The notes under the pieces: model-generated
Seen by the model: only the letters and a program-made list of their open reading frames with translations
Databases searched by the model: none
What the model was told of the DNA's origin: nothing
NCBI GenBank assembly: GCA_947495915.1
Contig: CANMAW010000007.1
Location: 62,001-126,000, forward strand
Direction of reading: 5' to 3'
Origin: Maribacter algarum (ex Lu et al. 2025) (nom. illeg.)
GTDB lineage: Bacteria > Bacteroidota > Bacteroidia > Flavobacteriales > Flavobacteriaceae
DNA length: 64,000 nt
Shown here: positions 1 through 64,000 of the stretch, one piece after another
How positions within the stretch are numbered: position 1 is the first letter of the stretch
How the letters are laid out: every line of letters starts with the position of its first letter
Made by a program: the position numbers and the translations under genes

Positions 1-1
1 A

Positions 2-736
2 TTATTACCGTGGATTGACGGCCTTTTAGAAGCAAGTGAAAAACACTATGCAGAAACTGGAAAATCTTTGTTCAGTTCTCACATGATTGACCTTTCTGAA
101 GAAACTCTAGAAGAAAACATTGAGATTTGTAAAGGGTATTTAGAGCGCATGGCCAAAATGGATATGACCTTAGAAATAGAACTGGGAATTACAGGTGGTG
201 AAGAAGATGGGGTTGACAATTCTGATGTAGATGATTCTAAACTTTATACGCAACCAGAAGAAGTGGCATATGCATATGAAGAGCTATCAAAAGTGAGTCC
301 GAGATTCACCATTGCTGCTGCTTTTGGAAATGTTCACGGTGTTTACAAGCCAGGAAATGTAAAGTTAACGCCGAAAATTCTTAAAAATTCTCAAGAGTAT
401 ATTTCAGAAAAATATGGTGTAGAGCACAATCATATTGATTTTGTTTTTCATGGAGGATCAGGATCGACCGTTGAAGAAATTCGAGAAGGAATTAGTTACG
501 GCGTAATAAAAATGAATATCGATACTGATTTACAATATGCCTTTCTTGCTGGAGTTCGTGATTACGTACAAGCCAATACGGATTACTTACAATCTCAAAT
601 TGGAAATCCAGAAGGTGCTGATGAACCAAACAAGAAAAAATATGATCCAAGAGTATGGTTGAGAGAAGGAGAAAAGTCTTTTGTAGAGCGTTTGAAAAAA
701 GCTTTTGAAGACTTAAATAATGTTAATACGCTTTAA
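2..736 (+). CDS. fbaA: Class II fructose-bisphosphate aldolase, 3' part (5' end outside window)
   Basis: Cleaves fructose 1,6-bisphosphate to dihydroxyacetone phosphate and glyceraldehyde 3-phosphate in glycolysis/gluconeogenesis; a cytosolic zinc enzyme. The frame is open from base 2 ([20 protein letters not shown]...), so the upstream part is missing; an internal Met at 68 is not the real start. Family landmarks seen: [11 protein letters not shown], the acidic [14 protein letters not shown] segment, [12 protein letters not shown] with a zinc-ligand His, the phosphate-binding FVFHGGSGS loop and [10 protein letters not shown] near the active site. The C-terminus ends normally ([12 protein letters not shown]). 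Strong resemblance to the E. coli FbaA (class IIA) type. accD follows 20 bases later on the same strand, probably in one transcript. Confidence 0.96.
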
Positions 737-756
737 AACAAACACCTAATTCTAAA

Positions 757-1632
757 ATGAGTGATATGACGGCATGGTTTAAAAGAAAGGAAAAAGGAAT
801 TCAAACAGCAACGGAAGAAAAAAAAGACACTCCTAAGGGACTATGGTATAAATCTCCCACCGGAAAAATTGTCGAATCTGAAGATCTAGCTAAGAATTTT
901 TATGTAAGTCCTGAAGATGATTATCACGTTCGAATTGGCAGTAAAGAATATTTTGAAATACTTTTTGATGACAATAAATTTACTGAGCTTGATGCAAAAT
1001 TAACTTCGAAAGACCCGTTAAAATTCGAAGACACTAAGAAATACAAAGAACGTTTAGAAGCAGCACAGAAAAAAACAGGTTTGAAAGATGCGGTGCGTAC
1101 CGGGTTCGGAAAATCACTAGGTAAAGATGTTGTTATTTCGTGTATGGATTTCAATTTTATTGGTGGATCAATGGGAAGTGTTGTTGGTGAAAAAATAGCA
1201 CGAGGTATTGATTACGCTATTAAAAAGAAAGTTCCTTTTATAATGATTTCAAAATCAGGAGGTGCACGTATGATGGAAGCTGCGTTATCGCTAATGCAAC
1301 TTGCTAAAACATCAGCAAAATTAGCGCAATTAGCAGAAGCAGGTTTACCTTATATTTCTTTATGTACCGACCCAACAACCGGAGGTACTACAGCTTCTTA
1401 CGCCATGTTAGGTGATATTAATATATCTGAACCCGGTGCCTTAATAGGATTTGCAGGCCCAAGAATTGTAAAAGATTTTACAGGTAAAGACCTTCCTGAA
1501 GGTTTTCAAACTTCAGAGTTTTTGAAAGAACACGGATTTCTGGATTTTATAGTGCACAGAAGTCAACTAAAACAAAAGATCAACTTGTATATTGACTTAA
1601 TTCAAAACAAACCTGTTCGCATTTTAGATTAA
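757..1632 (+). CDS. accD: Acetyl-CoA carboxylase carboxyltransferase subunit beta
   Basis: Beta subunit of the carboxyltransferase that moves CO2 from carboxybiotin to acetyl-CoA, the first step of fatty acid synthesis; works with AccA. 291 residues, near the family length. The crotonase-like core is intact: [15 protein letters not shown], the SGGARMMEA segment and the [17 protein letters not shown] stretch. Odd point: the N-terminal zinc ribbon of E. coli AccD (CxxC...CxxC) is present in outline ([12 protein letters not shown] ... [11 protein letters not shown]) but all four cysteine positions are Ser33, Gly36, Ser51 and Asp54, so this copy cannot bind zinc there. Start: ATG 20 bases after fbaA; ATG at residue 4 is an alternative. 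Confidence 0.96.
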
Positions 1633-1689
1633 ACTTTAGCTTATTTTAAGGAAGATTTTCTTTAATTATCCAAAGTCGAGAATTAATAT

Positions 1690-1729
1690 ATGAAGCATTA
1701 GAGAATATTTATATTTTCTGATGCTTCAT
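1690..1729. repeat. 19-bp inverted repeat (possible accD terminator or operator)
   Basis: An ATGAAGCATTAGAGAATAT arm faces an ATATTTTCTGATGCTTCAT arm around a 2-base centre. Two mismatches would be G-U pairs in RNA, so the transcript could fold along the whole length. No clear T-run follows, so a simple intrinsic terminator is doubtful. It ends one base before a perfect -7 promoter box, so it could also be an operator. Confidence 0.6.
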
Positions 1730-1730
1730 C

Positions 1731-1738
1731 TATATTTG
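1731..1738 (+). promoter_or_regulatory. -7 box (TATATTTG) for the DUF4442 gene
   Basis: Exact match to the Bacteroidota TAnnTTTG consensus, about 80 bases before the 1819 start. No convincing -33 TTTG at 17-21 bases upstream; that position lies inside the inverted repeat. Confidence 0.45.
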
Positions 1739-1818
1739 GTTAAATTACATTTTACTAACAACTTCGTATAAAGATTTAAACCTCATTTTTACGAACTATT
1801 ACTAACAACCTTCTTCTA

Positions 1819-2346
1819 ATGTCGTTCTACCAAAGTATTGCCAAAGTGGGTAAAAAATTTATTCCACAACACAAACTTTTTAAATTAGGTTTTAACCTTT
1901 CACCCATGTATCGTAGAAGCACAGGTAGAATCATAAAAGCTTCTGAAGATTTATTTTTCATTTCCATTAAAATACCGATTAGCTATAAAAATAGAAACTA
2001 TGTGGGCTCTATTTTTGGTGGCAGTATGTTTTCTGCAGTTGACCCGATTCCTATGGTACAACTAATGAACATTCTTGGTGATGATTATGTGGTTTGGGAT
2101 AAGGCGGCCGAAATCTATTTTAAAAGACCCGGTAAAGAAAACTTATATGCAGAATTCACTTATACTTCCGATGAAATTAAAAGGATACAAGATCAGGTTG
2201 CTATATCCAAAGAAATAGAAATAAAGAAAAAAACACTCTTAACAAACAAAGAAAAATCAGTCACTTTTTGCGAAGTAAATAAAACCCTTTATGTAGCAAA
2301 CAAAGCATATTTCAAAGAAAAACGAAAAGCAAAAACACAAAACTGA
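1819..2346 (+). CDS. DUF4442 family protein (hotdog-fold, thioesterase-like)
   Basis: 175 residues. The middle (SPMYRRSTGRI ... YVGSIFGGSMFSAVDPIPMVQLMNILG ... WDKAAEIYFKRPGK) matches the DUF4442 family, which has the hotdog fold of acyl-CoA thioesterases. The GGSMFSAVDP segment lies where hotdog enzymes have their central helix. Substrate unknown; catalysis is inferred from fold only. No signal peptide. The gene stands alone after accD, so a link to fatty acid metabolism is possible but not shown. The C-terminus is strongly basic (KEKRKAKTQN). Confidence 0.8.
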   Translation: MSFYQSIAKVGKKFIPQHKLFKLGFNLSPMYRRSTGRIIKASEDLFFISIKIPISYKNRNYVGSIFGGSMFSAVDPIPMVQLMNILGDDYVVWDKAAEIYFKRPGKENLYAEFTYTSDEIKRIQDQVAISKEIEIKKKTLLTNKEKSVTFCEVNKTLYVANKAYFKEKRKAKTQN

Positions 2347-2376
2347 CCCTTCTAATACCAAATTGAAATTTTTGCT

Positions 2377-3123
2377 TTACTCTCGTTTTATTTTAAAAAC
2401 ACCAACCACATCTTTTGTTCTAGCGCCGGGCTTATTTTCATATTGGTGTACTTTTAGTTCTTGATAACCTTTGGCAGCTAATAACACTTCTTTTTTTGAT
2501 AGTCGAAATTCTTTCTTCAAACCATAAGCATAACTGATACCTTTTGCTTTTTCAATAATTTCAAAACCAATGGAATCTTTTGACATATAAACTACAGCAT
2601 AATTTACCGAGTATGGTGCAGCATTAGCTTCATATTTTACAATATGTCCGTTATGATCTGTTACCAAATCAAGAGTAAGGGTTTTAAAAGTATAATGGTC
2701 ATCTAACTGAGGTGAATTTACCAATTCCTCTTTTAAACTAATACGATCGTTTTTTGCGATACTTTTATTAACCCCATCAATACCATCACTAATGGCTCCA
2801 TAAATTACAACTCCCAAAACAAACAAAATTGGGAGTGCTATTATCAACAATCCGGTATAACTCCATATCGGACTTTTTTGTTTTAGCAATTTAAGGTCAA
2901 TTGCTGATCGCATTTTAGGTGTTGTCTCTAAAATTTCTTTTCCCGTAGTTTTATCTGCTACTTTCCAAGTTTTTTCAACAGGAAACAGAGGTAAAAACCA
3001 GATATGAAATACTTTTTGACGAATATCAAAGATCAGGTGATTGTGGGTAGAGTCTAACCCAACTTCTCGTGCAGAAAAAGATTTTATTTTTCGTGAATAA
3101 GTTCCAAATTTTATAAAAGCCAT
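2377..3123 (-). CDS. Unknown single-pass membrane protein
   Basis: I do not recognise this family. 248 residues from ATG at 3123; a TTG 12 bases further out would extend it by four residues, but ATG is preferred. One clear transmembrane segment lies near residues 94-116 (TGLLIIALPILFVLGVVIYG), preceded by a basic stretch, with about 130 residues after it. The N-terminal part contains FDIRQKVFHIWFLPLFPVEKTWKV, which suggests a membrane-proximal region. It converges on the DUF4442 gene (30-base gap) and is transcribed away from rpsO. It looks like a genuine gene by length and composition; function unknown. Confidence 0.7.
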   Translation of the reverse strand: MAFIKFGTYSRKIKSFSAREVGLDSTHNHLIFDIRQKVFHIWFLPLFPVEKTWKVADKTTGKEILETTPKMRSAIDLKLLKQKSPIWSYTGLLIIALPILFVLGVVIYGAISDGIDGVNKSIAKNDRISLKEELVNSPQLDDHYTFKTLTLDLVTDHNGHIVKYEANAAPYSVNYAVVYMSKDSIGFEIIEKAKGISYAYGLKKEFRLSKKEVLLAAKGYQELKVHQYENKPGARTKDVVGVFKIKRE

Positions 3124-3212
3124 AAAACCACACAATTATAATTCATTAACGATCGATTACTTTCATAAGTATTTAACCCATCATCAAATAGTATATTTCA
3201 TGAAAATAATCT

Positions 3213-3220
3213 TATATTTG
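3213..3220 (+). promoter_or_regulatory. -7 promoter box (TATATTTG) for rpsO
   Basis: Exact TAnnTTTG box about 55 bases before the rpsO start; a weak TTTC lies at the -33 position (about 3196). Confidence 0.55.
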
Positions 3221-3224
3221 CAGC

Positions 3225-3243
3225 TTGATTGAAAATCAATCAA
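3225..3243 (+). promoter_or_regulatory. rpsO 5' leader hairpin
   Basis: Perfect 8-bp stem TTGATTGA / TCAATCAA with an AAA loop, located just after the predicted transcription start and 31 bases before the start codon. A similar stem occurs in front of pnp. A role in S15 autoregulation or mRNA stability is only inferred. Confidence 0.5.
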
Positions 3244-3274
3244 ATACATAATAATCATTTACAATAATATTAGC

Positions 3275-3544
3275 ATGTACTTAACTAAAGAAGTAAAAGC
3301 CGAGATTTTCAAAAAACACGGCGGAAAAGCAGAGAACACAGGTTCTACTGAAGGTCAAATCGCATTGTTCACACACCGTATCAATCATTTGACTGGTCAT
3401 TTGAAAAAAAACCATAAAGATTTCAATACCGAGCGATCTTTGGTAAAACTAGTAGGTAAGCGAAGAAGCTTACTTGATTATATGATAAAGAAAGATATTG
3501 TTAAATATCGTGAGCTTATCAAAGAATTAAATATTAGAAAATAA
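3275..3544 (+). CDS. rpsO: 30S ribosomal protein S15
   Basis: Primary 16S rRNA-binding protein of the small-subunit platform. 89 residues, exactly the bacterial length. Diagnostic segments: GSTEGQIALFTHRINHLTGHLKKNHKD and LVGKRRSLLDYMIKKD, which carry the rRNA-contacting His and Arg residues. ATG start agrees with the family N-terminus. Followed by an intrinsic terminator and then pnp, the same rpsO-pnp order as in E. coli. A promoter box and a leader hairpin precede it. Confidence 0.98.
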   Translation: MYLTKEVKAEIFKKHGGKAENTGSTEGQIALFTHRINHLTGHLKKNHKDFNTERSLVKLVGKRRSLLDYMIKKDIVKYRELIKELNIRK

Positions 3545-3552
3545 TATTTGCA

Positions 3553-3582
3553 GGGGTTGAAAATTTTCAGCCCCTATTTTTT
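3553..3582 (+). terminator. Intrinsic terminator after rpsO
   Basis: GGGGTTGAAAA pairs with TTTTCAGCCCC (one G-U pair) and is followed by TATTTTTTATTT. It starts 8 bases after the rpsO stop, so pnp may depend on read-through or its own promoter. Confidence 0.85.
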
Positions 3583-3757
3583 ATTTCAATTTTGAAGTAA
3601 TTCAGATTGAATTTATACATTTAAAAACTGTTATTACCTAATTGTGGTAACAGAGAATTCAAAAAGCTGCACACAGTTTTTCATTGGTCGAACAACACAA
3701 CAACAACTCTGACCATAGAGACACATCATTGGCGGAGTGACCATTGTTTAACAACAT

Positions 3758-3777
3758 CTTGATTAAAACTAATCAAG
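3758..3777 (+). promoter_or_regulatory. pnp 5' leader hairpin
   Basis: Perfect 8-bp stem CTTGATTA / TAATCAAG with an AAAC loop, ending 15 bases before the pnp ATG. The leader between the rpsO terminator and pnp (3583-3792) also holds an imperfect stem around CTGTTATTACC...GGTAACAG (3628-3653). In E. coli the pnp leader is a target of RNase III and PNPase autocontrol; the same role here is an inference. A weak promoter (TTTG 3591, TACATTTA 3616) is possible. Confidence 0.45.
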
Positions 3778-3792
3778 GTAAAAATCAATTTT

Positions 3793-6006
3793 ATGATTCC
3801 AAAAGTATTTAGAGAGGTTATTGACCTCGGTGATGGTAGAGAAATTTCTATCGAAACCGGAAAGTTAGCAAAACAAGCACATGGCTCTGTTGTTGTTCAA
3901 TCAGGAAAATGTATGCTATTGTGTACGGTAGTTTCTAACTACAAACAAAGTGATGTTGACTTTCTTCCATTAACAGTAGACTACCGTGAGAAATTCGCTG
4001 CAGCTGGTCGTTACCCTGGTGGGTTTTTCAAAAGAGAAGCAAGACCAAGTGACGGTGAAGTTTTAACAATGCGTTTAGTTGATCGTGTCTTACGACCACT
4101 ATTTCCTAAAGATTATCATTCAGAAACTCAGGTGATGATTCAGTTAATGTCTCATGATGATGATGTCATGCCCGATGCAATGGCAGGTTTAGCCGCTTCA
4201 GCAGCTATTCAGCTTTCAGATTTTCCATTTGAATGCGCTATTTCTGAAGCGAGAGTTGGCCGTGTAAATGGTGAGTTTATCATTAACCCAACAAGAGCAC
4301 AATTAGCAGAATCTGATATCGATATGATGATCGGTGCTTCCGCCGATTCTGTAATGATGGTTGAAGGTGAAATGGATGAGATTTCTGAGGAAGAAATGAC
4401 AGAAGCGATCAAATTTGCGCATGAGGCGATTAAAGTTCAATGTGCTGCTCAACTTAAATTGGCAGAAGCTTTTGGTAAAAAAGAAGTAAGAGCGTATGAC
4501 CCTGAAAGAGCTGATGAAGATTTAGCAAAAAAAATACACGACCTTGCTTACGATAAAGTTTATGCTGTTGCAAAAGCTGGTTCTGCTAAACACGAAAGAA
4601 GTGCCGCATTTGGTGAAATCAAGGATGAAATAATTGCTAGTTTTTCAGAAGAAGAACAAGAAGAATATGGCGGATTAATTTCTAAATATTTCTACAAAGC
4701 GGAAAAAGCTGCAGTTCGTGATTTAACACTTAATGAAGGCTTACGATTAGATGGTCGTAAGACTAATGAAATTCGCCCAATTTGGTGTGAAGTTGACTAC
4801 TTACCTTCTACTCATGGATCAGCAATTTTCACTAGAGGTGAAACACAGGCCTTAGCTACCGTTACACTAGGAACATCAAGAGATTCTAACCAGATTGACA
4901 TGCCATCTTACGAAGGTGAAGAGCGTTTCTATTTACATTATAACTTTCCTCCGTTTTCAACAGGTGAGGCAAGACCTATTCGTGGCACATCTCGTAGAGA
5001 AGTAGGTCATGGTAACCTTGCACAACGAGCATTAAAAGGAATGGTACCTGATGATTGCCCATATACGGTAAGAGTTGTTTCTGAAGTATTAGAATCAAAT
5101 GGCTCTTCTTCTATGGCAACAGTTTGTTCAGGTACAATGGCTATGATGGATGCTGGGGTACAATTAAAAAAACCAGTCTCAGGTATTGCAATGGGATTAA
5201 TTTCTGATGCAGATTCAGGCAAATATGCTGTACTTTCTGATATTTTAGGTGATGAAGATCACTTGGGTGATATGGACTTTAAAGTTACAGGTACTACTGA
5301 TGGTATTACTGCTTGTCAGATGGATATTAAAGTTAAAGGTTTGTCTTATGAGATTTTGGTAAATGCATTAAATCAAGCAAGAGAAGGTCGTTTACATATT
5401 CTTGAGAAATTGACCGATACAATCGCTGCTCCAAATGCAGACGTAAAACCACATTCTCCGAAGATGATCACCCGTACTATTCCAAATGAATTTATTGGTG
5501 CACTTATCGGCCCTGGTGGAAAAGTGATACAAGAACTTCAAAAAGAAACTGGTACTACTATCGTAATTAACGAAGACCCTGTTACAGAAGAAGGTATTGT
5601 TGAAATTTTAGGAACTGATCAAGGTGGAATTGATGCTGTATTAGCAAAAATTGATTCTTTAATGTTTAAACCTGAAGTAGGTAGCGTTTACGAAGTTAAG
5701 GTTATTAAAATGCTAGACTTCGGAGCTGTAGTTGAGTATCAAGATGCACCTGGAAATGAAGTATTACTTCACGTTTCAGAATTAGCATGGGAACGTACTG
5801 AAAATGTTTCTGATGTTGTAAACATGGGAGATGTTTTTGATGTCAAGTATTTCGGATTAGACAAACGAACTCGTAAAGAGAAAGTTTCACGTAAAGCTCT
5901 TTTACCAAAACCAGAAGGTTTTGTTGAAAGACCACCACGTGACAACAATAGAAGAGATGATCGTCGTGGCAGAGATAACAGAGATCGAAAGCCAAGAAGA
6001 GACTAA
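3793..6006 (+). CDS. pnp: Polyribonucleotide nucleotidyltransferase (PNPase)
   Basis: Trimeric 3'-to-5' phosphorolytic exoribonuclease. 737 residues. Two RNase PH-like cores are visible: N-terminal [20 protein letters not shown], and the C-terminal catalytic core with [43 protein letters not shown] and [21 protein letters not shown] domain follows ([20 protein letters not shown], about residues 560-615), then an S1 domain ([21 protein letters not shown], about 625-695). The last 30 residues are an Arg/Asp-rich tail ([20 protein letters not shown]), probably disordered and RNA-binding. Downstream of rpsO; ends at a strong terminator. Confidence 0.97.
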
Positions 6007-6025
6007 TATTTCTAATATAATAAAG

Positions 6026-6056
6026 AAGCTCCAATGAAAACATTGGAGCTTTTTTT
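6026..6056 (+). terminator. Intrinsic terminator after pnp
   Basis: AAGCTCCAATG / CATTGGAGCTT stem with an AAAA loop and a T7 run. It lies between convergent genes; the other strand has a poorer T-tract. Confidence 0.9.
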
Positions 6057-6067
6057 ATACCTATTTT

Positions 6068-7960
6068 TTATTGGCATAACTCGCAGTACCCCTTTCTTAA
6101 ATATATATCCTCTAGAAGCTGAAAGGTTACCCCTCCCTTTTCCACAGCATCAAAAAGACGACAATAACGCTTCTGATTCATTATACTTGCATTTAACATA
6201 ATGGTTCTATAAGCATCTGTTTTTGTTAAGGTAGTATTTACCAAAGTTAGATTGAGATAATAAAACAAAAGATTTTCATCTACATCTATAGCCTGAACTT
6301 TATCACTCAGAAGTTCTGCAGCCCATTCAGTATTTGCATAGTATGATAGAAATTGTGCAAGACTAAAATAGTCTAAATCTGAAAGTTTAATAAACTTATA
6401 ACTATCATAAATATATTCAACAGATTCGTCTTTACTTTCATAATCTTTGTTTTGTAAATCACGTTCACATTTAATAATATGAAAGTTTATGAGCATACGT
6501 TGAATTAAATTTTCTTCAACGCCAAAACGCTCTAGATCTTTGATTTCCTTCAGAAATTCTGCTCGATCAATCGCTAACATTTTAAAGCGCCACATTTTAA
6601 ATTTCATGGCCACTAAATTATAATTAACTCGCTTATTATCAGGGTCAAGCTTTTGAAGTTGTTCTAATTCATTCATAGAAATCAGAATTCGACTTTCATC
6701 CAATTGATAGCGATATGCACTTCTATTATTCAAATATCTGACGTAATTTAATTGTTCAGGTATTTCTAACGCATCTAAAATAGTAGGTGAAACTTCAAAA
6801 TATTTTAAACGATTAAACAAGCTGTTTTGCAACCTAGAAGCTTCTACATCATCTTGAGCCTTAATTGAAAGATTAAATGCCTGCACTAGTTCATCATTTT
6901 TTACTGATTCATAGTAATCTTTTTTAATCAAATCTAATTCCACAACGGCCTTACGATGATGCCTTAAAATTGGCTCCATATATTCAACTATAGAGGCATT
7001 CAAACTTGTTTTTACTTCACTTTTAGTCAATTCCTTTAAACTTTCAAATTCAGTACCCTCAATATCATTATAAAACTCCACCCAATTCTCAGCAGTAGAA
7101 ACGGTTGTTTTTATGGTAGGCTTTTGATAGCTCTGCAAAGCTTCTACAATACTATTTGCTCGTTGATTTTGAAGTTGCGCATTTCGCTCAGCACTACCCT
7201 CTACTGAAGCGTATGCTTTTATTGAAATAGACTTTATATTAAAATCAGTTAGTTTCAAAGAATCATAAAGTGATTTCATATCCGCTTTTTCATAGGTCGC
7301 TTTATTTTTCTGAAAGGGAATTTGAAACCTCAAGATCTTGTTCTTCATTTTAAACCCATCAATTGGCTCACCTATTTTATTATTGGCATAACTAATAGTA
7401 TCAAGATACATTCCCATATCTAATAAATCCCAAGGGTATGCTTGTAAATTATATATCGTTTGGTATCTGCACAAAGTTTTATTTCCAATAAACAAAATGT
7501 TAAATTCTAACTCGGCAGTTCGTAATTCTTCCGGTATAGTTCCCACCAAAACCTTATAACCTTGTAATCGTGCAGCCCTTAATCCACTTTTTAATTGATT
7601 AGCATATACAGGTTTCAGCAGTAAACCTCGTAACTGATCATATTCATTAACCACAGTGCCACAGTCATATCTATAGCGATTGACAATATCTATAGCTATG
7701 CCATCATTTTCATTTTTAAAAAGTTGATTAAACCACTCTTTATCATTTACTTGAAAAAACAGCTGTGAGTTTTCCCTAATAATAGAAAATTTAATCTCTT
7801 TGGCCATTGAACCAAAAGCCAATTTACATTGCTTACAATTTTTAGCTTCTAGTTTATAAGGTTGGCGCATTTGAATACCAAAATTTTCATTTTGAGCATT
7901 ACAGATTTGCTGAAAGAATAAATAAAAAAATACGACAACTAATGTGATTTTGTTTCTCAT
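6068..7960 (-). CDS. Exported protein of unknown function with an OmpA-like middle region
   Basis: 630 residues. Signal peptide at the N-terminus (about residues 1-22, ending CNAQ). The segment SISIKAYASVEGSAERNAQLQNQRANSIVEAL (about residues 240-272) resembles the peptidoglycan-binding end of OmpA-C domains (x-G-x-x-S/T...N..L...RA..V). The C-terminal 250 residues are helical and TPR-like. CxxC pairs occur near both ends: KNCKQCK just after the signal peptide and GYCELCQ as the final residues. Envelope location is inferred. No close family recognised. Monocistronic, divergent from rpoD. Confidence 0.7.
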   Translation of the reverse strand: MRNKITLVVVFFYLFFQQICNAQNENFGIQMRQPYKLEAKNCKQCKLAFGSMAKEIKFSIIRENSQLFFQVNDKEWFNQLFKNENDGIAIDIVNRYRYDCGTVVNEYDQLRGLLLKPVYANQLKSGLRAARLQGYKVLVGTIPEELRTAELEFNILFIGNKTLCRYQTIYNLQAYPWDLLDMGMYLDTISYANNKIGEPIDGFKMKNKILRFQIPFQKNKATYEKADMKSLYDSLKLTDFNIKSISIKAYASVEGSAERNAQLQNQRANSIVEALQSYQKPTIKTTVSTAENWVEFYNDIEGTEFESLKELTKSEVKTSLNASIVEYMEPILRHHRKAVVELDLIKKDYYESVKNDELVQAFNLSIKAQDDVEASRLQNSLFNRLKYFEVSPTILDALEIPEQLNYVRYLNNRSAYRYQLDESRILISMNELEQLQKLDPDNKRVNYNLVAMKFKMWRFKMLAIDRAEFLKEIKDLERFGVEENLIQRMLINFHIIKCERDLQNKDYESKDESVEYIYDSYKFIKLSDLDYFSLAQFLSYYANTEWAAELLSDKVQAIDVDENLLFYYLNLTLVNTTLTKTDAYRTIMLNASIMNQKRYCRLFDAVEKGGVTFQLLEDIYLRKGYCELCQ

Positions 7961-8233
7961 ATGAAATTGGTTTGGTTAAAATGGTTAATAAATATTTACA
8001 TTTTAAAAGCAAGTTCATTAGAGATGGTGTATTACAAAATCAATTGTCATGCCGAAAATGAATGTCACGAAAAGAATTTTTTTTGACAAAAAGGAAGCCC
8101 ACCTAACCGTTAGAGGTAATTTTTTATGCACTTTAACCGATAAACAAACTTTTTTTTACTCTTTTGTAACATTTCTAAGATTTGTACGTATAAGTATATG
8201 CAGTCTATTGATTTATGAATTTAATCCCCAAAA

Positions 8234-9097
8234 ATGAGACAGCTTAAGATTACAAAACAGGTCACTAATAGAGAGACCGCATCTTTGGACAAGTACTTAC
8301 AAGAAATTGGAAAAGTAGACTTGATCACGGCAGACGAAGAAGTAGAATTGGCTCAACGCATCAAGGCAGGCGACCAGATCGCTCTTGAAAAACTAACAAA
8401 AGCCAACCTTCGTTTCGTAGTATCAGTTGCTAAGCAGTACCAAAACCAAGGCCTTACTCTGCCAGATTTAATCAATGAAGGAAACTTAGGATTGATTAAA
8501 GCGGCACAACGTTTTGATGAAACCCGTGGTTTCAAATTTATCTCATATGCCGTATGGTGGATTCGTCAATCTATCTTACAAGCATTAGCTGAACAATCGC
8601 GTATTGTTCGTTTACCATTGAACAAAATTGGTTCAATTAACAAGATTAATAAAACTTTTGCCTTTTTAGAGCAAGCACACGAACGTATGCCTTCTGCTGA
8701 AGAAATTGCAAAAGAATTAGACATGACTGTTGAAGACGTAAAACAATCTTTGAAAAATTCAGGGCGACACGTATCTATGGATGCTCCTTTAATCGCTGGT
8801 GAAGATTCTAACTTATACGATGTACTTCGTAGTGGTGAATCGCCAAATCCTGATAGAGAATTGTTACACGAATCTTTACGTACAGAAATTGAGCGTGCTT
8901 TAGAAACATTAACTCCTAGAGAAGCAGATGTTATTCGGTTATATTTCGGTTTAGCCGGCCAACATTCAATGACTTTAGAGGAAATTGGTGAGACTTTTGA
9001 CCTGACACGAGAAAGAGTACGACAGATTAAAGAGAAAGCTATTCGTAGATTAAAGCACACTTCTAGAAGCAAAATCTTGAAAACTTATCTCGGATAG
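8234..9097 (+). CDS. rpoD: Primary RNA polymerase sigma factor (sigma-70 / RpoD)
   Basis: Housekeeping sigma factor. 287 residues, the short form typical of Bacteroidota. Region 1.2 ([19 protein letters not shown]), region 2 ([57 protein letters not shown]), region 3 ([24 protein letters not shown]) and region 4 with its helix-turn-helix ([29 protein letters not shown]) are all intact. ATG at 8234 gives the usual N-terminus MRQLKITKQ. The 270-base gap upstream is AT-rich; a possible -7 box (AAGATTTG, about 8177) is weak. Confidence 0.98.
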
Positions 9098-9148
9098 TAC
9101 AGTATAGCATAGAATTTAATACAATTGCCTTGTTAAAGTCTCCTTAAA

Positions 9149-9179
9149 TTGGAAATTTGGCATATAAATTGTAATTTTG
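9149..9179 (+). promoter_or_regulatory. Promoter for a candidate small RNA
   Basis: TTGG (9149-9152), 19 bases, then TAATTTTG (9172-9179): an exact TAnnTTTG box with an acceptable -33 element. The same TTGG plus 20-base geometry is seen in front of the tRNA-Arg gene in this window. Confidence 0.45.
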
Positions 9180-9185
9180 AAAGTA

Positions 9186-9256
9186 ACAACAGTTTATCAT
9201 GACTGTTCGTTTTTTGATTGATGAATAAACTCCGGCTGATTACCGGAGTTTTTTCA
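9186..9256 (+). ncRNA. Candidate small RNA between rpoD and the VF530 gene
   Basis: From the predicted start to the terminator the transcript would be about 70 nt. It has a first hairpin (AACAGT 9188-9193 with ACTGTT 9202-9207) followed by a T6 run, then a strong terminator hairpin (AAACTCCGG 9227-9235 with CCGGAGTTT 9243-9251) and a T-tract. No ORF fits. The simpler alternative is that these are two tandem rpoD terminators, about 90 and 130 bases after its stop. Confidence 0.4.
9227..9256 (+). terminator. Intrinsic terminator (rpoD or the candidate small RNA)
   Basis: AAACTCCGG / CCGGAGTTT stem, 7-base loop, T6 run. Confidence 0.88.
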
Positions 9257-9335
9257 TTTAATGTAATTACCGCTATTGTAAAGAATTTAGACAGAAACAT
9301 GTTAATATTTACCAAACATCATTTTAGAGTTTATT

Positions 9336-9563
9336 ATGCATAGTCAACAAAAACAACCAAACAATCCTTTACATGGCATTAAACTAGTTGATATTCTAGA
9401 GTATCTAACTCAAAATCACACCTGGGAAGAATTAGCCAATCATATTAACATCAATTGTTTTAAAAGTAATCCATCAATAAAATCTTCTTTAAAGTTTTTA
9501 CGTAGAACCCCCTGGGCACGTGAAAAAGTAGAGCAATTCTATTTATATTCGATAAAAAAATAA
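9336..9563 (+). CDS. VF530 family small DNA-binding protein (DUF2132)
   Basis: 75 residues. The pattern [15 protein letters not shown] ... [17 protein letters not shown] then [20 protein letters not shown] is the signature of the VF530/DUF2132 family, whose Vibrio fischeri member was solved as a small helical protein and annotated as DNA-binding. The cellular role is not established. The stop codon overlaps the trmL start by one base (TAATG), so the two are translated together. Confidence 0.88.
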
Positions 9564-10018
9564 TGAGCTTTAACATTGTACTTCTTGAACCCGAAATACC
9601 TAACAATACCGGTAATATTGGAAGACTGGCCTTGGCAAGTGACTCAACTTTACATTTGGTAAAACCATTCGGATTTGAATTAAATGATAAGCGATTAAAA
9701 AGAGCAGGCTTAGATTATTGGAAACACTTAAAAATTCGTATTTACGAAAACGCTGAAGCATTTTTCGAAATGCACCATGATAAACAAATGGCATTTCTTT
9801 CATCTCATGGCAAACAAAACCATTGGTCAATAAATTACCAAGATGAATTATTTTTAGTTTTCGGAAAAGAATCCGTTGGTATTTCCGCTGAAATTCTAGC
9901 CAATAACGCTGAAAGGGTTTATAAAATACCACTGTACAGTGAGCAAATTCGTAGTTTAAATCTAGCAAATGCTGTCAGCATCGTGACGTATGAAGGGTTA
10001 AGACAATTGAAAAATTAA
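9563..10018 (+). CDS. trmL: tRNA (cytidine/uridine-34 2'-O)-methyltransferase TrmL (SPOUT family)
   Basis: Methylates the wobble ribose of tRNA-Leu using S-adenosylmethionine. 151 residues, the usual size of the minimal YibK/TrmL type. Motifs: PEIPNNTGNIGRLAL at the N-terminus (motif 1), FLVFGKESVGIS (motif 2) and IPLYSEQIRSLNLANAVSIVTYEGLRQL (motif 3), the last two forming the trefoil-knot cofactor site. ATG overlaps the preceding stop by one base. Confidence 0.95.
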   Translation: MSFNIVLLEPEIPNNTGNIGRLALASDSTLHLVKPFGFELNDKRLKRAGLDYWKHLKIRIYENAEAFFEMHHDKQMAFLSSHGKQNHWSINYQDELFLVFGKESVGISAEILANNAERVYKIPLYSEQIRSLNLANAVSIVTYEGLRQLKN

Positions 10019-10075
10019 CGCATACGAAGTAAATTTTTCTTGCGTATAAAGGCTAGAACCAACCCTCAACCGAAA

Positions 10076-10689
10076 TTGAAAAAAGTCTATTGTCTCGTTA
10101 CCCTCTTTTATATTTTTTTTACCTACGAAAGCACAAGTCGTTGACGAATGCATCAACGGATTCAAGTAGGCTTTTTAGGAGCGTGGATACACATCGAATC
10201 TAAAATTGCCCCGAATTGGTCATTTCGCACTGAAATCCGGTACGAATCTCCCCTAATTAGTGGTCTTAACAGTATTTCGCACAATACTGAAAATGGGAAT
10301 TTTACGAGTGATACAGCTGTATATCCAATTTTTATTCCTATGCTATCCATCGAACCACGATGGTATTATAACTCTCCTAAGAGGCAAGAAAATAGTAGGA
10401 ATACTTTTATAATAGTAGTAATTATGCCACGGTATCAATTCGTTTTTACCCTGAATTTGGCGCCCTATCTCCTCAAAAAACAAAAGGAATTGATGGTGGT
10501 ATTTTTATCTCTCCTAGTTGGGGCATACGTCGAAACATAAACTTTAGAATAAACTACGAACTAGGAGCCGGACTAGGCGTTGATATTTATGAATTGTTCA
10601 CTTCTGAAGATTCAACTACAGATATACATGTAAACCTGCATATTCGAATTGGTTACAAATTCGGAAAAAAGGCCTTCAGAGAAAACTAA
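10076..10689 (+). pseudogene. Frameshifted outer-membrane beta-barrel protein gene
   Basis: Three frame segments join into one barrel-like protein. Frame 1 from a TTG at 10076 (KKVYCLVTLFYIFF) is a signal peptide. A shift at the T8 run (10113-10120) leads to PTKAQVVDECINGFK. One missing base near 10166 leads to VGFLGAWIHIESKIAPNWSFRTEI. A third shift near 10402-10411 leads to NSSNYATVSIRFYPEFGAL ... IHVNLHIRIGYKFGKKAFREN ending at 10687-10689. The joined product resembles small flavobacterial outer-membrane proteins. The 130-residue ORF beginning at 10148 is only its middle. Three independent shifts favour a true pseudogene over sequencing error. The TTG may be a mutated ATG. Confidence 0.75.
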
Positions 10690-10742
10690 CAACATTTTCA
10701 AGAGCTATCGGAACAATTCTCATTACTAATACGGCAATTCCT

Positions 10743-10750
10743 TACTTTTG
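10743..10750 (+). promoter_or_regulatory. -7 promoter box (TACTTTTG) for rpe-ypdA
   Basis: Exact TAnnTTTG box 25 bases before the rpe ATG; no clear -33 element. Confidence 0.45.
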
Positions 10751-10775
10751 TATTCAATACTAAAGATTTTACACT

Positions 10776-11432
10776 ATGAGTACAAAAATTGCACCCTCCC
10801 TTCTAGCAGCTGATTTCGGAAATCTACAGAGTGATGTAGAAATGGTGAACCAAAGTGAAGCAAATTGGCATCATATTGATGTAATGGACGGTGTTTTCGT
10901 ACCAAATATTTCATACGGAATGCCAGTGGTTAAAGCTATAGCTAAACATGCTACCAAACCTTTAGATGTGCATTTAATGATAGTTGACCCTGATCGCTAT
11001 ATTAAGACTTTTGCTGAATTAGGGGCCAATATACTATCAGTGCATTACGAAGCTTGTACGCATCTTCATAGAACCTTACAGGCCATTAAAGCTGAAGGCA
11101 TGCAAGCTGGAGTTGCATTAAACCCACATACCAACATTAATCTTCTTGAAGACATTATACAAGATATTGATGTAGTATGTTTAATGAGTGTGAACCCAGG
11201 TTTTGGCGGTCAATCATTTATTGAGAATACCTATGAAAAGGTACGTGCTTTAAAGGAATTAATAGTAAAGAAAAAAGCCACTACCTTAATTGAGATCGAT
11301 GGTGGAGTAACTTCTTTAAATGCAAAATCACTTACTGAAGCTGGTGCAGATGTTTTAGTAGCAGGAAGTTTTGTTTTCAAAAGCGCCAATCCAACACAAA
11401 CTATTCATGATTTAAAAGTTTTAGCCGGGTAA
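10776..11432 (+). CDS. rpe: Ribulose-phosphate 3-epimerase
   Basis: Interconverts ribulose 5-phosphate and xylulose 5-phosphate in the pentose phosphate pathway; cytosolic TIM barrel. 218 residues. Landmarks: IAPSLLAADFGNL, WHHIDVMDGVFVPNIS (metal ligands His and Asp), LDVHLMIVDPDRY, CLMSVNPGFGGQSFI (phosphate loop) and IEIDGGVTSLNA with the second catalytic Asp. ATG fits the family start. The stop overlaps the ypdA start by one base (TAATG). Confidence 0.97.
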   Translation: MSTKIAPSLLAADFGNLQSDVEMVNQSEANWHHIDVMDGVFVPNISYGMPVVKAIAKHATKPLDVHLMIVDPDRYIKTFAELGANILSVHYEACTHLHRTLQAIKAEGMQAGVALNPHTNINLLEDIIQDIDVVCLMSVNPGFGGQSFIENTYEKVRALKELIVKKKATTLIEIDGGVTSLNAKSLTEAGADVLVAGSFVFKSANPTQTIHDLKVLAG

Positions 11433-12400
11433 TGAAATTATATGACCTCATTATTGTTGGGGGCGGGCCTATTGGTATCGCTGTTGGATTAGAAGCTCAA
11501 AAAAAAGGCCTGTCTTATTTGATAATAGAAAAAGGACCTATCGTAAACTCGCTTTTTAACTATCCGTCAAACATGCAATTTTTTTCTTCATCAGAAAAAC
11601 TCGAGATTGACGAAATTCCTTTTATCAGTATTGAGGCCAAACCAAAACGAGATGAAGCCTTAGAATATTATCGCAGAATAGTTACTTCTAACAAGCTAAA
11701 TATTCAACTTTTCGAAGAGGTAGAATCTATCACCAAAACAGACGAGTTGTTTGAGATTAAAACCTCGAAATCAACTTACCGTACTACCAACGTGACTTTA
11801 GCTACGGGCTTTTACGATTTGCCAAACACCTTAGATATACCGGGTGAAGACTTACCCAAAGTATCACACTATTATGATAATCCGCATTATTTTGCAAGTC
11901 AGAAATTAGCCGTTATTGGTGCGAGTAATTCTGCAATTGATGCGGCTTTAGAAAGTTACCGTAAAGGTTCAGACGTCACTTTAATTATTAGAGGACCTGA
12001 GGTAGGGCAACGCGTTAAATATTGGGTACGACCTGATATTATTAACCGAATTGAAGAAGGCAGTATTAAGGCCTATTATAACAGCACTGTAAAAGAAATC
12101 AAACCAGATAGTATAATTATTAATACGCCTGAAGGTGAAATTTCACTGGCCAATGATTTTGTTCTAGCCTTAACGGGATATAAACCAAATTTTAAATTTT
12201 TAGAAAGCCTTGGTGTAACATTGTCAAATGATGCTAAAAAACATCCTTTCTACGACGATGTATCGATGCAAAGCAATATTAATGGACTTTATTTAGCAGG
12301 CGTTATTTGTGGTGGTATGGAAACTCATAAATGGTTTATTGAAAATTCACGAATTCACGCGAAACGCATTGTAACTCATATTATAGAAAACAATATTTAG
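11432..12400 (+). CDS. ypdA: YpdA-family flavoprotein (putative bacillithiol-disulfide reductase)
   Basis: FAD/NADPH oxidoreductase of the thioredoxin reductase superfamily. 322 residues. An FAD Rossmann motif starts the protein (LIIVGGGPIGIAVGLEA), and an NADPH Rossmann motif is near residue 158 (LAVIGASNSAIDAALE). There is no CxxC redox pair, which excludes thioredoxin reductase. The C-terminal FAD contact (NGLYLAGVICGGMETHKWFIENSR) matches YpdA. In Firmicutes YpdA reduces oxidised bacillithiol; the same substrate in this organism is an inference. Translationally coupled to rpe; a terminator follows. Confidence 0.88.
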   Translation: MKLYDLIIVGGGPIGIAVGLEAQKKGLSYLIIEKGPIVNSLFNYPSNMQFFSSSEKLEIDEIPFISIEAKPKRDEALEYYRRIVTSNKLNIQLFEEVESITKTDELFEIKTSKSTYRTTNVTLATGFYDLPNTLDIPGEDLPKVSHYYDNPHYFASQKLAVIGASNSAIDAALESYRKGSDVTLIIRGPEVGQRVKYWVRPDIINRIEEGSIKAYYNSTVKEIKPDSIIINTPEGEISLANDFVLALTGYKPNFKFLESLGVTLSNDAKKHPFYDDVSMQSNINGLYLAGVICGGMETHKWFIENSRIHAKRIVTHIIENNI

Positions 12401-12431
12401 TACTAAGGTGCTAATTACATAGTAGTTAAAT

Positions 12432-12465
12432 AAAAAAGATCTTGCTTAATAGCAAGACCTTTTTA
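12432..12465. terminator. Bidirectional terminator between ypdA and tRNA-Arg
   Basis: AGATCTTGC / GCAAGACCT stem (one mismatch), loop TTAATA, with T5 on the + strand and A6 on the other side, so it can serve both ypdA and the minus-strand tRNA. Confidence 0.8.
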
Positions 12466-12468
12466 TTG

Positions 12469-12542
12469 TGACCCCGGAGGGATTCAAACCCCCAACCCTC
12501 AGAGCCGAAATCTGATGCGCTATTCAGTTGCGCCACGAGGCC
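12469..12542 (-). tRNA. tRNA-Arg (anticodon TCG)
   Basis: 74 nt cloverleaf on the minus strand: 7-bp acceptor GGCCTCG/CGGGGTC (two G-U pairs), D stem GCGC/GCGC, anticodon stem TCAGA/TCTGA with loop TTTCGGC giving anticodon TCG (reads CGA), T arm GGGGG/CCCTC with TTTGAAT loop, discriminator A. CCA is not encoded. A promoter sits 15 bases upstream and a terminator directly downstream. Confidence 0.95.
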
Positions 12543-12557
12543 ATTATTATGTATCGG

Positions 12558-12589
12558 CAAATGTAAAAGTTTCTATTGGCCTATACCAA
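12558..12589 (-). promoter_or_regulatory. Promoter of tRNA-Arg
   Basis: On the minus strand: TTGG (12589-12586), 20 bases, TACATTTG (12565-12558), which is an exact TAnnTTTG. It overlaps the 3' end of yqeY by 9 bases. Confidence 0.6.
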
Positions 12590-13030
12590 TTTACTTTTAA
12601 CAATTGTAGAAATTGTTTTTCCGTCTGCTTGACCAGCTAGTTTTTTTGAAACCATACCCATTACTTTACCCATATCCTTCATACCTGAAGCACCAGTGTC
12701 ATTGATGGTTGCTAGAACCACTTTTTCAATTTCTTCCTCACTAAGCTGCTCGGGTAAAAATTGCTCTATAATAGCCACTTGTGCTAATTCTGGTTCGGCT
12801 AAATCTTTACGTCCTTGATCAATAAAAATTGCTGCACTATCTTTTCGCTGTTTTACCAATTTCTGAACCAATTGAATTTCGGCGTCTTCACTAATTGCCT
12901 CTGAAGAACCCGTTTCAGTTTGCGCTAATAATAACGCAGATTTAATAGCCCTTAAAGACTCTAAAGCAACCTTATCTTTCGCTTTCATAGCGACTTTCAT
13001 TTGTTCCATTACCTGTTGCTGTAAACCCAT
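12581..13030 (-). CDS. GatB/YqeY domain protein
   Basis: 149 residues from ATG at 13030 (MGLQQQVMEQMKVAMKAKD), the usual YqeY length. The reading frame stays open to 13111, but that extension runs through the ftsZ terminator and is rejected. YqeY proteins resemble the C-terminal tRNA-binding part of the amidotransferase subunit GatB; their role is unsettled (possibly tRNA-dependent amidation). Motifs seen: DKVALESLRAIKSALLLAQ, EIQLVQKLVKQRKDSAAIF, IIEQFLPEQLSEEEI and DMGKVMGMVSKKLAGQADG. It lies directly behind ftsZ. Confidence 0.93.
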   Translation of the reverse strand: MGLQQQVMEQMKVAMKAKDKVALESLRAIKSALLLAQTETGSSEAISEDAEIQLVQKLVKQRKDSAAIFIDQGRKDLAEPELAQVAIIEQFLPEQLSEEEIEKVVLATINDTGASGMKDMGKVMGMVSKKLAGQADGKTISTIVKSKLV

Positions 13031-13060
13031 AATAATTTCATTTTTAGGACTGCGAATATA

Positions 13061-13097
13061 AAAAATAAACCCGAAAATAGGGTTATTTTCGGGTTTT
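13061..13097 (-). terminator. Terminator of the dcw operon (after ftsZ)
   Basis: Perfect 12-bp stem (AACCCGAAAATA / TATTTTCGGGTT, 4-base loop). Read on the minus strand it is followed by a TATTTTTT tract, 40 bases after the ftsZ stop and before the yqeY start. Confidence 0.85.
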
Positions 13098-13137
13098 AAG
13101 TATGGAGACATCTACCGCCTCTATAAACTATGTTGAG

Positions 13138-15060
13138 TTAGTCTACATTGTCATGTAGAAAAGAGTTATTTGATCGCAATTGAATTTCATCATTGCTATC
13201 TTGCCCTAAAGTTGTTCGTGAAACTTTATTTTTTTTCTCAGGAATATCAGACAAATCGATACCTTGACGCTTATACGCAGGCTCACTTTCAATTTCTTGA
13301 ATGTTATTCAAGTTATTTTGAAACTTATAATTGAAATCTTTCAATTTTTTTCTTCGCTCATCTGCTCTTTCTTTAAGCAATTCTTCTAAAGGACTTTCAA
13401 TAGGATCTAATTCTTTTTGAGGTTCACTTGCAGTTTCTTTTACTACCGTTTTACGCTCAAAAATTAGCTCGTCTTCAATAATTTTAGGTTCAAATTCTTC
13501 TGCCTTTGATTTTGCACCTGTTAATTGGTTTTCCAATTCCATGTAATCATCTAAACTATATCGTGTTTCGCCTTCTTTATTATATTCTAAAACAGGAACC
13601 ACTTCAATATGTTCGTTTACATCTAATTCAGCAACCTCTTCGTCTAATGTAAAGGTGATTACATTATCTTCCTCTTCTTCATTTTCTGTCACTAATGGAA
13701 GTTCAAAACTCATTTCTATTTGATCTTTTTCAACTTCATTACCAATCACCACTTCTGGATCGACAACTTCAAAATTAGCAACAGTTTCACTGTTTTCGAT
13801 TATGATGAAATCATCTTCAGAAACGTTTTCTGCAATTACCTCTTCATAAAAAACATTAAAATTCTTAATGTAATTAGTAGTAGGAATTAAATCTAATTCT
13901 TCAATATCTTCTGATAAAGAATGTTTAAAAACTGGTGCTTCACCAGCATCTTCATCATCAATCAATTGATGTACAATGTTCTTTGTTGCCTTAGGAGTTA
14001 AATCATGAACTGCCTTTTGACCTTCTTCAAGTGTGTGAATAATTTTTTTTGCTTCACTATTTACAATATCATCTTGTTGATCAACATCAAAACCCGTTGC
14101 AATTACAGTTACTGCAATAGATTCACCTAATTCTTCATCTTCACCAACACCCATTATAATATTTGCACCGTGACCAGCCTCAGTTTGAATATGATCATTA
14201 ATCTCACCTATTTCATCGATAGTAATTTCTTGAGAACCAGAAACGATCAGCAACAATACGTTTTTAGCACCTGTAATTTTGTTATCATTCAAAAGAGGCG
14301 AATCTAAAGCTTTCATAATAGCCTCATTGGCTCTTGAAGAACCTGTTGCTATGGCAGAACCCATAATTGCTGTTCCACTATTAGAAAGTACAGTTTTCGC
14401 ATCTCTAAGGTCAATGTTTTGTGTGTAGTGATGTGTAATCACCTCTGCAATACCTCTAGCTGCAGTAGCTAATACTTCATCAGCTTTAGAAAAACCTGCT
14501 TTAAAACCAAGGTTTCCATAAACTTCACGAAGTTTATTATTGTTAATTACAATAAGAGAATCAACATTATTACGAAGGCGTTCGATTCCCAATTGAGCTT
14601 GTTGGCAACGCATTTTTCCTTCAAATTGAAAAGGCATAGTAACGATTCCTACCGTTAAAATATCCATTTCTTTTGCCATTTTTGCAATTACGGGAGCAGC
14701 ACCAGTTCCTGTTCCCCCTCCCATTCCAGCAGTTATGAAAACCATTTTTGTGGTAACATCTAACATGCCTTTTATCTCTTCTGTACTTTCAATTGCAGCT
14801 TGTTCACCAACTTCAGGGTTTGCACCAGCACCCAACCCTTCTGTTAGAGATACGCCTAATTGAATTTTATTAGGTACCGAACTATTTGTCAATGCTTGAG
14901 AATCAGTATTCAAGATTACAAAATCGACACCATTGATTCCGGCTTGAAACATATGGTTGATGGCATTACTACCACCCCCACCGACACCGATGACTTTTAT
15001 TACGTTACTTTGATTTTTTGGAAGATCGAAGGCAATACCTTCAAATTCTGTGTTGCTCAT
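13138..15060 (-). CDS. ftsZ: Cell division GTPase FtsZ
   Basis: Tubulin-like GTPase that polymerises into the cytokinetic ring. 640 residues, far longer than E. coli FtsZ (383). The GTPase core covers about residues 1-330: [26 protein letters not shown], the tubulin signature [12 protein letters not shown] and the FQFEGKMR region. The extra 300 residues form a very acidic low-complexity linker (runs such as ENEEEEDN), ending in a basic stretch and a conserved-looking tail ([17 protein letters not shown]), which may be the FtsA-binding peptide. ATG start; last gene of the dcw cluster, with its own terminator. Confidence 0.97.
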
Positions 15061-15110
15061 ATTGTATTATTATTACTGGTTTACTTTATCTGCTATTACT
15101 CTGGTTATAC

Positions 15111-16451
15111 TTATTCTGCGTTGTCTAGAAACTCCTTTAATTTTTCAGACCACTTGTCAAAAACAGTTTTTCTTTCTTTTTGAACTTTTACTGCGGTTTT
15201 TACCTCTTCATGACCTGCAAGTACAGCTTCCGCTTCCTGCTCTTGCTCAAACGACTCCAATTCAATATCATCATCCGATTGCCCTTTTCCTCCATTTCTA
15301 ACAGCATTCATCAACAAACCAACCGCAGTTGCATACAACGGACTCGCAACAGCTTCATCTGAATCGCCGGCCAAATGTTCATTTGGGTATCCTATTCGAG
15401 TATCCATACCTGTGATATACTCTACTAATTGTTTTAAGTGTTTTAATTGACTTCCACCCCCTGTTAAGACAATACCTGCTATTAATTTCTTTTTTTGTTC
15501 TTCGTGGCCGTAATTTTTTATTTCAACATAAACTTGTTCTATGATCTCAACGACACGGGCATGAATAATCTTTGAAAGATTTTTCAACGTAATTTCTTTT
15601 GGCTCGCGCCCTCTTAACCCTCGAATCGAAACAATCTCGTTGTCTTTATTCTCACCAGGCCAAGCAGAACCAAATTTCATTTTTAGCAATTCTGCTTGCT
15701 TTTCAATGATAGAACAACCCTCTTTAATATCTTCGGTAATCACACCACCCCCAAAAGGTATCACTGCTGTATGACGAATAATACCATCTTTAAAGATTGC
15801 TAAATCAGTAGTACCACCACCTATATCGATTAAAGCTACACCAGCTTCTTTTTCCTCTTGACTCAACACGGCATCAGACGAAGCTAAAGGTTCTAAAGTG
15901 ATATTACCTAGATCAAGCCCAGCACTTTTTATACATCTTCCAACATTTTTTATCGACGAAACCTGCCCAACAACTACATGAAAATTAGCTTCTAATCGAC
16001 CACCGTACATGCCAATTGGCTCTTTTATTTCTGCCTGACCATCTACCTTATATTCTTGAGGTAACACATGAATAATTTCCTCACCGGGCAACATCACCAA
16101 TTTATAAACCTGATTACATAGCTTATCTAAGTCATCTTCATTAATCACTTCTTCAGAATCAACACGAGTAATATAATCGCTATGGTGTAGGCTACGAATG
16201 TGTTGTCCGGCTATTCCAACAACAACAGATCCAATCTTTAAGCCTGAATTGGCTTCGGCTTCTTCTACCGCTTGTTGTATTGATTTTATTGTTTGTGTAA
16301 TATTATTGACAACACCTCTATGAACACCTAAACTTTTAGATTTACCAATTCCTAAAATTTCTATTTTACCGTATTCATTTTCCTTACCAATTATGGCAAC
16401 GATTTTGGTGGTTCCGATGTCTAGACCTACTGAATATTTACCTTGTTCCAT
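15111..16451 (-). CDS. ftsA: Cell division protein FtsA
   Basis: Actin-like ATPase that tethers FtsZ to the membrane. 446 residues from ATG 16451 (MEQGKYSVGLDIGTTKIVAIIG); a GTG seven codons upstream is possible but would overlap ftsQ. Phosphate-1 motif VGLDIGTTK, phosphate-2 IDIGGGTTDLAIF, adenosine motif IVLTGGGSQLKHL and the SHS2/1C region in between are all visible. The C-terminus has a charged linker and ends FDKWSEKLKEFLDN, an amphipathic helix that fits the membrane-targeting sequence. Lies between ftsQ (5-base gap) and ftsZ (50-base gap). Confidence 0.97.
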   Translation of the reverse strand: MEQGKYSVGLDIGTTKIVAIIGKENEYGKIEILGIGKSKSLGVHRGVVNNITQTIKSIQQAVEEAEANSGLKIGSVVVGIAGQHIRSLHHSDYITRVDSEEVINEDDLDKLCNQVYKLVMLPGEEIIHVLPQEYKVDGQAEIKEPIGMYGGRLEANFHVVVGQVSSIKNVGRCIKSAGLDLGNITLEPLASSDAVLSQEEKEAGVALIDIGGGTTDLAIFKDGIIRHTAVIPFGGGVITEDIKEGCSIIEKQAELLKMKFGSAWPGENKDNEIVSIRGLRGREPKEITLKNLSKIIHARVVEIIEQVYVEIKNYGHEEQKKKLIAGIVLTGGGSQLKHLKQLVEYITGMDTRIGYPNEHLAGDSDEAVASPLYATAVGLLMNAVRNGGKGQSDDDIELESFEQEQEAEAVLAGHEEVKTAVKVQKERKTVFDKWSEKLKEFLDNAE

Positions 16452-16456
16452 ACTGA

Positions 16457-17176
16457 TTAAATTTTGGTGCACACTACTTGATTGTTGAATTCTAAGCTTA
16501 CTATATTATAATTGTCTAAAGTTTTGTCTTTGTTCGCTTTGGTGTAAAAAGCTTTAAAATTGTTAAACTTCTCTTCCAAACTATCTATATCTCCTAAATG
16601 CACCACAAACTGCTCTAAACGAAACTTTAATTGGTACTTATTCGTTTCTTCAATATGAATTCCAATAACATTTTTTCGAAGAAATTGATCTGCATTGATA
16701 TACCTAAGTATTTCATACACATCTTCGAGACTCTTACCTGTAACTTTGCCGGTAATTATTGGAACTCTGGCTGAATGGTTCATTGAAAAAGGCATGCGCT
16801 TACCCTCATCGTCTAAATAAAATTTATCACTACCTTCTATTCTTCCGATTGGCTTTCGCTGCACAACTCTTGCTTCAAGTTCTCCATCAATTGAAAGATA
16901 CACTTGAGCTTTTTTCACCATTTTATTGGCTTCAATGACCTTTTCGATCTTATTCAAAACTAAATTTTCTTTAGGCACATTAGTGAGACTTCCATAATTT
17001 TGTATTAACAATTTATTAACCATGGCTTCGGTAATGTAAAGGTTCTGATCTCCAACGAATTCGATGTTAATCCCTTCCACTTTCTTTGCGTCACTCCTTT
17101 TATTTGAGAAAGCAAAAAGCCCTGTTACTACTACCAACAGCGCGCACATCTTGATATAGTTCCAATTAATTTTCAT
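16457..17176 (-). CDS. ftsQ: Cell division protein FtsQ
   Basis: Bitopic divisome protein linking FtsL/FtsB partners to late proteins. 239 residues: a short cytoplasmic start, one transmembrane helix (residues 9-23, KMCALLVVVTGLFAF), a divergent POTRA domain (INIEFVGDQNLYITEAMVNKLL), then the beta domain with ARVVQRKPIGRIEG and FYLDDEGKRMPFS, both characteristic. ATG start; its first 11 bases overlap the murC 3' end. Short compared with proteobacterial FtsQ, as usual for Bacteroidota. Confidence 0.93.
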   Translation of the reverse strand: MKINWNYIKMCALLVVVTGLFAFSNKRSDAKKVEGINIEFVGDQNLYITEAMVNKLLIQNYGSLTNVPKENLVLNKIEKVIEANKMVKKAQVYLSIDGELEARVVQRKPIGRIEGSDKFYLDDEGKRMPFSMNHSARVPIITGKVTGKSLEDVYEILRYINADQFLRKNVIGIHIEETNKYQLKFRLEQFVVHLGDIDSLEEKFNNFKAFYTKANKDKTLDNYNIVSLEFNNQVVCTKI

Positions 17177-18518
17177 ATGTAAGCTCTTTATAAATTTTAT
17201 TTACTTCTAATCCGATATCACCTGCACCCATGGTGACTAAGACATCTGATTGCTGTTGTTTTATTTCAGCAATTAAATCTTGTTTATCAATAATTTTTTT
17301 ATTCGGATTATTTATTTTAGACAATAACCATTCAGAAGTTATGCCCTTCATAGGTTTTTCTCTTGCCGGATAAATATCTAATAACAAAATCTTATCAAAT
17401 TTTGATAAGCTTGAAGCAAATTCATCTGCAAAATCTTTAGTTCTTGAAAAAAGATGTGGTTGAAAAACAGCCAGCACTTTCTTATTTGGATGCATTTCTG
17501 TTATTGCATCGTAAACTGCGTTAATTTCTGTTGGATGATGTGCATAATCATCGATAAAAACAAAATCATCAGTTTTTATTTTATACGAAAATCGTCGCTG
17601 TACTCCTTTAAAAGTCTCAAGTGCTTTAACAAGGCGGTGAATTGGGGAATTAGATTCCACCGCCATTGCAAAAGCCACTAAACCATTGAGCAAATTATGC
17701 CGGCCAGGTTTGTTGAATTTAACTCCCTTAATTAACTTATCAGGAGTCTCCAAATCGAATATGTAGGTACCATGTTCTATTTTCAAGTTTCGAATACAAA
17801 AATTCGAATCGTCCTCAATGCCATAAGTAATACCCTGCATTGGCAATCCGTTGCGGACAAACAACTTTCCACCGGGTTTCAAACGGTCTGCGAAATCGTG
17901 AAATGATTGCTGTAATGCATCACTATCACCATAAATATCTAAATGATCTGCATCCATTGAAGTCACACAAGCTACGTTTGGTGTCAACCTTAAAAATGAC
18001 CGATCAAACTCATCAGCCTCAACAACCGAATATTCTATTCCTTCCAACAAAAAATTACTATCGAAATCTTCAGAAATTCCTCCTAAAAAAGCAGTAAGCG
18101 GCGTACCTGACTCTTTTAACAAATGAGCCAAAATACTTGAGGTGGTCGTTTTACCATGTGTACCCGCAACAGCAAAGCAAAAAGTATCTTGAGTAATTAA
18201 ACCTAAAACCTCTGATCTCTTTTTAATAGCAAAATGATGTTCTAAAAAGTACTGATATTCTGAATGAGTGGTTGGTACTGCAGGCGTATAAATGATTAAA
18301 GTATTCTCAGCATTGAGAAATTTTTCATCAATTAGACTTATATCATCACTATAATGAATATCTATTTCAAGCGCTGTTAAATCTTTAGTTAGTGGAGTTT
18401 CCGTTTTATCGTATCCTGCGACTTTTTTATTAATAAATCTAAAATATCGTGCTAAAGCAGACATACCAATGCCCCCTATGCCGATAAAATAAACGCTATG
18501 TATATTTTTTAGATTCAT
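17166..18518 (-). CDS. murC: UDP-N-acetylmuramate--L-alanine ligase
   Basis: Adds L-Ala to UDP-MurNAc, ATP-dependent, in cytoplasmic peptidoglycan precursor synthesis. 450 residues from ATG 18518; a TTG two codons upstream opens the frame but is not needed. Motifs: VYFIGIGGIGMSALARYF (nucleotide-sugar Rossmann), AVAGTHGKTTTSSILAHLL (P-loop), VVEADEFDRSFL, TSMDADHLDIYG and FIDDYAHHPTEINAV. Within the dcw cluster, downstream of murG and overlapping ftsQ. Confidence 0.97.
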   Translation of the reverse strand: MNLKNIHSVYFIGIGGIGMSALARYFRFINKKVAGYDKTETPLTKDLTALEIDIHYSDDISLIDEKFLNAENTLIIYTPAVPTTHSEYQYFLEHHFAIKKRSEVLGLITQDTFCFAVAGTHGKTTTSSILAHLLKESGTPLTAFLGGISEDFDSNFLLEGIEYSVVEADEFDRSFLRLTPNVACVTSMDADHLDIYGDSDALQQSFHDFADRLKPGGKLFVRNGLPMQGITYGIEDDSNFCIRNLKIEHGTYIFDLETPDKLIKGVKFNKPGRHNLLNGLVAFAMAVESNSPIHRLVKALETFKGVQRRFSYKIKTDDFVFIDDYAHHPTEINAVYDAITEMHPNKKVLAVFQPHLFSRTKDFADEFASSLSKFDKILLLDIYPAREKPMKGITSEWLLSKINNPNKKIIDKQDLIAEIKQQQSDVLVTMGAGDIGLEVNKIYKELTYEN

Positions 18519-18558
18519 TTTCAATTTTCAATACTATAATTAATCAAGTCAGAAGCAA

Positions 18559-18580
18559 CCTTCCCTTGGGGAATGGAAGG
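18559..18580. repeat. Small GC-rich hairpin in the murG-murC gap
   Basis: CCTTCC ... GGAAGG, 6-bp arms around a 10-base loop (CTTGGGGAAT). It is noticeably richer in G+C than the surrounding 73-base gap. No T-run on either side, so it is not an intrinsic terminator; an mRNA processing or stability element is possible. Confidence 0.35.
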
Positions 18581-18591
18581 CGCGACCAACT

Positions 18592-19686
18592 TCACTCAAG
18601 GTTTAATAACTTTTCAATTTCATCGACAATATGCTCCGTTGCCTTTGGCAAAGCCATTTTGCTAAAATTCTGTCCTAATTTCTGCTGATCGGTTTCTGAT
18701 AAAAACAAGGCTTCAAATACCTTTTCAAATTCGGCATCTAAGTCTTTTTCCTTAATTAAAATAGCAGCCTCTTTTTCAACTAATGCTTGTGCATTTTTTG
18801 TTTGATGATCTTCTGCCACATTAGGTGATGGAATAAAAATTGTTGGTTTCCCTACAATGCTTAACTCTGATACAGAACCAGCACCTGCTCTTGAAATAAT
18901 GAAATCAGCTGCTGTATAGGCAAAATCCATTCGATGCATAAAATCTTCAACCTTCACGGTATCAGATTGATACTTCTTATATTCCTCGTAATATAACTTT
19001 CCACATTGCCATATTACTTGTATATCATATTTCGCAAAAAAACCAAGCTTGGCTTCCACCAATTGATTTATTCTTCTTGAGCCAAGGCTGCCTCCTAAAA
19101 TTAGAACCGTTGGCATTCTCAGGTTCAGTCTATAAAAACCTAAAGAATCATTTTTTGTACAATTGATTTCGGTTAGATTTCCTCTAACTGGGTTGCCTGT
19201 TTTAATTATTTTTTCTGATGGAAAAAAAGCATCCATTCCATCATAGGCCACACAAATTTTGGCAACCTTACTTTTAAGCAATTTATTGGTCACACCAGCG
19301 TACGAATTCTGTTCTTGAAGCACACATGGTATACCTTTGTTTGAAGCCACTCTCAAAACAGGTCCACTAGCAAACCCCCCAGTGCCAATGACCACATCAG
19401 GATTAAATTCAGACACTATTTTTTTTGCTTTATTCAAACTTTTCAACAGTTTAAAAGGAAACGACAGATTTTTTGTTGAAAGTTTTCTTTGAAAACCCGC
19501 AATCTGAAGTCCGATAATTTTATACCCAGCCATGGGTACTTTCTCCATTTCCATACGCCCTTCTGCTCCTACAAATAAGAACCTGGCATCTGGATATCTT
19601 TTTTTTAACTCATTCGCAATAGCTATCGCTGGATATATATGTCCGCCTGTTCCACCACCAGAAAGTATAAATCTATAATTGCCCAC
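18592..19686 (-). CDS. murG: UDP-GlcNAc:undecaprenyl-PP-MurNAc-pentapeptide transferase
   Basis: Peripheral membrane glycosyltransferase that makes lipid II from lipid I. 364 residues. Glycine-rich N-terminal loop [63 protein letters not shown] and the donor-binding [28 protein letters not shown] with [10 protein letters not shown] are all present. Start codon is GTG at 19686, the only one that gives the conserved N-terminus; it overlaps the ftsW 3' end by 14 bases. Confidence 0.97.
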
Positions 19687-20866
19687 TCAATATTTCTAAT
19701 GGATTAGTTTCATCTATATCGGGGGAATGTTTACTTTTCTTATGCTCTTTATTACTAACACTTAACACAATTCCAATTGCTAAACAAGTCATCCATGCAG
19801 AGGTACCCCCACTACTTATTAGTGGCAAGTTTTGACCAGTAACCGGAAACAATTCTACCGCTACCGCCATATTGATCAAGGCTTGAAAAATAATAGGTAG
19901 TCCTACAGCAAGTGCTAATAATTTTCCGAAAACCGTTGCACTACCATTGGCAATTACCACAATTCGAAATAATAAGAATAGAAAAAACAACATCAGCACC
20001 ACACCACCTACTAATCCGTATTCCTCTACAATTATGGCATAGATAAAATCAGATGAGCTTTGTGGAAGAAAATTCTTTTGCACACTTTTACCCGCACCTT
20101 TTCCAACAATTCCACCAGTTGCAATAGCTATTTTTGCCCTTTCAATTTGATAGTCAGCTTCAGTATCTTCTCCGTTAACAAAGTTGGCATAACGATTTTC
20201 CCAGGTATCTACACGGTTTGCAAATGCATCAGGAAAAGCCTTAGCTACCAATATAAAAATGGTTAATGCTAAAAGTCCGGTACCGACAATACCTAATAAA
20301 TATTTAAATGGATATCCGCCAATAAAACACAGCATTAAAACCATTGCAAACATAATTGCAGCAGTTGAAAAATTCGCGGGCAAAATAAGTCCGATGACTA
20401 AAAATATTGGAAGCCAAAGTGGTAAAATACTGTCTTTAAATGTAATTGACTCATCCTTAATTTTAGTGAGATATCGCGCCACGTAAATCATTAAAACTAC
20501 AGCAGCCAATGTAGAGGTTTGAAATTTCACAAAGGGCAATCGAATCCATCTACTGGCATTTGTACCATCAACAGAACTCCCTTGAAACAAGGTAATTACT
20601 AACAATACAATCACAACGGGCATTGCAATCATTGACAAGCCCTTGAAGAAATGTGTTGGAATACGATGCATACCATAAATAATTCCAAAACCAAAAATCA
20701 AAAACACCGCATGTTTTACCAAATGTCCAATAGGCGTGCCATTACCTACTACATATACAAGATTGCTACTTGCGCTATATACTGGCAAAAAGGAAAATAA
20801 CCCCAACAGTGCTACCACTGCCCAAAGAGCTTTATCTCCGTTAATATTTTTGAAAATTTCTAACAC
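19673..20866 (-). CDS. ftsW: Lipid II polymerase / cell division protein FtsW
   Basis: SEDS-family glycosyltransferase of the divisome; polytopic inner-membrane protein (about ten helices). 397 residues. Motifs: [19 protein letters not shown] with a preceding [31 protein letters not shown] (the conserved large loop), [25 protein letters not shown] (the Q..LP...TDFIF signature) and [18 protein letters not shown]. Start is GTG at 20866, overlapping the last base of murD. A C-terminal cytoplasmic tail follows ([13 protein letters not shown]). Confidence 0.96.
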
Positions 20867-22200
20867 TATAAATTTTTAATTGCTTCTTTAAACTGGTTTC
20901 CACGATCTTCATAATTTTCAAACAAATCAAAACTTGCACAGGCCGGCGATAATAATACAGTATCTCCGCGTTCAGCAATTTTGTATGCTACTTTAATCGC
21001 TTCTTCCATTGCAAAAGTTTCCACCATTAAATCAACGACATTACCAAAGGCGTCTTTAATTTTTGAATTATCCATTCCTAAACAAATAATTGCCTTAACC
21101 TTTTCGCGCACTAAGGGCATCAGCTCACGGTAATCATTACCTTTATCAACACCACCTACAATCCATACCGTAGGTGAACTCATACTATCTAATGCATAGT
21201 AAGTAGCATTTACATTTGTTGCTTTAGAGTCATTGATATATTGTACATACCCAATCTTCAACACTTTTTCTAAACGATGAGGCGCACCTTGAAAATTCAT
21301 GATACTTTCACGAATAGTTTGCTTTCGTATACCCACTAGTTTGGCAGCAGCTGCGGCAGCCATTGTATTTTTTAAGTTATGTTTTCCTTCGAGAGATAAG
21401 GCGTTTGTTTTCATATATATAGTGTCGTTTTGAGTCATTATTTCAATAGTATCATTCTTTAAACTTGCCCCCACTTTCAACTCTTTTTTGAGTGAAAATG
21501 GAATCAATTTTGATTGAACAGGGTGGTCTTTTAACCAATTCACAATAACATCATCATCAGCATCATAAATTAGATAGTCTTCAGAAGTTTGGTTTTTTGC
21601 TATTAAAAATTTAGAAGCGATATAATTTTCGAATTGATAATCATAGCGGTCTAAATGATCAGGAGTAATGTTCGTTAAAATTGCAATATGCGGTTTGAAC
21701 GAAACAATACCATCAAGCTGAAAACTGCTGATTTCTAGAACATAGAAATCAAAATCATTTTCGGCAACCATTTTAGCATAACTATCGCCAATATTACCTG
21801 CCATTCCCACATGAAGATTTCCTTCTTTAAAAATATGGTTCGTAAGCATGGTTGTTGTGGTCTTACCATTGCTACCAGTTATACCTACAATAGTTGCATT
21901 GGTATAATTGGAAGCAAATTCGATTTCAGAAATTACCGGTATTTCTAATGTCACCAATTTCTTTACTAATGGCACTGAATCAGGTATACCCGGACTTTTC
22001 ATCACCACATCTGCTTTTAGAATTCTAACTTCAGTATGCTTTTCTTCTTCCCAGTCAATTTCAAAATGTTCAAGAACTTTTTTATATTTTTCTTTAATTT
22101 TCCCTTTATCAGATACGAATACTTCATATCCTTTCTTTTTTCCTAAAATAGCGGTTCCCACACCACTTTCTCCTCCGCCAAGCACTACCAAAAACTTCAT
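20866..22200 (-). CDS. murD: UDP-N-acetylmuramoyl-L-alanine--D-glutamate ligase
   Basis: Adds D-Glu to the muramoyl precursor, ATP-dependent. 444 residues. Motifs: VVLGGGESGVGTAILGKKKG, KSPGIPDSVPLV, VGITGSNGKTTTTMLTNHIF (P-loop), SSFQLDGIVSFKPHIAILTNITPDHLDRY, INDSKATNVNATYYALDSM and IVGGVDKGNDY. ATG start; 1-base gap from mraY. Stop TAG overlaps the ftsW GTG. Confidence 0.97.
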   Translation of the reverse strand: MKFLVVLGGGESGVGTAILGKKKGYEVFVSDKGKIKEKYKKVLEHFEIDWEEEKHTEVRILKADVVMKSPGIPDSVPLVKKLVTLEIPVISEIEFASNYTNATIVGITGSNGKTTTTMLTNHIFKEGNLHVGMAGNIGDSYAKMVAENDFDFYVLEISSFQLDGIVSFKPHIAILTNITPDHLDRYDYQFENYIASKFLIAKNQTSEDYLIYDADDDVIVNWLKDHPVQSKLIPFSLKKELKVGASLKNDTIEIMTQNDTIYMKTNALSLEGKHNLKNTMAAAAAAKLVGIRKQTIRESIMNFQGAPHRLEKVLKIGYVQYINDSKATNVNATYYALDSMSSPTVWIVGGVDKGNDYRELMPLVREKVKAIICLGMDNSKIKDAFGNVVDLMVETFAMEEAIKVAYKIAERGDTVLLSPACASFDLFENYEDRGNQFKEAIKNL

Positions 22201-22201
22201 T

Positions 22202-23422
22202 CTAGCGTACTTTTAAGGTCACAATAGATATAATTGCCAGAATGATTCCAACAATCCAAAACCTTGTTACGATTTTACTTTCGTGATATCCTTTTTTCTG
22301 ATAATGGTGATGTAAAGGAGACATTAAAAAAATTCGTTTTCCTTCACCTAATTTCTTCTTGGTATACTTAAAATACCCCACTTGCAACATCACCGACAGT
22401 GACTCGGCAAAGAATATTCCGCACAACACCGGAATCAATAGTTCTTTACGTACTATAATTGCAATAACTGCAATGACACCACCAATTGTTAAACTACCAG
22501 TATCACCCATAAAAACTTGAGCTGGAAAAGCATTATACCATAGAAAACCTACTAAAGCCCCTACGAAAGCTGTTATAAAAATCAACAGTTCACCTGCCCT
22601 AGGAATGTACATTATGTCTAGATAATCAGAGAAAATTATATTACCCGACACCAGCGCAAAAATGCCTAGCGTGAATACAATTATTGCGGAAGACCCCGCT
22701 GCCAGACCGTCAATACCATCAGTTAAATTTGCACCATTTGAAACCGCTGTAACTATTAATATGATAATTGGAATAAATACCAACCAAGCATACTCTTTTG
22801 AATTCTCGCCAGCCCAACTAATAAAGTTGGCGTAGTCAAACTCATTATTTTTAAAAAAAGGAACGGTTGTCATGGTTGACTTCACTTCTTGACCTCTAAT
22901 TTCTTCTACCGTAAACTGCTCCGTAATAATAGTACGGTTATGATCTCGCATGGTAACTTCAGGGTGAAAATATAGTACCGCACCAACAATCAAACCTAAT
23001 ACCACCTGACCTATCACTTTAAAGCGACCTTTTAACCCTTCCTTATTCTTCTTAAAAACCTTTATGTAGTCATCTGCAAACCCGATAACGCCCATCCAAA
23101 CGGTTGTAAAAATCAGCAGAATGATGTAGATATTATCTAAACGCGCAAATAATAACACTGGAATTAATGTGGCGAGAATTATAATAACACCACCCATTGT
23201 AGGTGTACCTGCTTTTTGCTGTTGACCATCAAGACCCAAATCACGAATTGTTTCACCAACCTGTTTTCTTTGAAGAAAAAGAATAATACGCTTACCATAT
23301 GCCGTTGCAATAATTAATGAAAACAAAATTGCCATTGCAGCACGAAAAGTACTGAACTGAAACAACCCTGCCCCTGGCACTTGGTATTGATTTTCTAAAT
23401 ATTCAAATAGGTAGTATAGCAT
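22202..23422 (-). CDS. mraY: Phospho-N-acetylmuramoyl-pentapeptide-transferase
   Basis: Integral membrane enzyme that forms lipid I from UDP-MurNAc-pentapeptide and undecaprenyl phosphate. 406 residues with about ten helices. Catalytic motifs: [36 protein letters not shown] (Asp pair), [32 protein letters not shown] and [22 protein letters not shown] (HHH motif). About 45 residues longer than E. coli MraY because of an insertion after residue 160 (around [17 protein letters not shown]) that should face the periplasm. ATG start, 12 bases after murE. Confidence 0.97.
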
Positions 23423-23434
23423 TCTGTTATCGCA

Positions 23435-24898
23435 CTATTTATCTAAGCTTATTAAAAGTTCTTTTACGGTTTTGAAATCATCAAAATCTATTCGTTCTCC
23501 ATCGGTTTCTTGATAGGTCTCATGCCCTTTGCCAGCAACTAGAATAATATCGTTAGCAGCAGCTAGTTGACAAGCGGTTTTTATGGCTTGTTTTCTATTC
23601 TCAATAGACACTATTTTTTTAACATTTTGTGGTTCAACCCCACCTTCCATTTCTTCTATTATTACTGAGGGGTCTTCTGTACGTGGATTATCAGATGTAA
23701 AGATGGCTTTGTTACTCATTGCTGATGCGATATGACCCATAACCGGGCGCTTAGATCTGTCTCTATCGCCACCACACCCCACAACGGTGATGACGTTTTC
23801 ATTTCCAGTTCTCAATGTGTTGATAGTTTCAAGCACATTTTTTAGCGCATCCGGCGTATGGGCATAATCAACTATAGCAGTAATTTTCTCTTTCGATATA
23901 AAATATTGGAATCGCCCATCAACGTTTTCCAATTCGCTTAATAAGCGCAGTATTTCTAAACTTTCAAGTCCTAATAAATCTGCGGTCGCATAAATAGCTA
24001 GCATATTATAGGCATTGAAATGACCTATTAATTTTGACCAAAGCTCATTCTCATTTATTTTAAGAAGCTGGCCGTCAAATTGATTTTCCAAAATTTGAGC
24101 ACGGTAATCAGCGTAGCTTTTTAAAGCATAAGTTGCTTTTCTTGCCTTGGTATTTTGCAACATAACCTCTCCATTTTTGTCATCAATGTTGGTCAGCGCA
24201 AATGCCGTTTTGCTCAAATTATCAAATAAGAACTTTTTGGTATCACGGTATTCTGCGAACGTTTTATGGTAATCTAAATGATCATGTGAGAGATTCGTAA
24301 AAATAGCACCTTCAAACACCAAACCTTCTGTGCGTTTTTGATGTATACCGTGTGAGCTTGCCTCCATAAAACAAAACTCGACACCTACCTCATTCATTAA
24401 GCTCAAATGCCTGTTTATTGACAAAGAGTCTGGAGTGGTATGCGTAGTAACATATTCCGTATCATCTACCATTATTTTTATAGTAGAAATGAGCCCCACT
24501 TTATAACCAGCCTTTTTAAATAATTGATACAATAGGCTACTTACCGTTGTTTTACCATTTGTACCCGTAATACCAACCAACTTTAAATTCTTAGAAGGAT
24601 TATCATAAAAATTAGCAGCTACAATAGCCAACGCTCTATTGCCATTATCTACCTCAACATAGGTGATTTCATTTATCAACTGCTTTGGCAATTCTTCACA
24701 AACAATTGCCTTAGCGCCTAAATTGATGGCCTTTTCAATGTATTTATGTCCGTCAGTAATGGTGCCACGTATTGCGATAAACACATCGTCCATTTCAACC
24801 TTTCTTGAATCAAACTGAACCGTATTTACCATAACATTAGTTGACCCGCTTACTGCTCGCAGACTAACTCCATATAATATGTCTTTCAGCAATTTCAT
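23435..24898 (-). CDS. murE: UDP-N-acetylmuramoyl-L-alanyl-D-glutamate--2,6-diaminopimelate ligase
   Basis: Adds the third stem-peptide residue, expected to be meso-diaminopimelate. 487 residues. Motifs: FDSRKVEMDDVFIAIRGTITDGHKYI, LVGITGTNGKTTVSSLLYQLF, EASSHGIHQKRTEGL, FTNLSHDHLDYHKTFAEYRDTK, IVDYAHTPDAL, GCGGDRDRSKRPVMGHIA and the DAP-specificity signature DNPRTEDP. ATG at 24898 overlaps the PBP stop by four bases (ATGA). Confidence 0.97.
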   Translation of the reverse strand: MKLLKDILYGVSLRAVSGSTNVMVNTVQFDSRKVEMDDVFIAIRGTITDGHKYIEKAINLGAKAIVCEELPKQLINEITYVEVDNGNRALAIVAANFYDNPSKNLKLVGITGTNGKTTVSSLLYQLFKKAGYKVGLISTIKIMVDDTEYVTTHTTPDSLSINRHLSLMNEVGVEFCFMEASSHGIHQKRTEGLVFEGAIFTNLSHDHLDYHKTFAEYRDTKKFLFDNLSKTAFALTNIDDKNGEVMLQNTKARKATYALKSYADYRAQILENQFDGQLLKINENELWSKLIGHFNAYNMLAIYATADLLGLESLEILRLLSELENVDGRFQYFISKEKITAIVDYAHTPDALKNVLETINTLRTGNENVITVVGCGGDRDRSKRPVMGHIASAMSNKAIFTSDNPRTEDPSVIIEEMEGGVEPQNVKKIVSIENRKQAIKTACQLAAANDIILVAGKGHETYQETDGERIDFDDFKTVKELLISLDK

Positions 24899-26901
24899 GA
24901 AAGCTCTAATACAATCTTTTTGGTTTTATTTAAATCTGCACCATGAGAAACAGACTGTTTTTTTACTTTTCCATTACCAATAACTTCAACCTGCAAGCCG
25001 AGGTTTTCAAGAATAGAAACTGCATCCATACCACACATACCCTTAACATTAGGCACCTTGTTGTATTTTTTTTGCGCTTCTACATAATACTTTTGATACG
25101 ATTGATCTAAGTTTTCATAGTCATCTTGAAACATATCTACTTCGTCAATTAATGGAGAATTAGCATACACCTTTTGAGCAACCGATTTAAAAACCGGACC
25201 AGATACATCAGCACCATAATACCCTACACTTTTATCAGGCTCATGAATAACCACGATGCATGAATACTTTGGATCATCGGCAGGAAAGTAGCCTGAGAAA
25301 GTTGAGATATACTTTAATTTATCCGGATCTTTACTAACATAATTTTTCTGAGCAGTACCAGTTTTACCGGCCATTGAGAAATTTTTAGAATACAGCCCAT
25401 GACCAGTACCAGTTTTACTCTCCACTACATTTTTCATTAAGGCTTGAACTTTATAGGCTGTTCTTTTAGAACAAATCGACGGATTGATGAATTCTCTATC
25501 AAATTTTTGAATGGTTTTATCCCACTCCTTTACCTCTTTAATCATTCGAGGTTTCACCATGACACCATCATTTGCAATGGCATTATAAAAAGTTAAGGTT
25601 TGTAACGGTGTCATAGAAACCTCATACCCATGCGACATCCAAGCCAAAGAAATACCAGACCACCCCTTATCACCAGGAAAACGGATGACAGGCGCGCCTT
25701 CACCTTTAATTGGCAACCCTATTTTTTCGTGCAGGTTCATACTTGCTAAACGATTTACAAAACGTGATGGCTTCTCTTTATAACCATTGTGAATGATTTT
25801 AGCAAAAGCAGTATTCGAAGAAACTTCAAAAGCCTTACCTACCGATATTTTTCCGTAACCACCATGCTTAGAATCTCTAACTGTTCGGTCATAAATTCTC
25901 CATCGGCCTTTTTCAGTATCAATTACTGAGCTTGTATCAATTACTTTATCTTCAAGTGCCGCTACCAAACTCATCAGTTTAAATACAGAGCCTGGCTCAT
26001 GAGATTCTCCAATCGCATAATTTAAACGCTCATAATATTTTCCTTCTTTAGTTCTACCCAAATTAGAAATAGCCTTTACTTCACCCGTCTTGGTTTCCAT
26101 AACAATCACGGTTCCATGATCGGCTTTGTACTTTTCTAACTGACCTAGTAAGGCATGATGCGCAATATCTTGCATGTTTATATCAATCGTTGAGATTAAA
26201 TCATAACCATCTTTGGGCTCAACAATATTATCCCAACCGATAGGCTTCCATTGTCCTTTTGCAATTTTCTGCTTTAAGCGCTTTCCTTCAACCCCTCTTA
26301 AGTATTCTCCAAAAGCTCGTTCTAGGCCAACACCACTGTAATATCCATTCTCATCAACATTTTCATATCCTACACTACGTTCAGCAATCTTACCAAGTGG
26401 GTGCTCACGAACCGTTTTTTGCTCAATGATTAATCCTCCCTTGTACGGACCTTTATTAAACAATGGAAATTTTTTAACCTCCATGTAATCACTATAGTCT
26501 AAGTTTCTAGCAATTAAGGCGTAGCGATTTTTATTCTCTTTAGCTTTTCTTAGAACCTGTTGGTAATGTGAAGACGATTTTCCAAGAAGACCATGTAATT
26601 TTTCTGACAATGGTTTTACCAAAGCTTCAAAATCTTCATCTTTTACGGTTACAGCGTCAAATCGAATGGTATATCTAGAAACCGAGGTTGCTAGTAGACT
26701 ACCGTCATCAGAAATTAAATTTCCACGGTTTGGCGCAATGGTAAACATTTTAGAGGTTCGCTCTTCAGCTAAATCACGGTATTTATCACCATGAACCATC
26801 TGAATACTTACCAGTTTAAACAAAACAGCGCAAGCAAATACAAAGAGGCAACCTGCCACTAAATACAAACGAGTCAATATATTTTTATCGCTTACTGCCA
26901 C
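24895..26901 (-). CDS. Divisome class B penicillin-binding protein with a C-terminal PASTA domain
   Basis: FtsI/PBP3-type D,D-transpeptidase of septal peptidoglycan synthesis. 668 residues. One N-terminal membrane anchor (LYLVAGCLFVFACAVLFKLV, about 11-30), a PBP dimerisation region (ERTSKMFTIAPNRGNLISDDGS), then the transpeptidase with SxxK (EPGSVFKLMSL), SxN (EVSSNTAFAK) and KTG (MAGKTGTAQKNYV). A single PASTA repeat closes it (KVPNVKGMCGMDAVSILENLG). Start is GTG at 26901, one base after ftsL. Placement between ftsL and murE fixes its role as the FtsI equivalent (ftsI). Confidence 0.95.
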   Translation of the reverse strand: MAVSDKNILTRLYLVAGCLFVFACAVLFKLVSIQMVHGDKYRDLAEERTSKMFTIAPNRGNLISDDGSLLATSVSRYTIRFDAVTVKDEDFEALVKPLSEKLHGLLGKSSSHYQQVLRKAKENKNRYALIARNLDYSDYMEVKKFPLFNKGPYKGGLIIEQKTVREHPLGKIAERSVGYENVDENGYYSGVGLERAFGEYLRGVEGKRLKQKIAKGQWKPIGWDNIVEPKDGYDLISTIDINMQDIAHHALLGQLEKYKADHGTVIVMETKTGEVKAISNLGRTKEGKYYERLNYAIGESHEPGSVFKLMSLVAALEDKVIDTSSVIDTEKGRWRIYDRTVRDSKHGGYGKISVGKAFEVSSNTAFAKIIHNGYKEKPSRFVNRLASMNLHEKIGLPIKGEGAPVIRFPGDKGWSGISLAWMSHGYEVSMTPLQTLTFYNAIANDGVMVKPRMIKEVKEWDKTIQKFDREFINPSICSKRTAYKVQALMKNVVESKTGTGHGLYSKNFSMAGKTGTAQKNYVSKDPDKLKYISTFSGYFPADDPKYSCIVVIHEPDKSVGYYGADVSGPVFKSVAQKVYANSPLIDEVDMFQDDYENLDQSYQKYYVEAQKKYNKVPNVKGMCGMDAVSILENLGLQVEVIGNGKVKKQSVSHGADLNKTKKIVLELS

Positions 26902-26902
26902 T

Positions 26903-27241
26903 TTATTTCTTTGTTTCTATATTATTTTTTGAAACCACCTTTATTTTCTTTGGAGGAACTTCTGAAGGGTACAACTCCTTCACAGAAAGCACCTCAGTAA
27001 TTTTTGATTCTAATTTCAACTTTTGCACATCAGAGCGCACATCAACAAATTCACTTCGCAATTCTTTTACCTCTTCATTTAATGCCGCAATTTGATGTAC
27101 TTTTTTATCAGCACTATGTGAACTACCAATCATTACCGTTGCCAAGAAGGACACAAAAATGATGAATAGCCAATTTTTAGGAGCGTCTCCACTCACCAAA
27201 AATTTTCCCTTCAACAGATCTAAAATTCCCTTTTTAACCAT
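26903..27241 (-). CDS. ftsL: FtsL-like cell division protein
   Basis: 112 residues from ATG 27241 (MVKKGILDLLKGKF); TTG two codons earlier is not needed. Topology fits FtsL: about 25 cytoplasmic residues, one transmembrane helix (NWLFIIFVSFLATVMIG), then a periplasmic coiled coil (VHQIAALNEEVKELRSEFV and DVQKLKLESKI with leucine/valine heptads). Sequence identity in this family is always low, so the call rests on topology and on the position between rsmH and the class B PBP. A short basic tail (PKKIKVVSKNNIETKK) follows the coil. Confidence 0.85.
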   Translation of the reverse strand: MVKKGILDLLKGKFLVSGDAPKNWLFIIFVSFLATVMIGSSHSADKKVHQIAALNEEVKELRSEFVDVRSDVQKLKLESKITEVLSVKELYPSEVPPKKIKVVSKNNIETKK

Positions 27242-27285
27242 TTTCAATATTTATACTTTTATTCAAAAAAAGCGATTATAGAATA

Positions 27286-28182
27286 TTACAATCGCTCTGC
27301 TATTCTCAATTTCGCGCTACGTGCTCGATTATTAATTTTAATTTCTTCAGATGAAGGAGTTATCAAACCCCCAACCTTTTTTAAAGGAACATCAACGTTA
27401 CCGTAAAAGTCTTTTTCTGCCTCTCCCTCAAACTTACCTTCTCTTATAAATCGCTTCACCAAACGATCTTCAAGTGAATGATAACTTATTGCACTTAATC
27501 GACCTCCTTTATGCAACAATTCAGGAGTTTGCTGCAAAAACTCTTCTAAGGCAACGATCTCTTGATTCACTTCAATGCGCACTGCTTGGTATATCTGAGC
27601 TAGTATTTTGTGCTCTTTTGGCTTAGGCAAAAAACGTTGCAAAACTGATTTAAGCTGAGCCGTAGTCTTTATTACCGCCTCTTCTCTAGCGCTAACTATT
27701 GATTTAGCCAAAGCATTAGCATTTCTCAAATCACCATACTTAAACAATACATCTCTTAAGGTTTCAAAATCATATTTATTTATAACCTCAAATCCTGAAA
27801 TAGTATTCTTTTGACTCATGCGCATATCTAAATCTGCGTCAAAACGTGTTGAAAAACCACGTTCTGCTTTATCAAATTGATGTGATGAAACGCCAAAATC
27901 TGCTAAGATTCCGTCAACTTTCCGAATGCCATAGAACTTTAAAAATTGCCTTATATATCTGAAATTCTCATTTATCAGAGTGAATCGATCATCTTTCAAT
28001 TCATTACCCAAAGCATCTTCATCTTGATCAAAGGCAATCAACCTACCTTTATCACCTAGTCTTTTCAATATCTCTTTTGAGTGGCCTCCTCCACCAAAGG
28101 TTACATCCACATAAACTCCATGCTCTTTAATGCTAAGTCCGTCTACAGACTCCATCAACAATACGGGATTATGATAACTCAT
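27286..28182 (-). CDS. rsmH: 16S rRNA (cytosine-1402 N4)-methyltransferase
   Basis: Methylates C1402 in the 16S decoding centre with S-adenosylmethionine. 298 residues from ATG 28182 (MSYHNPVLLMESVDGLSI); a GTG one codon before is not used. Motifs: YVDVTFGGGGHSKEIL (cofactor loop), LIAFDQDEDAL, VDGILADFGVSSHQFDKAERGFS, DMRMSQ, QAVRIEVNQE and ISYHSLEDRLVKRFIREG. ATG lies inside the mraZ 3' end (14-base overlap), the usual mraZ-rsmH coupling. Confidence 0.97.
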   Translation of the reverse strand: MSYHNPVLLMESVDGLSIKEHGVYVDVTFGGGGHSKEILKRLGDKGRLIAFDQDEDALGNELKDDRFTLINENFRYIRQFLKFYGIRKVDGILADFGVSSHQFDKAERGFSTRFDADLDMRMSQKNTISGFEVINKYDFETLRDVLFKYGDLRNANALAKSIVSAREEAVIKTTAQLKSVLQRFLPKPKEHKILAQIYQAVRIEVNQEIVALEEFLQQTPELLHKGGRLSAISYHSLEDRLVKRFIREGKFEGEAEKDFYGNVDVPLKKVGGLITPSSEEIKINNRARSAKLRIAERL

Positions 28183-28666
28183 CACTAGATGTATTCCCTT
28201 CTACTTTGCCTAAATCACTTCTATCATCTAATACCTCTTCCAACAAATCAGGATACTCATCGGCCCCATCAGCCATATCCGCGTTATATCGATCTTTATC
28301 CCATATCTCTATGACATCAATAATAGCAGTCAAAACAACCTCTTTCTGAATACCGGCAAAAGCCACTAAATCTTTCGGTATTTGCAGTCGACCACTATCA
28401 TCTATAGAAACTGGCTGCGCCCCTGAAACAAACTGGCGAAGCATTTTCACATATTTTCTATTGAAACGCCCTTTGCTTTTTATCTTCTCCATCGTTTCAT
28501 CATACTCTTTTCTCGGGTGTAATTGCAGACAATCACGAAACGTAGAATGCTTGATTACAAAACCAGCGCTCATCATAGGTGTTAACTGATTTTTGAGACC
28601 AGAAGGTATAGTTACCCTACCTTTGGCATCAGCTTTACAGTCATATGTACCTATTATATTGATCAT
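28169..28666 (-). CDS. mraZ: Transcriptional regulator MraZ
   Basis: Ring-forming SpoVT/AbrB-fold DNA-binding protein, first gene of the dcw cluster and autorepressor in E. coli and mycoplasmas. 165 residues from ATG 28666 (MINIIGTYDCKADAKGR); a TTG one codon before is ignored. Two AbrB-like halves are visible: YDCKADAKGRVTIPSGLKNQL (residues 7-27) and VSIDDSGRLQIPKDLVAFAG (about 92-111), with DxxGR in each. A tail of acidic residues follows (EYPDLLEEVLDDRSD). Tandem GTGGG repeats directly upstream are its probable operator. Confidence 0.96.
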   Translation of the reverse strand: MINIIGTYDCKADAKGRVTIPSGLKNQLTPMMSAGFVIKHSTFRDCLQLHPRKEYDETMEKIKSKGRFNRKYVKMLRQFVSGAQPVSIDDSGRLQIPKDLVAFAGIQKEVVLTAIIDVIEIWDKDRYNADMADGADEYPDLLEEVLDDRSDLGKVEGNTSSDELS

Positions 28667-28694
28667 CAAAAACTTCGGATATAGATATAGAACT

Positions 28695-28702
28695 CAAATA
28701 TA
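28695..28702 (-). promoter_or_regulatory. -7 promoter box (TATATTTG) of the dcw operon
   Basis: Exact TAnnTTTG on the minus strand about 30 bases before the mraZ ATG. The -33 position falls within the GTGGG repeats, so an occupied operator would block polymerase. Confidence 0.6.
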
Positions 28703-28711
28703 TAGAATTTA

Positions 28712-28741
28712 TTACCACACTCACCCACTTTCACCCACTTT
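28712..28741 (-). promoter_or_regulatory. MraZ operator: three 10-bp repeats
   Basis: Read on the minus strand: AAAGTGGGTG, AAAGTGGGTG, then AGTGTGGTAA, with exact 10-base spacing. This agrees with both described MraZ sites: TGGG repeats with short spacers (E. coli) and AAAGTG repeats (mycoplasmas). Position just upstream of mraZ and across the -33 region suits autorepression. Confidence 0.75.
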
Positions 28742-28887
28742 GTTAATAAATTTATGCTTTTTTGAGTATTTTTTCCCACCTAGCACTAATTTGTGCATAT
28801 TTGAAGTGTATCATTATTTGGTTATATTTCAAATTCAACAGCATTTTTCAAGGTTAATTTGAAAGACATTCATAAGGTGGAAATGCC

Positions 28888-28895
28888 TATATTTG
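28888..28895 (+). promoter_or_regulatory. -7 promoter box (TATATTTG) for the alpha/beta hydrolase
   Basis: Exact TAnnTTTG box, 24 bases before the ATG at 28920. It shows that the TTG at 28893 cannot be the start. Confidence 0.55.
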
Positions 28896-28919
28896 CCAAC
28901 ATTGACAGAAGCATTCTTA

Positions 28920-29702
28920 ATGGAAGAAAAACTAAAAACAGAAGGTAAATTCAAGTATATTGAAGTAGGTGAAGGCTCTCCAATAATTATCTTACACGGA
29001 CTAATGGGAGGGTTAAGCAATTTTCAAGGAGTTACAAATTTTTTTCCTGAAAAGGGATATAAAATTCTGATTCCTGAACTTCCTATTTATGACATGCCCA
29101 TGTTAAAGACTAACGTAAAGCAATTTGCCAAGTACGTTAAGAAGTTCATCGAGTTTAAAAAACTGGAAAACGTTATTTTACTAGGAAACTCATTAGGTGG
29201 ACACATCGGCTTACTTCATACGAAAATGTATCCAGAAATGGTAAAAGCTCTAGTTATTACAGGTAGCTCTGGCCTATATGAGAGCGCCATGGGTGATGGC
29301 TACCCTAGAAGAGGAGATTATGAGTTCATCAAAGAAAAAGCTGAAAATGTATTTTATGACCCCGCAGTTGCCACTAAAGAAATTGTTGATGAAGTTTTTG
29401 CAACCGTAAATGACAGAAGTAAAATTGTCAAAACTTTAGCAATTGCAAAAAGTGCCATACGTCATAATATGGCTAAAGATTTACCTAAAATGAAAACTCC
29501 AACCTGTATAATTTGGGGCGAAAATGACAATGTGACACCACCAGATGTAGCCGACTTATTTCATGAACTACTACCTGATTCAGATTTATTCTGGATTAAG
29601 AAATGTGGTCATGCTCCAATGATGGAGCACCCGGTACAATTTAATGAGGTTTTAGATCAATGGCTTATAAGTAGAGAATTTCTCGGCGGTCAAAATAGCT
29701 AA
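28920..29702 (+). CDS. Alpha/beta hydrolase
   Basis: 260 residues from ATG 28920 (MEEKLKTEGKFKYIEVGEG). Alpha/beta hydrolase fold with oxyanion loop IILHGLMGGLSNF, nucleophile elbow LLGNSLGGHIGL (Ser), acid CIIWGENDNVTPP (Asp) and His in IKKCGHAPMMEHP. Substrate not predictable. It lies between mraZ (divergent) and engB on the same strand, 49 bases apart; this neighbour set is common in flavobacteria as I remember it. No signal peptide. Confidence 0.9.
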   Translation: MEEKLKTEGKFKYIEVGEGSPIIILHGLMGGLSNFQGVTNFFPEKGYKILIPELPIYDMPMLKTNVKQFAKYVKKFIEFKKLENVILLGNSLGGHIGLLHTKMYPEMVKALVITGSSGLYESAMGDGYPRRGDYEFIKEKAENVFYDPAVATKEIVDEVFATVNDRSKIVKTLAIAKSAIRHNMAKDLPKMKTPTCIIWGENDNVTPPDVADLFHELLPDSDLFWIKKCGHAPMMEHPVQFNEVLDQWLISREFLGGQNS

Positions 29703-29751
29703 AACCGCTTAACCAAAATCGATTATAACGTACACACCTTAATAATTACGA

Positions 29752-30369
29752 ATGAAAATTAAGTCAGCACATTTCGTAATGAGTAATTCAGATGTTACTA
29801 AATGCCCATCTGAACCTATACCTGAGTATGCTTTTATTGGAAGATCAAACGTTGGAAAATCGTCTTTAATTAACATGTTGCTTGATCGTAAAAACCTTGC
29901 TAAGACATCAGGTCGACCAGGCAAAACACAGCTAATTAATCACTTCAAGATCAATGAAAATTGGTTTTTAGTCGATTTACCCGGATATGGTTATGCTAGG
30001 GTATCTAAGAAAGATAAAAATACCTTTCAAAAATATATTACAAATTATTTTCAACAGCGTAAGCAATTACTTTGCTCATTTGTGCTAGTAGACATTCGAC
30101 ACGAGCCACAAAAAATTGACATGGAATTCATGCAATGGATGGGTGAGAATCAAATTCCATTTTGCATAATTTTTACAAAAGCAGACAAGCTTAAACCTAA
30201 TGTTATTACCAAGAATGTTGAGACCTATTTGCAAATACTTGTTGATGATATATGGGAAGAAGCGCCACAGCACTTTGTAACATCATCTTCAAAATCACTA
30301 GGACGTGAAAACCTTCTTGAATTCATTCAAAACATCAACCAATCTTTTTTTAAAGAAAACGCTGTGTAA
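29752..30369 (+). CDS. engB: Ribosome biogenesis GTP-binding protein YsxC/EngB
   Basis: Essential TRAFAC GTPase in late 50S subunit assembly. 205 residues. G1 FIGRSNVGKSSLINML, G2 region TSGRPGKTQ, G3 LVDLPGYGYA, G4 IIFTKADKL and G5 VTSSSKSLG are in order. ATG start with the family N-terminus (MKIKSAHFVMSNSD). Its 3' end overlaps the opposite-strand gene by 20 bases. Confidence 0.96.
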   Translation: MKIKSAHFVMSNSDVTKCPSEPIPEYAFIGRSNVGKSSLINMLLDRKNLAKTSGRPGKTQLINHFKINENWFLVDLPGYGYARVSKKDKNTFQKYITNYFQQRKQLLCSFVLVDIRHEPQKIDMEFMQWMGENQIPFCIIFTKADKLKPNVITKNVETYLQILVDDIWEEAPQHFVTSSSKSLGRENLLEFIQNINQSFFKENAV

Positions 30370-30721
30370 TCAAATCAATTAATTCTACGGGTTGTTTAAT
30401 ATCGTTGAGCTCATCTGTCTTAATTAAAACTTTCAAATCACTTCTTGTTTCTTCTAATACTACAGGAAAACTAATCCCTGCGATTAAGGCCGGATTATAA
30501 GCTTCACTAAATTCGTCTTTGTGCAAAAAAACCATTTCTAAATCGGTGTTTTTTCTAAAACTCTTCCAAACTGATTTTTCAGAAAAAGCTCCATAGGTAA
30601 TATCACAAAGGTTACACTGATACGTTTTTGGATTTAATATTTTGTGAGCGGCATCAAAAATTTTGCTACCCATATCAGAGTTAGCATTATAAACAAACAC
30701 AAGTTTTTTGGAAGTACTCAT
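30350..30721 (-). CDS. Conserved protein of unknown function
   Basis: 123 residues, ATG start. Sequence LVFVYNANSDMGSKIFDAAHKILNP, CNLCDITYGAF, KEFSEAYN-like acidic segment and ISFPVVLEE. I recall similar short proteins next to gldC/engB in other flavobacteria but know no function. A CNLC pair near residue 37 could bind metal or form a disulfide; the overall pattern suggests a small alpha/beta fold. Converges on engB with overlapping 3' ends. Confidence 0.65.
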   Translation of the reverse strand: MSTSKKLVFVYNANSDMGSKIFDAAHKILNPKTYQCNLCDITYGAFSEKSVWKSFRKNTDLEMVFLHKDEFSEAYNPALIAGISFPVVLEETRSDLKVLIKTDELNDIKQPVELIDLITQRFL

Positions 30722-30778
30722 ACCATTTTTAGACGTTAATTTAAAAGTCTGTTTTTGGTCGAGGTGAAAAGCTTGAGC

Positions 30779-31111
30779 TTACTTCAAATCTAACTTCTCA
30801 GCGAAATAATCACAAAAGTCCTTCATTGTTGCAGTCATTTTTTCATCTTGAGTTGCCTTCATAAAGGTTTCTGATAACGACACTAAAGTTTGATGAAAAA
30901 AGATTTTCATTTCATCAACTGGCATATCTTTCGTCCACAAATCAATCTTTAATGATTCTTTATTCTTACTATCCCAAACAGATAATAACATTGCTTTTGC
31001 CTCTTCATTATCGACACCGCCATCTTGAGCGGACCAATTCAGAGTTTCGGGAACTCTATTTTCGTCTAAACCAACAGTTAAAGTAATCTCTGATGAATGT
31101 AATTCTGCCAT
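30779..31111 (-). CDS. gldC: Gliding motility protein GldC
   Basis: 110 residues. The sequence SEITLTVGLDENRVPETLNWSAQDGG and LDLWTKDMPVDEMKIFFHQTL-type body match GldC of Flavobacterium johnsoniae, a small protein that improves gliding; its exact task is unknown. No signal peptide, so probably cytoplasmic. Directly downstream of gldB, same strand, as in F. johnsoniae. Confidence 0.93.
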   Translation of the reverse strand: MAELHSSEITLTVGLDENRVPETLNWSAQDGGVDNEEAKAMLLSVWDSKNKESLKIDLWTKDMPVDEMKIFFHQTLVSLSETFMKATQDEKMTATMKDFCDYFAEKLDLK

Positions 31112-31178
31112 ATTATATTATTTCTACCCTTCTAATTTATTAAAGATTTGGCATTTTTTTGATAAAATTGTATTCCCA

Positions 31179-32162
31179 CTAATTTTGTGGCTTATACCTT
31201 GATTTTTTGAAAAGCTCCTCTGCAGGCACTGACAACATTTGTTGTAAGGTCACCTCATTATTCTCCATAAAAGATCGAACAATTTGCCAGCCAATATATT
31301 GCCCCAACCGACCTGGGGACTCATTATCTAACTCTAATCCGAATTTTGAAAAAGGTGCCGGCTCTAAAAAGCGCAACCTTAAATCATTATCGGTACTATA
31401 TAGGTATTCATTTTCAACAAAATTTCGCCAAATAGGTTCTTCATTCGCTTGCGCCCACTCCATTTGATCTTTAGTGTATTTTATACGAACAGCTTCATCT
31501 TTATTTGGCAATAGTTTATCCTGCAGATAAAGTAATTTTCCATAATATATCATTTCAGACAAGAACGTTCTATCATTCATACGTGGCACTACCTTACGGG
31601 TAAAACTATTTACAACGTCAGTAGCGATGTATTTCCTATCTAAACCGGCGGCAATATATTGTTGAATATCTTGATAAAAATAATGCTCAGATCCTAAATA
31701 CGTATCTAAACCAATAAGCATTAAACTATCAGCCAAGATTACATTATTATTGTAATCAACTTCAGATGTTAAGGTTATGACACGCGGAACCTTGAATTTT
31801 GGGAAATAGTATTTTATATGTTGAAAAACACTTTTTAAATCATCCTTTTCGGAATCAAATTCAGGAAAGGTTTTACCCACTTCTCGAAACAACTCAATTT
31901 GAATGCTATCTTTTAGCTTTACCTCCCAAATACTATCTGGGTATTGCTCAGGAAACAAATACGGATATTTATTTTTTAAATCATCAAGATCTTTAATCTT
32001 GGCATTAGCAAATTCTCTATCAAATCGAGAAATTTGAACATCCATATTAATTTTTGAGATCTCTTCTTCTACCTTATCTCCATCATTACAAGCTAAAAAA
32101 AGCAATGAAACTATGAATATGGTAAAAATCGGTCTTCTATTGAAAAGTAATTTCCTGTACAT
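31179..32162 (-). CDS. gldB: Gliding motility lipoprotein GldB
   Basis: Lipoprotein needed for gliding, and linked to the type IX secretion machinery in flavobacteria. 327 residues. Lipoprotein signal peptide with a basic start (YRKLLFNRRP), hydrophobic core and lipobox LLFLAC around residue 25. Mature part has ISRFDREFANA, a GldB-typical motif, and YLGSEHYFYQDIQQYIAAGLDRKY (zinc-peptidase-like region of DUF2268 relatives). ATG start; divergent from nadE. Confidence 0.93.
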   Translation of the reverse strand: MYRKLLFNRRPIFTIFIVSLLFLACNDGDKVEEEISKINMDVQISRFDREFANAKIKDLDDLKNKYPYLFPEQYPDSIWEVKLKDSIQIELFREVGKTFPEFDSEKDDLKSVFQHIKYYFPKFKVPRVITLTSEVDYNNNVILADSLMLIGLDTYLGSEHYFYQDIQQYIAAGLDRKYIATDVVNSFTRKVVPRMNDRTFLSEMIYYGKLLYLQDKLLPNKDEAVRIKYTKDQMEWAQANEEPIWRNFVENEYLYSTDNDLRLRFLEPAPFSKFGLELDNESPGRLGQYIGWQIVRSFMENNEVTLQQMLSVPAEELFKKSRYKPQN

Positions 32163-32229
32163 TTTATTTTTAGAAGGGTTCGTTTTATTTTTAAGCGCAA
32201 AGTTAAACGTTTAAATAAACTAGCTGCAT

Positions 32230-33018
32230 ATGCAAACAGAAAAAGTAGTTGCTCATATCGTTAATTGGTTAAAAGATTACGCAGTCAATGCAAATATTAA
32301 AGGATTTACTATCGGTATTTCAGGAGGAATTGACTCCGCCGTAACATCAACACTTTGTGCTAAAACCGGATTGAACCTTTTATGCCTAGAAATGCCCATT
32401 CATCAAGCCGAAAGTCAAGTATCTAGAGCTTCAAGGCATATAGCGTGGTTAAAAACCAAATTTGACACGGTTCAAAGTCAAGAAGTACAATTGACACCCG
32501 TATTTGACACTTTAGTAAACCAGTTACCACCAGTAGCAAACGAAGAAGAACGATTTATGTCTCTAGCTAACACTAGAGCACGTTTGCGAATGACGACATT
32601 ATATTATTTTGCTGCTTTAAATGGATATTTAGTTGCAGGAACTGGTAATAAAGTAGAGGACTTCGGAGTCGGTTTTTTTACAAAATATGGAGATGGAGGT
32701 GTAGATTTAAGTCCTATAGCAGATTTACTTAAAAGTCAGGTGTATGAAATAGCCGAATTTTTAGGCATCAACCAAGAAATAATAAAGGCTGCACCTACAG
32801 ATGGTCTCTGGGGTGATGATCGAACAGACGAAGATCAAATTGGAGCAACCTACCCAGAACTTGAATGGGCTATGCAAATGAAAGCCAGCGGGAAGACAAT
32901 GAGTGATTTTGAAGGGCGCGAAAAAGAAGTATTTCGCATCTATAATTCGTACAATACTGCAAATAGGCATAAGATGATTCCTATACCTGTATGTGAGATT
33001 CCGACTACTCTATTTTAG
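32230..33018 (+). CDS. nadE: NH3-dependent NAD+ synthetase
   Basis: Amidates deamido-NAD to NAD+ using ATP and ammonia. 262 residues, the single-domain ammonia-dependent type without a glutaminase domain. Motifs: FTIGISGGIDSAVTSTLC (PP-loop), NTRARLRMTTLYYFA, VAGTGNKVEDFGVGFFTKYGDGG, and KAAPTDGLWGDDRTDEDQIGA. ATG start 68 bases from the divergent gldB. The gldC-gldB/nadE/LuxR/dnaG order looks conserved among relatives. Confidence 0.96.
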   Translation: MQTEKVVAHIVNWLKDYAVNANIKGFTIGISGGIDSAVTSTLCAKTGLNLLCLEMPIHQAESQVSRASRHIAWLKTKFDTVQSQEVQLTPVFDTLVNQLPPVANEEERFMSLANTRARLRMTTLYYFAALNGYLVAGTGNKVEDFGVGFFTKYGDGGVDLSPIADLLKSQVYEIAEFLGINQEIIKAAPTDGLWGDDRTDEDQIGATYPELEWAMQMKASGKTMSDFEGREKEVFRIYNSYNTANRHKMIPIPVCEIPTTLF

Positions 33019-33092
33019 CATTTAGACGTAAAATATTGCTATCTAGTCGAATAAATTCACAAAAATGCCGTTATTACAGAAAAAAATTCAAC

Positions 33093-33106
33093 ATTTGTTA
33101 ACAAAT
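33093..33106. promoter_or_regulatory. 14-bp palindrome ATTTGTTAACAAAT upstream of the response regulator
   Basis: Perfect dyad 82 bases before the regulator ATG. A weak -7 box (TAATTTAG, 33111-33118) follows. Possible operator for a dimeric regulator, perhaps the LuxR-type protein itself; not proven. Confidence 0.4.
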
Positions 33107-33187
33107 AAGATAATTTAGCCTTACATTGCGTGTCAGTAATTATCGACAGACCTGACCAAAGGTTTATTGTCCCAAAAAATAATCAAA

Positions 33188-33817
33188 ATGATTAAAGTTC
33201 TAATTGCAGACAACCATCCTATTATTAGAATGGGTGTTCAACATGTGCTGGATTCTGCTTCAGGTTTTGAGGTAATTGATGCTGTGTCAACAACAGCTGA
33301 ATTATTTGAGAAACTAGAAAACGCAACACCAGACGTGGTAATGTTAGAGATGGATATCCCTGAAATCAATGGAATAGCCACTCTAAGAAAAATGAAAAAA
33401 GAGTATCCTGACGTTAAAGTACTGATGTACAGCGGGCAATCGGAAGATGTCTATGCACTCAGCACAATCAGAGCAGGTGCTTTCGGTTATCTTTCAAAAG
33501 CTTCTGATATTGATTACATCATTACAGCGGTTCGAAAAGTAAGTGAAGGTAATATGTTCATCACAAATGAACTTGCGCAACGATTAGCTTTCGATGAAGG
33601 TACTCAAAAACCAAGACGTTTCTTCCGAAAACTCTCAACTCGTGAAGTAGAGGTCTTAAAATTATTAGCTAGCGGCAAACGTAACAAAGATGTTGCGCAA
33701 GGCCTTAATCTTAATGAAAAGACAGTTAGTACCTACAAAGCGCGTTTAATGAAAAAATTAAACGTAGACAACATGGTAGATTTACTGCAACAAGCCAAAG
33801 CACTAGAATTGTACTAG
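33188..33817 (+). CDS. Response regulator, NarL/LuxR type
   Basis: 209 residues from ATG 33188 (MIKVLIADNHPIIRMGVQ); a TTG seven codons upstream opens the frame but adds nonconserved residues. Receiver domain (residues 1-120): acidic pocket IADNHP, and the phosphorylation-site strand VVMLEMDIPEINGI, where the canonical Asp-x-x is written LEMDIP; the Lys in YLSKASD is present. C-terminal GerE helix-turn-helix: LSTREVEVLKLLASGKRNKDVAQGL plus NEKTVSTYKARLMKKL. No kinase gene adjacent, so an orphan. Bidirectional terminator follows. Confidence 0.92.
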   Translation: MIKVLIADNHPIIRMGVQHVLDSASGFEVIDAVSTTAELFEKLENATPDVVMLEMDIPEINGIATLRKMKKEYPDVKVLMYSGQSEDVYALSTIRAGAFGYLSKASDIDYIITAVRKVSEGNMFITNELAQRLAFDEGTQKPRRFFRKLSTREVEVLKLLASGKRNKDVAQGLNLNEKTVSTYKARLMKKLNVDNMVDLLQQAKALELY

Positions 33818-33845
33818 TTCAAGGTTATAAAAGTCTCAAAAAAAA

Positions 33846-33870
33846 GCCCGAATCATCGGGCTTTTTTTTT
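33846..33870. terminator. Bidirectional terminator between the LuxR-type gene and dnaG
   Basis: GCCCGA / TCGGGC stem, 4-base loop, flanked by long A and T runs, serving both convergent genes. Confidence 0.92.
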
Positions 33871-33886
33871 ACCATTTTTATTACAA

Positions 33887-35866
33887 CTAAGAAAGCACTC
33901 TATTGAGCTTTTTATTAAGCAAATTATTCAATTGCAAATAATTCATAATTTCTTCTAGAGTCTCCCGATTATCTGTAGTTGATTCTTCTGTTCGCTTTTG
34001 CAGATCTAACATTCTCTTTTTTATCAAAAAACATCTTAAGGTAAGTATCGTTTCACTCACTAACTGTGCAATAGTTGTTTTCTTATCTTTTGGATATATG
34101 TCTTTACGAGTCCAATCATGTAAAACATATTTTTCCTCCTCCATTAATATAGAAGAAATTTCAGAAACCATCTCTTGATCTAAATCAGACAAAAAGGTAT
34201 TAACTGCAAAATCTTCTTTTTCGTTTAGTTCACCAATCAACTTCTGATAAATATTCTTAAACTGTGTATTAGTAAGTTCAATTTCGTCTTCTTGAAGATC
34301 TAAATAAATTTTTTCATACACCTTTACTTCTAAAGATTCGGGCTCTAAAATTAAATCACCTTGCTCATTCTCTTTTAAAACCAAATCTTCAAACTCTTGC
34401 TCTTCCTTTCCGTACAACAACAACATTTCAATAATCTTTCTTTCAAGCTCATACTGCACATCTACTTTTGCAGTAGCAACTTCATTTTTTACAACTTGAA
34501 ATGCCTTCTGTTCTTGCTTGACTTCTTTCGAAGCATCAGATTGTTTCTTTTTTCCAATTTGAGCAAGGGTACTAAAAAGTACCGATTCTGAAACCTTCAT
34601 GATTTGCGCACATTCTTGCACATAAATTTCACGCTTAATGGCATCGGGAATCTTCGCTATACTATTTACAATATCACGAACGGTGTCTGCCCTTTTTATG
34701 GGATCATCTGCCGCTTCAACTGCCAATAGATTTGCCTTAAACTGAATAAAATCTTTGGAATTATCTTTTAAATAATCTTGTACAGATTCTAACTCATTAT
34801 TTTTAGCAAAACTGTCTGGATCTTCTCCTTCTGGAAAAGTACAGACCTTTACATTCATACCTTGCTCTAAAATTAAATCAATACCGCGAAGCGAAGCTCT
34901 TAATCCCGCAGCATCACCATCAAACAACACTGTGATATTTTTTGTTAATCTATTTATTAACCGAATCTGTTCAGGTGTTAATGCGGTTCCGCTTGAGGCA
35001 ACTACATTTTCAATACCTCTTTGGGAAAATTGAATAACATCGGTATAACCTTCTACCAGGTAACAATTATCTTCTTTAGCTATTGTCTGTTTGGCAAAAT
35101 AGATACCATATAAAACTTTGCTCTTGTGGTAAATATCACTTTCTGGAGAATTTAAATACTTAGCCGCTTTTTTATCATTGGTTAAAATACGTCCACCAAA
35201 ACCTAGAACCCTACCACTCATAGAATGTATAGGAAACATTACACGAGCCTTGAAGCGGTCAAATTTTTTAGTATTTGTAGTTGTCGCTTTATCTTCTTTT
35301 ACAATTGTTAACCCCGTTTTAGCCAGATAGTCTAACTTATACCCCTTTTCTAAAGCTGCTATAGTAAACCCATCCCATTGATCTAAACAATAGCCGAGTT
35401 TAAATTTTTTAATGGTTTCATCAGTAAAACCACGTTCTTTAAAATAGCTTAAACCAATGGCTTTACCCAACTCACTTTCCCACAAAATATTAGAAAAATA
35501 GTCTTGCGCATATTCTGTAACGAGATACATACTTTCTCTTTCATTGGCTTCTTGCTTTTGCTCATCAGTACGCTCGGTTTCTTCAATGTCAATATTGTAT
35601 TTTTTAGCCAGATATTTTATAGCTTCTGGGTAGGTAAAATGTTCATGTTCCATTAAAAATGCTACAACGTTCCCACCTTTTCCGCTACTGAAATCTTTCC
35701 AAATTTGTTTCACCGGAGAAACCATAAAACTAGGGGTGCGTTCATCGGAAAACGGACTCAAACCTTTAAAGTTTGAGCCTGACTTTTTCAATTGCACAAA
35801 ATCACCAATTACCTCCTCTAATCGGGCAGTTTCATAAACTTGGTCTATAGTTGATTTTGAGATCAA
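33887..35866 (-). CDS. dnaG: DNA primase DnaG
   Basis: Makes RNA primers for replication. 659 residues. The TOPRIM core is intact: LVEGYTDVIQFSQRGIENVVASSGTAL and ITVLFDGDAAGLRASLRG (catalytic Glu and Asp pair), preceded by RVMFPIHSMSGRVLGFGGR. A long helical C-terminal helicase-binding region follows. Odd point: the N-terminal CHC2 zinc-finger has the right length (NFKGLSPFSDERTPSF ... QIWKDFSSGKGGN), but the four ligand positions are Ser37, Ser40, Asp58 and Ser61, so no zinc can be bound. Start is TTG at 35866; no ATG is available and the N-terminus MISKSTIDQV fits the family. Confidence 0.95.
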   Translation of the reverse strand: MISKSTIDQVYETARLEEVIGDFVQLKKSGSNFKGLSPFSDERTPSFMVSPVKQIWKDFSSGKGGNVVAFLMEHEHFTYPEAIKYLAKKYNIDIEETERTDEQKQEANERESMYLVTEYAQDYFSNILWESELGKAIGLSYFKERGFTDETIKKFKLGYCLDQWDGFTIAALEKGYKLDYLAKTGLTIVKEDKATTTNTKKFDRFKARVMFPIHSMSGRVLGFGGRILTNDKKAAKYLNSPESDIYHKSKVLYGIYFAKQTIAKEDNCYLVEGYTDVIQFSQRGIENVVASSGTALTPEQIRLINRLTKNITVLFDGDAAGLRASLRGIDLILEQGMNVKVCTFPEGEDPDSFAKNNELESVQDYLKDNSKDFIQFKANLLAVEAADDPIKRADTVRDIVNSIAKIPDAIKREIYVQECAQIMKVSESVLFSTLAQIGKKKQSDASKEVKQEQKAFQVVKNEVATAKVDVQYELERKIIEMLLLYGKEEQEFEDLVLKENEQGDLILEPESLEVKVYEKIYLDLQEDEIELTNTQFKNIYQKLIGELNEKEDFAVNTFLSDLDQEMVSEISSILMEEEKYVLHDWTRKDIYPKDKKTTIAQLVSETILTLRCFLIKKRMLDLQKRTEESTTDNRETLEEIMNYLQLNNLLNKKLNRVLS

Positions 35867-36018
35867 AGCAGTTTCGAATTGTAGTCACAAATATAAGTAT
35901 CTGTGTGTGTAAATATACAGTTAAAATGAAACCCTATAAAACCTACTAGCAATTTTGAAAATGACCTTTGCCACCTGTAATTAATACTACTGTTTTCACG
36001 ACCTAAAACCTTACAAGA

Positions 36019-37092
36019 CTAATCTAAATCAAAACGTAGACCTAAAGAAACGTTTCTTTGCTCCACAAGAGCATCTTTAAATATTGGATTCAAATCATAC
36101 TTGGCATATAACTGCACTCCGTCAAAACCGACATAAGCACTTAAACCATAAATAAAATTAGAGGTGTTATATCCACGCTTTAGCTTGTCCTTTACATTTT
36201 CACCATTACGGTCATATTTCAATTTTTGCCTTGTGCCGATGTTAAATCCACCGTATCCTCCAATACCAAATCGAAATTGGTTATGTATTGAATAACGAAT
36301 TCTATCATTTGTTTTGCTGAATTTTGATGGTCCAAATTCGAAGTGAATTGGAAAAACTAAATTATCCATTCTAAACTTAGATTTGTCTAGTTCCACATCA
36401 AATTCTTGCAATTCTGTTTCGTCATTATTAACTACGAAATATTGATTATTTTTTGGTTTTAACCCATTAAACTGAAATGAAACTCCGTAACTAAATCTTA
36501 GGGCATTAGAATTTTTGAACACCCTGGTTCGCCAAGCCCAGCCAAGCTCTACGAATCTACTACCCCCTAGTTTATATGGAGAATCTTCTAGAGATTGGCC
36601 ATCAATAATGGCATTATTAATTCCGAATGCAATAACCGGATCAATATAAGTTCGACGATCATATTTCACCTCTTTTTTCCAATCATTCGAATTAAAAGAA
36701 AGTACACGTTCACCATTTACATCTATGTTAAACATACCATCTTCTTCAATTAACAAATCGTTGGTCATAGCATAATTTTCACCTTTGTTGCGGTTTAAAA
36801 GAGCGATCTTATTTTCAATTATTGCAATACTATTTTCAATATTTAGAGCGTGCTTTTTTGCCGCATTTTCCTTTAATTCTTGAGCTTGAGAAGCACTGAT
36901 TTCATCATTTTTCAACTGTATATTAATGTCTTCAATTTTGACTTTTAACGCTTCTTTCTCTCTTTTTATCACCTCATTTTTAACTTGCTCTAAGGCTTCA
37001 ACCTTTTTCTCATACTTCTTGTCTTGTGCTTCTAGATTCTGAATAAAAAAAGAAACTAATAAGAATACTAATAGCTGTGTAATTGTTTTCAT
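36019..37092 (-). CDS. Outer-membrane beta-barrel protein with an N-terminal coiled coil
   Basis: 357 residues. Signal peptide (residues 1-22, LLVFLLVSFFIQNLEAQ). A charged coiled coil runs from about 25 to 105 (KKVEALEQVKNEVIKREKEAL ... ENSIAIIENKIALLNRNKG). The rest, from about 150, has alternating beta strands and ends with VSLGLRFDLD, typical of flavobacterial barrels: GGSRFVELGWAWRTRVF, FRFGIGGYGGFNIGTR. The coil may reach the peptidoglycan. Probably the third gene of an operon with the upstream ECF sigma factor and membrane anchor protein; a hexanucleotide repeat sits right in front of its ATG. Confidence 0.75.
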   Translation of the reverse strand: MKTITQLLVFLLVSFFIQNLEAQDKKYEKKVEALEQVKNEVIKREKEALKVKIEDINIQLKNDEISASQAQELKENAAKKHALNIENSIAIIENKIALLNRNKGENYAMTNDLLIEEDGMFNIDVNGERVLSFNSNDWKKEVKYDRRTYIDPVIAFGINNAIIDGQSLEDSPYKLGGSRFVELGWAWRTRVFKNSNALRFSYGVSFQFNGLKPKNNQYFVVNNDETELQEFDVELDKSKFRMDNLVFPIHFEFGPSKFSKTNDRIRYSIHNQFRFGIGGYGGFNIGTRQKLKYDRNGENVKDKLKRGYNTSNFIYGLSAYVGFDGVQLYAKYDLNPIFKDALVEQRNVSLGLRFDLD

Positions 37093-37094
37093 TT

Positions 37095-37123
37095 TGATTG
37101 TGATTGTGATTGTGATTGTGATT
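37095..37123. repeat. Hexanucleotide tandem repeat in a 5' untranslated region
   Basis: TGATTG repeated four times perfectly plus TGATT (29 bases); CACAAT units on the coding strand. It ends two bases before the ATG of the barrel-protein gene, covering the ribosome-binding position. Confidence 0.9.
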
Positions 37124-37191
37124 TATTCAACTCACATACACCCCCTCTAACTGAAGGAGTGCATGAAGTCAAAACTAATGATTGATGAATA

Positions 37192-37947
37192 TTAATTGTT
37201 GCGGTCCGCAACGGCTGTACGTACTTTTAAAAAGCCTGTTTTTAAAGATTCAAAGATTTGATCTCTAAATGTTTTATCTAATTCTTCTTCGACCTCAGAA
37301 AGTAACGCTAAAGCATCAACAGAGTTATCGGTATTGAATAGTTTTTCGGCCAATATTTCTTGCTGTGCTTTTCGCAATAAAGAATCAACTTCTAAATCGG
37401 TAAGATCTTCATTTGTTTGCTCAAGTTGATCTACTTGAGCAACAAGCTCTAACACCTTAGAATAAATAATTTCTTCATCTGTTTTACTACTATCAGCTAG
37501 GTCAACTTGATCTTTTGATATCTCTGCTGTCATAACTTCGAGTTTTGAACTAGAAAGTGCCACTGACCTACTTTCTAGCTCTTTCTGTTTAACTACAATG
37601 TTCATAGCAGGTGTGGTAGGTGTTGTAGGTGTCGATACCATTTCTTTCTGCTCTGTTTGTTCCTCCAATTCTTTAGAAACATCATTAAAATGTTCATCGG
37701 TTCTTGAAGAGTTCACCACAGGTATTGATGTTTCTGTAAAATTAGAATCTCTACTCAACATTATTGCCGAAACTACTAAAAGACCAATTATACCTGCTGC
37801 TACAGCGTACCATTTATAACTCCTCTTTTCCTTATTACCTATCTCATCTAATTGGTTAGATAATTTAGACCATGCCGCTTTTGTAGGCTGAATCTCGCGC
37901 TGTTTAAATTCTGATTTTATATATTTTTCAAATTTATTCGGTTCCAT
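37192..37947 (-). CDS. Single-pass membrane protein, probable anti-sigma factor
   Basis: 251 residues from ATG 37947 (MEPNKFEKYIKSEFKQREIQP); TTG two codons earlier is not used. N-terminal cytoplasmic segment of about 45 residues (PTKAAWSKLSNQLDEIG), one transmembrane helix (YKWYAVAAGIIGLLVVSAIML), then a Ser/Thr/Glu-rich periplasmic part with helical stretches (LADSSKTDEEIIYSKVLELVAQVDQLEQ). It overlaps the sigma-factor 3' end by 14 bases, so translation is coupled. No recognised anti-sigma domain; the role is inferred from topology and position. Confidence 0.7.
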   Translation of the reverse strand: MEPNKFEKYIKSEFKQREIQPTKAAWSKLSNQLDEIGNKEKRSYKWYAVAAGIIGLLVVSAIMLSRDSNFTETSIPVVNSSRTDEHFNDVSKELEEQTEQKEMVSTPTTPTTPAMNIVVKQKELESRSVALSSSKLEVMTAEISKDQVDLADSSKTDEEIIYSKVLELVAQVDQLEQTNEDLTDLEVDSLLRKAQQEILAEKLFNTDNSVDALALLSEVEEELDKTFRDQIFESLKTGFLKVRTAVADRNN

Positions 37948-38500
37948 ACCCAATTATATTTTGATTCTTTAATCTAGCTTGTAATTCTTTTCGAGCTTTA
38001 AAAAGTTGTGTCTTTGATGTACTTTCAGATATATTTAGCATAGCGGCTATTTCATGATGTTTATAACCTTCTACCGCAAAAAGTACGAATACTGCTTTAT
38101 ATCCTTCAGGCAATTCATCGATCAAAATTTGAATATGCTCAACATCGAACTTTGTTGAAGTAAATTCAATGTGATTATTTTGCTTTACTTGAAAAACCTC
38201 ATCATCATAAACTACAAACTGTTTCTTTCTTAAATAGGAAATACTTTCTCGTACCATTATTTTGCGAATCCACCCCTCAAAACTGCCTTCGAATTTGAAT
38301 GAGCTTAAATTCGAAAAAACTTTGACAAACCCATTAATCATTACATCTTCTGCAAAATGAATATCTTTTATATACTGACGACATACACCTAGCATTTTAG
38401 GTGCAAATTTATCATAAAGGCGCTGTTGAGCTTCTCTATTTCCTTTGGCCGACTTTTTAATCAGCTGTTTCTCATTAGTATAAAATGATATAATCTTCAA
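37934..38500 (-). CDS. ECF-type RNA polymerase sigma factor
   Basis: 188 residues. Region 2: KKSAKGNREAQQRLYDKFAPKMLGVCRQYIKDIHFAEDVMINGFVKVFSNLSSFKFEGSFEGWIRKIMVRESI, with the conserved F.G.F..WI core. Region 4: LIDELPEGYKAVFVLFAVEGYKHHEIAAMLNISESTSKTQLFKARKEL, a clear helix-turn-helix. Start is TTG at 38500; no ATG is available upstream in frame and residues from KQLIKKSAKGN onward are conserved. Heads an operon with a membrane protein and a barrel protein. Confidence 0.9.
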   Translation of the reverse strand: MKIISFYTNEKQLIKKSAKGNREAQQRLYDKFAPKMLGVCRQYIKDIHFAEDVMINGFVKVFSNLSSFKFEGSFEGWIRKIMVRESISYLRKKQFVVYDDEVFQVKQNNHIEFTSTKFDVEHIQILIDELPEGYKAVFVLFAVEGYKHHEIAAMLNISESTSKTQLFKARKELQARLKNQNIIGYGTE

Positions 38501-38573
38501 AACGGTTTTGGTTGTCTTATATAAAGATAGACGCGTTCTGTTTTAAAATGGTTGCCTGAAGAATTAAAAAAAA

Positions 38574-39551
38574 TTATTTTTTACGATTAACTACGTAATT
38601 AACCATTAATTCTAAAGCATCTTTATATTCAGAGGATGGATAAGTATTGAGTAGTGCAAGAGCTTCGGTTTTATAAGCCATCATTTTTTGTACGGCATAT
38701 TCTAAACCGCCCTTTCTTTTTACAAAATCAATGACTTCTTTAACTCTTTTTTTGTCTTTGTTGTGATTTTTAACCGAATTGATTAACCATTTTTTCTCCG
38801 CTTTAGAAGATATATTAATGACATGTATTAGCGGTAAAGTCATTTTTTGCTCCTTAATATCAATTCCCGTAGGTTTACCAATAGCTGTACTGCCGTAGTC
38901 AAAAAGATCATCTTTAATTTGAAAGGCCATACCACATAATTCTCCAAATTTTCTAAAGGTTTCCACATCTTTTGACTCAGGCTTTACCGAACATGCTCCC
39001 AAAGAACAGCAAGCAGCAATTAAAGTCGCTGTCTTTTGCCGTATAATATCGTAATATACTTCTTCAGTAATATCTAAACGCCTTGCTTTTTCTATTTGCA
39101 AAAGTTCTCCCTCACTCATTTCTCTAACTGCCACAGAAATTATGCGAAGTAAATCAAAATCATTATTATCAATGGATAACAACAAACCTTTTGATAATAA
39201 ATAATCGCCTACTAGAACAGCAATTTTATTTTTCCATAAGGCATTTATAGAAAAAAAACCTCTGCGCTTATTGCTTTCATCAACCACATCGTCATGTACC
39301 AAGGTAGCAGTATGAATCAATTCAATTACTGATGCGCCTCTATAAGTTCGATCATTTACAACCCCATCATTAAGAAGTTTCGCAGTTAGAAAAACAAACA
39401 TAGGTCGCATTTGTTTGCCCTTTCGATTTACGATATAATGCGTAATTCGGTTCAACAATGCCACCTTAGATGACATAGCTTCTCTAAATTTTGACTCAAA
39501 GAGTTCCATCTCAGGACGAATCGGATCTTTTATTTGAGATACTACTTTCAA
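38574..39551 (-). CDS. Polyprenyl (probably octaprenyl or longer) diphosphate synthase
   Basis: Trans-prenyltransferase that extends isoprenoid chains, expected for quinone side chains. 325 residues. First Asp-rich motif LVHDDVVDESNKRRG (DDxxD) near residue 84, second KDDLFDYGSTAIGKPTGIDIKEQKMTLPLI near 212, GKQMRPM at the substrate pocket and the conserved Lys/Gln sites are present. Product chain length cannot be read with certainty; the bulky residues before the first motif are small, favouring long chains. TTG start at 39551 gives the family N-terminus MKVVSQI; ATG at residue 15 is an alternative. Confidence 0.92.
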   Translation of the reverse strand: MKVVSQIKDPIRPEMELFESKFREAMSSKVALLNRITHYIVNRKGKQMRPMFVFLTAKLLNDGVVNDRTYRGASVIELIHTATLVHDDVVDESNKRRGFFSINALWKNKIAVLVGDYLLSKGLLLSIDNNDFDLLRIISVAVREMSEGELLQIEKARRLDITEEVYYDIIRQKTATLIAACCSLGACSVKPESKDVETFRKFGELCGMAFQIKDDLFDYGSTAIGKPTGIDIKEQKMTLPLIHVINISSKAEKKWLINSVKNHNKDKKRVKEVIDFVKRKGGLEYAVQKMMAYKTEALALLNTYPSSEYKDALELMVNYVVNRKK

Positions 39552-39668
39552 AAGAACAACTGCTTTTTTGGTTTGAATTGGTTAGGACAGATAAAATTAT
39601 GAAAAAGGAAGTTAAGAACTTAGAAATACCTTCAACGAATTCAAGCTAAACTACCTTTGGTCAGGTTT

Positions 39669-40709
39669 TTATGACTTATTGGCCAATTGACCACAAGCTG
39701 CATCAATATCTTTACCTCTTGATCTTCTAACCGTAACCACTATATTATTACGTTCTAAAGTATTTACGTACATATCGATCGCTTTTTCAGAGGCCTGTTG
39801 AAATTCTCCATTGTCAATCGGGTTATATTCAATCAAATTAACTTTTGAAGGCGCAAAACGACAAAACGCTACCAATGCATCAACATCTTTCTGGGTGTCA
39901 TTGATACCCTTCCACACCACATACTCATAGGTAATTCTGCTTTTAGTTTTACCATACCAGTACTCTAAAGACTCTCTTAAATCAGCTAGTGTAAACTTGG
40001 CATTGAATGGCATAATTTTAGTTCGAATCTCATCAATAGCAGAATGTAATGAAACTGCTAATTTGAACTTTACATCAGCATCGGCGAGTTTTTTAATCAT
40101 TTTAGGCACTCCTGAAGTTGATACTATTATTCGCTTTGGTGACATTCCTAGCCCTTCCGGAGAGGTAATTTTATCAATGGCCTTTAAAACATTATTAAAA
40201 TTCATTAAAGGCTCACCCATACCCATAAAAACAATATTACTTAGGGGCTTATCAAAGTACAATCTGCTTTCATTATCAATGGCCACAACTTGATCATAAA
40301 TCTCATCAGGATTCAAATTACGCATACGCTTCAGACGAGCCGTAGCACAAAATCGACAATCTAAGCTACACCCCACCTGACTAGAAACACAGGCCGTTGT
40401 TCTTGTTTTAGTAGGAATAAGGACCGACTCTACCACTAAATCATCATGCAATCGAACAGCATTTTTGATGGTTCCATCTGAACTACGCTGCATGACATCT
40501 ACCTTGATATGGTTGATTACAAAATTTGCCTCAAGCATTTCACGTGTTTCTTTTGAAATATTGGTCATCAAGTCAAAAGAATGCGCAGACTTCTGCCACA
40601 ACCATTCATAAACTTGATTACCACGAAAGGCTTTATCTCCGTTTTCCACAAAGAAATTTCGGAGCTGCTCTCGAGTCAAAGCGCGTATGTCTTTTTTTTT
40701 AATATCCAC
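39669..40709 (-). CDS. rlmN: Dual-specificity 23S rRNA/tRNA adenine C2-methyltransferase RlmN
   Basis: Radical SAM enzyme that methylates A2503 of 23S rRNA and A37 of some tRNAs. 346 residues. Radical SAM cluster VGCSLDCRFCATA, the SAM motif NIVFMGMGEPLMNFNNV, STSGVPKMIKKLAD, AVSLHSAIDEIR and the catalytic C-terminal Cys in DIDAACGQLANK are present. Start is GTG at 40709 (no ATG available); the conserved part starts at KKKDIRALT. Single gene; queA terminator precedes. Confidence 0.96.
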   Translation of the reverse strand: MDIKKKDIRALTREQLRNFFVENGDKAFRGNQVYEWLWQKSAHSFDLMTNISKETREMLEANFVINHIKVDVMQRSSDGTIKNAVRLHDDLVVESVLIPTKTRTTACVSSQVGCSLDCRFCATARLKRMRNLNPDEIYDQVVAIDNESRLYFDKPLSNIVFMGMGEPLMNFNNVLKAIDKITSPEGLGMSPKRIIVSTSGVPKMIKKLADADVKFKLAVSLHSAIDEIRTKIMPFNAKFTLADLRESLEYWYGKTKSRITYEYVVWKGINDTQKDVDALVAFCRFAPSKVNLIEYNPIDNGEFQQASEKAIDMYVNTLERNNIVVTVRRSRGKDIDAACGQLANKS

Positions 40710-40720
40710 TTGCTGTGTAT

Positions 40721-40760
40721 AAAAAAACCCTCTTTAGGCAAATTGAAACTTAAAGAGGGG
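40721..40760 (-). terminator. Intrinsic terminator after queA
   Basis: On the minus strand CCCTCTTTA pairs with TAAAGAGGG around a 14-base loop and is followed by T7. It lies 45 bases after the queA stop and just in front of rlmN. Confidence 0.8.
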
Positions 40761-40805
40761 CATTATGAGTAAAGTTATTGAAAATCCTGTTTGACAGGAG
40801 TCTTA

Positions 40806-41855
40806 TTAAATAATTAACATCGCATCACCATACGAATAAAACTTATAGCTCTCTAGTATAGCTTCTTTATAAGATTTTTTCATTAAATCGTGGCCCATAA
40901 ATGCAGAAACCATCATCAATAAAGTAGATTTTGGCAGGTGAAAGTTAGTTACCATCGCATTCGCAATACTAAATTCATACGGAGGGAAAATAAACTTATT
41001 CGTCCAACCATCAAATGTATTTAAGGTTTGTTGTGACGATACAGCACTTTCTAAACCTCTCATTGCTGTCGTTCCCACGGCACAAATTCTACGTTTATTT
41101 GCCTTAGCGTTATTCACAATTTCAGTAGCTCTTTCATCAATAATTAGCTCTTCACTATCCATTTTATGTTTCGAAAGATCTTCTACCTCAACGGGGTTAA
41201 AAGTACCCAAACCAACATGTAAGGTTAATTCAGCAAAATCAACTCCTTTAATTTCTAATCTTTTTAACAGGTGTCTTGAGAAATGCAATCCGGCTGTTGG
41301 AGCAGCTACCGCACCTTCATGTTTTGCATATATAGTTTGATATCGATCTTCATCTTCTGGCTCTACCCCTCTTTTTATATATTTTGGAAGTGGAGTTTCA
41401 CCAAGTTCTTTCAGTTTTCTTCTAAAATCTGTATAAGAACCATCATATAAAAAACGAAGTGTTCTACCTCTAGAGGTAGTATTGTCAATTACCTCTGCTA
41501 CTAATGTTTCGTCTTCACCAAAATATAGCTTGTTGCCTATTCTTATTTTACGAGCAGGATCTACCAAAACATCCCAAAGTCGTTGTTCTTCATTCAGTTC
41601 ACGAAGCAGAAAAACTTCAATACGAGCTCCTGTTTTCTCTTTGTTTCCGTACAATCTAGCAGGAAATACTTTCGTATTATTAATCACCATGATATCTCCT
41701 TCATCAAAGTAATCAATCATATCTTTGAACATTCTGTGTTCAATTTTACCTGTTTCTCTATGGATGACCATTAACTTAGATTCATCTCTATTCTCAGAAG
41801 GATACTCTGCCAGTAAGTTATCTGGAAGTTCAAAATTGAAGTTCGATAATTTCAT
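40806..41855 (-). CDS. queA: S-adenosylmethionine:tRNA ribosyltransferase-isomerase
   Basis: Transfers the ribosyl moiety of SAM to preQ1-tRNA, making epoxyqueuosine. 349 residues. Motifs: [92 protein letters not shown] and [20 protein letters not shown] start is the family start. No other queuosine gene in the window; single transcription unit with aroA possible (89-base gap). Confidence 0.97.
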
Positions 41856-41944
41856 TTAAGGTGTTTTAATTAGCAATTTTAAGCGGCTGCAAATATACAA
41901 CCCCAGCATAGGGGATGTCAAGTAAAACGGGAATTAAATAAGAA

Positions 41945-43174
41945 TTATAATTCTTTTACCGAAAATTGCAATTGTTTTAGGTCGTTCCAGTAATCAGGAT
42001 ATGACTTTGAAACCACCTCTGCATCATTAATAAACAACGATGTTTTAAGGGCTAAAGGAGCAAAAGCCATTGCCATTCTATGATCATTATAGGTGTCAAT
42101 TGCGATATCTGATTTTATTTCTGTTGACCCATTCAAAGTAAGATCTTTTTCAGTTACTGAAATATCTGCTCCTAATTTAGAAAGTTCTGTATGGAGTGCC
42201 TCTAAGCGGTCGGTCTCTTTTATTTTTAACGTATGCAGCCCGGTTAAATGACAACCAACACCCAAACCAAAACAGGTAACTGCAATCGTTTGTGCCACAT
42301 CTGGAGCATTCGCTAAATCATAATTGACTGATGTTTGACTGCAATCACCTATTTTCTTTAAAGTTATTTTGTTTTGATCAAATACAGTTTCTACACCAAA
42401 ATCGGTATACAACTGAGCCATAATACTATCACCCTGTAGGCTTGTTGATTTATAAGCAGCTAAGGTTATTTCTGTTCCGATTTCAGAAAGCGCAACAATA
42501 CTATAAAAATAAGATGCAGAACTCCAATCTGATTCTACTACCAAATTTGTGTTCTCTATTGAATTTTTCGCCTCGACTTTAATGGTATTTCCATCAAATG
42601 AAGATGTCACACCGATTTCTTCTAGTAAGGCCAGCGTCATTTTAATATAAGGCACTGAAGTTATTTTACCTACCAAATTCAGTTCTAGTCCATTTTCTAA
42701 ACTCGGTGCTATAAGCAATAAAGAAGATATATATTGACTACTGATATCTGCAGGAAGACTTACGTTGTTTTTTTTAAGTTTTTTGCCCGTTATACGAATT
42801 GGAGGATAGCCTTCATTTTGTTCATAGCTAATTTCTGCTCCTAAACTTCTCAAAGCATCAACCAACACCTTAATCGGCCGTTCTGTCATTCTTTGCGACC
42901 CAGTTAAAGTCACTTCTTTTCCTTCTTGAGACGCAAAATACCCGGTTAAAAAGCGCATCGCGGTACCTGCATGATGAATATCAACAATGCCTTCAGAAAT
43001 TTGCAAACCTTTTTGCATCACCTGAGCATCGTCAGAATTTGAAAGGTTGCTAATTGAAATGTTAGGATAAAGCGCCTGTAATAATAAAGAGCGGTTTGAT
43101 TCACTTTTAGAGCCAGTAATTTGAATTTCTGACTGCAATAGATTGTTCGATGGGCTAGATAAGCTTAGTTTCAA
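41945..43174 (-). CDS. aroA: 3-phosphoshikimate 1-carboxyvinyltransferase (EPSP synthase)
   Basis: Joins shikimate 3-phosphate and phosphoenolpyruvate, sixth step of the shikimate pathway. 409 residues, slightly short. N-terminal TGSKSESNRSLLLQAL carries the Lys/Ser substrate contacts; HAGTAMRFLTGYFASQEG (class II-like instead of the GNAGTAMRP of E. coli); SSQYISSLLLIAPSL; DWSSASYFYSI; and LKIKETDRLEALHTELSKLGA with NDHRMAMAFAPLAL. Start is TTG at 43174, no nearby ATG. Separated from the aromatic operon at 45.7-49.8 kb. Confidence 0.94.
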   Translation of the reverse strand: MKLSLSSPSNNLLQSEIQITGSKSESNRSLLLQALYPNISISNLSNSDDAQVMQKGLQISEGIVDIHHAGTAMRFLTGYFASQEGKEVTLTGSQRMTERPIKVLVDALRSLGAEISYEQNEGYPPIRITGKKLKKNNVSLPADISSQYISSLLLIAPSLENGLELNLVGKITSVPYIKMTLALLEEIGVTSSFDGNTIKVEAKNSIENTNLVVESDWSSASYFYSIVALSEIGTEITLAAYKSTSLQGDSIMAQLYTDFGVETVFDQNKITLKKIGDCSQTSVNYDLANAPDVAQTIAVTCFGLGVGCHLTGLHTLKIKETDRLEALHTELSKLGADISVTEKDLTLNGSTEIKSDIAIDTYNDHRMAMAFAPLALKTSLFINDAEVVSKSYPDYWNDLKQLQFSVKEL

Positions 43175-43265
43175 TTTATAGTACTCTTTAGCGGGTTTCT
43201 ATACGACGGAAGATCAAATAAAAACAATCTTCAAATGCCTCCGAAATTAAGGGGCAAAGATAACA

Positions 43266-43592
43266 CTATTTCAGCTTTTTGTTATTGTGATGCCGGTCAT
43301 GATCGCGCTTCGTTTTTAAATCTAATTTTTGATCAAATGCTTTTTGAAGATCAATTCCGGTTTGATTCGCCAAACACAATACTACAAAAAGTACGTCGGC
43401 TAATTCTTCTCCTAAATCTTTGTTTTTATCAGATTCTTTTTCACTTTGCTCGCCATATCGCCGTGCAATAATACGAGCCACTTCACCTACTTCTTCTGTA
43501 AGTTGAGCCATGTTTGTGAGTTCATTAAAATAACGAACTCCATGTTGCTTTATCCAATCATCAACGCTTTTCTGAGCATTCTCTATATTCAT
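43266..43592 (-). CDS. MazG-like nucleotide pyrophosphohydrolase
   Basis: 108 residues. All-alpha NTP-PPase fold with the EExxE...ExxD metal motif: LTEEVGEVARIIARRYG and DLGEELADVLFVVLCLANQTGIDLQKAF. Likely removes unwanted nucleotides, as small single-domain MazG proteins do; the natural substrate is not known. The stop of dtd overlaps its ATG by one base, so the two are coupled, and rsgA is just upstream. Confidence 0.9.
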   Translation of the reverse strand: MNIENAQKSVDDWIKQHGVRYFNELTNMAQLTEEVGEVARIIARRYGEQSEKESDKNKDLGEELADVLFVVLCLANQTGIDLQKAFDQKLDLKTKRDHDRHHNNKKLK

Positions 43593-44044
43593 TACTCCTT
43601 ATTTTTAGTATCGATTATTATAGTCACCGGACCATCATTTAGTAAATCAACTTTCATATCTGCACCAAATACTCCAGTACCTACTTTTTTATGTAAGTCT
43701 TTTTCTAATTGCTCTACAAATTTCTCGTAAAGCGGAATTGCAACATCAGGTTTCGCTGCTTTTATATAAGAGGGTCGATTTCCTTTTTTTGTAGTCGCAT
43801 GCAAGGTAAATTGACTCACCACAATGGCATCGGCATCAATGTCAATTAATGAGGCGTTCATTACACCAGCAACATCATTAAAAACACGAAGATTCGTGAT
43901 TTTTCTAGAAAGCCATTCTATGTCTTGAAGATCGTCAGCGTTTTCTATACCCAAAAGAACTAATAAGCCCTGGTCGATGGCTGCAACAGTTTTCTGGTCA
44001 ACCGTAACACTTGCTCTTAAAACCCTTTGAATTACAGCTCTCAT
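43592..44044 (-). CDS. dtd: D-aminoacyl-tRNA deacylase
   Basis: Hydrolyses D-amino acids from mischarged tRNA (and Gly from tRNA-Ala). 150 residues. MRAVIQRVLRASVTVD at the N-terminus, SQFTLHATTKKGNRPSYIKAA (the Ser-Gln-Thr active site) and GVFGADMKVDLLNDGPVTIIID, with the Gly-cisPro type motif GPVT. ATG overlaps the rsgA stop by four bases. Confidence 0.96.
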   Translation of the reverse strand: MRAVIQRVLRASVTVDQKTVAAIDQGLLVLLGIENADDLQDIEWLSRKITNLRVFNDVAGVMNASLIDIDADAIVVSQFTLHATTKKGNRPSYIKAAKPDVAIPLYEKFVEQLEKDLHKKVGTGVFGADMKVDLLNDGPVTIIIDTKNKE

Positions 44045-44994
44045 TTTTTATCTCCGTAGGTATCGGTTCTATAACTCTCTTCTTCACCAGTAATCATCTG
44101 TACATAACTCTTATAGCGACTCCATGCTACTTCACCTGCATCTAAAGCATCTTTTACGGCACATTTAGGCTCATCTAAATGAAGACAATTATTAAATTTA
44201 CATAATCTCTTCAATTCGAAAAATTCACGAAAATAGTCACCAATCTCCTCTTTTTCCATATCAACAATTCCAAATCCTTTAATTCCGGGAGTGTCAATAA
44301 TTCGCGCTTCAAAACTAAGATCAAACATCTCGGCAAACGTGGTAGTATGTTGCCCCTGAAGATGTTGTTCTGATATTTCTGCCGTTTTTAATTCTAAGTT
44401 TGGTTCTAAAGCATTTACTAAAGTTGATTTACCTGCCCCAGAATGACCTGCAAACATACTAGTTGTTTGAAGCATTAAAGCCTTAACCTGATCAACATTC
44501 TTACCAGTAGCTGCTGAAATACCAATACAGGTATACCCAATATTTCTATACAGTGCTGCTAAATATTTCACTTCTAACAGCTCGTCATTGTCATAGGTGT
44601 CTATTTTATTAAACAGCAATACCACAGGAATATCATAAGCCTCTGCAGTAGCTAAAAAACGATCAATAAAAACAGGATATGTCTTTGGGTTGTTGAGCGT
44701 TATAATTAAGAATACCTGATCTAGATTCGCCGCAATAATATGTGTTTGTTTTGAAAGGTTTACTGATTTTCGAATAATATAATTACTACGTTCTTCAATA
44801 TCATAAATTGTACCTACCGTGTCATCACCAAGTTGTTCAATCTTGAATTGAACTCGATCTCCTACCGCGATAGGGTTGGTACTTTTTATACCTTGAATAC
44901 GAAATTTACCTTTGATACGGCATTCGTAAAAAATGCCCTCATCGGTTTTTACGGTATACCAACTTCCTGTCGATTTATAAACCGTACCTACCAT
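44041..44994 (-). CDS. rsgA: Ribosome small subunit GTPase RsgA
   Basis: Circularly permuted GTPase that matures the 30S subunit. 317 residues. OB fold at the N-terminus (GTVYKSTGSWYTVKTDEG), then motifs in permuted order: G4 LLFNKIDTYD, G5 GISAATGKN, G1 FAGHSGAGKSTLVNAL, G3 DTPGIKGFGI. C-terminal zinc knuckle: LCKFNNCLHLDEPKCAVKDAL, with the Cys-Cys-His-Cys ligands intact. ATG start. First gene of an rsgA-dtd-mazG operon. Confidence 0.97.
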   Translation of the reverse strand: MVGTVYKSTGSWYTVKTDEGIFYECRIKGKFRIQGIKSTNPIAVGDRVQFKIEQLGDDTVGTIYDIEERSNYIIRKSVNLSKQTHIIAANLDQVFLIITLNNPKTYPVFIDRFLATAEAYDIPVVLLFNKIDTYDNDELLEVKYLAALYRNIGYTCIGISAATGKNVDQVKALMLQTTSMFAGHSGAGKSTLVNALEPNLELKTAEISEQHLQGQHTTTFAEMFDLSFEARIIDTPGIKGFGIVDMEKEEIGDYFREFFELKRLCKFNNCLHLDEPKCAVKDALDAGEVAWSRYKSYVQMITGEEESYRTDTYGDKK

Positions 44995-45233
44995 ATATTC
45001 TGCTGAAATCTACTCATAGTGACAAAATAACAACTTTTTACTTTAAACCAGCCTCGCAACATTGGTCTAATTGGTGATAAATTACACAAGCACACTTCAT
45101 TTAAGACATGACTTTTTGTTTCATTATGTAATAAATGCATTGTTTTGATTTTAAGAAATTCTATAAAACTGGTAGCTTCATGCAACCTATGGTATAATCC
45201 ATTGTCTTTTAGTACATAATAAAACATAACATC

Positions 45234-45677
45234 ATGAAAAAAATAATACTTATTGCTAGTCTTTTTATAGCAGCAACATTAGACGCCAATGCGCAACAAA
45301 TTAAAGTAATCACAAGTGTAGAATCAATAGTACCCAGTGGTTTAGGTCGTTCTCGAATCATTGATGCGCAAGAAGAAAAAGATTTTGATTCGTATACGAC
45401 AACACAAACTGAAGAAGATAATTCACGAAACAAATCAAAACGCGGTGACATTCGTGTGAAAAACTTTGAAGAAACAAAACTTCTAAATTTTTATAATATT
45501 GGAGGAATTCGATTTCAAAATATCGCAGCCAATGATGCGGTTATTTCTTCAAAATTAACCGATATGCTTAAAGACGGATGGGAATTAGTTTTTGTAGCCA
45601 GCGGCGTTGAAGCTAATGCTGGGAGTGATGATGGACAAGGCCTATTTATCACCCGTTATATTTTCAAAAAAGAATAA
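45234..45677 (+). CDS. Small exported protein of unknown function
   Basis: 147 residues with a signal peptide (KKIILIASLFIAATLDANAQ, residues 2-21). The mature part has an Asp/Glu/Ser/Thr-rich central segment and a C-terminal half (ISSKLTDMLKDGWELVFVASGVE ... FITRYIFKKE) that resembles the DUF4177-like pattern of a helix followed by GWELV and beta strands. No function assigned. ATG start; the gene stands alone between rsgA (divergent) and a bidirectional terminator. The 239 bases in front of it show no clear motif. Confidence 0.7.
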   Translation: MKKIILIASLFIAATLDANAQQIKVITSVESIVPSGLGRSRIIDAQEEKDFDSYTTTQTEEDNSRNKSKRGDIRVKNFEETKLLNFYNIGGIRFQNIAANDAVISSKLTDMLKDGWELVFVASGVEANAGSDDGQGLFITRYIFKKE

Positions 45678-45702
45678 CCTTTAGCAACTCATAACGCAAA
45701 AA

Positions 45703-45736
45703 AAATCCGCTATTCTTAATGAAGTAGCGGATTTTT
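45703..45736. terminator. Bidirectional terminator between the exported protein and DAHP synthase
   Basis: AAATCCGCTA / TAGCGGATTT stem with a 12-base loop, T-rich on the + side and A-rich on the other. Confidence 0.85.
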
Positions 45737-45754
45737 AATTTATTAAAATAAAGC

Positions 45755-46837
45755 CTAAGCCTTCACAATTTTCTCTTGGTGATTGATTGATTCTTGGTGA
45801 ATTGCTTTGAACATACGAAGTACAAATTCTTCACTAAGTCCTTTTGTTTCTCCTTCTAAAATCATTTTTCCTAAGATTTCATTCCATCGGTTTGATTGTA
45901 AAACAGCTACGTTACGTGTTTTCTTCAATTTACCAATGCCGTCTGAAATCTTCATACGCTTTCCTAAAGTTTCAATAATTTGGTTATCAATAACATCAAT
46001 TTGAGCTCTTAAATTACTCAACTGACTATTGTATTCTGCTTCAGGATCAGATTCTTTTCTAATTTTTAAATCCGTCATGATTTGCACTAAACGCTCTGGC
46101 GTTACTTGCTGTGCAGCATCACTCCATGCATTATCAGGGTCAAAATGCGTTTCAATCATTAAACCATCAAAGTTCAAGTCTAATGCGGTTTGTGAAACAT
46201 CAAAAATCATATCACGCTTACCTGTAATATGTGAAGGATCATTGATTAACGGCAAATCAGGAAATTTGTTCTGAAACTCAATTGCCAATTGCCATTCTGG
46301 TATATTTCTATATTTTGACTTTTCATAAGTTGAAAAACCTCTATGAATTGCGCCCAATTTTTTAATTCCGGCAGTATGTAAACGCTCAATACCACCTAAC
46401 CATAAGGCCAAATCAGGATTTACCGGATTTTTTACCAAAACAATCTTATCAGTACCTGCCAATGCATCGGCTAGTTCTTGCATAATAAACGGACTCACTG
46501 TTGACCGAGCTCCAATCCATAATAAATCAATATCGTGCTCAAGTGCTAATTCTACATGTGCTCGATTAGCTACCTCTGTGGCTGTTTTCAATCCCGTTTC
46601 AGCTTTTACTTTTTGGAGCCATTTGAGACCCAACGCTCCTACACCCTCAAAATTTCCTGGGCGCGTTCTTGGTTTCCAGATTCCGGCGCGATAGTAATTC
46701 ACATCTGTATCTTTCAATTCATGCGCAATTCGCATAACTTGATCCTCGGTTTCTGCACTACATGGCCCTGCTATTACTAGTGGATGATCTAAACCCATAT
46801 CATCCAACCATGTTCTCATTTCTTTTGTATTCTCCAT
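45755..46837 (-). CDS. Bifunctional 3-deoxy-7-phosphoheptulonate synthase / chorismate mutase (type II)
   Basis: First enzyme of the shikimate pathway fused to the first step of Phe/Tyr branches. 360 residues from ATG 46837 (MENTKEMRTWLDDMGL); the frame extends to a TTG at 46885 but that part is not conserved. DAHP synthase (about 15-265): VIAGPCSAETEDQ, YRAGIWKPRTRPGNFEG, WIGARSTVSPFIMQ, LVKNPVNPDLALW, AIHRGFS and DPSHITGKRD, of the KDPG-aldolase-like (AroG/Bacillus) subfamily. AroQ chorismate mutase at the C-terminus (LRAQIDVIDNQIIETLGKRMKISDGIGKLKK). Bacillus has the mutase in front, Bacteroidota behind. Last gene of the pheA operon. Confidence 0.95.
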   Translation of the reverse strand: MENTKEMRTWLDDMGLDHPLVIAGPCSAETEDQVMRIAHELKDTDVNYYRAGIWKPRTRPGNFEGVGALGLKWLQKVKAETGLKTATEVANRAHVELALEHDIDLLWIGARSTVSPFIMQELADALAGTDKIVLVKNPVNPDLALWLGGIERLHTAGIKKLGAIHRGFSTYEKSKYRNIPEWQLAIEFQNKFPDLPLINDPSHITGKRDMIFDVSQTALDLNFDGLMIETHFDPDNAWSDAAQQVTPERLVQIMTDLKIRKESDPEAEYNSQLSNLRAQIDVIDNQIIETLGKRMKISDGIGKLKKTRNVAVLQSNRWNEILGKMILEGETKGLSEEFVLRMFKAIHQESINHQEKIVKA

Positions 46838-46992
46838 TACTTTGTTTTTGGGCGAAGCTTTTAAGGGTGAAGGGTAAAGGTTCAAATTTTCACCAATATT
46901 GACTTCTCTTATTTATAAATATTAAAATCGTTAATTGTTATTTGTACTAATATAATTTCTGCTTATTATATACTGGTCTATAATACCTTAGT

Positions 46993-47853
46993 CTATTTTT
47001 TATTCAAAGGTATTCCGTTCAATATTTCCTTTATGTTATTTGTCTCGTTCATTTCATTGTAAATACCTTCAAAATCATCATTTACCAACATTTGCTTAAA
47101 GGCTTCTAAATTTTGAATATACTCTTCTAGGGTTTCAACCACATTTGCTTTGTTCTGTTTAAAAATGGGCGCCCACATAGCTGGCGAACTTTTTGCCAAG
47201 CGAACAGTACTTTCAAAACCAGAACCAGCCATGTCAAAAATATCGCGTTCATTCTTCTCTTTCTCAATTACCGTCTTTCCTAACATAAAAGAGCTGATGT
47301 GTGACAAATGAGATACATAAGCGATGTGCTTATCGTGCGCCTCAGGATTCATATAACGAATGCGCATCCCCATTTTTTGAAAAAGTTCTAATGCTTTTTC
47401 CTGTAATTTAAAGGCTGTCTTTTCAACTTCACAAATAATATTTGTTTTACCTTCATACAAACCTTCTATTGCAGCCGAAGGTCCAGAAAATTCAGTACCT
47501 GCAATGGGATGACATGCTAAATAATTTCTTCTTTTCGGATGATCTTCTAACTGCTGACAAATCAATTTTTTAGTTGACCCACCATCAAAGACAACACAAT
47601 TATCATTTACTGCATCAAGAATTAATGGAAGCTCTGCTACTAAAACATCAACCGGAATTGCAACTATTACCATATCTGCAATATTCAAGTCTTCATACGT
47701 TGCTTGAGCATCTATCAGATTTAAAGCTAAAGCTTCATCTAAATGTTTTGCGTTGGCATCAATACCATAAATCTTAGATTCAGCAGAAATACGCTTAATA
47801 TCTCTTGCGAATGAACCTCCAATTAACCCAATACCGACTATAAATACGTTCAT
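46993..47853 (-). CDS. tyrA: Prephenate dehydrogenase
   Basis: NAD(P)-dependent oxidative decarboxylation of prephenate to 4-hydroxyphenylpyruvate for Tyr synthesis. 286 residues. Rossmann motif FIVGIGLIGGSFARDIK, IVAIPVDVLVAELP, HPIAGTEFSGPSAAIEGLYEGK (substrate His), HDKHIAYVSHLSHISSFML and GSGFESTVRLAKSSPAMWAPIF. No ACT domain, so end-product control probably acts on transcription or PheA. A 155-base AT-rich gap separates it from the DAHP synthase gene, where a further promoter is possible. Confidence 0.96.
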   Translation of the reverse strand: MNVFIVGIGLIGGSFARDIKRISAESKIYGIDANAKHLDEALALNLIDAQATYEDLNIADMVIVAIPVDVLVAELPLILDAVNDNCVVFDGGSTKKLICQQLEDHPKRRNYLACHPIAGTEFSGPSAAIEGLYEGKTNIICEVEKTAFKLQEKALELFQKMGMRIRYMNPEAHDKHIAYVSHLSHISSFMLGKTVIEKEKNERDIFDMAGSGFESTVRLAKSSPAMWAPIFKQNKANVVETLEEYIQNLEAFKQMLVNDDFEGIYNEMNETNNIKEILNGIPLNKK

Positions 47854-47854
47854 A

Positions 47855-49000
47855 CTAAAATCTATCTATTGCTTCTTGAATTTTGGCTTCATTAACACAG
47901 AGTGAAAAACGAATGTAACCCTCACCATTACTACCAAAAATGGTACCCGGAGTGATAAAAATATCTTTGTCATATAAGATATCGTCTATAAATTTTTCCG
48001 CTGATGGTACACCATACGGCAACTTGGCCCATACAAACATACCAACGGATGAAGAATCATAAGTACAGCCTAATTTTTTTACCAATTTCAACATCAATTC
48101 TTTTCGTGAGGCATATACTTCATTTAAGTTATCAAACCATTTTTGCGAACTTTCTAATGCTGCGATTGCACCTTTTTGTATTCCGTAAAACATACCAGAG
48201 TCCATATTACTTTTCACTTTTAAAATCGAATTAATATGACTTTCATTTCCTAAAACCATACCTACACGCCAACCTGCCATATTAAAAGTTTTACTTAGCG
48301 AATTTAACTCTAGAGCTATTTCTTTAGCCCCATCAATATTTAAAATACTTCTAGGGTTTGTATTTAAAACAAAGCTATACGGGTTATCATTGATCAATAG
48401 AATTTCATTACGCTTAGCAAAATCAATGAGTTTTTCAAACTGTGTTGTAGAAGCTGTAGCCCCTGTCGGCATGTGCGGATAACTTAACCACATCAATTTA
48501 ACTTTAGACAAATCTTCTTGTTCTAGATATTCTAAATCAGGAAACCACCCTTTATCCTCTGTCAAATCATAATAATGAGGTACCGCACCAACTAATTTAC
48601 TGACCGAAGTATATGTCGGATACCCAGGATTCGGTATTAAAACTTCATCACCAGCATTTAAAAAAGCCATGCTAATATGCATAATGCCTTCTTTCGAACC
48701 CATAAGCGGTAAAATTTCAGAAGCACTATCTAATTGCACTTCAAATTTTGCAGTATAAAATGCGGCTATGGCCTCTCGTAATTCAGGTAAACCTTGATAG
48801 CTTTGATATTGATGAGCCCCTTTGTCATTAACGGCATTTTGAATTGCTTTAATAACATTTTCAGATGGCGCCAAATCAGGACTACCAATACCCATATTAA
48901 TAATAGGCCTGCCTTTCGCTAATAGTTCGCGAACTTCTCTTAACTTTTTAGAAAAGTAATATTCTTTTACCGTTTTAAGTCTATCAGCAGTTTGTATCAT
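47855..49000 (-). CDS. Class I/II aminotransferase, likely aromatic amino acid aminotransferase
   Basis: PLP-dependent enzyme. 381 residues. Landmarks: INMGIGSPDLAPSENVIKA, GLPELREAIAAFY, PNPGYPTYTSVSKLVGA, LMWLSYPHMPTGATA (an unusual Pro-His-Met replacing the common PxNPTG), and the PLP-Lys segment NSLSKTFNMAGWRVGMVLG with RFSL near the end. Position between pheA and tyrA implies phenylpyruvate and 4-hydroxyphenylpyruvate as substrates, making the last step of Phe and Tyr synthesis; specificity for other keto acids cannot be excluded. ATG overlaps the pheA stop by four bases; 1-base gap to tyrA. Confidence 0.92.
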   Translation of the reverse strand: MIQTADRLKTVKEYYFSKKLREVRELLAKGRPIINMGIGSPDLAPSENVIKAIQNAVNDKGAHQYQSYQGLPELREAIAAFYTAKFEVQLDSASEILPLMGSKEGIMHISMAFLNAGDEVLIPNPGYPTYTSVSKLVGAVPHYYDLTEDKGWFPDLEYLEQEDLSKVKLMWLSYPHMPTGATASTTQFEKLIDFAKRNEILLINDNPYSFVLNTNPRSILNIDGAKEIALELNSLSKTFNMAGWRVGMVLGNESHINSILKVKSNMDSGMFYGIQKGAIAALESSQKWFDNLNEVYASRKELMLKLVKKLGCTYDSSSVGMFVWAKLPYGVPSAEKFIDDILYDKDIFITPGTIFGSNGEGYIRFSLCVNEAKIQEAIDRF

Positions 49001-49836
49001 ACTCGGGCATTTTTATATTCACCTAATACTTTAAAGTCTTCAGACATGATGTTCAACAATGATTTTGCCTTTTCAAAATTAGAATAACCATCAAATGTTA
49101 TATCAACAAAAAAGGCATATTTCCATGGGCTCTCAATTACTGGCAGACTTTGAATTTTTGTTAAGTTCAAATTGCAATCGCTCATAACATTAAGCATAGC
49201 TGCCAAACTACCTCGTTTATGATCGGTTAAAAAACGAATTGATGCTTTATTAATTTGTGCTTTAGGTAACTCCTTATTTTTTGTTTTTACAATGATAAAT
49301 CGGGTAGCATTATTCTTGATTGTCTGAATGTCTTTTGCTACGATGTTCAACCCATATAATTCTGCAGCAACATTAGGCGCAATTGCTGCAACATGTTTCA
49401 ATTGTTGCTTTTGAATTCGTTGGGCGGTCTCTGCCGTATCAACATCTTCAACCAATTTGATTTCAGGATAATCTTTAAAAAATTCTTTGCATTGCAACAA
49501 GGCCATTGGGTGTGAGCGCACCTCCTTAATATCTGAAATGTTTTGACCTGCTAATACCATTAAATTATGATGAATATTTAAATAATACTCTCCAATAATG
49601 TGCAATTTATTATGATAAATTAGATTGTAATTTGGTATAATTGAACCTGCAATTGAATTTTCAATTGCCATAACGCCCTTATCTGCTTCCCCATTTAAAA
49701 GCTTATCAACCAAACTATCAAATGACAAACATTCAACAAGTTCAATAGCATCTCCATAATAGTCTTTAGCTACTTGATGGTGATTTGAACCTTGAATACC
49801 TTGTATTGCTATTTTAAATTTCATTTTAAATTTCAT
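48997..49836 (-). CDS. pheA: Prephenate dehydratase
   Basis: Converts prephenate to phenylpyruvate. 279 residues from ATG 49836. PDT domain: KIAIQGIQGSNHHQVAKDYYG, GVMAIENSIAGSIIPNY, EVRSHPMALLQCKEFF and NATRFIIVKT (Thr-Arg-Phe active site). A C-terminal ACT domain has RGSLAAMLNVMSDCNLNLTKIQSLPVIESPWKYAFFVD, so Phe feedback is expected. The start is ambiguous: ATGAAATTTAAA is tandemly duplicated, so the second ATG (49824) also fits. The start codon is four bases behind the U-tract of an attenuator. First structural gene of a four-gene aromatic operon. Confidence 0.95.
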   Translation of the reverse strand: MKFKMKFKIAIQGIQGSNHHQVAKDYYGDAIELVECLSFDSLVDKLLNGEADKGVMAIENSIAGSIIPNYNLIYHNKLHIIGEYYLNIHHNLMVLAGQNISDIKEVRSHPMALLQCKEFFKDYPEIKLVEDVDTAETAQRIQKQQLKHVAAIAPNVAAELYGLNIVAKDIQTIKNNATRFIIVKTKNKELPKAQINKASIRFLTDHKRGSLAAMLNVMSDCNLNLTKIQSLPVIESPWKYAFFVDITFDGYSNFEKAKSLLNIMSEDFKVLGEYKNARV

Positions 49837-49839
49837 CAC

Positions 49840-49869
49840 AAAAAAAGTCCTGCTTTTCGCAGGACTTTT
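49840..49869 (-). terminator. Attenuator terminator of the pheA operon
   Basis: Minus strand: AAAAGTCCTGC (49869-49859) pairs perfectly with GCAGGACTTTT (49853-49843), loop GAAAA; the U-tract (T7) runs to 49840. The pheA ATG starts at 49836. A terminator in front of, not behind, an operon is a hallmark of attenuation. Its left arm can also pair with the region just behind the leader peptide stop (TAGGGCT 49906-49900 with AGTCCTG 49866-49860, two G-U pairs). Confidence 0.88.
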
Positions 49870-49903
49870 ATATTATATTTAACTTGAATATACTACAACA
49901 GCC

Positions 49904-49963
49904 CTAGCTTCTTAAAAAAAAGAAGTAGAAAAAGAATCTGTTATAAAAATATTGCTTCGTCAT
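49904..49963 (-). CDS. Phe/Tyr-rich leader peptide of the pheA operon (attenuator)
   Basis: 19-residue ORF, MTKQYFYNRFFFYFFFLRS then TAG: seven Phe (four as TTT, three TTC) and three Tyr codons, with the FFFYFFF block right before the end. It lies between a possible promoter and the attenuator terminator, about 70 bases before pheA. It closely resembles the E. coli pheA leader peptide in design (Phe-run before a terminator), although there is no sequence homology to expect. When charged tRNA-Phe is scarce, a ribosome stalled in the run would leave the stop-codon region free to form an antiterminator. It is too short for usual gene calling. Mechanism inferred; translation unproven. Confidence 0.85.
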   Translation of the reverse strand: MTKQYFYNRFFFYFFFLRS

Positions 49964-49982
49964 AATACACTTAAACTTGTCG

Positions 49983-49990
49983 CTAAAGTA
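49983..49990 (-). promoter_or_regulatory. Possible -7 box (TACTTTAG) for the pheA operon
   Basis: Minus-strand TACTTTAG matches TAnnTTTG at seven of eight positions, 20 bases before the leader ATG. No good -33 TTTG found. Confidence 0.35.
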
Positions 49991-50034
49991 AGAATTAAAT
50001 TTAAAAAACCTATTTATAATATTTTTTTTTAGTA

Positions 50035-50332
50035 TTAAAACTTTAAGGCAAAGCCTAAACCGTTTACCGAACTCGTCGGCACTAACCTATAAGTTGTTTT
50101 CTTGTCCAACGCATCATTAAATTCTAAAATAGCGGTAGATTTATTTTTAGAAGCAGCTATTAAAAATAACATGGCAATTGCACCTATACCTCTTTCAGTA
50201 ATTGCCAGAGCGGTCAATGGTCTGTTTTTACCGAGGTTCGAAACCAACCATATGATTTACACCGATAGAAATCTCAAACTTATTAAAACTAATGTTCTTA
50301 GATTATAAAAAATCATTAAGTCGCTGTAGAAT
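50035..50332 (-). pseudogene. Decayed N-terminal copy of the XRE-type regulator, fused to unrelated coding remnant
   Basis: Positions 50253-50329 match 51514-51590 (codons 2-26 of the intact regulator) at 62 of 77 bases, without gaps, counted by hand. In this copy the ATG is ATT (50332-50330) and codon 10 (AAA in the intact gene) is TAA, so it cannot be translated. After the conserved block (KNISFNKFEISIGVNH) similarity stops. The frame continues to 50035 with VSNLGKNRPLTALAITERGIGAIAML ... SVNGLGFALKF, whose end resembles an outer-membrane barrel strand. The two parts seem joined by a deletion. This stretch separates the pheA leader from the accessory patch. Confidence 0.7.
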
Positions 50333-50754
50333 CACAATTATCTTTTTACAAAAAAAATTTAATAATCTTACAAACACCATCAGTTTTTATGATTTCTATC
50401 ATTTTTTTAACAATTTCAGAACATTAACTTCATATAATAATTATATTGGTATATGATCAATTACTAAACAGTATTCTATTAAGTATACTAAACCGTTGTA
50501 GTTTTATTCTCAATACCCTGAAATACGTCTCACATTGTTTATCAATTTAAATTTCAAAAAATTGATAGGGCATAGAATTCTTCCATGACTACTGCTGTTG
50601 TAATATAGCGTATCTTTTAATAGGTAGAGAAACCTTTAAAAGATTTCTAAAATGTTTTTAAAATATTTACCAACTTATATCAACATTTGAATATCTAATT
50701 TACGTATACGAGTTCGTGTAATTGATTAAGAAATAACTAACAAACTCAACTAGT
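50333..50754. other. AT-rich intergenic region, no gene found
   Basis: 422 bases with very low G+C and many stops in all frames. I see several short A/T runs and ATATAAT-like stretches but no ORF of note, no clear terminator and no confident promoter before the 50755 gene. The direct neighbour of the decayed regulator copy. Confidence 0.6.
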
Positions 50755-51078
50755 ATGAAAACAACACTTCAATCAAAATTGATGCATAAGATTGATGCCT
50801 TTGGAGGTATTGATAAGTTAACTACTGACATGCAACGATTACGAACCTTAACCAAAGAAAAAAAATGGTTTGACAACATGATCATTTATTTTAATAGCTT
50901 TTATTCACAAATTGTGGATGTAGAATTGCACGCAGTAGAATATCACAAAGCTTCTGTAGATACCATTGATTTTCTAACGGAATTTAACTCCACCAGAAAC
51001 GAAGAGAGTATAAAGTTTTTAATTGATTTGATCACGTTTAAGCTGAACAGTGTGGCCGGAATTAGAAGAATATCTTAA
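50755..51078 (+). CDS. Unknown protein
   Basis: 107 residues, ATG start (MKTTLQSKLMHKIDAFGGI). Predicted entirely helical by pattern (DKLTTDMQRLRTLTKEKKWFDNMII, SIKFLIDLITFKLNSVAGIRR); no signal peptide or membrane segment. No family recognised. It converges on the XRE-type regulator with a four-base overlap of the stop codons. Codon use looks like the neighbours, though the flanks are unusually AT-rich. Confidence 0.6.
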   Translation: MKTTLQSKLMHKIDAFGGIDKLTTDMQRLRTLTKEKKWFDNMIIYFNSFYSQIVDVELHAVEYHKASVDTIDFLTEFNSTRNEESIKFLIDLITFKLNSVAGIRRIS

Positions 51079-51593
51079 ACTACTTCTGTTTTTACCTCAA
51101 TTTGTTTTATCTGATTTGCTTCATGATCTAATTTAGCAGTAAATAGGGTCATCACTTGACGACTCAAGCTCTTTAATTCTTGACCGTATTTCTGCTCCCA
51201 TGTTTTAAGAATAAGTGCTGCAAGAGGGGTTTCGATGTTTTTATCAACGGTGTTATTTGATAAAAACATCTGTAACTCCGTTTTAGATTCCAATCCAAAA
51301 AATTGTTGGGTTTGGGCAACTAATAGTTCATTCCATTCTCCACTACTACTATTTATATTTTGACCTAAAACTTCAGTAGATGTTTTTAGTACCATAGAGC
51401 CAGTACCGCGTAATAGCCACTCTGCACTCAACTCGGGATATTCTTCCAATACTTTTTGAATTACGTTAGAACCAATATTCTTATTATGCTTATATGCATT
51501 TGATATACTACCATGACTTACCCCAATAGAAATTTCAAACTTGTTAAAACTGATATTTCTAAATTTAAGAAAATCATTAAGACGCTTTAGCAT
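51075..51593 (-). CDS. XRE-type helix-turn-helix transcriptional regulator
   Basis: 172 residues from ATG 51593 (MLKRLNDFLKFRNISFNKFE); the frame also starts with ATG at 51632, but the 13 extra residues are not like the family and the decayed paralogue at 50253-50329 aligns exactly from codon 2 here. The N-terminal HTH (ISFNKFEISIGVSHGSISNAYKHNKNIG) and EEYPELSAEWLLRGTGSMVL are typical of Bacteroidota phage-repressor-like regulators. The C-terminal 100 residues are helical and not recognised. Divergent from the 51727 gene, which it may control. Confidence 0.8.
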   Translation of the reverse strand: MLKRLNDFLKFRNISFNKFEISIGVSHGSISNAYKHNKNIGSNVIQKVLEEYPELSAEWLLRGTGSMVLKTSTEVLGQNINSSSGEWNELLVAQTQQFFGLESKTELQMFLSNNTVDKNIETPLAALILKTWEQKYGQELKSLSRQVMTLFTAKLDHEANQIKQIEVKTEVV

Positions 51594-51726
51594 AATTCCG
51601 AATTTCTTATAAAAATAAGTTATTTTATACATATATAAAAAAAAATTTATAATTTGTTGAAGTAATAATAATTAATTATATAATTTAGTTCTTATATATT
51701 ATATATACTTTATCTTACATTAAATA

Positions 51727-52371
51727 ATGACAAATCGCTCAAATTTCCAACTCGACCAAAGTGAACTTGATATTATTTCAACCTTTGAGTTACAATTAGA
51801 ACAGATATTTCTAACTGATACCTCGGTGGTTATTTCAAAATCTGACAATAATTTAATAAACCTAGTAATTGAAGTAGATGCTCAATTCGTACTTCATGAA
51901 GTTATGGCGCTGTTAAATGTTAGATCTGACCTAACCTATCAACAATCAGGATTAAATAAAATGCTCCTTCGGTTCAAAAATGCATTTTTTACTCTTAATC
52001 AAACTCTTTATGGAATAGCGGACATCGAAGAACTATCGCTTTATTTTAAAGACACCTCAATTGTTATAAATTCAATAAGCCAGAATAGTATTATTGACGA
52101 AATTGATGATATAGCCAAAGCAGTTTTAAAACACCATAAGTATCTTTCTACTTTAATGGGCTTGTTACCGAGTGAAATACATATACCAGTATTTGAAGAT
52201 ACTGTTACCAAAGAACTATTCAATAAGAATGAAAAGATTGTGCCTATTAATTATAAATCGGCCTATTTACAATATTGGGGAGTATATTTTGATTCATACG
52301 ACAAACCTCTAGTTTATAATTTGAAAAGAACCAACATTATGCCCGGTGATTTAGATTTAAGTTTCGATTAA
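51727..52371 (+). CDS. Unknown protein
   Basis: 214 residues, ATG start. No recognised domain, no signal peptide. The sequence is rich in Ile, Leu and Asn (FELQLEQIFLTDTSVVISK, ISQNSIIDEIDDIAKAVLKHHKYLSTLMG). It is transcribed divergently from the XRE-type regulator across a 133-base very AT-rich gap (51594-51726) that likely holds both promoters. Its last 35 bases overlap the 3' end of the opposite-strand serine hydrolase. Part of the accessory patch. Confidence 0.6.
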   Translation: MTNRSNFQLDQSELDIISTFELQLEQIFLTDTSVVISKSDNNLINLVIEVDAQFVLHEVMALLNVRSDLTYQQSGLNKMLLRFKNAFFTLNQTLYGIADIEELSLYFKDTSIVINSISQNSIIDEIDDIAKAVLKHHKYLSTLMGLLPSEIHIPVFEDTVTKELFNKNEKIVPINYKSAYLQYWGVYFDSYDKPLVYNLKRTNIMPGDLDLSFD

Positions 52372-53476
52372 TGTTTTTACCACCGAATGTATTTAAAAAG
52401 ACGCTAATTACCTCATCTAATTCTATTTGAACATTTGGGTTGGTACAATTTATTAAAATTGCGAAGACCATTTGCTCATGGGGATATACAAAAAAGTTAG
52501 CATACCCCCCTACTCCATTACCGATATGACCATAGAACAATCTTCCTTTTTGGTCTTTGGACACTTGCCAACCAAGCCCGTAATATGTTTTCTTTTCTGC
52601 AATAATTTCTGAAGTTAAAAACTGTTTGGTTAAACCTAGTTCTGATAATTTACCGTTCAACACAGCTTGTCCGAAATTAGCAATATCTTCAGAAGTCGAT
52701 AAATATCCGCCACCGGCGAGTTTATAAAAATTATTTACAGAAATCGCCTTGCGAAAACCTTTTGATTTTTTAGAGTAAAAAGATGCATACTCATTTTGAA
52801 ATTGAGCATCATATGCCTCTTGAATTACTAGCCTATTTGGAGAAACAGTATGGGTAAGACCTAAAGGTTGTAATACATATTGCTTTACATAATCTTCAAA
52901 AGGCTCTCCACTGACTTCTTGTATAGCTAGTGATATTAATACCCAACCATAACTATTATACATATAATCGGTACCAGGTTCAAAAAGTAAATCGTCGTCT
53001 TTAAAAATAGCTATACTTTCTTTTATGGAATAAGGCCTATTAAGACCGTATTCAATGCCTTTATACCCTCTTATACCAGCAGTATGATTTGCCAATTGTC
53101 GTATGGTAAAATCCCATTTTTTCTTTGGATAGTATGGTACATATTTGTAAAATGAAGCATCTAAATCTATGCTTCCTTTTTTAACCATATGCGCCAGTGC
53201 CGTTGCCGCAATAGGTTTTGAGACACTTGCTACTCGAAATAATGTCTTACCTGTATTAATCGAGGTTTTTTTTTCTAAATCAGCATAACCTATTCCCTTT
53301 TGATAGCATAGTTTACCTTCTTTTAGAACGGTAATACTTATACCTGGCACTTTTTTATAAACCACCAAATCATTAAGCATGGTATCAGCCTTAATAAATC
53401 CCTCGAGATGGGCATAATCACCAACGATGCGTTTTTTAGCAAAAAGATTTTTAATAAACTTTTGAATAGGATTCAA
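52337..53476 (-). CDS. Serine hydrolase, beta-lactamase/D-alanyl-D-alanine carboxypeptidase-like family
   Basis: 379 residues. Class C beta-lactamase-like fold with SxxK (FRVASVSKPIAATALAHMV), the Tyr motif in YMYNSYGWVLISLAIQ (YNS in place of the usual YSN), and HxG (FYGHIGNGVGGYANFFVYP). Flanking features: KVPGISITVLKEGKLCYQKGIGYAD and RQLANHTAGIRGYKG. Substrate unknown; such proteins include esterases and peptidases. No clear signal peptide in the N-terminus from TTG 53476 (MNPIQKFIKNLFAKKR), so location is uncertain and the true start may differ. C-terminus overlaps the convergent unknown gene. Confidence 0.88.
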   Translation of the reverse strand: MNPIQKFIKNLFAKKRIVGDYAHLEGFIKADTMLNDLVVYKKVPGISITVLKEGKLCYQKGIGYADLEKKTSINTGKTLFRVASVSKPIAATALAHMVKKGSIDLDASFYKYVPYYPKKKWDFTIRQLANHTAGIRGYKGIEYGLNRPYSIKESIAIFKDDDLLFEPGTDYMYNSYGWVLISLAIQEVSGEPFEDYVKQYVLQPLGLTHTVSPNRLVIQEAYDAQFQNEYASFYSKKSKGFRKAISVNNFYKLAGGGYLSTSEDIANFGQAVLNGKLSELGLTKQFLTSEIIAEKKTYYGLGWQVSKDQKGRLFYGHIGNGVGGYANFFVYPHEQMVFAILINCTNPNVQIELDEVISVFLNTFGGKNINRNLNLNHRA

Positions 53477-53513
53477 CGTGAACGTGATTATTTTCTGTAA
53501 TTAGTAAAACACC

Positions 53514-54275
53514 TTAATCTTTAAATATTAACTTTCCTTTATAAAGTTCTTCAACTTCAATAATTAACGGCCTTGTAAAACTAACAACATCACCAGTACC
53601 GCGAATATCACCTTTGATTCCGTCAATAGGTTTTACCAAAATATCATTCGAACCACGATGATCAATGTCAACAAACTCTGCATTCAAATCTTCCGCTTCA
53701 ATTCTTGAATCACCAGCAGCTATTGCAACACCTAAGAAATCGGTAGCGCCACGAAGTTTAAAATAGGTGATTCCGTTCACTAGAATATTCAGTCCATTGC
53801 AATCTACATCAAGATCAAATTCGCCATCAGTAGTTTCACTTTCCGAGCTAATAAAACTTTCAGAAATCAATCGAAGACTATCATAAGATAAAACACCATC
53901 ACTAGCAACACGAAGCCCGGTACTACTTCTAATTTCAGAAATATCAGGTGCAGTTACATAAACTGTTGTTAAACCATAATCACGAACAAAATTGCAGCTG
54001 TTGGCATTTTCTAAAATCAAACGACCATCTTCAACCGAAACGCTAACATCATTACGAAGATACGCTCCAGTTTCTACTTCAACTTTGGTTTCTTCACCGT
54101 CTTTCAAGATCAAATTGACATTTTCAAAAACGGTAATTTTTGTAAAATCTGCTACTTCGACCTCATCACGTACCAGGTCTCCCGCACGTTGAAAACAATC
54201 TGGAGCTGATTCTGAAGAACAGCCCATCATACTCCAGATAACCAATACAACCGTTATGTACTTTAGTTTTATCAC
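53514..54275 (-). CDS. Lipoprotein with GIN domain (DUF2807)
   Basis: 253 residues. Lipoprotein signal peptide with lipobox (VIWSMMGCS, Cys near residue 19). The rest is a right-handed beta-helix-like head GIN domain: FTKITVFENVNLILKDGEETKVEVE, TVYVTAPDISEIRSSTGLRVAS, CNGLNILVNGITYFKLRGATDFLGV and DIRGTGDVV. Function of the family is unknown; surface or periplasmic location is expected. Start is GTG at 54275 with the signal peptide immediately following. Followed by a serine hydrolase, preceded by a PagL-like gene 12 bases away. Confidence 0.88.
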   Translation of the reverse strand: MIKLKYITVVLVIWSMMGCSSESAPDCFQRAGDLVRDEVEVADFTKITVFENVNLILKDGEETKVEVETGAYLRNDVSVSVEDGRLILENANSCNFVRDYGLTTVYVTAPDISEIRSSTGLRVASDGVLSYDSLRLISESFISSESETTDGEFDLDVDCNGLNILVNGITYFKLRGATDFLGVAIAAGDSRIEAEDLNAEFVDIDHRGSNDILVKPIDGIKGDIRGTGDVVSFTRPLIIEVEELYKGKLIFKD

Positions 54276-54287
54276 TATGTTGTTAAA

Positions 54288-55382
54288 TTAAAGTCGAATA
54301 CCAATACCGAATTCTACGGCTTCGGCAGCTGCCCCATGAGACTTCAGTGAAATTTCTGCAAACCACTGATCTTCGAAATATCGTTTCAAACCCATTCGAT
54401 TATACACCCTTCCTTCAAAATCAAAAGGATAATACACATAATATCCCAATTGACTGGTAATGCTGAGTTTGTTAATAAATAGCTCATGACCAATAAACAG
54501 TCCTGCTCTTTTAAAATCAGTATCAGCAGCTACATTATTCTCTGGGAATGAAATCGACTGAAACCGAATTAAATCCTTTAAAAAATTACTAAAAAAAACA
54601 TCAGCTCCGAATTGAAGCGCACTTTTTCTACCCAGTCTTTTATCGGCATAACCTGAAAATATATAAAAGGGAAATTGCCCAGACCCAATAACATCGCTTT
54701 CATTAATACCAGTTCGAAAAGCTACATTGTAACGAATTGGTTCAGTAATTTTTTCTTTCGTTCGTTTTATAAACTCTGGCTCATCTTCTAATAAGGTATA
54801 GGTTAAACCAGCATTAAAGGCCAAGGTATTGGTTGAGGTATTAGGTGCCTTTACATTTGCATTTGAATAGTGAATGACTGACAAGCCCGCTTTAAAACCT
54901 AAACCCTTAAAAATATTTTCTTTGTGATAGTTCAACATTAAAAAAGTAGAACTTAACAAACGTGACCCGTAGGCATTGTTTCTAAAATTCTCTACTTTAT
55001 CATACGGATTGGTGGCATAAGAAAGGCCCTGACCAATTCTCAACTGCACGTTACGCTTTAAAAAATAGAAATTGAAATGTGCATATAAACCCAAATTATC
55101 ACCTAAGGTGGGGTTATTAGATTTATGAAAAATAAATGAGGCTCCTAAATCGGGGTAATTATACCATTGTTGCCATTCTTCCTTACCATAAGTTTTTCTA
55201 TTATAACCAAGAATAAATCCTTGAGGATGTTCTTGAATCAAATGGGTAATATCAGGATTATGCAAAATGATCGACCCATAATAGCCGCTCGCATCAAACG
55301 TATAATTGATACTATTATCATCGTCTTGTGCTGTGCACAGAGCAAAACTTAAAAAAAGTAGTAGGAATATCCTAATGTTCAT
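54288..55382 (-). CDS. Acyloxyacyl hydrolase / lipid A deacylase PagL-like outer-membrane protein
   Basis: 364 residues from ATG 55382 (MNIRIFLLLFLSFALCTAQ, a signal peptide); a TTG eight codons upstream is not used. Beta-barrel pattern throughout. The PagL active-site pattern H-x-S is seen in LSVIHYSNANV (about residue 180), comparable to HFSNA in Pseudomonas PagL. C-terminus ends with alternating residues (AVEFGIGIRL) expected for outer-membrane insertion. Longer than PagL itself (about 170 residues), as in other Bacteroidota homologues. Removal of an acyl chain from lipid A is inferred from family only. Confidence 0.8.
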   Translation of the reverse strand: MNIRIFLLLFLSFALCTAQDDDNSINYTFDASGYYGSIILHNPDITHLIQEHPQGFILGYNRKTYGKEEWQQWYNYPDLGASFIFHKSNNPTLGDNLGLYAHFNFYFLKRNVQLRIGQGLSYATNPYDKVENFRNNAYGSRLLSSTFLMLNYHKENIFKGLGFKAGLSVIHYSNANVKAPNTSTNTLAFNAGLTYTLLEDEPEFIKRTKEKITEPIRYNVAFRTGINESDVIGSGQFPFYIFSGYADKRLGRKSALQFGADVFFSNFLKDLIRFQSISFPENNVAADTDFKRAGLFIGHELFINKLSITSQLGYYVYYPFDFEGRVYNRMGLKRYFEDQWFAEISLKSHGAAAEAVEFGIGIRL

Positions 55383-55483
55383 GGAGAGCAAAAGTAGAAA
55401 AAACAATGCATTACCTCATCACTTTTCTAGGGTGTTCCTTCTACCTTTAAAATTAAGTTCACAACGAGCTACTCTTAATTGAA

Positions 55484-56437
55484 TTAGAAGAGCTCTTTCG
55501 CTATCGCATGTATATTATCTGATTTTCCCATTGAATAATAATGTAGTAAAGGCACTCCAGCGGCTTTTAACTCTTTCGACTGCTGAATAGCCCATTCAAC
55601 ACCAACTTGCCGAACTGCCTTGTTATTCTCGCATTTCTCAACTTCTTCAATGAGGTCTTGTGGAATGTCAATTCGAAAAACCTGCGGTAATAATTGCAAG
55701 TGTCGCTTAACAGCCAATGGTTTAATACCCGGAATTATCGGAACATTTATTCCCATTTTTTTAGCTTCTTCAACAAATTCAAAATACTTCTGATTATTAA
55801 AAAACATCTGCGTAACCACATAATCGGCTCCGGCGTCTACTTTTTCTTTTAACCGCTTTAAATCTGTTTTTAACGATGGTGCTTCTAAATGCTTTTCAGG
55901 ATAACCAGCTACCCCAATACAGAAATCAGCACATTCATCTGTTTCAATTACTTCATGTAAATACTTACCGCAATTTAGGTTTTGTATTTGCGATACCAAA
56001 TCAATAGCATAAGGGTGCCCCCCTTTTGTAGGTTCAAAATACTTTTGTTCGCGCATGGCATCACCACGTAAAGCCATAACATTTTGAATTCCTAAATAAT
56101 GACAATCAACCAACAAATATTCTGTTTCTTCTTTCGTAAAACCTCCACATAAAACATGAGGCACTGTATCAACATTATATTTATGTTTAATAGAGGCACA
56201 AATACCTACGGTACCTGGCCGCATTCTGGTTAATTTCTTATCTAAAAGACCTGACCGATCAATATATACGTATTCTTCACGAGAAGTAGTCACATCAATA
56301 AACGGAGGTTTGAACTCCATTAACGGATCTATATTATTGTATAATTCTTGAATATTACGCCCTTTTACTGGTGGAATAATTTCAAATGAAAACAATGTTT
56401 TGCCTTTGGCTTCTTTAATATGATCGGTAACCTTCAT
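55484..56437 (-). CDS. metF: Methylenetetrahydrofolate reductase
   Basis: Reduces 5,10-methylene-THF to 5-methyl-THF, which supplies the methyl for MetH. FAD TIM barrel, 317 residues. Motifs: LFSFEIIPPVKGRNIQEL (catalytic Glu), FIDVTTSREEYVY, VPHVLCGGFTKEETEYLLVD, VMALRGDAM, IGVAGYPEKHLEAPS, DYVVTQMFFNNQKYFEF and PIIPGIKPLA. ATG start 22 bases after metH part B, so one operon under the SAM-I riboswitch. Confidence 0.97.
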   Translation of the reverse strand: MKVTDHIKEAKGKTLFSFEIIPPVKGRNIQELYNNIDPLMEFKPPFIDVTTSREEYVYIDRSGLLDKKLTRMRPGTVGICASIKHKYNVDTVPHVLCGGFTKEETEYLLVDCHYLGIQNVMALRGDAMREQKYFEPTKGGHPYAIDLVSQIQNLNCGKYLHEVIETDECADFCIGVAGYPEKHLEAPSLKTDLKRLKEKVDAGADYVVTQMFFNNQKYFEFVEEAKKMGINVPIIPGIKPLAVKRHLQLLPQVFRIDIPQDLIEEVEKCENNKAVRQVGVEWAIQQSKELKAAGVPLLHYYSMGKSDNIHAIAKELF

Positions 56438-56459
56438 GAATACTATTTTCTAAATTCTT

Positions 56460-59171
56460 TTAATCTTCTGCTATATTTGGAGCCAACCATTTTGTGGCTT
56501 CTTCTATTGATATGCCTTTTCTATCTGCAAAATCAACTACTTGATCTTCTTTTATTTTTCCCAATCCGAAATAACGGGCTTCGGCATTTCCAAAATAATA
56601 CCCACTCACTGAAGCAGCTGGCCACATCGCCAAACTCTCTGTAAGCTTCACCCCTATTTGCTCTTCAACTTGCAAAAGTTTCCAAATGGTTTTCTTTTCT
56701 AAATGATCAGGACAAGCAGGATAACCTGGTGCCGGTCGAATACCCTTGTATGACTCTTTTATCAAATCTTCATTGCTTAGTTCTTCATTAGCAGCATAAC
56801 CCCAATGAACGGTTCTCACCTTCTTGTGCAAATATTCAGCGAAAGCCTCAGCCAAACGATCTGCTAGTGCTTTCACCATAATGGAATTGTAATCGTCTAG
56901 GTCTTTTTCATACGCTGCTGCCAAAGCTGCTGTACCAAAACCTGTAGACACACAAAAACATCCAATATAATCTTGTTTACCAGAGGATTTTGGAGCTATA
57001 AAATCAGCCAAGGCGTAATCTGCAACTCCTGCTCTTCGTTGCAACTGTTGTCGTAAGGTTCTGAATACAAACTTTTCGTCAGCTTCAACTTCTATGTCAT
57101 CAGTATTGATCGTATTCGCCGGAAACAATCCGAAAACTGCTTTGGCCTCTAATTGCTGTTCGCTTACAATTTTTGAGAGCATTTCTTGAGCATCAGCAAA
57201 AAGATCAGTCGCTTGCTCCCCCACCACGTCATCGGAGAGTATATCAGGATATTTTCCATGTAATTCCCAACTTCTAAAAAAAGGTGTCCAATCTATAAAT
57301 GGAATCAGCTTCTCTAATTCCAGCTCTTCAATCACTTGAATTCCAAGTTGATTTGGTTTTGTAATAACAGAGGTTTTCCAGTCAATTTTAAAATTATTGT
57401 CTCTGGCCTTTTCTATGGATTTATATTCCTTTTTTACCGAACGCTTCAAGAATTTATCTCGAAATACATTATAATCATCTTTTATTGCTTGCTTGTAGGC
57501 ATCTGATGTTTCTTGCTGTAATAAATCACCAACCACTGTTACTGCCCTAGAAGCATCATTCACGTGCACTACAGCTTGTTGATATTCCGGATCTATTTTT
57601 ACCGCGGTGTGAGCCTTACTGGTTGTAGCCCCACCAATCAATAAAGGAACAGAAAAGTTTTTACGTTGCATTTCTTTCGCCAAATGTACCATTTCATCAA
57701 GCGAGGGAGTTATAAGTCCACTTAAACCAATTACATCAACATTGTGTTCAATGGCAGACGCAATTATTTTTTCTGGTGGAACCATCACTCCTAAATCGAC
57801 AATTTCATAATTATTACAAGCTAAAACTACACTGACTATATTCTTACCAATATCATGTACATCACCTTTTACGGTAGCCATCAAAATTTTTCCAGCACCT
57901 TTAGCATCACCCTCTTGCGGATTTTGTAATTTCTCTTCTTCAATATATGGCAACAAATAGGCTACTGCTTTTTTCATTACTCGAGCAGACTTGACCACCT
58001 GAGGTAAAAACATTTTTCCGCTTCCGAAAAGATCGCCAACAACATTCATACCCGTCATCAGGTTACCTTCAATAACTTCAATAGGTTTATCTGCCGCTTG
58101 TCTTGCCTCTTCAACATCATCAACGATGTACTGATCAATACCTTTGACTAAAGCTCTGGTAATTCTATTTTGTAGTGGTTCTTCACGCCATGACAAATCA
58201 ACTTTACTTTCTTTTGCCTTACCTACAACAGATTCTGCAAAATCTAACAGCCGTTCAGTAGCATCATCTCGACGGTTGAGCATCACATCTTCTACATGCT
58301 CTAATAAATCTTTCGGAATATCATCATAAACCTCTAACATGGTAGGGTTTACAATACCCATATTCATTCCGGCTTTAATGGCATGATATAGAAAAACGGA
58401 ATGCATAGCTTCTCGTACGGGATTATTTCCTCGAAAAGAAAAAGACACGTTACTTACCCCTCCACTAACACTACAATGCGGTAAATTTTCTCTTACCCAT
58501 TTGGTCGCATTAATAAAATCGAGCGCATTTAGTCGGTGCTCATCCATACCTGTTGCGACAGGGAAAATATTTAAATCGAAAATGATATCCTCCGGAGGAA
58601 AACCAACTTTATGTACCAAAACGTCATACGAACGTTTTGCTATTTCTATTCGTCGTTCATAATTATCTGCTTGACCCACTTCATCAAAAGCCATTACAAT
58701 TACAGCAGCGCCGTATCTTTTGATCAATTTAGCATGACGAACAAATTCTTCCTCCCCTTCTTTGAGGCTAATAGAATTCACCACACATTTACCCTGAACA
58801 ACCTGTAAGCCTGCTTCAATGATATCCCATTTTGAGCTATCAATCATAATAGGAACACGGGCAATATCAGGTTCTGCAATGACCAAATTCAAGAACTTTA
58901 CCATGGCTTCTTTACCATCAATAAGACCATCATCCATATTAATATCAATGATCTGAGCCCCACCTTCAACCTGATGTCGTGCTACGTCTAATGCCTCTTC
59001 AAATTTTTCTTCTTTTATCAGTCTTAGAAACTTCTTCGACCCAGCAACATTGGTGCGCTCACCAACATTGATAAAATTCGTTTCAGGAGTAACCACGAGG
59101 GGTTCTAGTCCGCTAAGTTTTAAAAAGCGTTGTTCGTTTTTCACTGTTCTTTGTTCTAAAGTGTGACTCAT
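56460..59171 (-). CDS. metH: Methionine synthase, C-terminal part (folate, cobalamin and reactivation domains)
   Basis: 903 residues. Pterin-binding domain (residues about 20-280): [42 protein letters not shown] and [14 protein letters not shown]. Cobalamin cap and B12 domain (about 310-600): [46 protein letters not shown] (DxHxxG). Reactivation domain at the C-terminus (about 640-900): [15 protein letters not shown] and [16 protein letters not shown]. Together with the 59394 gene it makes a complete MetH; the homocysteine domain is a separate protein. The start ATGA overlaps the stop of the intervening small ORF. metF follows. Confidence 0.96.
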
Positions 59172-59383
59172 AGCTTTTTATAATTTATGAATCCGTTTAA
59201 TCGTTTTTGAAAGCCTTCTTTTTCTCTCGATATAACTTCTATATCTGCCATATACGCCCAATTTTCAACAAATATGAATTCTTTTACCAATTCATATCGT
59301 AAACCAATTATCATTTTAAACAAGCCTCTTATTGGTGTCAAAAAATCACATTTATTATAAGCCATAACTTTTAAGCTAGTCAT
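59168..59383 (-). CDS. Small ORF between the two metH parts
   Basis: 71 residues, ATG start, 10 bases after metH part A; its TGA stop overlaps the ATG of metH part B, which is good evidence that it is translated. The C-terminal half ([21 protein letters not shown]) faintly resembles the AIxREK segment of GIY-YIG nucleases, and the first part lacks their GIY/YIG core, so it may be the decayed end of such a gene. It could equally be a coupling spacer peptide. No function assigned. Confidence 0.45.
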
Positions 59384-59393
59384 CGAAAAATTA

Positions 59394-60395
59394 TTACCTA
59401 CCTACAAATAACGATCGCGGTTTGTATTCTTTCACCAACTCCGCTATAGCTGTAATATGTTCTGGGGTCGTTCCACAACAACCTCCAACAATATTCACCA
59501 AACTTTTTTCAACATATTCTTTAATTTGTGCTGCCATTTGTTCGGGTGATTCATCATATTCTCCGAAAGCATTAGGCAAACCAGCATTTGGATGCGCAGA
59601 AACCGCTTGTGATGTTCTACTTGCTAAGACTTCTAAATGCGGTACCAATTGATTTGCCCCTAAAGCACAATTAAACCCGACTGATAAGATTGGAATATGT
59701 GATATTGATATTAAAAAAGCTTCTGCCGTCTGGCCTGATAATGTTCTACCAGAAGCGTCAGTAATGGTACCGCTCACCATAATAGGCACTGCAATGTTGC
59801 GTTCTTCTTTCACCTCTTCTATAGCAAATAAAGCCGCTTTCGCATTCAAAGTATCAAAAATTGTTTCTACCAATAAAATATCGGAACCGCCATCAAGTAG
59901 CGCTTCAACTTGTTGTTTATATGCAATACGCAATTCATCAAAAGAAACCGCACGAAAGCCCGGATCATTCACGTCAGGAGACATACTAGCTGTTTTATTG
60001 GTTGGACCAATACTACCGGCAACAAATCTCGGTTTGTTAGGCTCTTTAGCCGTAAATTCATCAGCTACCATTTTTGCTATTCTGGCAGATTCATAGTTCA
60101 ATTCGTACACCAAGTCTTCCATGTAATAATCAGCCATGGCAATGGTAGTACTCGAAAAGGTATTTGTTTCTACAATATCAGCCCCTGCAGCAAAATATTT
60201 ACGATGCACTTCTGCGATTGCCTCAGGTTGCGTTAATGTGAGTAAGTCGTTATTTCCTTGAAGCGGATGTTCCCAGTTGGCGAATCGTTCACCACGAAAA
60301 TCTTCTTCTTGAAACTTATACCGTTGTAGCATGGTGCCCATAGCTCCGTCTAGAACTAGTATTCTTTCCTGTAATATATCTTCAATTTTTGCCAT
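59394..60395 (-). CDS. metH: Methionine synthase, N-terminal part (homocysteine methyltransferase domain)
   Basis: 333 residues. Homocysteine S-methyltransferase domain: [79 protein letters not shown] and the zinc ligands [11 protein letters not shown]. In MetH this is the first of four modules; here it is an independent protein ending after the domain. ATG immediately follows the U-tract of a SAM-riboswitch terminator. First gene of the metH-A / small ORF / metH-B / metF operon. Confidence 0.96.
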
Positions 60396-60421
60396 AAAAA
60401 AATGCCCAACTGTGCGTTGGC
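60396..60421 (-). terminator. Riboswitch-controlled terminator before metH
   Basis: Minus strand GCCAAC (60421-60416) pairs with GTTGGGC (60410-60404, one bulged G), followed by T7 (60402-60396); the metH ATG starts at 60395. This is the expression platform expected for SAM-dependent termination. Confidence 0.75.
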
Positions 60422-60471
60422 TATATGAATTATCAAGTAAGGAAAAGTGTAGACGTGAAGTCTTTGCTTTT

Positions 60472-60632
60472 GGTTATCTGTCTTAATTTACTGTAGAGAA
60501 ACCTCAACAGTACCTGAGAATCAGGATTAAGATAGAATGTAGCACCTTCTTAAAGCCCGACGAGTATCAGGTTCATTTAAGGGTTGCTAAGGCTTCATTG
60601 GGTCTAATCCCTCCACCTTTCTTGATAACTAT
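60472..60632 (-). promoter_or_regulatory. SAM-I (S-box) riboswitch of the metH-metF operon
   Basis: Minus-strand aptamer core: GTTATCAAGAAAGGTGGAG and GGGATTAGACCCAATGAAG, then CCTTAGCAACC and GGTGCTACATTC are the SAM-I consensus in correct order. P1 is closed by GTTATC (60629-60624) with GATAAC (60478-60473). A long arm between (TCTATCTTAAT ... ATTAAGACAGA) fits P4. The 50 bases between aptamer and terminator include sequences that may form the antiterminator. High SAM should stop transcription before metH. Confidence 0.92.
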
Positions 60633-60656
60633 TTCAATGTATTAATGAACTGAGCA

Positions 60657-60664
60657 CAAAGTAA
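60657..60664 (-). promoter_or_regulatory. Possible -7 box (TTACTTTG) for the metH operon
   Basis: Seven of eight matches to TAnnTTTG on the minus strand, about 25 bases before the start of the SAM aptamer. Confidence 0.4.
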
Positions 60665-60717
60665 AGGCACAGTACTAACAAATGCAAGTAAACCAATTGT
60701 TTTTATGTTCCTAAATT

Positions 60718-60752
60718 AAAAAAGCCTCTGACAAATGCTAATGTTAGAGGCT
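60718..60752 (-). terminator. Intrinsic terminator after the ferredoxin-NADP reductase gene
   Basis: Minus strand GCCTCT ... AGAGGC stem extended by weaker inner pairs, followed by T6. It separates the FNR transcript from the metH promoter. Confidence 0.8.
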
Positions 60753-60778
60753 CTAGCTAATTAAAATTCAAAAAATCA

Positions 60779-61840
60779 TTAGGCAATACTTTGCACTACT
60801 TCTTTTTTGGCTTCTTTTTTAGTACCGTCAAACCCTTCTACACCACCTACGGTAGTATACTTCATTACAAAACGCTTACCAGGGTTTATCAATTGATATG
60901 CATACTGACACATTACCGCTGCTTCATGAAAACCAGAAAGAATTAGTTTTAATTTTCCTTCATAGGTATTCACATCTCCAATTGCAAAAACACCTGGAAT
61001 ATTGGTTTGATAATCTTTGGCATTATTTACCTTGATTGCATTTTTTTGAATTTCTAGTCCCCAATCACCGATCGGACCGAGTTTAGGCGAAAGCCCGAAG
61101 AGAGGAATAAAGTTGTCAACCTCTAAATAGGTTTCACCTTTGCTAGCATCATTATGCTTGATCACTACGGCTTCAACATGCTCATCGCCGTAAATTTTCT
61201 TCACCTCAGCCTCAGTAAACAGTTTGATCTTTCCTGCTTTTGCTAGCTCTGATGCTTTTTCTACAGAATCTAAAGCCCCTCTAAATTCGTTTCTACGGTG
61301 TACCAAAGACACTTCAGATGCAACATCTGCCAAGAAAATAGCCCAATCTAGAGCAGAATCTCCTCCACCAGCAATCACTACTTTTTTATCTCGATAAACT
61401 TCAGGATCTTTAATCATATACGCCACCCCTTTGTCTTCAAAATCTTGGATATTTTCAATGGGTGGTTTTCTAGGCTCAAATGAACCAAGACCACCAGCAA
61501 TAACCACCACCGGTGCTTGATGTTGTGTACCTTTATTGGTCGTAACAATAAATGAACCGTCTTCTTGCTTATCAAGTGTCTGTGCACGCTCACCAAGGGT
61601 AAACCCTGGTTCAAATGGTTTTATTTGATCCATTAGATTATCTACCAAATCACCCGCCAATATTTCTGTAAAAGCAGGAATATCATAAATTGGTTTTTTA
61701 GGATAGATTTCTGAACACTGCCCACCTGGTTGTGCTAGCGCATCAATCAAGTGACATTTTAATTTTAATAATCCCGCTTCAAATACGGTGAATAATCCGG
61801 TTGGCCCTGCACCAATTATTATAATATCTGTTTGTATCAT
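60779..61840 (-). CDS. Ferredoxin--NADP+ reductase, thioredoxin reductase-like type
   Basis: 353 residues. FAD Rossmann DIIIIGAGPTGLFTVFEAGLL, PGGQCSEIYPKKPIYDIPAF, NADPH Rossmann VVIAGGGDSALDWAIFL, HRRNEFRGA and GVFAIGDVNTYEGKLKLILSGFHEAAVM. There is no CxxC, and the extended C-terminus (KRFVMKYTTVGGVEGF) is typical of the FNR2 family found in Bacillus YumC and Chlorobium. It probably supplies reduced ferredoxin to the reductase encoded two genes upstream. ATG start; 45-base gap to cobA. Own terminator. Confidence 0.93.
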   Translation of the reverse strand: MIQTDIIIIGAGPTGLFTVFEAGLLKLKCHLIDALAQPGGQCSEIYPKKPIYDIPAFTEILAGDLVDNLMDQIKPFEPGFTLGERAQTLDKQEDGSFIVTTNKGTQHQAPVVVIAGGLGSFEPRKPPIENIQDFEDKGVAYMIKDPEVYRDKKVVIAGGGDSALDWAIFLADVASEVSLVHRRNEFRGALDSVEKASELAKAGKIKLFTEAEVKKIYGDEHVEAVVIKHNDASKGETYLEVDNFIPLFGLSPKLGPIGDWGLEIQKNAIKVNNAKDYQTNIPGVFAIGDVNTYEGKLKLILSGFHEAAVMCQYAYQLINPGKRFVMKYTTVGGVEGFDGTKKEAKKEVVQSIA

Positions 61841-61885
61841 TCTTACTTTATATTTCTTTCTAATACTATTAGAAATGGCGTTGTT

Positions 61886-62647
61886 TTATACATCTACTTC
61901 GGCTGACATAGCTGTTAATTCAGCTATCGTTTGCCTATTCTTTACTACCTCTCCTATTATTATTATCGCAGGATTTGATAGTTCTTTTTCTTTAACTTCT
62001 TGCTCAATGGTTGCAATCGTTCCCACACCAATTTTCTCATTTTCACGCGTGCCGTTTTGTATGATAGCAATGGAAGAATTCGATTTGCCTTCTGATTTAA
62101 ATAAGGATACTATTTGTGAGAGTTTTGACATTCCCATTAAAATAACCACTGTAGCATTTGACTTGGCAGCCAATTGCACATCATTAGATAGTTTGTGATT
62201 TTTAGTAGTACCTGTGATGACCCAAAAGCTCTCAGAAAAACCTCTTTTAGTCACTGGAATGTTCTGAGCTGCAGGCACTGATAAACAAGATGAAATTCCT
62301 GGTACCATTGCTACTTCTAGTCCTTGTGCTGCTGCATATTCCATTTCTTCTGACCCTCTACCAAAAACAAACGGATCTCCTCCTTTTAAACGAACTACAT
62401 GACCGTGACTTTTGGCACGACTAACAATCAATTCATTGATTTGTTCTTGTTGATAGGCATAGCATCCTCGGCGCTTTCCGACGAAAATTTGTTCTGCCTT
62501 TGAAGCATATTCCAACAATGCTGTATTTACTAGCGCATCATACAAAACTACATCTGCACTCGCCAATACCTTTATGGCTTTCAATGTAATTTGATCTACG
62601 TCGCCCGGGCCTGCACCCACTACCGAAAGTTTTGCTTGCTTATACAT
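61886..62647 (-). CDS. cobA: Uroporphyrinogen-III C-methyltransferase
   Basis: Transfers two methyl groups from SAM to uroporphyrinogen III, making precorrin-2 on the way to siroheme. 253 residues from ATG 62647 (MYKQAKLSVVGAGPGDVDQ); a TTG ten codons upstream is not used. Motifs: VVGAGPGDVDQITLKA, LVNTALLEYA, VRLKGGDPFVFGRGSEEM and AMVPGISSCLSVPA with TKRG behind. Start overlaps the 3' end of the reductase gene by eight bases. Supplies siroheme to that reductase. Confidence 0.96.
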   Translation of the reverse strand: MYKQAKLSVVGAGPGDVDQITLKAIKVLASADVVLYDALVNTALLEYASKAEQIFVGKRRGCYAYQQEQINELIVSRAKSHGHVVRLKGGDPFVFGRGSEEMEYAAAQGLEVAMVPGISSCLSVPAAQNIPVTKRGFSESFWVITGTTKNHKLSNDVQLAAKSNATVVILMGMSKLSQIVSLFKSEGKSNSSIAIIQNGTRENEKIGVGTIATIEQEVKEKELSNPAIIIIGEVVKNRQTIAELTAMSAEVDV

Positions 62648-64000
62648 TTTGTAATTCTGCTTTTCGAAATAATTCAACCTGATCTAAAAATTGCAAAGCA
62701 CTATTCAAATAAGTCTCAGCAAATTCTTTTGTTGGCGCATTCTTATTAATTTCAAGAGTCATTTTATCAAAACCCCCTGGAACATTAATTCTACCAGACT
62801 TCACAAATTTCTCTTCAAAATCTTTAATAATACTGTGATGAGTATTTACCCTCACTTTTTCAGAAGTCAACATTGCTTTAGCAGTATTAACCATTGAAGA
62901 ATAAGAATGGTAAATACTCGCCGACCATTTTTCAGCAATCAAAGCCTCTTTAGCATTGGCTATTTTCTCTTCACTTTCTAAAAGGAGTGTAGCAATAAGA
63001 TCAATTACTACACCAGCACATTCACCGACGCCAATCGCCTTTTCATATTTTTTATCTGTACCCCAGTCAATGAAATCTTGAGGAGTAAGATTGTCAATTT
63101 CTGTTAGTGGTTTTAGAAAATCATAAAAATAATGCTCCCCTTTTTCCGCATAATAGTCAGCATATGTTTGCCCATTTCCATTGGCATCAAAATCATTTAA
63201 AATTAATCGTAATGCCTCAGGACCTCTTCTACTTGGCACTTTTACTACTTTATCAGCAAAACGACCTTCACCATTTCCAATATTACCTCCACCTAATAAC
63301 ACTTGAAGTGCTGGCGCAACCAATTTATCCTTAGTTCGAATACTCATTCCTTGAAAACCAATATTCGCCATGTTGTGTTGCCCACAAGCATTCATACAAC
63401 CACTAATCTTGATTACCACATCAGCATTACTGATATACTGCGGGTATTCTGATTTAATAACTCTTTCTAATTCTTCGGCAATTCCGGTACTACTAGCAAT
63501 TCCTAAATTACAGGTGTCTGTACCGGGGCAAGCAGTAATATCTAAAGCTTTATTATAACCAGCCTCTACAAAACCAAGTTTTTCTAACTCAGTATAGAAA
63601 AATGGAATAAATTCTTCACGAACATAGGGTATCAATATGTTTTGCCGTAATGATAATCGAATCTCACCAGCTGCATAATTCTCTACCAAATCAGCTAACA
63701 AACGAGCTTTGTCAGTATAAAAATCACCTAACAAAACTTTAATGCCGATGGCTACAAAACCCTCTTGTTTTTGTGGAACAATGTTGGTTGATTTCCAAGT
63801 TTCAAAAGCAACTGAATCTTTTATTTCAATTTGTGGCGGAGTGTTTTCAGACACATTAACTTTAGGATAGCTTTCTGCATTAATAGGATAGCTTTCATAA
63901 GGCACCGCTTTTTGCTCTTCCTCTAGAAGTGCCTTAAATCCTTCTAATCCGAAATCTTTTAATAAGAATTTCATACGCGCTTTAGCTCTACTCTTTCTTT
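62640..64000 (-). CDS. Ferredoxin-dependent sulfite/nitrite reductase with C-terminal HEPN-like domain (C-terminal part; 5' end outside window)
   Basis: The frame is open to the window edge (RKSRAKARMKFLLKDFGLEGF...), so the protein is cut at its N-terminus; the Met at 63974 is internal. Siroheme/4Fe-4S site: DITACPGTDTCNLGIASSTGIAEEL and KISGCMNACGQHNMANIGFQG, giving Cys-x5-Cys and Cys-x3-Cys. Whether sulfite or nitrite is the substrate cannot be decided from this part. After the reductase core (to about residue 340 of the visible part) a helical domain follows (YHSYSSMVNTAKAMLTSEKVRV, NTHHSIIKDFEEKF, YLNSALQFLDQVELFRKAELQ) that resembles HEPN. It is followed by cobA and a ferredoxin reductase. 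Confidence 0.9.
   Translation of the reverse strand, partial: RKSRAKARMKFLLKDFGLEGFKALLEEEQKAVPYESYPINAESYPKVNVSENTPPQIEIKDSVAFETWKSTNIVPQKQEGFVAIGIKVLLGDFYTDKARLLADLVENYAAGEIRLSLRQNILIPYVREEFIPFFYTELEKLGFVEAGYNKALDITACPGTDTCNLGIASSTGIAEELERVIKSEYPQYISNADVVIKISGCMNACGQHNMANIGFQGMSIRTKDKLVAPALQVLLGGGNIGNGEGRFADKVVKVPSRRGPEALRLILNDFDANGNGQTYADYYAEKGEHYFYDFLKPLTEIDNLTPQDFIDWGTDKKYEKAIGVGECAGVVIDLIATLLLESEEKIANAKEALIAEKWSASIYHSYSSMVNTAKAMLTSEKVRVNTHHSIIKDFEEKFVKSGRINVPGGFDKMTLEINKNAPTKEFAETYLNSALQFLDQVELFRKAELQNV

Follow-up and report, generated by a model that had tools for sequence, protein, structure and literature searches.

Control of pheA by a leader peptide is known from Escherichia coli, where the pheL attenuator follows the same logic of exclusive RNA helices as the element of Maribacter algarum considered here, and in both organisms a Phe-rich leader ORF is followed by a GC-rich hairpin with a T-run and then by pheA. 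The E. coli leader, in the translation made here, contains Phe codons and no Tyr or Trp codons, and the M. algarum operon, unlike E. coli pheA, also holds tyrA and a DAHP synthase gene. A second relative of the element is found within the phylum Bacteroidota itself: Bacteroid-trp (Rfam RF01692), listed for Bacteroidetes (PMC2864571) and located before the trp operon of Flavobacterium psychrophilum (PMC6414381), is the same kind of element, although it precedes another operon, uses other control codons and provides a model without match to the pheA element.

For pheA itself, Table 7 of PMC1173090 (2005) contains a putative attenuator, drawn from a database of predicted attenuators, before the pheA > hisHb > aroAIbeta-aroQ > tyrA operon of Bacteroides thetaiotaomicron, an operon of the same type from within the phylum; the accessible text gives no leader peptide for this entry, and the word 'leader' is absent from the main text. 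More recently, work on Flavobacterium psychrophilum has reported that in this species and further Flavobacteriaceae pheA is preceded by a conserved 5' element without Rfam hit, together with 'strong clues' that amino-acid operons are attenuated by leader peptides (PMC9723704, 2021), while leader sequence, segments, control codons and spread beyond the family are absent from the accessible main text. Short ORFs reminiscent of leader peptides have also been noted in Bacteroides 5' UTRs (PMC7366714). The statement of an initial sequence-only reading of the locus that no Phe attenuator had been described in this phylum is therefore too strong with regard to the putative attenuator of PMC1173090 and the pheA 5' element of PMC9723704. 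In the accessible literature, including the accessible text of PMC9723704, no description of the pheA leader sequence, its segments or its wider spread was found. The kind of element is long known and its presence in the phylum partly reported; new here are the anatomy, the spread and the mixture of aromatic codons.

The locus lies on the minus strand of the window, a stretch of 64,000 nucleotides of the M. algarum genome (Table 1). On the basis of a sequence anatomy which is conserved in relatives and which includes alternative helices with compensatory changes, the element is very probably a ribosome-mediated (leader-peptide) transcription attenuator of the classical type.

Table 1. Operon genes and candidate attenuator features in the window.
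Feature	Position	Strand	Remark
DAHP synthase / chorismate mutase	45755..46885	-	DAHP synthase domain passes Pfam cut-off
tyrA, prephenate dehydrogenase	46993..47853	-	passes NCBIfam curated cut-off
Aminotransferase	47855..49000	-	4-nt overlap with pheA
pheA, prephenate dehydratase	48997..49839	-	ORF resemblance; passes Pfam cut-off
Segment 4 and T-run (GCAGGACTTTTTTT)	49840..49853	-	terminator 3' arm
Segment 3 (AAAAGTCCTGC)	49859..49869	-	terminator 5' arm and antiterminator 3' arm
Segment 2 (TAGGGCTGTTGTAG)	49893..49906	-	starts at stop codon; partner is 1 or 3
Leader ORF (MTKQYFYNRFFFYFFFLRS), stop TAG	49904..49963	-	ATG at 49963, TAG ending 49904
Control codons FFFYFFF (codons 10-16)	49916..49936	-	further aromatic codons 5-7
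Segment 1 (TTATAACAGATTC)	49934..49946	-	contains TTATAACAG, partner of CTGTTGTAG in segment 2
Likely -7 promoter element (TACTTTAG)	49983..49990	-	Bacteroidota type TAnnTTTG, consensus motif alone

Phe and Tyr make up 10 of the 19 residues of the leader peptide, and this ORF, as well as the 11-bp terminator stem with T7 directly followed by pheA, was found exactly where the sequence-only reading had placed it. The stem consists of AAAAGTCCTGC (49869-49859) and GCAGGACTTTT (49853-49843), which form 11 base pairs around the loop GAAAA; four of the seven T residues (49846-49840) are part of the stem, and pheA starts directly 3' of it. Behind the terminator several starts of pheA are possible (GTG 49839, ATG 49836, ATG 49824), because 12 bases, ATGAAATTTAAA, stand twice in tandem at the gene start (49813-49836, minus strand). 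The predicted fold of the terminator has -15.6 kcal/mol (z = -5.7), that of the 2:3 region from TAGGGCT to AGTCCTGCG -13.2 kcal/mol (z = -4.2). Among the ORFs of the operon, the prephenate dehydrogenase is the only one to pass a curated NCBIfam cut-off. The DAHP synthase of the operon is the only one found in the genome with the profiles PF00793 and PF01474, as the second PF00793 match is a KDO8P synthase and PF01474 has no match, and the function of the operon fits the aromatic codons of the leader.

For comparison, a prephenate dehydratase match was obtained in 130 of 149 genomes of a family sample, nearly all of different genera; all 130 loci, the window included, whose upstream regions were gathered as 30 + 80 + 20, and eight family members from a phylum sample constitute the 138 family loci. 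Downstream of pheA and on the same strand, 108 of 110 family loci encode an aminotransferase homologue. The first 110 family loci were scanned for a terminator after the ORF, which was detected in 107; of the three loci in which the script reported none, two are leaderless and one (L077) has a hairpin with a T-run by eye. The alignment of these 107 leaders, A1, supports the terminator helix (3:4) very strongly as far as sequence comparison goes: 98.0% of the cells are standard pairs over eight pairs, seven of the eight pairs have changed on both sides, and the alignment surpasses all 500 shuffles in each of five measures, whereby, for all helix statistics given here, the structures were derived from the same sequences and the shuffles leave relatedness in place. 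The compensatory pairing in the terminator that the sequence-only reading had suggested to look for is thus present.

Where the ORF ends, a segment mirrors the terminator 5' arm and would be its alternative partner in an antiterminator (2:3). The two main groups of leaders are offset by one column in A1 (CGGGAC in columns 80-85, CGAGAC in columns 81-86), so that no single antiterminator structure fits the alignment; hence the group nearest to the window was counted apart, and exact hexamer matches were scored in a stretch set by the distance from the last aromatic codon only. Arm and partner go together in this test: of the 26 loci with the arm GTCCCG, 15 have CGGGAC and none CGAGAC, and of the 60 with the arm GTCTCG, 27 have CGAGAC (42 with one G-U allowed) and one CGGGAC. 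The arm GTCCTG, the type of the window, is accompanied by CAGGAC in 1/13 loci (3/13 with one G-U) and by CGGGAC in 1/13; eight of the 107 loci with other arms were set apart, and two of these have CGGGAC. In the 21 leaders nearest to the window, 91.0% of the 2:3 cells are paired versus 16.9-56.8% when the segments are slid against each other, and percentage paired and covariation score are each reached by one of 500 shuffles, although no more than four cells are changed at both positions and 497 of 500 shuffles contain more pair types. On all 107 leaders, with the offset of the second group applied, 79.7% are paired and the number of changed pairs is reached by 84/500 shuffles. The mean pairing score is 16.9 for a locus's own segments, 12.7 for arms swapped between unlike loci and 10.5 for shuffled segments. 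The antiterminator pairing predicted initially for the window proves compensatory among its relatives, and the support for the 2:3 helix appears good in general and weak for the window's own arm type; the 2:3 core of the window contains two G-U pairs.

A third helix, the protector (1:2), is seen in the predicted fold of the whole window leader, where TTATAACAG pairs with CTGTTGTAG. Segment 1 immediately precedes the aromatic block and extends into its first codon positions, in homologous columns in relatives. In one group of 21 sequences (CTGGAACGG with CTGTTCTAG and the like) 91.2% of the cells are paired (39.0-53.8% when slid), with 11 cells changed on both sides, a number reached by one of 500 shuffles, and with pair types reached by 122/500; in the other group of 40 sequences (TATACATAT with GTATGTATA) 94.7% are paired (4.7-73.9% when slid). 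In a wide test over the loci, own sequences scored 16.06, shuffled heads 13.10 and heads swapped between loci 13.89. A narrow test of the ORF head against the core of segment 2 gave 9.85 versus 10.33 for shuffles, and in the wide test, a free search, the best score of the window came from another stretch, around the start codon, and not from segment 1. An element without protector, which would be ON by default, was considered and is overturned by the window fold, the wider test and the pair counts. The sequence data lend the 1:2 helix moderate support; since a protector appears to be present as well, the element has all four segments of a full attenuator, with an ORF of product codons ahead of the first gene, 3:4, 2:3, and 1:2 reaching into the leader ORF. 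The initial interpretation as an attenuator with aromatic leader and exclusive antiterminator and terminator is in this way backed by the comparative tests.

The order of events can be proposed from this anatomy. As suggested by the promoter motif, RNA polymerase would start approximately 10-20 nt upstream of the leader ORF with a ribosome behind it; the -7 consensus TAnnTTTG is quoted in PMC9723704, and in 139 of 149 leaders TAnnTTnG is present no further than 80 nt ahead of the leader start, compared with 89 of 745 gene-body windows. A shortage of charged tRNA-Phe or tRNA-Tyr would make the ribosome stall in the aromatic codons and cover segment 1, leaving segment 2 free to pair with segment 3, so that the terminator would not form and pheA, aminotransferase, tyrA and DAHP synthase/chorismate mutase would be transcribed. 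With an ample supply of aromatic amino acids, the ribosome would reach the stop codon and occupy segment 2, allowing the 3:4 terminator to form, and if the leader is not translated, 1:2 would form and termination would be the default. Translation of the leader, stalling, termination in vivo and the response to amino acids are steps that we infer. In 102 of 107 loci segment 2, defined as the best match to the terminator arm, starts 7-14 nt past the last aromatic codon, for which reason it would stay free under stalling, and only 43 of 179 shuffled segments that score at least 14 start there; a distance of 7-14 nt beyond the stalled codon corresponds approximately to the leading edge of the ribosome. 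The position of segment 2 relative to the stop codon varies more than its distance to the aromatic block, and in 104/107 loci it lies within 22 nt before to 13 nt after the end of the stop codon. Given the size of its footprint, a terminating ribosome would cover segment 2 at the stop codon.

The helices by themselves do not name the reader of the switch, and the same RNA switch might be read by an RNA-binding protein or a ligand on segments 1-3 instead of a stalled ribosome, all the more as the window has other cis-regulatory RNAs, namely an S15-Flavobacteria ribosomal protein leader (3213-3277, plus strand) and a SAM riboswitch (60508-60631, minus strand), both above the Rfam gathering score. 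Such a reader is highly improbable, however, as segment 2, even if chosen as the best arm match, keeps its 7-14 nt from the aromatic codons whereas the stop distance varies, as the aromatic identity of the codons is retained, and as at the leader position no riboswitch lies above the gathering score and no T-box family is included in the Rfam match lists.

Conservation of the leader ORF bears on a further alternative, even less probable than the preceding one, according to which the hairpin is a plain terminator of upstream or antisense transcription, the aromatic ORF a chance T-rich tract and the pheA promoter located behind it. Intergenic sequence is indeed AT-rich and a T-rich tract reads as Phe codons, so that dinucleotide shuffling alone creates an ORF with at least 7 F/Y/W within 10 residues, up to 600 nt upstream of pheA, in 14/1380 cases and one with at least 6 in 97/1380; for the upstream region of the window (score 8), an equally aromatic short ORF arose in 3/2000 shuffles. 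However, at these thresholds the ORF is present in 131 and 133 of the 138 family loci respectively, compared with 2/138 on the opposite strand (at least 7/10) and 0/110 inside pheA. AT-richness is not the reason for the leader, because four leader-bearing loci (L137, L138, L139, L141) have an upstream G+C of 0.49-0.57. Columns occupied by Phe in some leaders carry Tyr or Trp codons in others, 2:3 and 1:2 show covariation, and the stem is separated from the start of the PheA match by merely 4-109 nt in 106/107 loci (332 nt in L015), all of which argues against a plain terminator. As ORF and terminator are conserved in relatives, a chance origin is untenable, and the chance T-rich ORF was ruled out by this conservation and the opposite-strand, shuffle and inside-pheA controls. 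The short aromatic ORF which the sequence-only reading expected in other Flavobacteriaceae is therefore a rule in the family.

Five family loci lack the ORF at 6/10 or more. G048 is cut by a contig end, with a truncated leader and terminator visible by eye, and no leader ORF was found at this threshold in G013, G023, G127 and G035, the last with 367 nt of upstream sequence only. Upstream of pheA in G013, three copies of approximately 110 nt with a CCCGCC..GGCGGG-like hairpin are seen by eye instead of the leader, and the attenuator may have been displaced by this repeat element; in G127, short repeated hairpins (GACCTGTTAGGTTTC / AAACCTGATAGGTC) are seen by eye where the leader is absent. At two leaderless loci apart from these five (L123 and L124, genomes G222 and G255) pheA stands close behind an upstream ORF, aroA-like by eye, and control may therefore lie further upstream. 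In the genus, 11 of 14 genomes have a PheA match, and the leader is present in 10/10 members with complete upstream region, the window included and L209 with its truncated gene left out; among them are 8/8 members further to the family loci.

Beyond the family, for which alone shuffle controls are available, at least 6/10 aromatic residues within 700 nt were accepted. Other families of the class carry the ORF at 23 of 33 pheA loci (12/14 and 11/19) and lack it at this threshold at 10 of 33, one genome with a match (G313) being left out of this set and some flanks being cut (L224, 279 nt); both loci that represent a different family of the same order are without an aromatic ORF. L228 has a leader with 8/10 aromatic residues and, by eye, a terminator. 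Outside the family, a terminator is present in 12 of 15 leaders checked, and nine of the 12 have a TCCCG core. From the 89 genomes with a match in other classes of the phylum, 40 were sampled, and the ORF was found at 3/40 loci; the corresponding three PheA proteins are 41-45% identical to the query, the remaining 37 31-37%.

Residues outside the aromatic block differ between groups. The peptide tail reads GTGLL or GTGLF in one group and NETLYV in the other, for which the 1:2 pairing at the end of the ORF offers a reason: RNA pairing, and not a function of the peptide, seems to dictate the tails. That the peptide is a functional small hydrophobic protein whose level is merely set by the hairpins would agree with the amino acid make-up kept across the whole family, but is very improbable, as the outer residues change with the RNA pairing and as the window has lost its tail by a frameshift with the RNA spacing kept. 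The other nine genus members have leaders of 22 or 23 residues, and in the alignment with the sister locus L202, the window shows a 1-nt gap and an adjacent base difference just before AGGGCT, due to which TAG falls on the first base of segment 2 and the peptide is cut to 19 residues. With 9 nt between aromatic block and segment 2, the window stays inside the common range, and we read its leader as a shortened yet probably working version of the attenuator, the alternative being decay.

Concerning the amino acids that the attenuator would report, Phe and Tyr occur in all 149 leaders collected at 6/10 or more within 700 nt, and Trp in addition in 94 of them (90/134 in the family, 4/15 elsewhere). 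The block columns stay aromatic while their codons switch among TTT, TTC, TAT, TAC and TGG: over the columns picked by the analyst as aromatic, 145/147 cells are aromatic in the nearest group (seven columns) and 298/310 in the second group (eight columns), and the seventh codon of the nearest group is Trp in 14, Tyr in five and Phe in two of 21 leaders. The window leader, like all ten genus members, has no Trp codon, so that the mixture of Phe and Tyr codons attributed to it initially holds for the window, but is incomplete for the many relatives that add Trp. Because Trp codons join those for Phe and Tyr in many relatives, what the leader senses may be the general aromatic supply. Since the operon, with the only DAHP synthase found in the cell, would gate the supply of all three amino acids, the leader might even be a joint gauge of Phe, Tyr and Trp, a reading we offer tentatively and to which we give somewhat less than an even chance. 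If true, entry to the aromatic pathway would in Bacteroidota be governed by ribosomes that stall at any aromatic codon; in E. coli, entry is controlled by TyrR and TrpR together with three feedback-sensitive isoenzymes.

With respect to catalogued families, no Rfam model matches the leader position at its gathering score. In a permissive search of 251 bases, Phe_leader (RF01859) reached 27.2 bits, with a gathering score of 55 and with 132.3 bits for the E. coli control, and was second among the sub-threshold matches behind an unrelated sRNA family with 28.2 bits; Bacteroid-trp (gathering score 49) is not listed at this position up to E = 10. Membership in Phe_leader or Bacteroid-trp is thus excluded by score. 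A phage origin of the element was likewise considered and set aside, as 401 bases found no match in a phage collection.

Elsewhere in the genome of the window, a Bacteroid-trp element with the leader MKTRNSNTWWWNNSRQSS was detected with 54.6 bits (contig C10, 41628-41742, plus strand). Upstream of hisG (contig C6, 268805, plus strand) a likely His leader, MRNTNTHHHLLTGYQAR, is followed by the hairpin AAACCCGTTTGA...TCAAACGGGTTT, and a 5' element of hisG is also named in PMC9723704. To judge from these sequences, the genome likely encodes three leader-peptide attenuators, for phe, his and trp.

A phylum with little-described amino-acid regulation thereby gains a concrete candidate switch for the synthesis of Phe and Tyr, which is built of four segments, has over 130 homologues and would represent a family missing from Rfam. 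As these bacteria are described as lacking Shine-Dalgarno sequences (PMC9723704), the comparison indicates that classical attenuation with three exclusive helices would operate also in bacteria without them. With Phe, Tyr and Trp codons mixed in these leaders, one may ask whether a single leader is able to report on several amino acids simultaneously.
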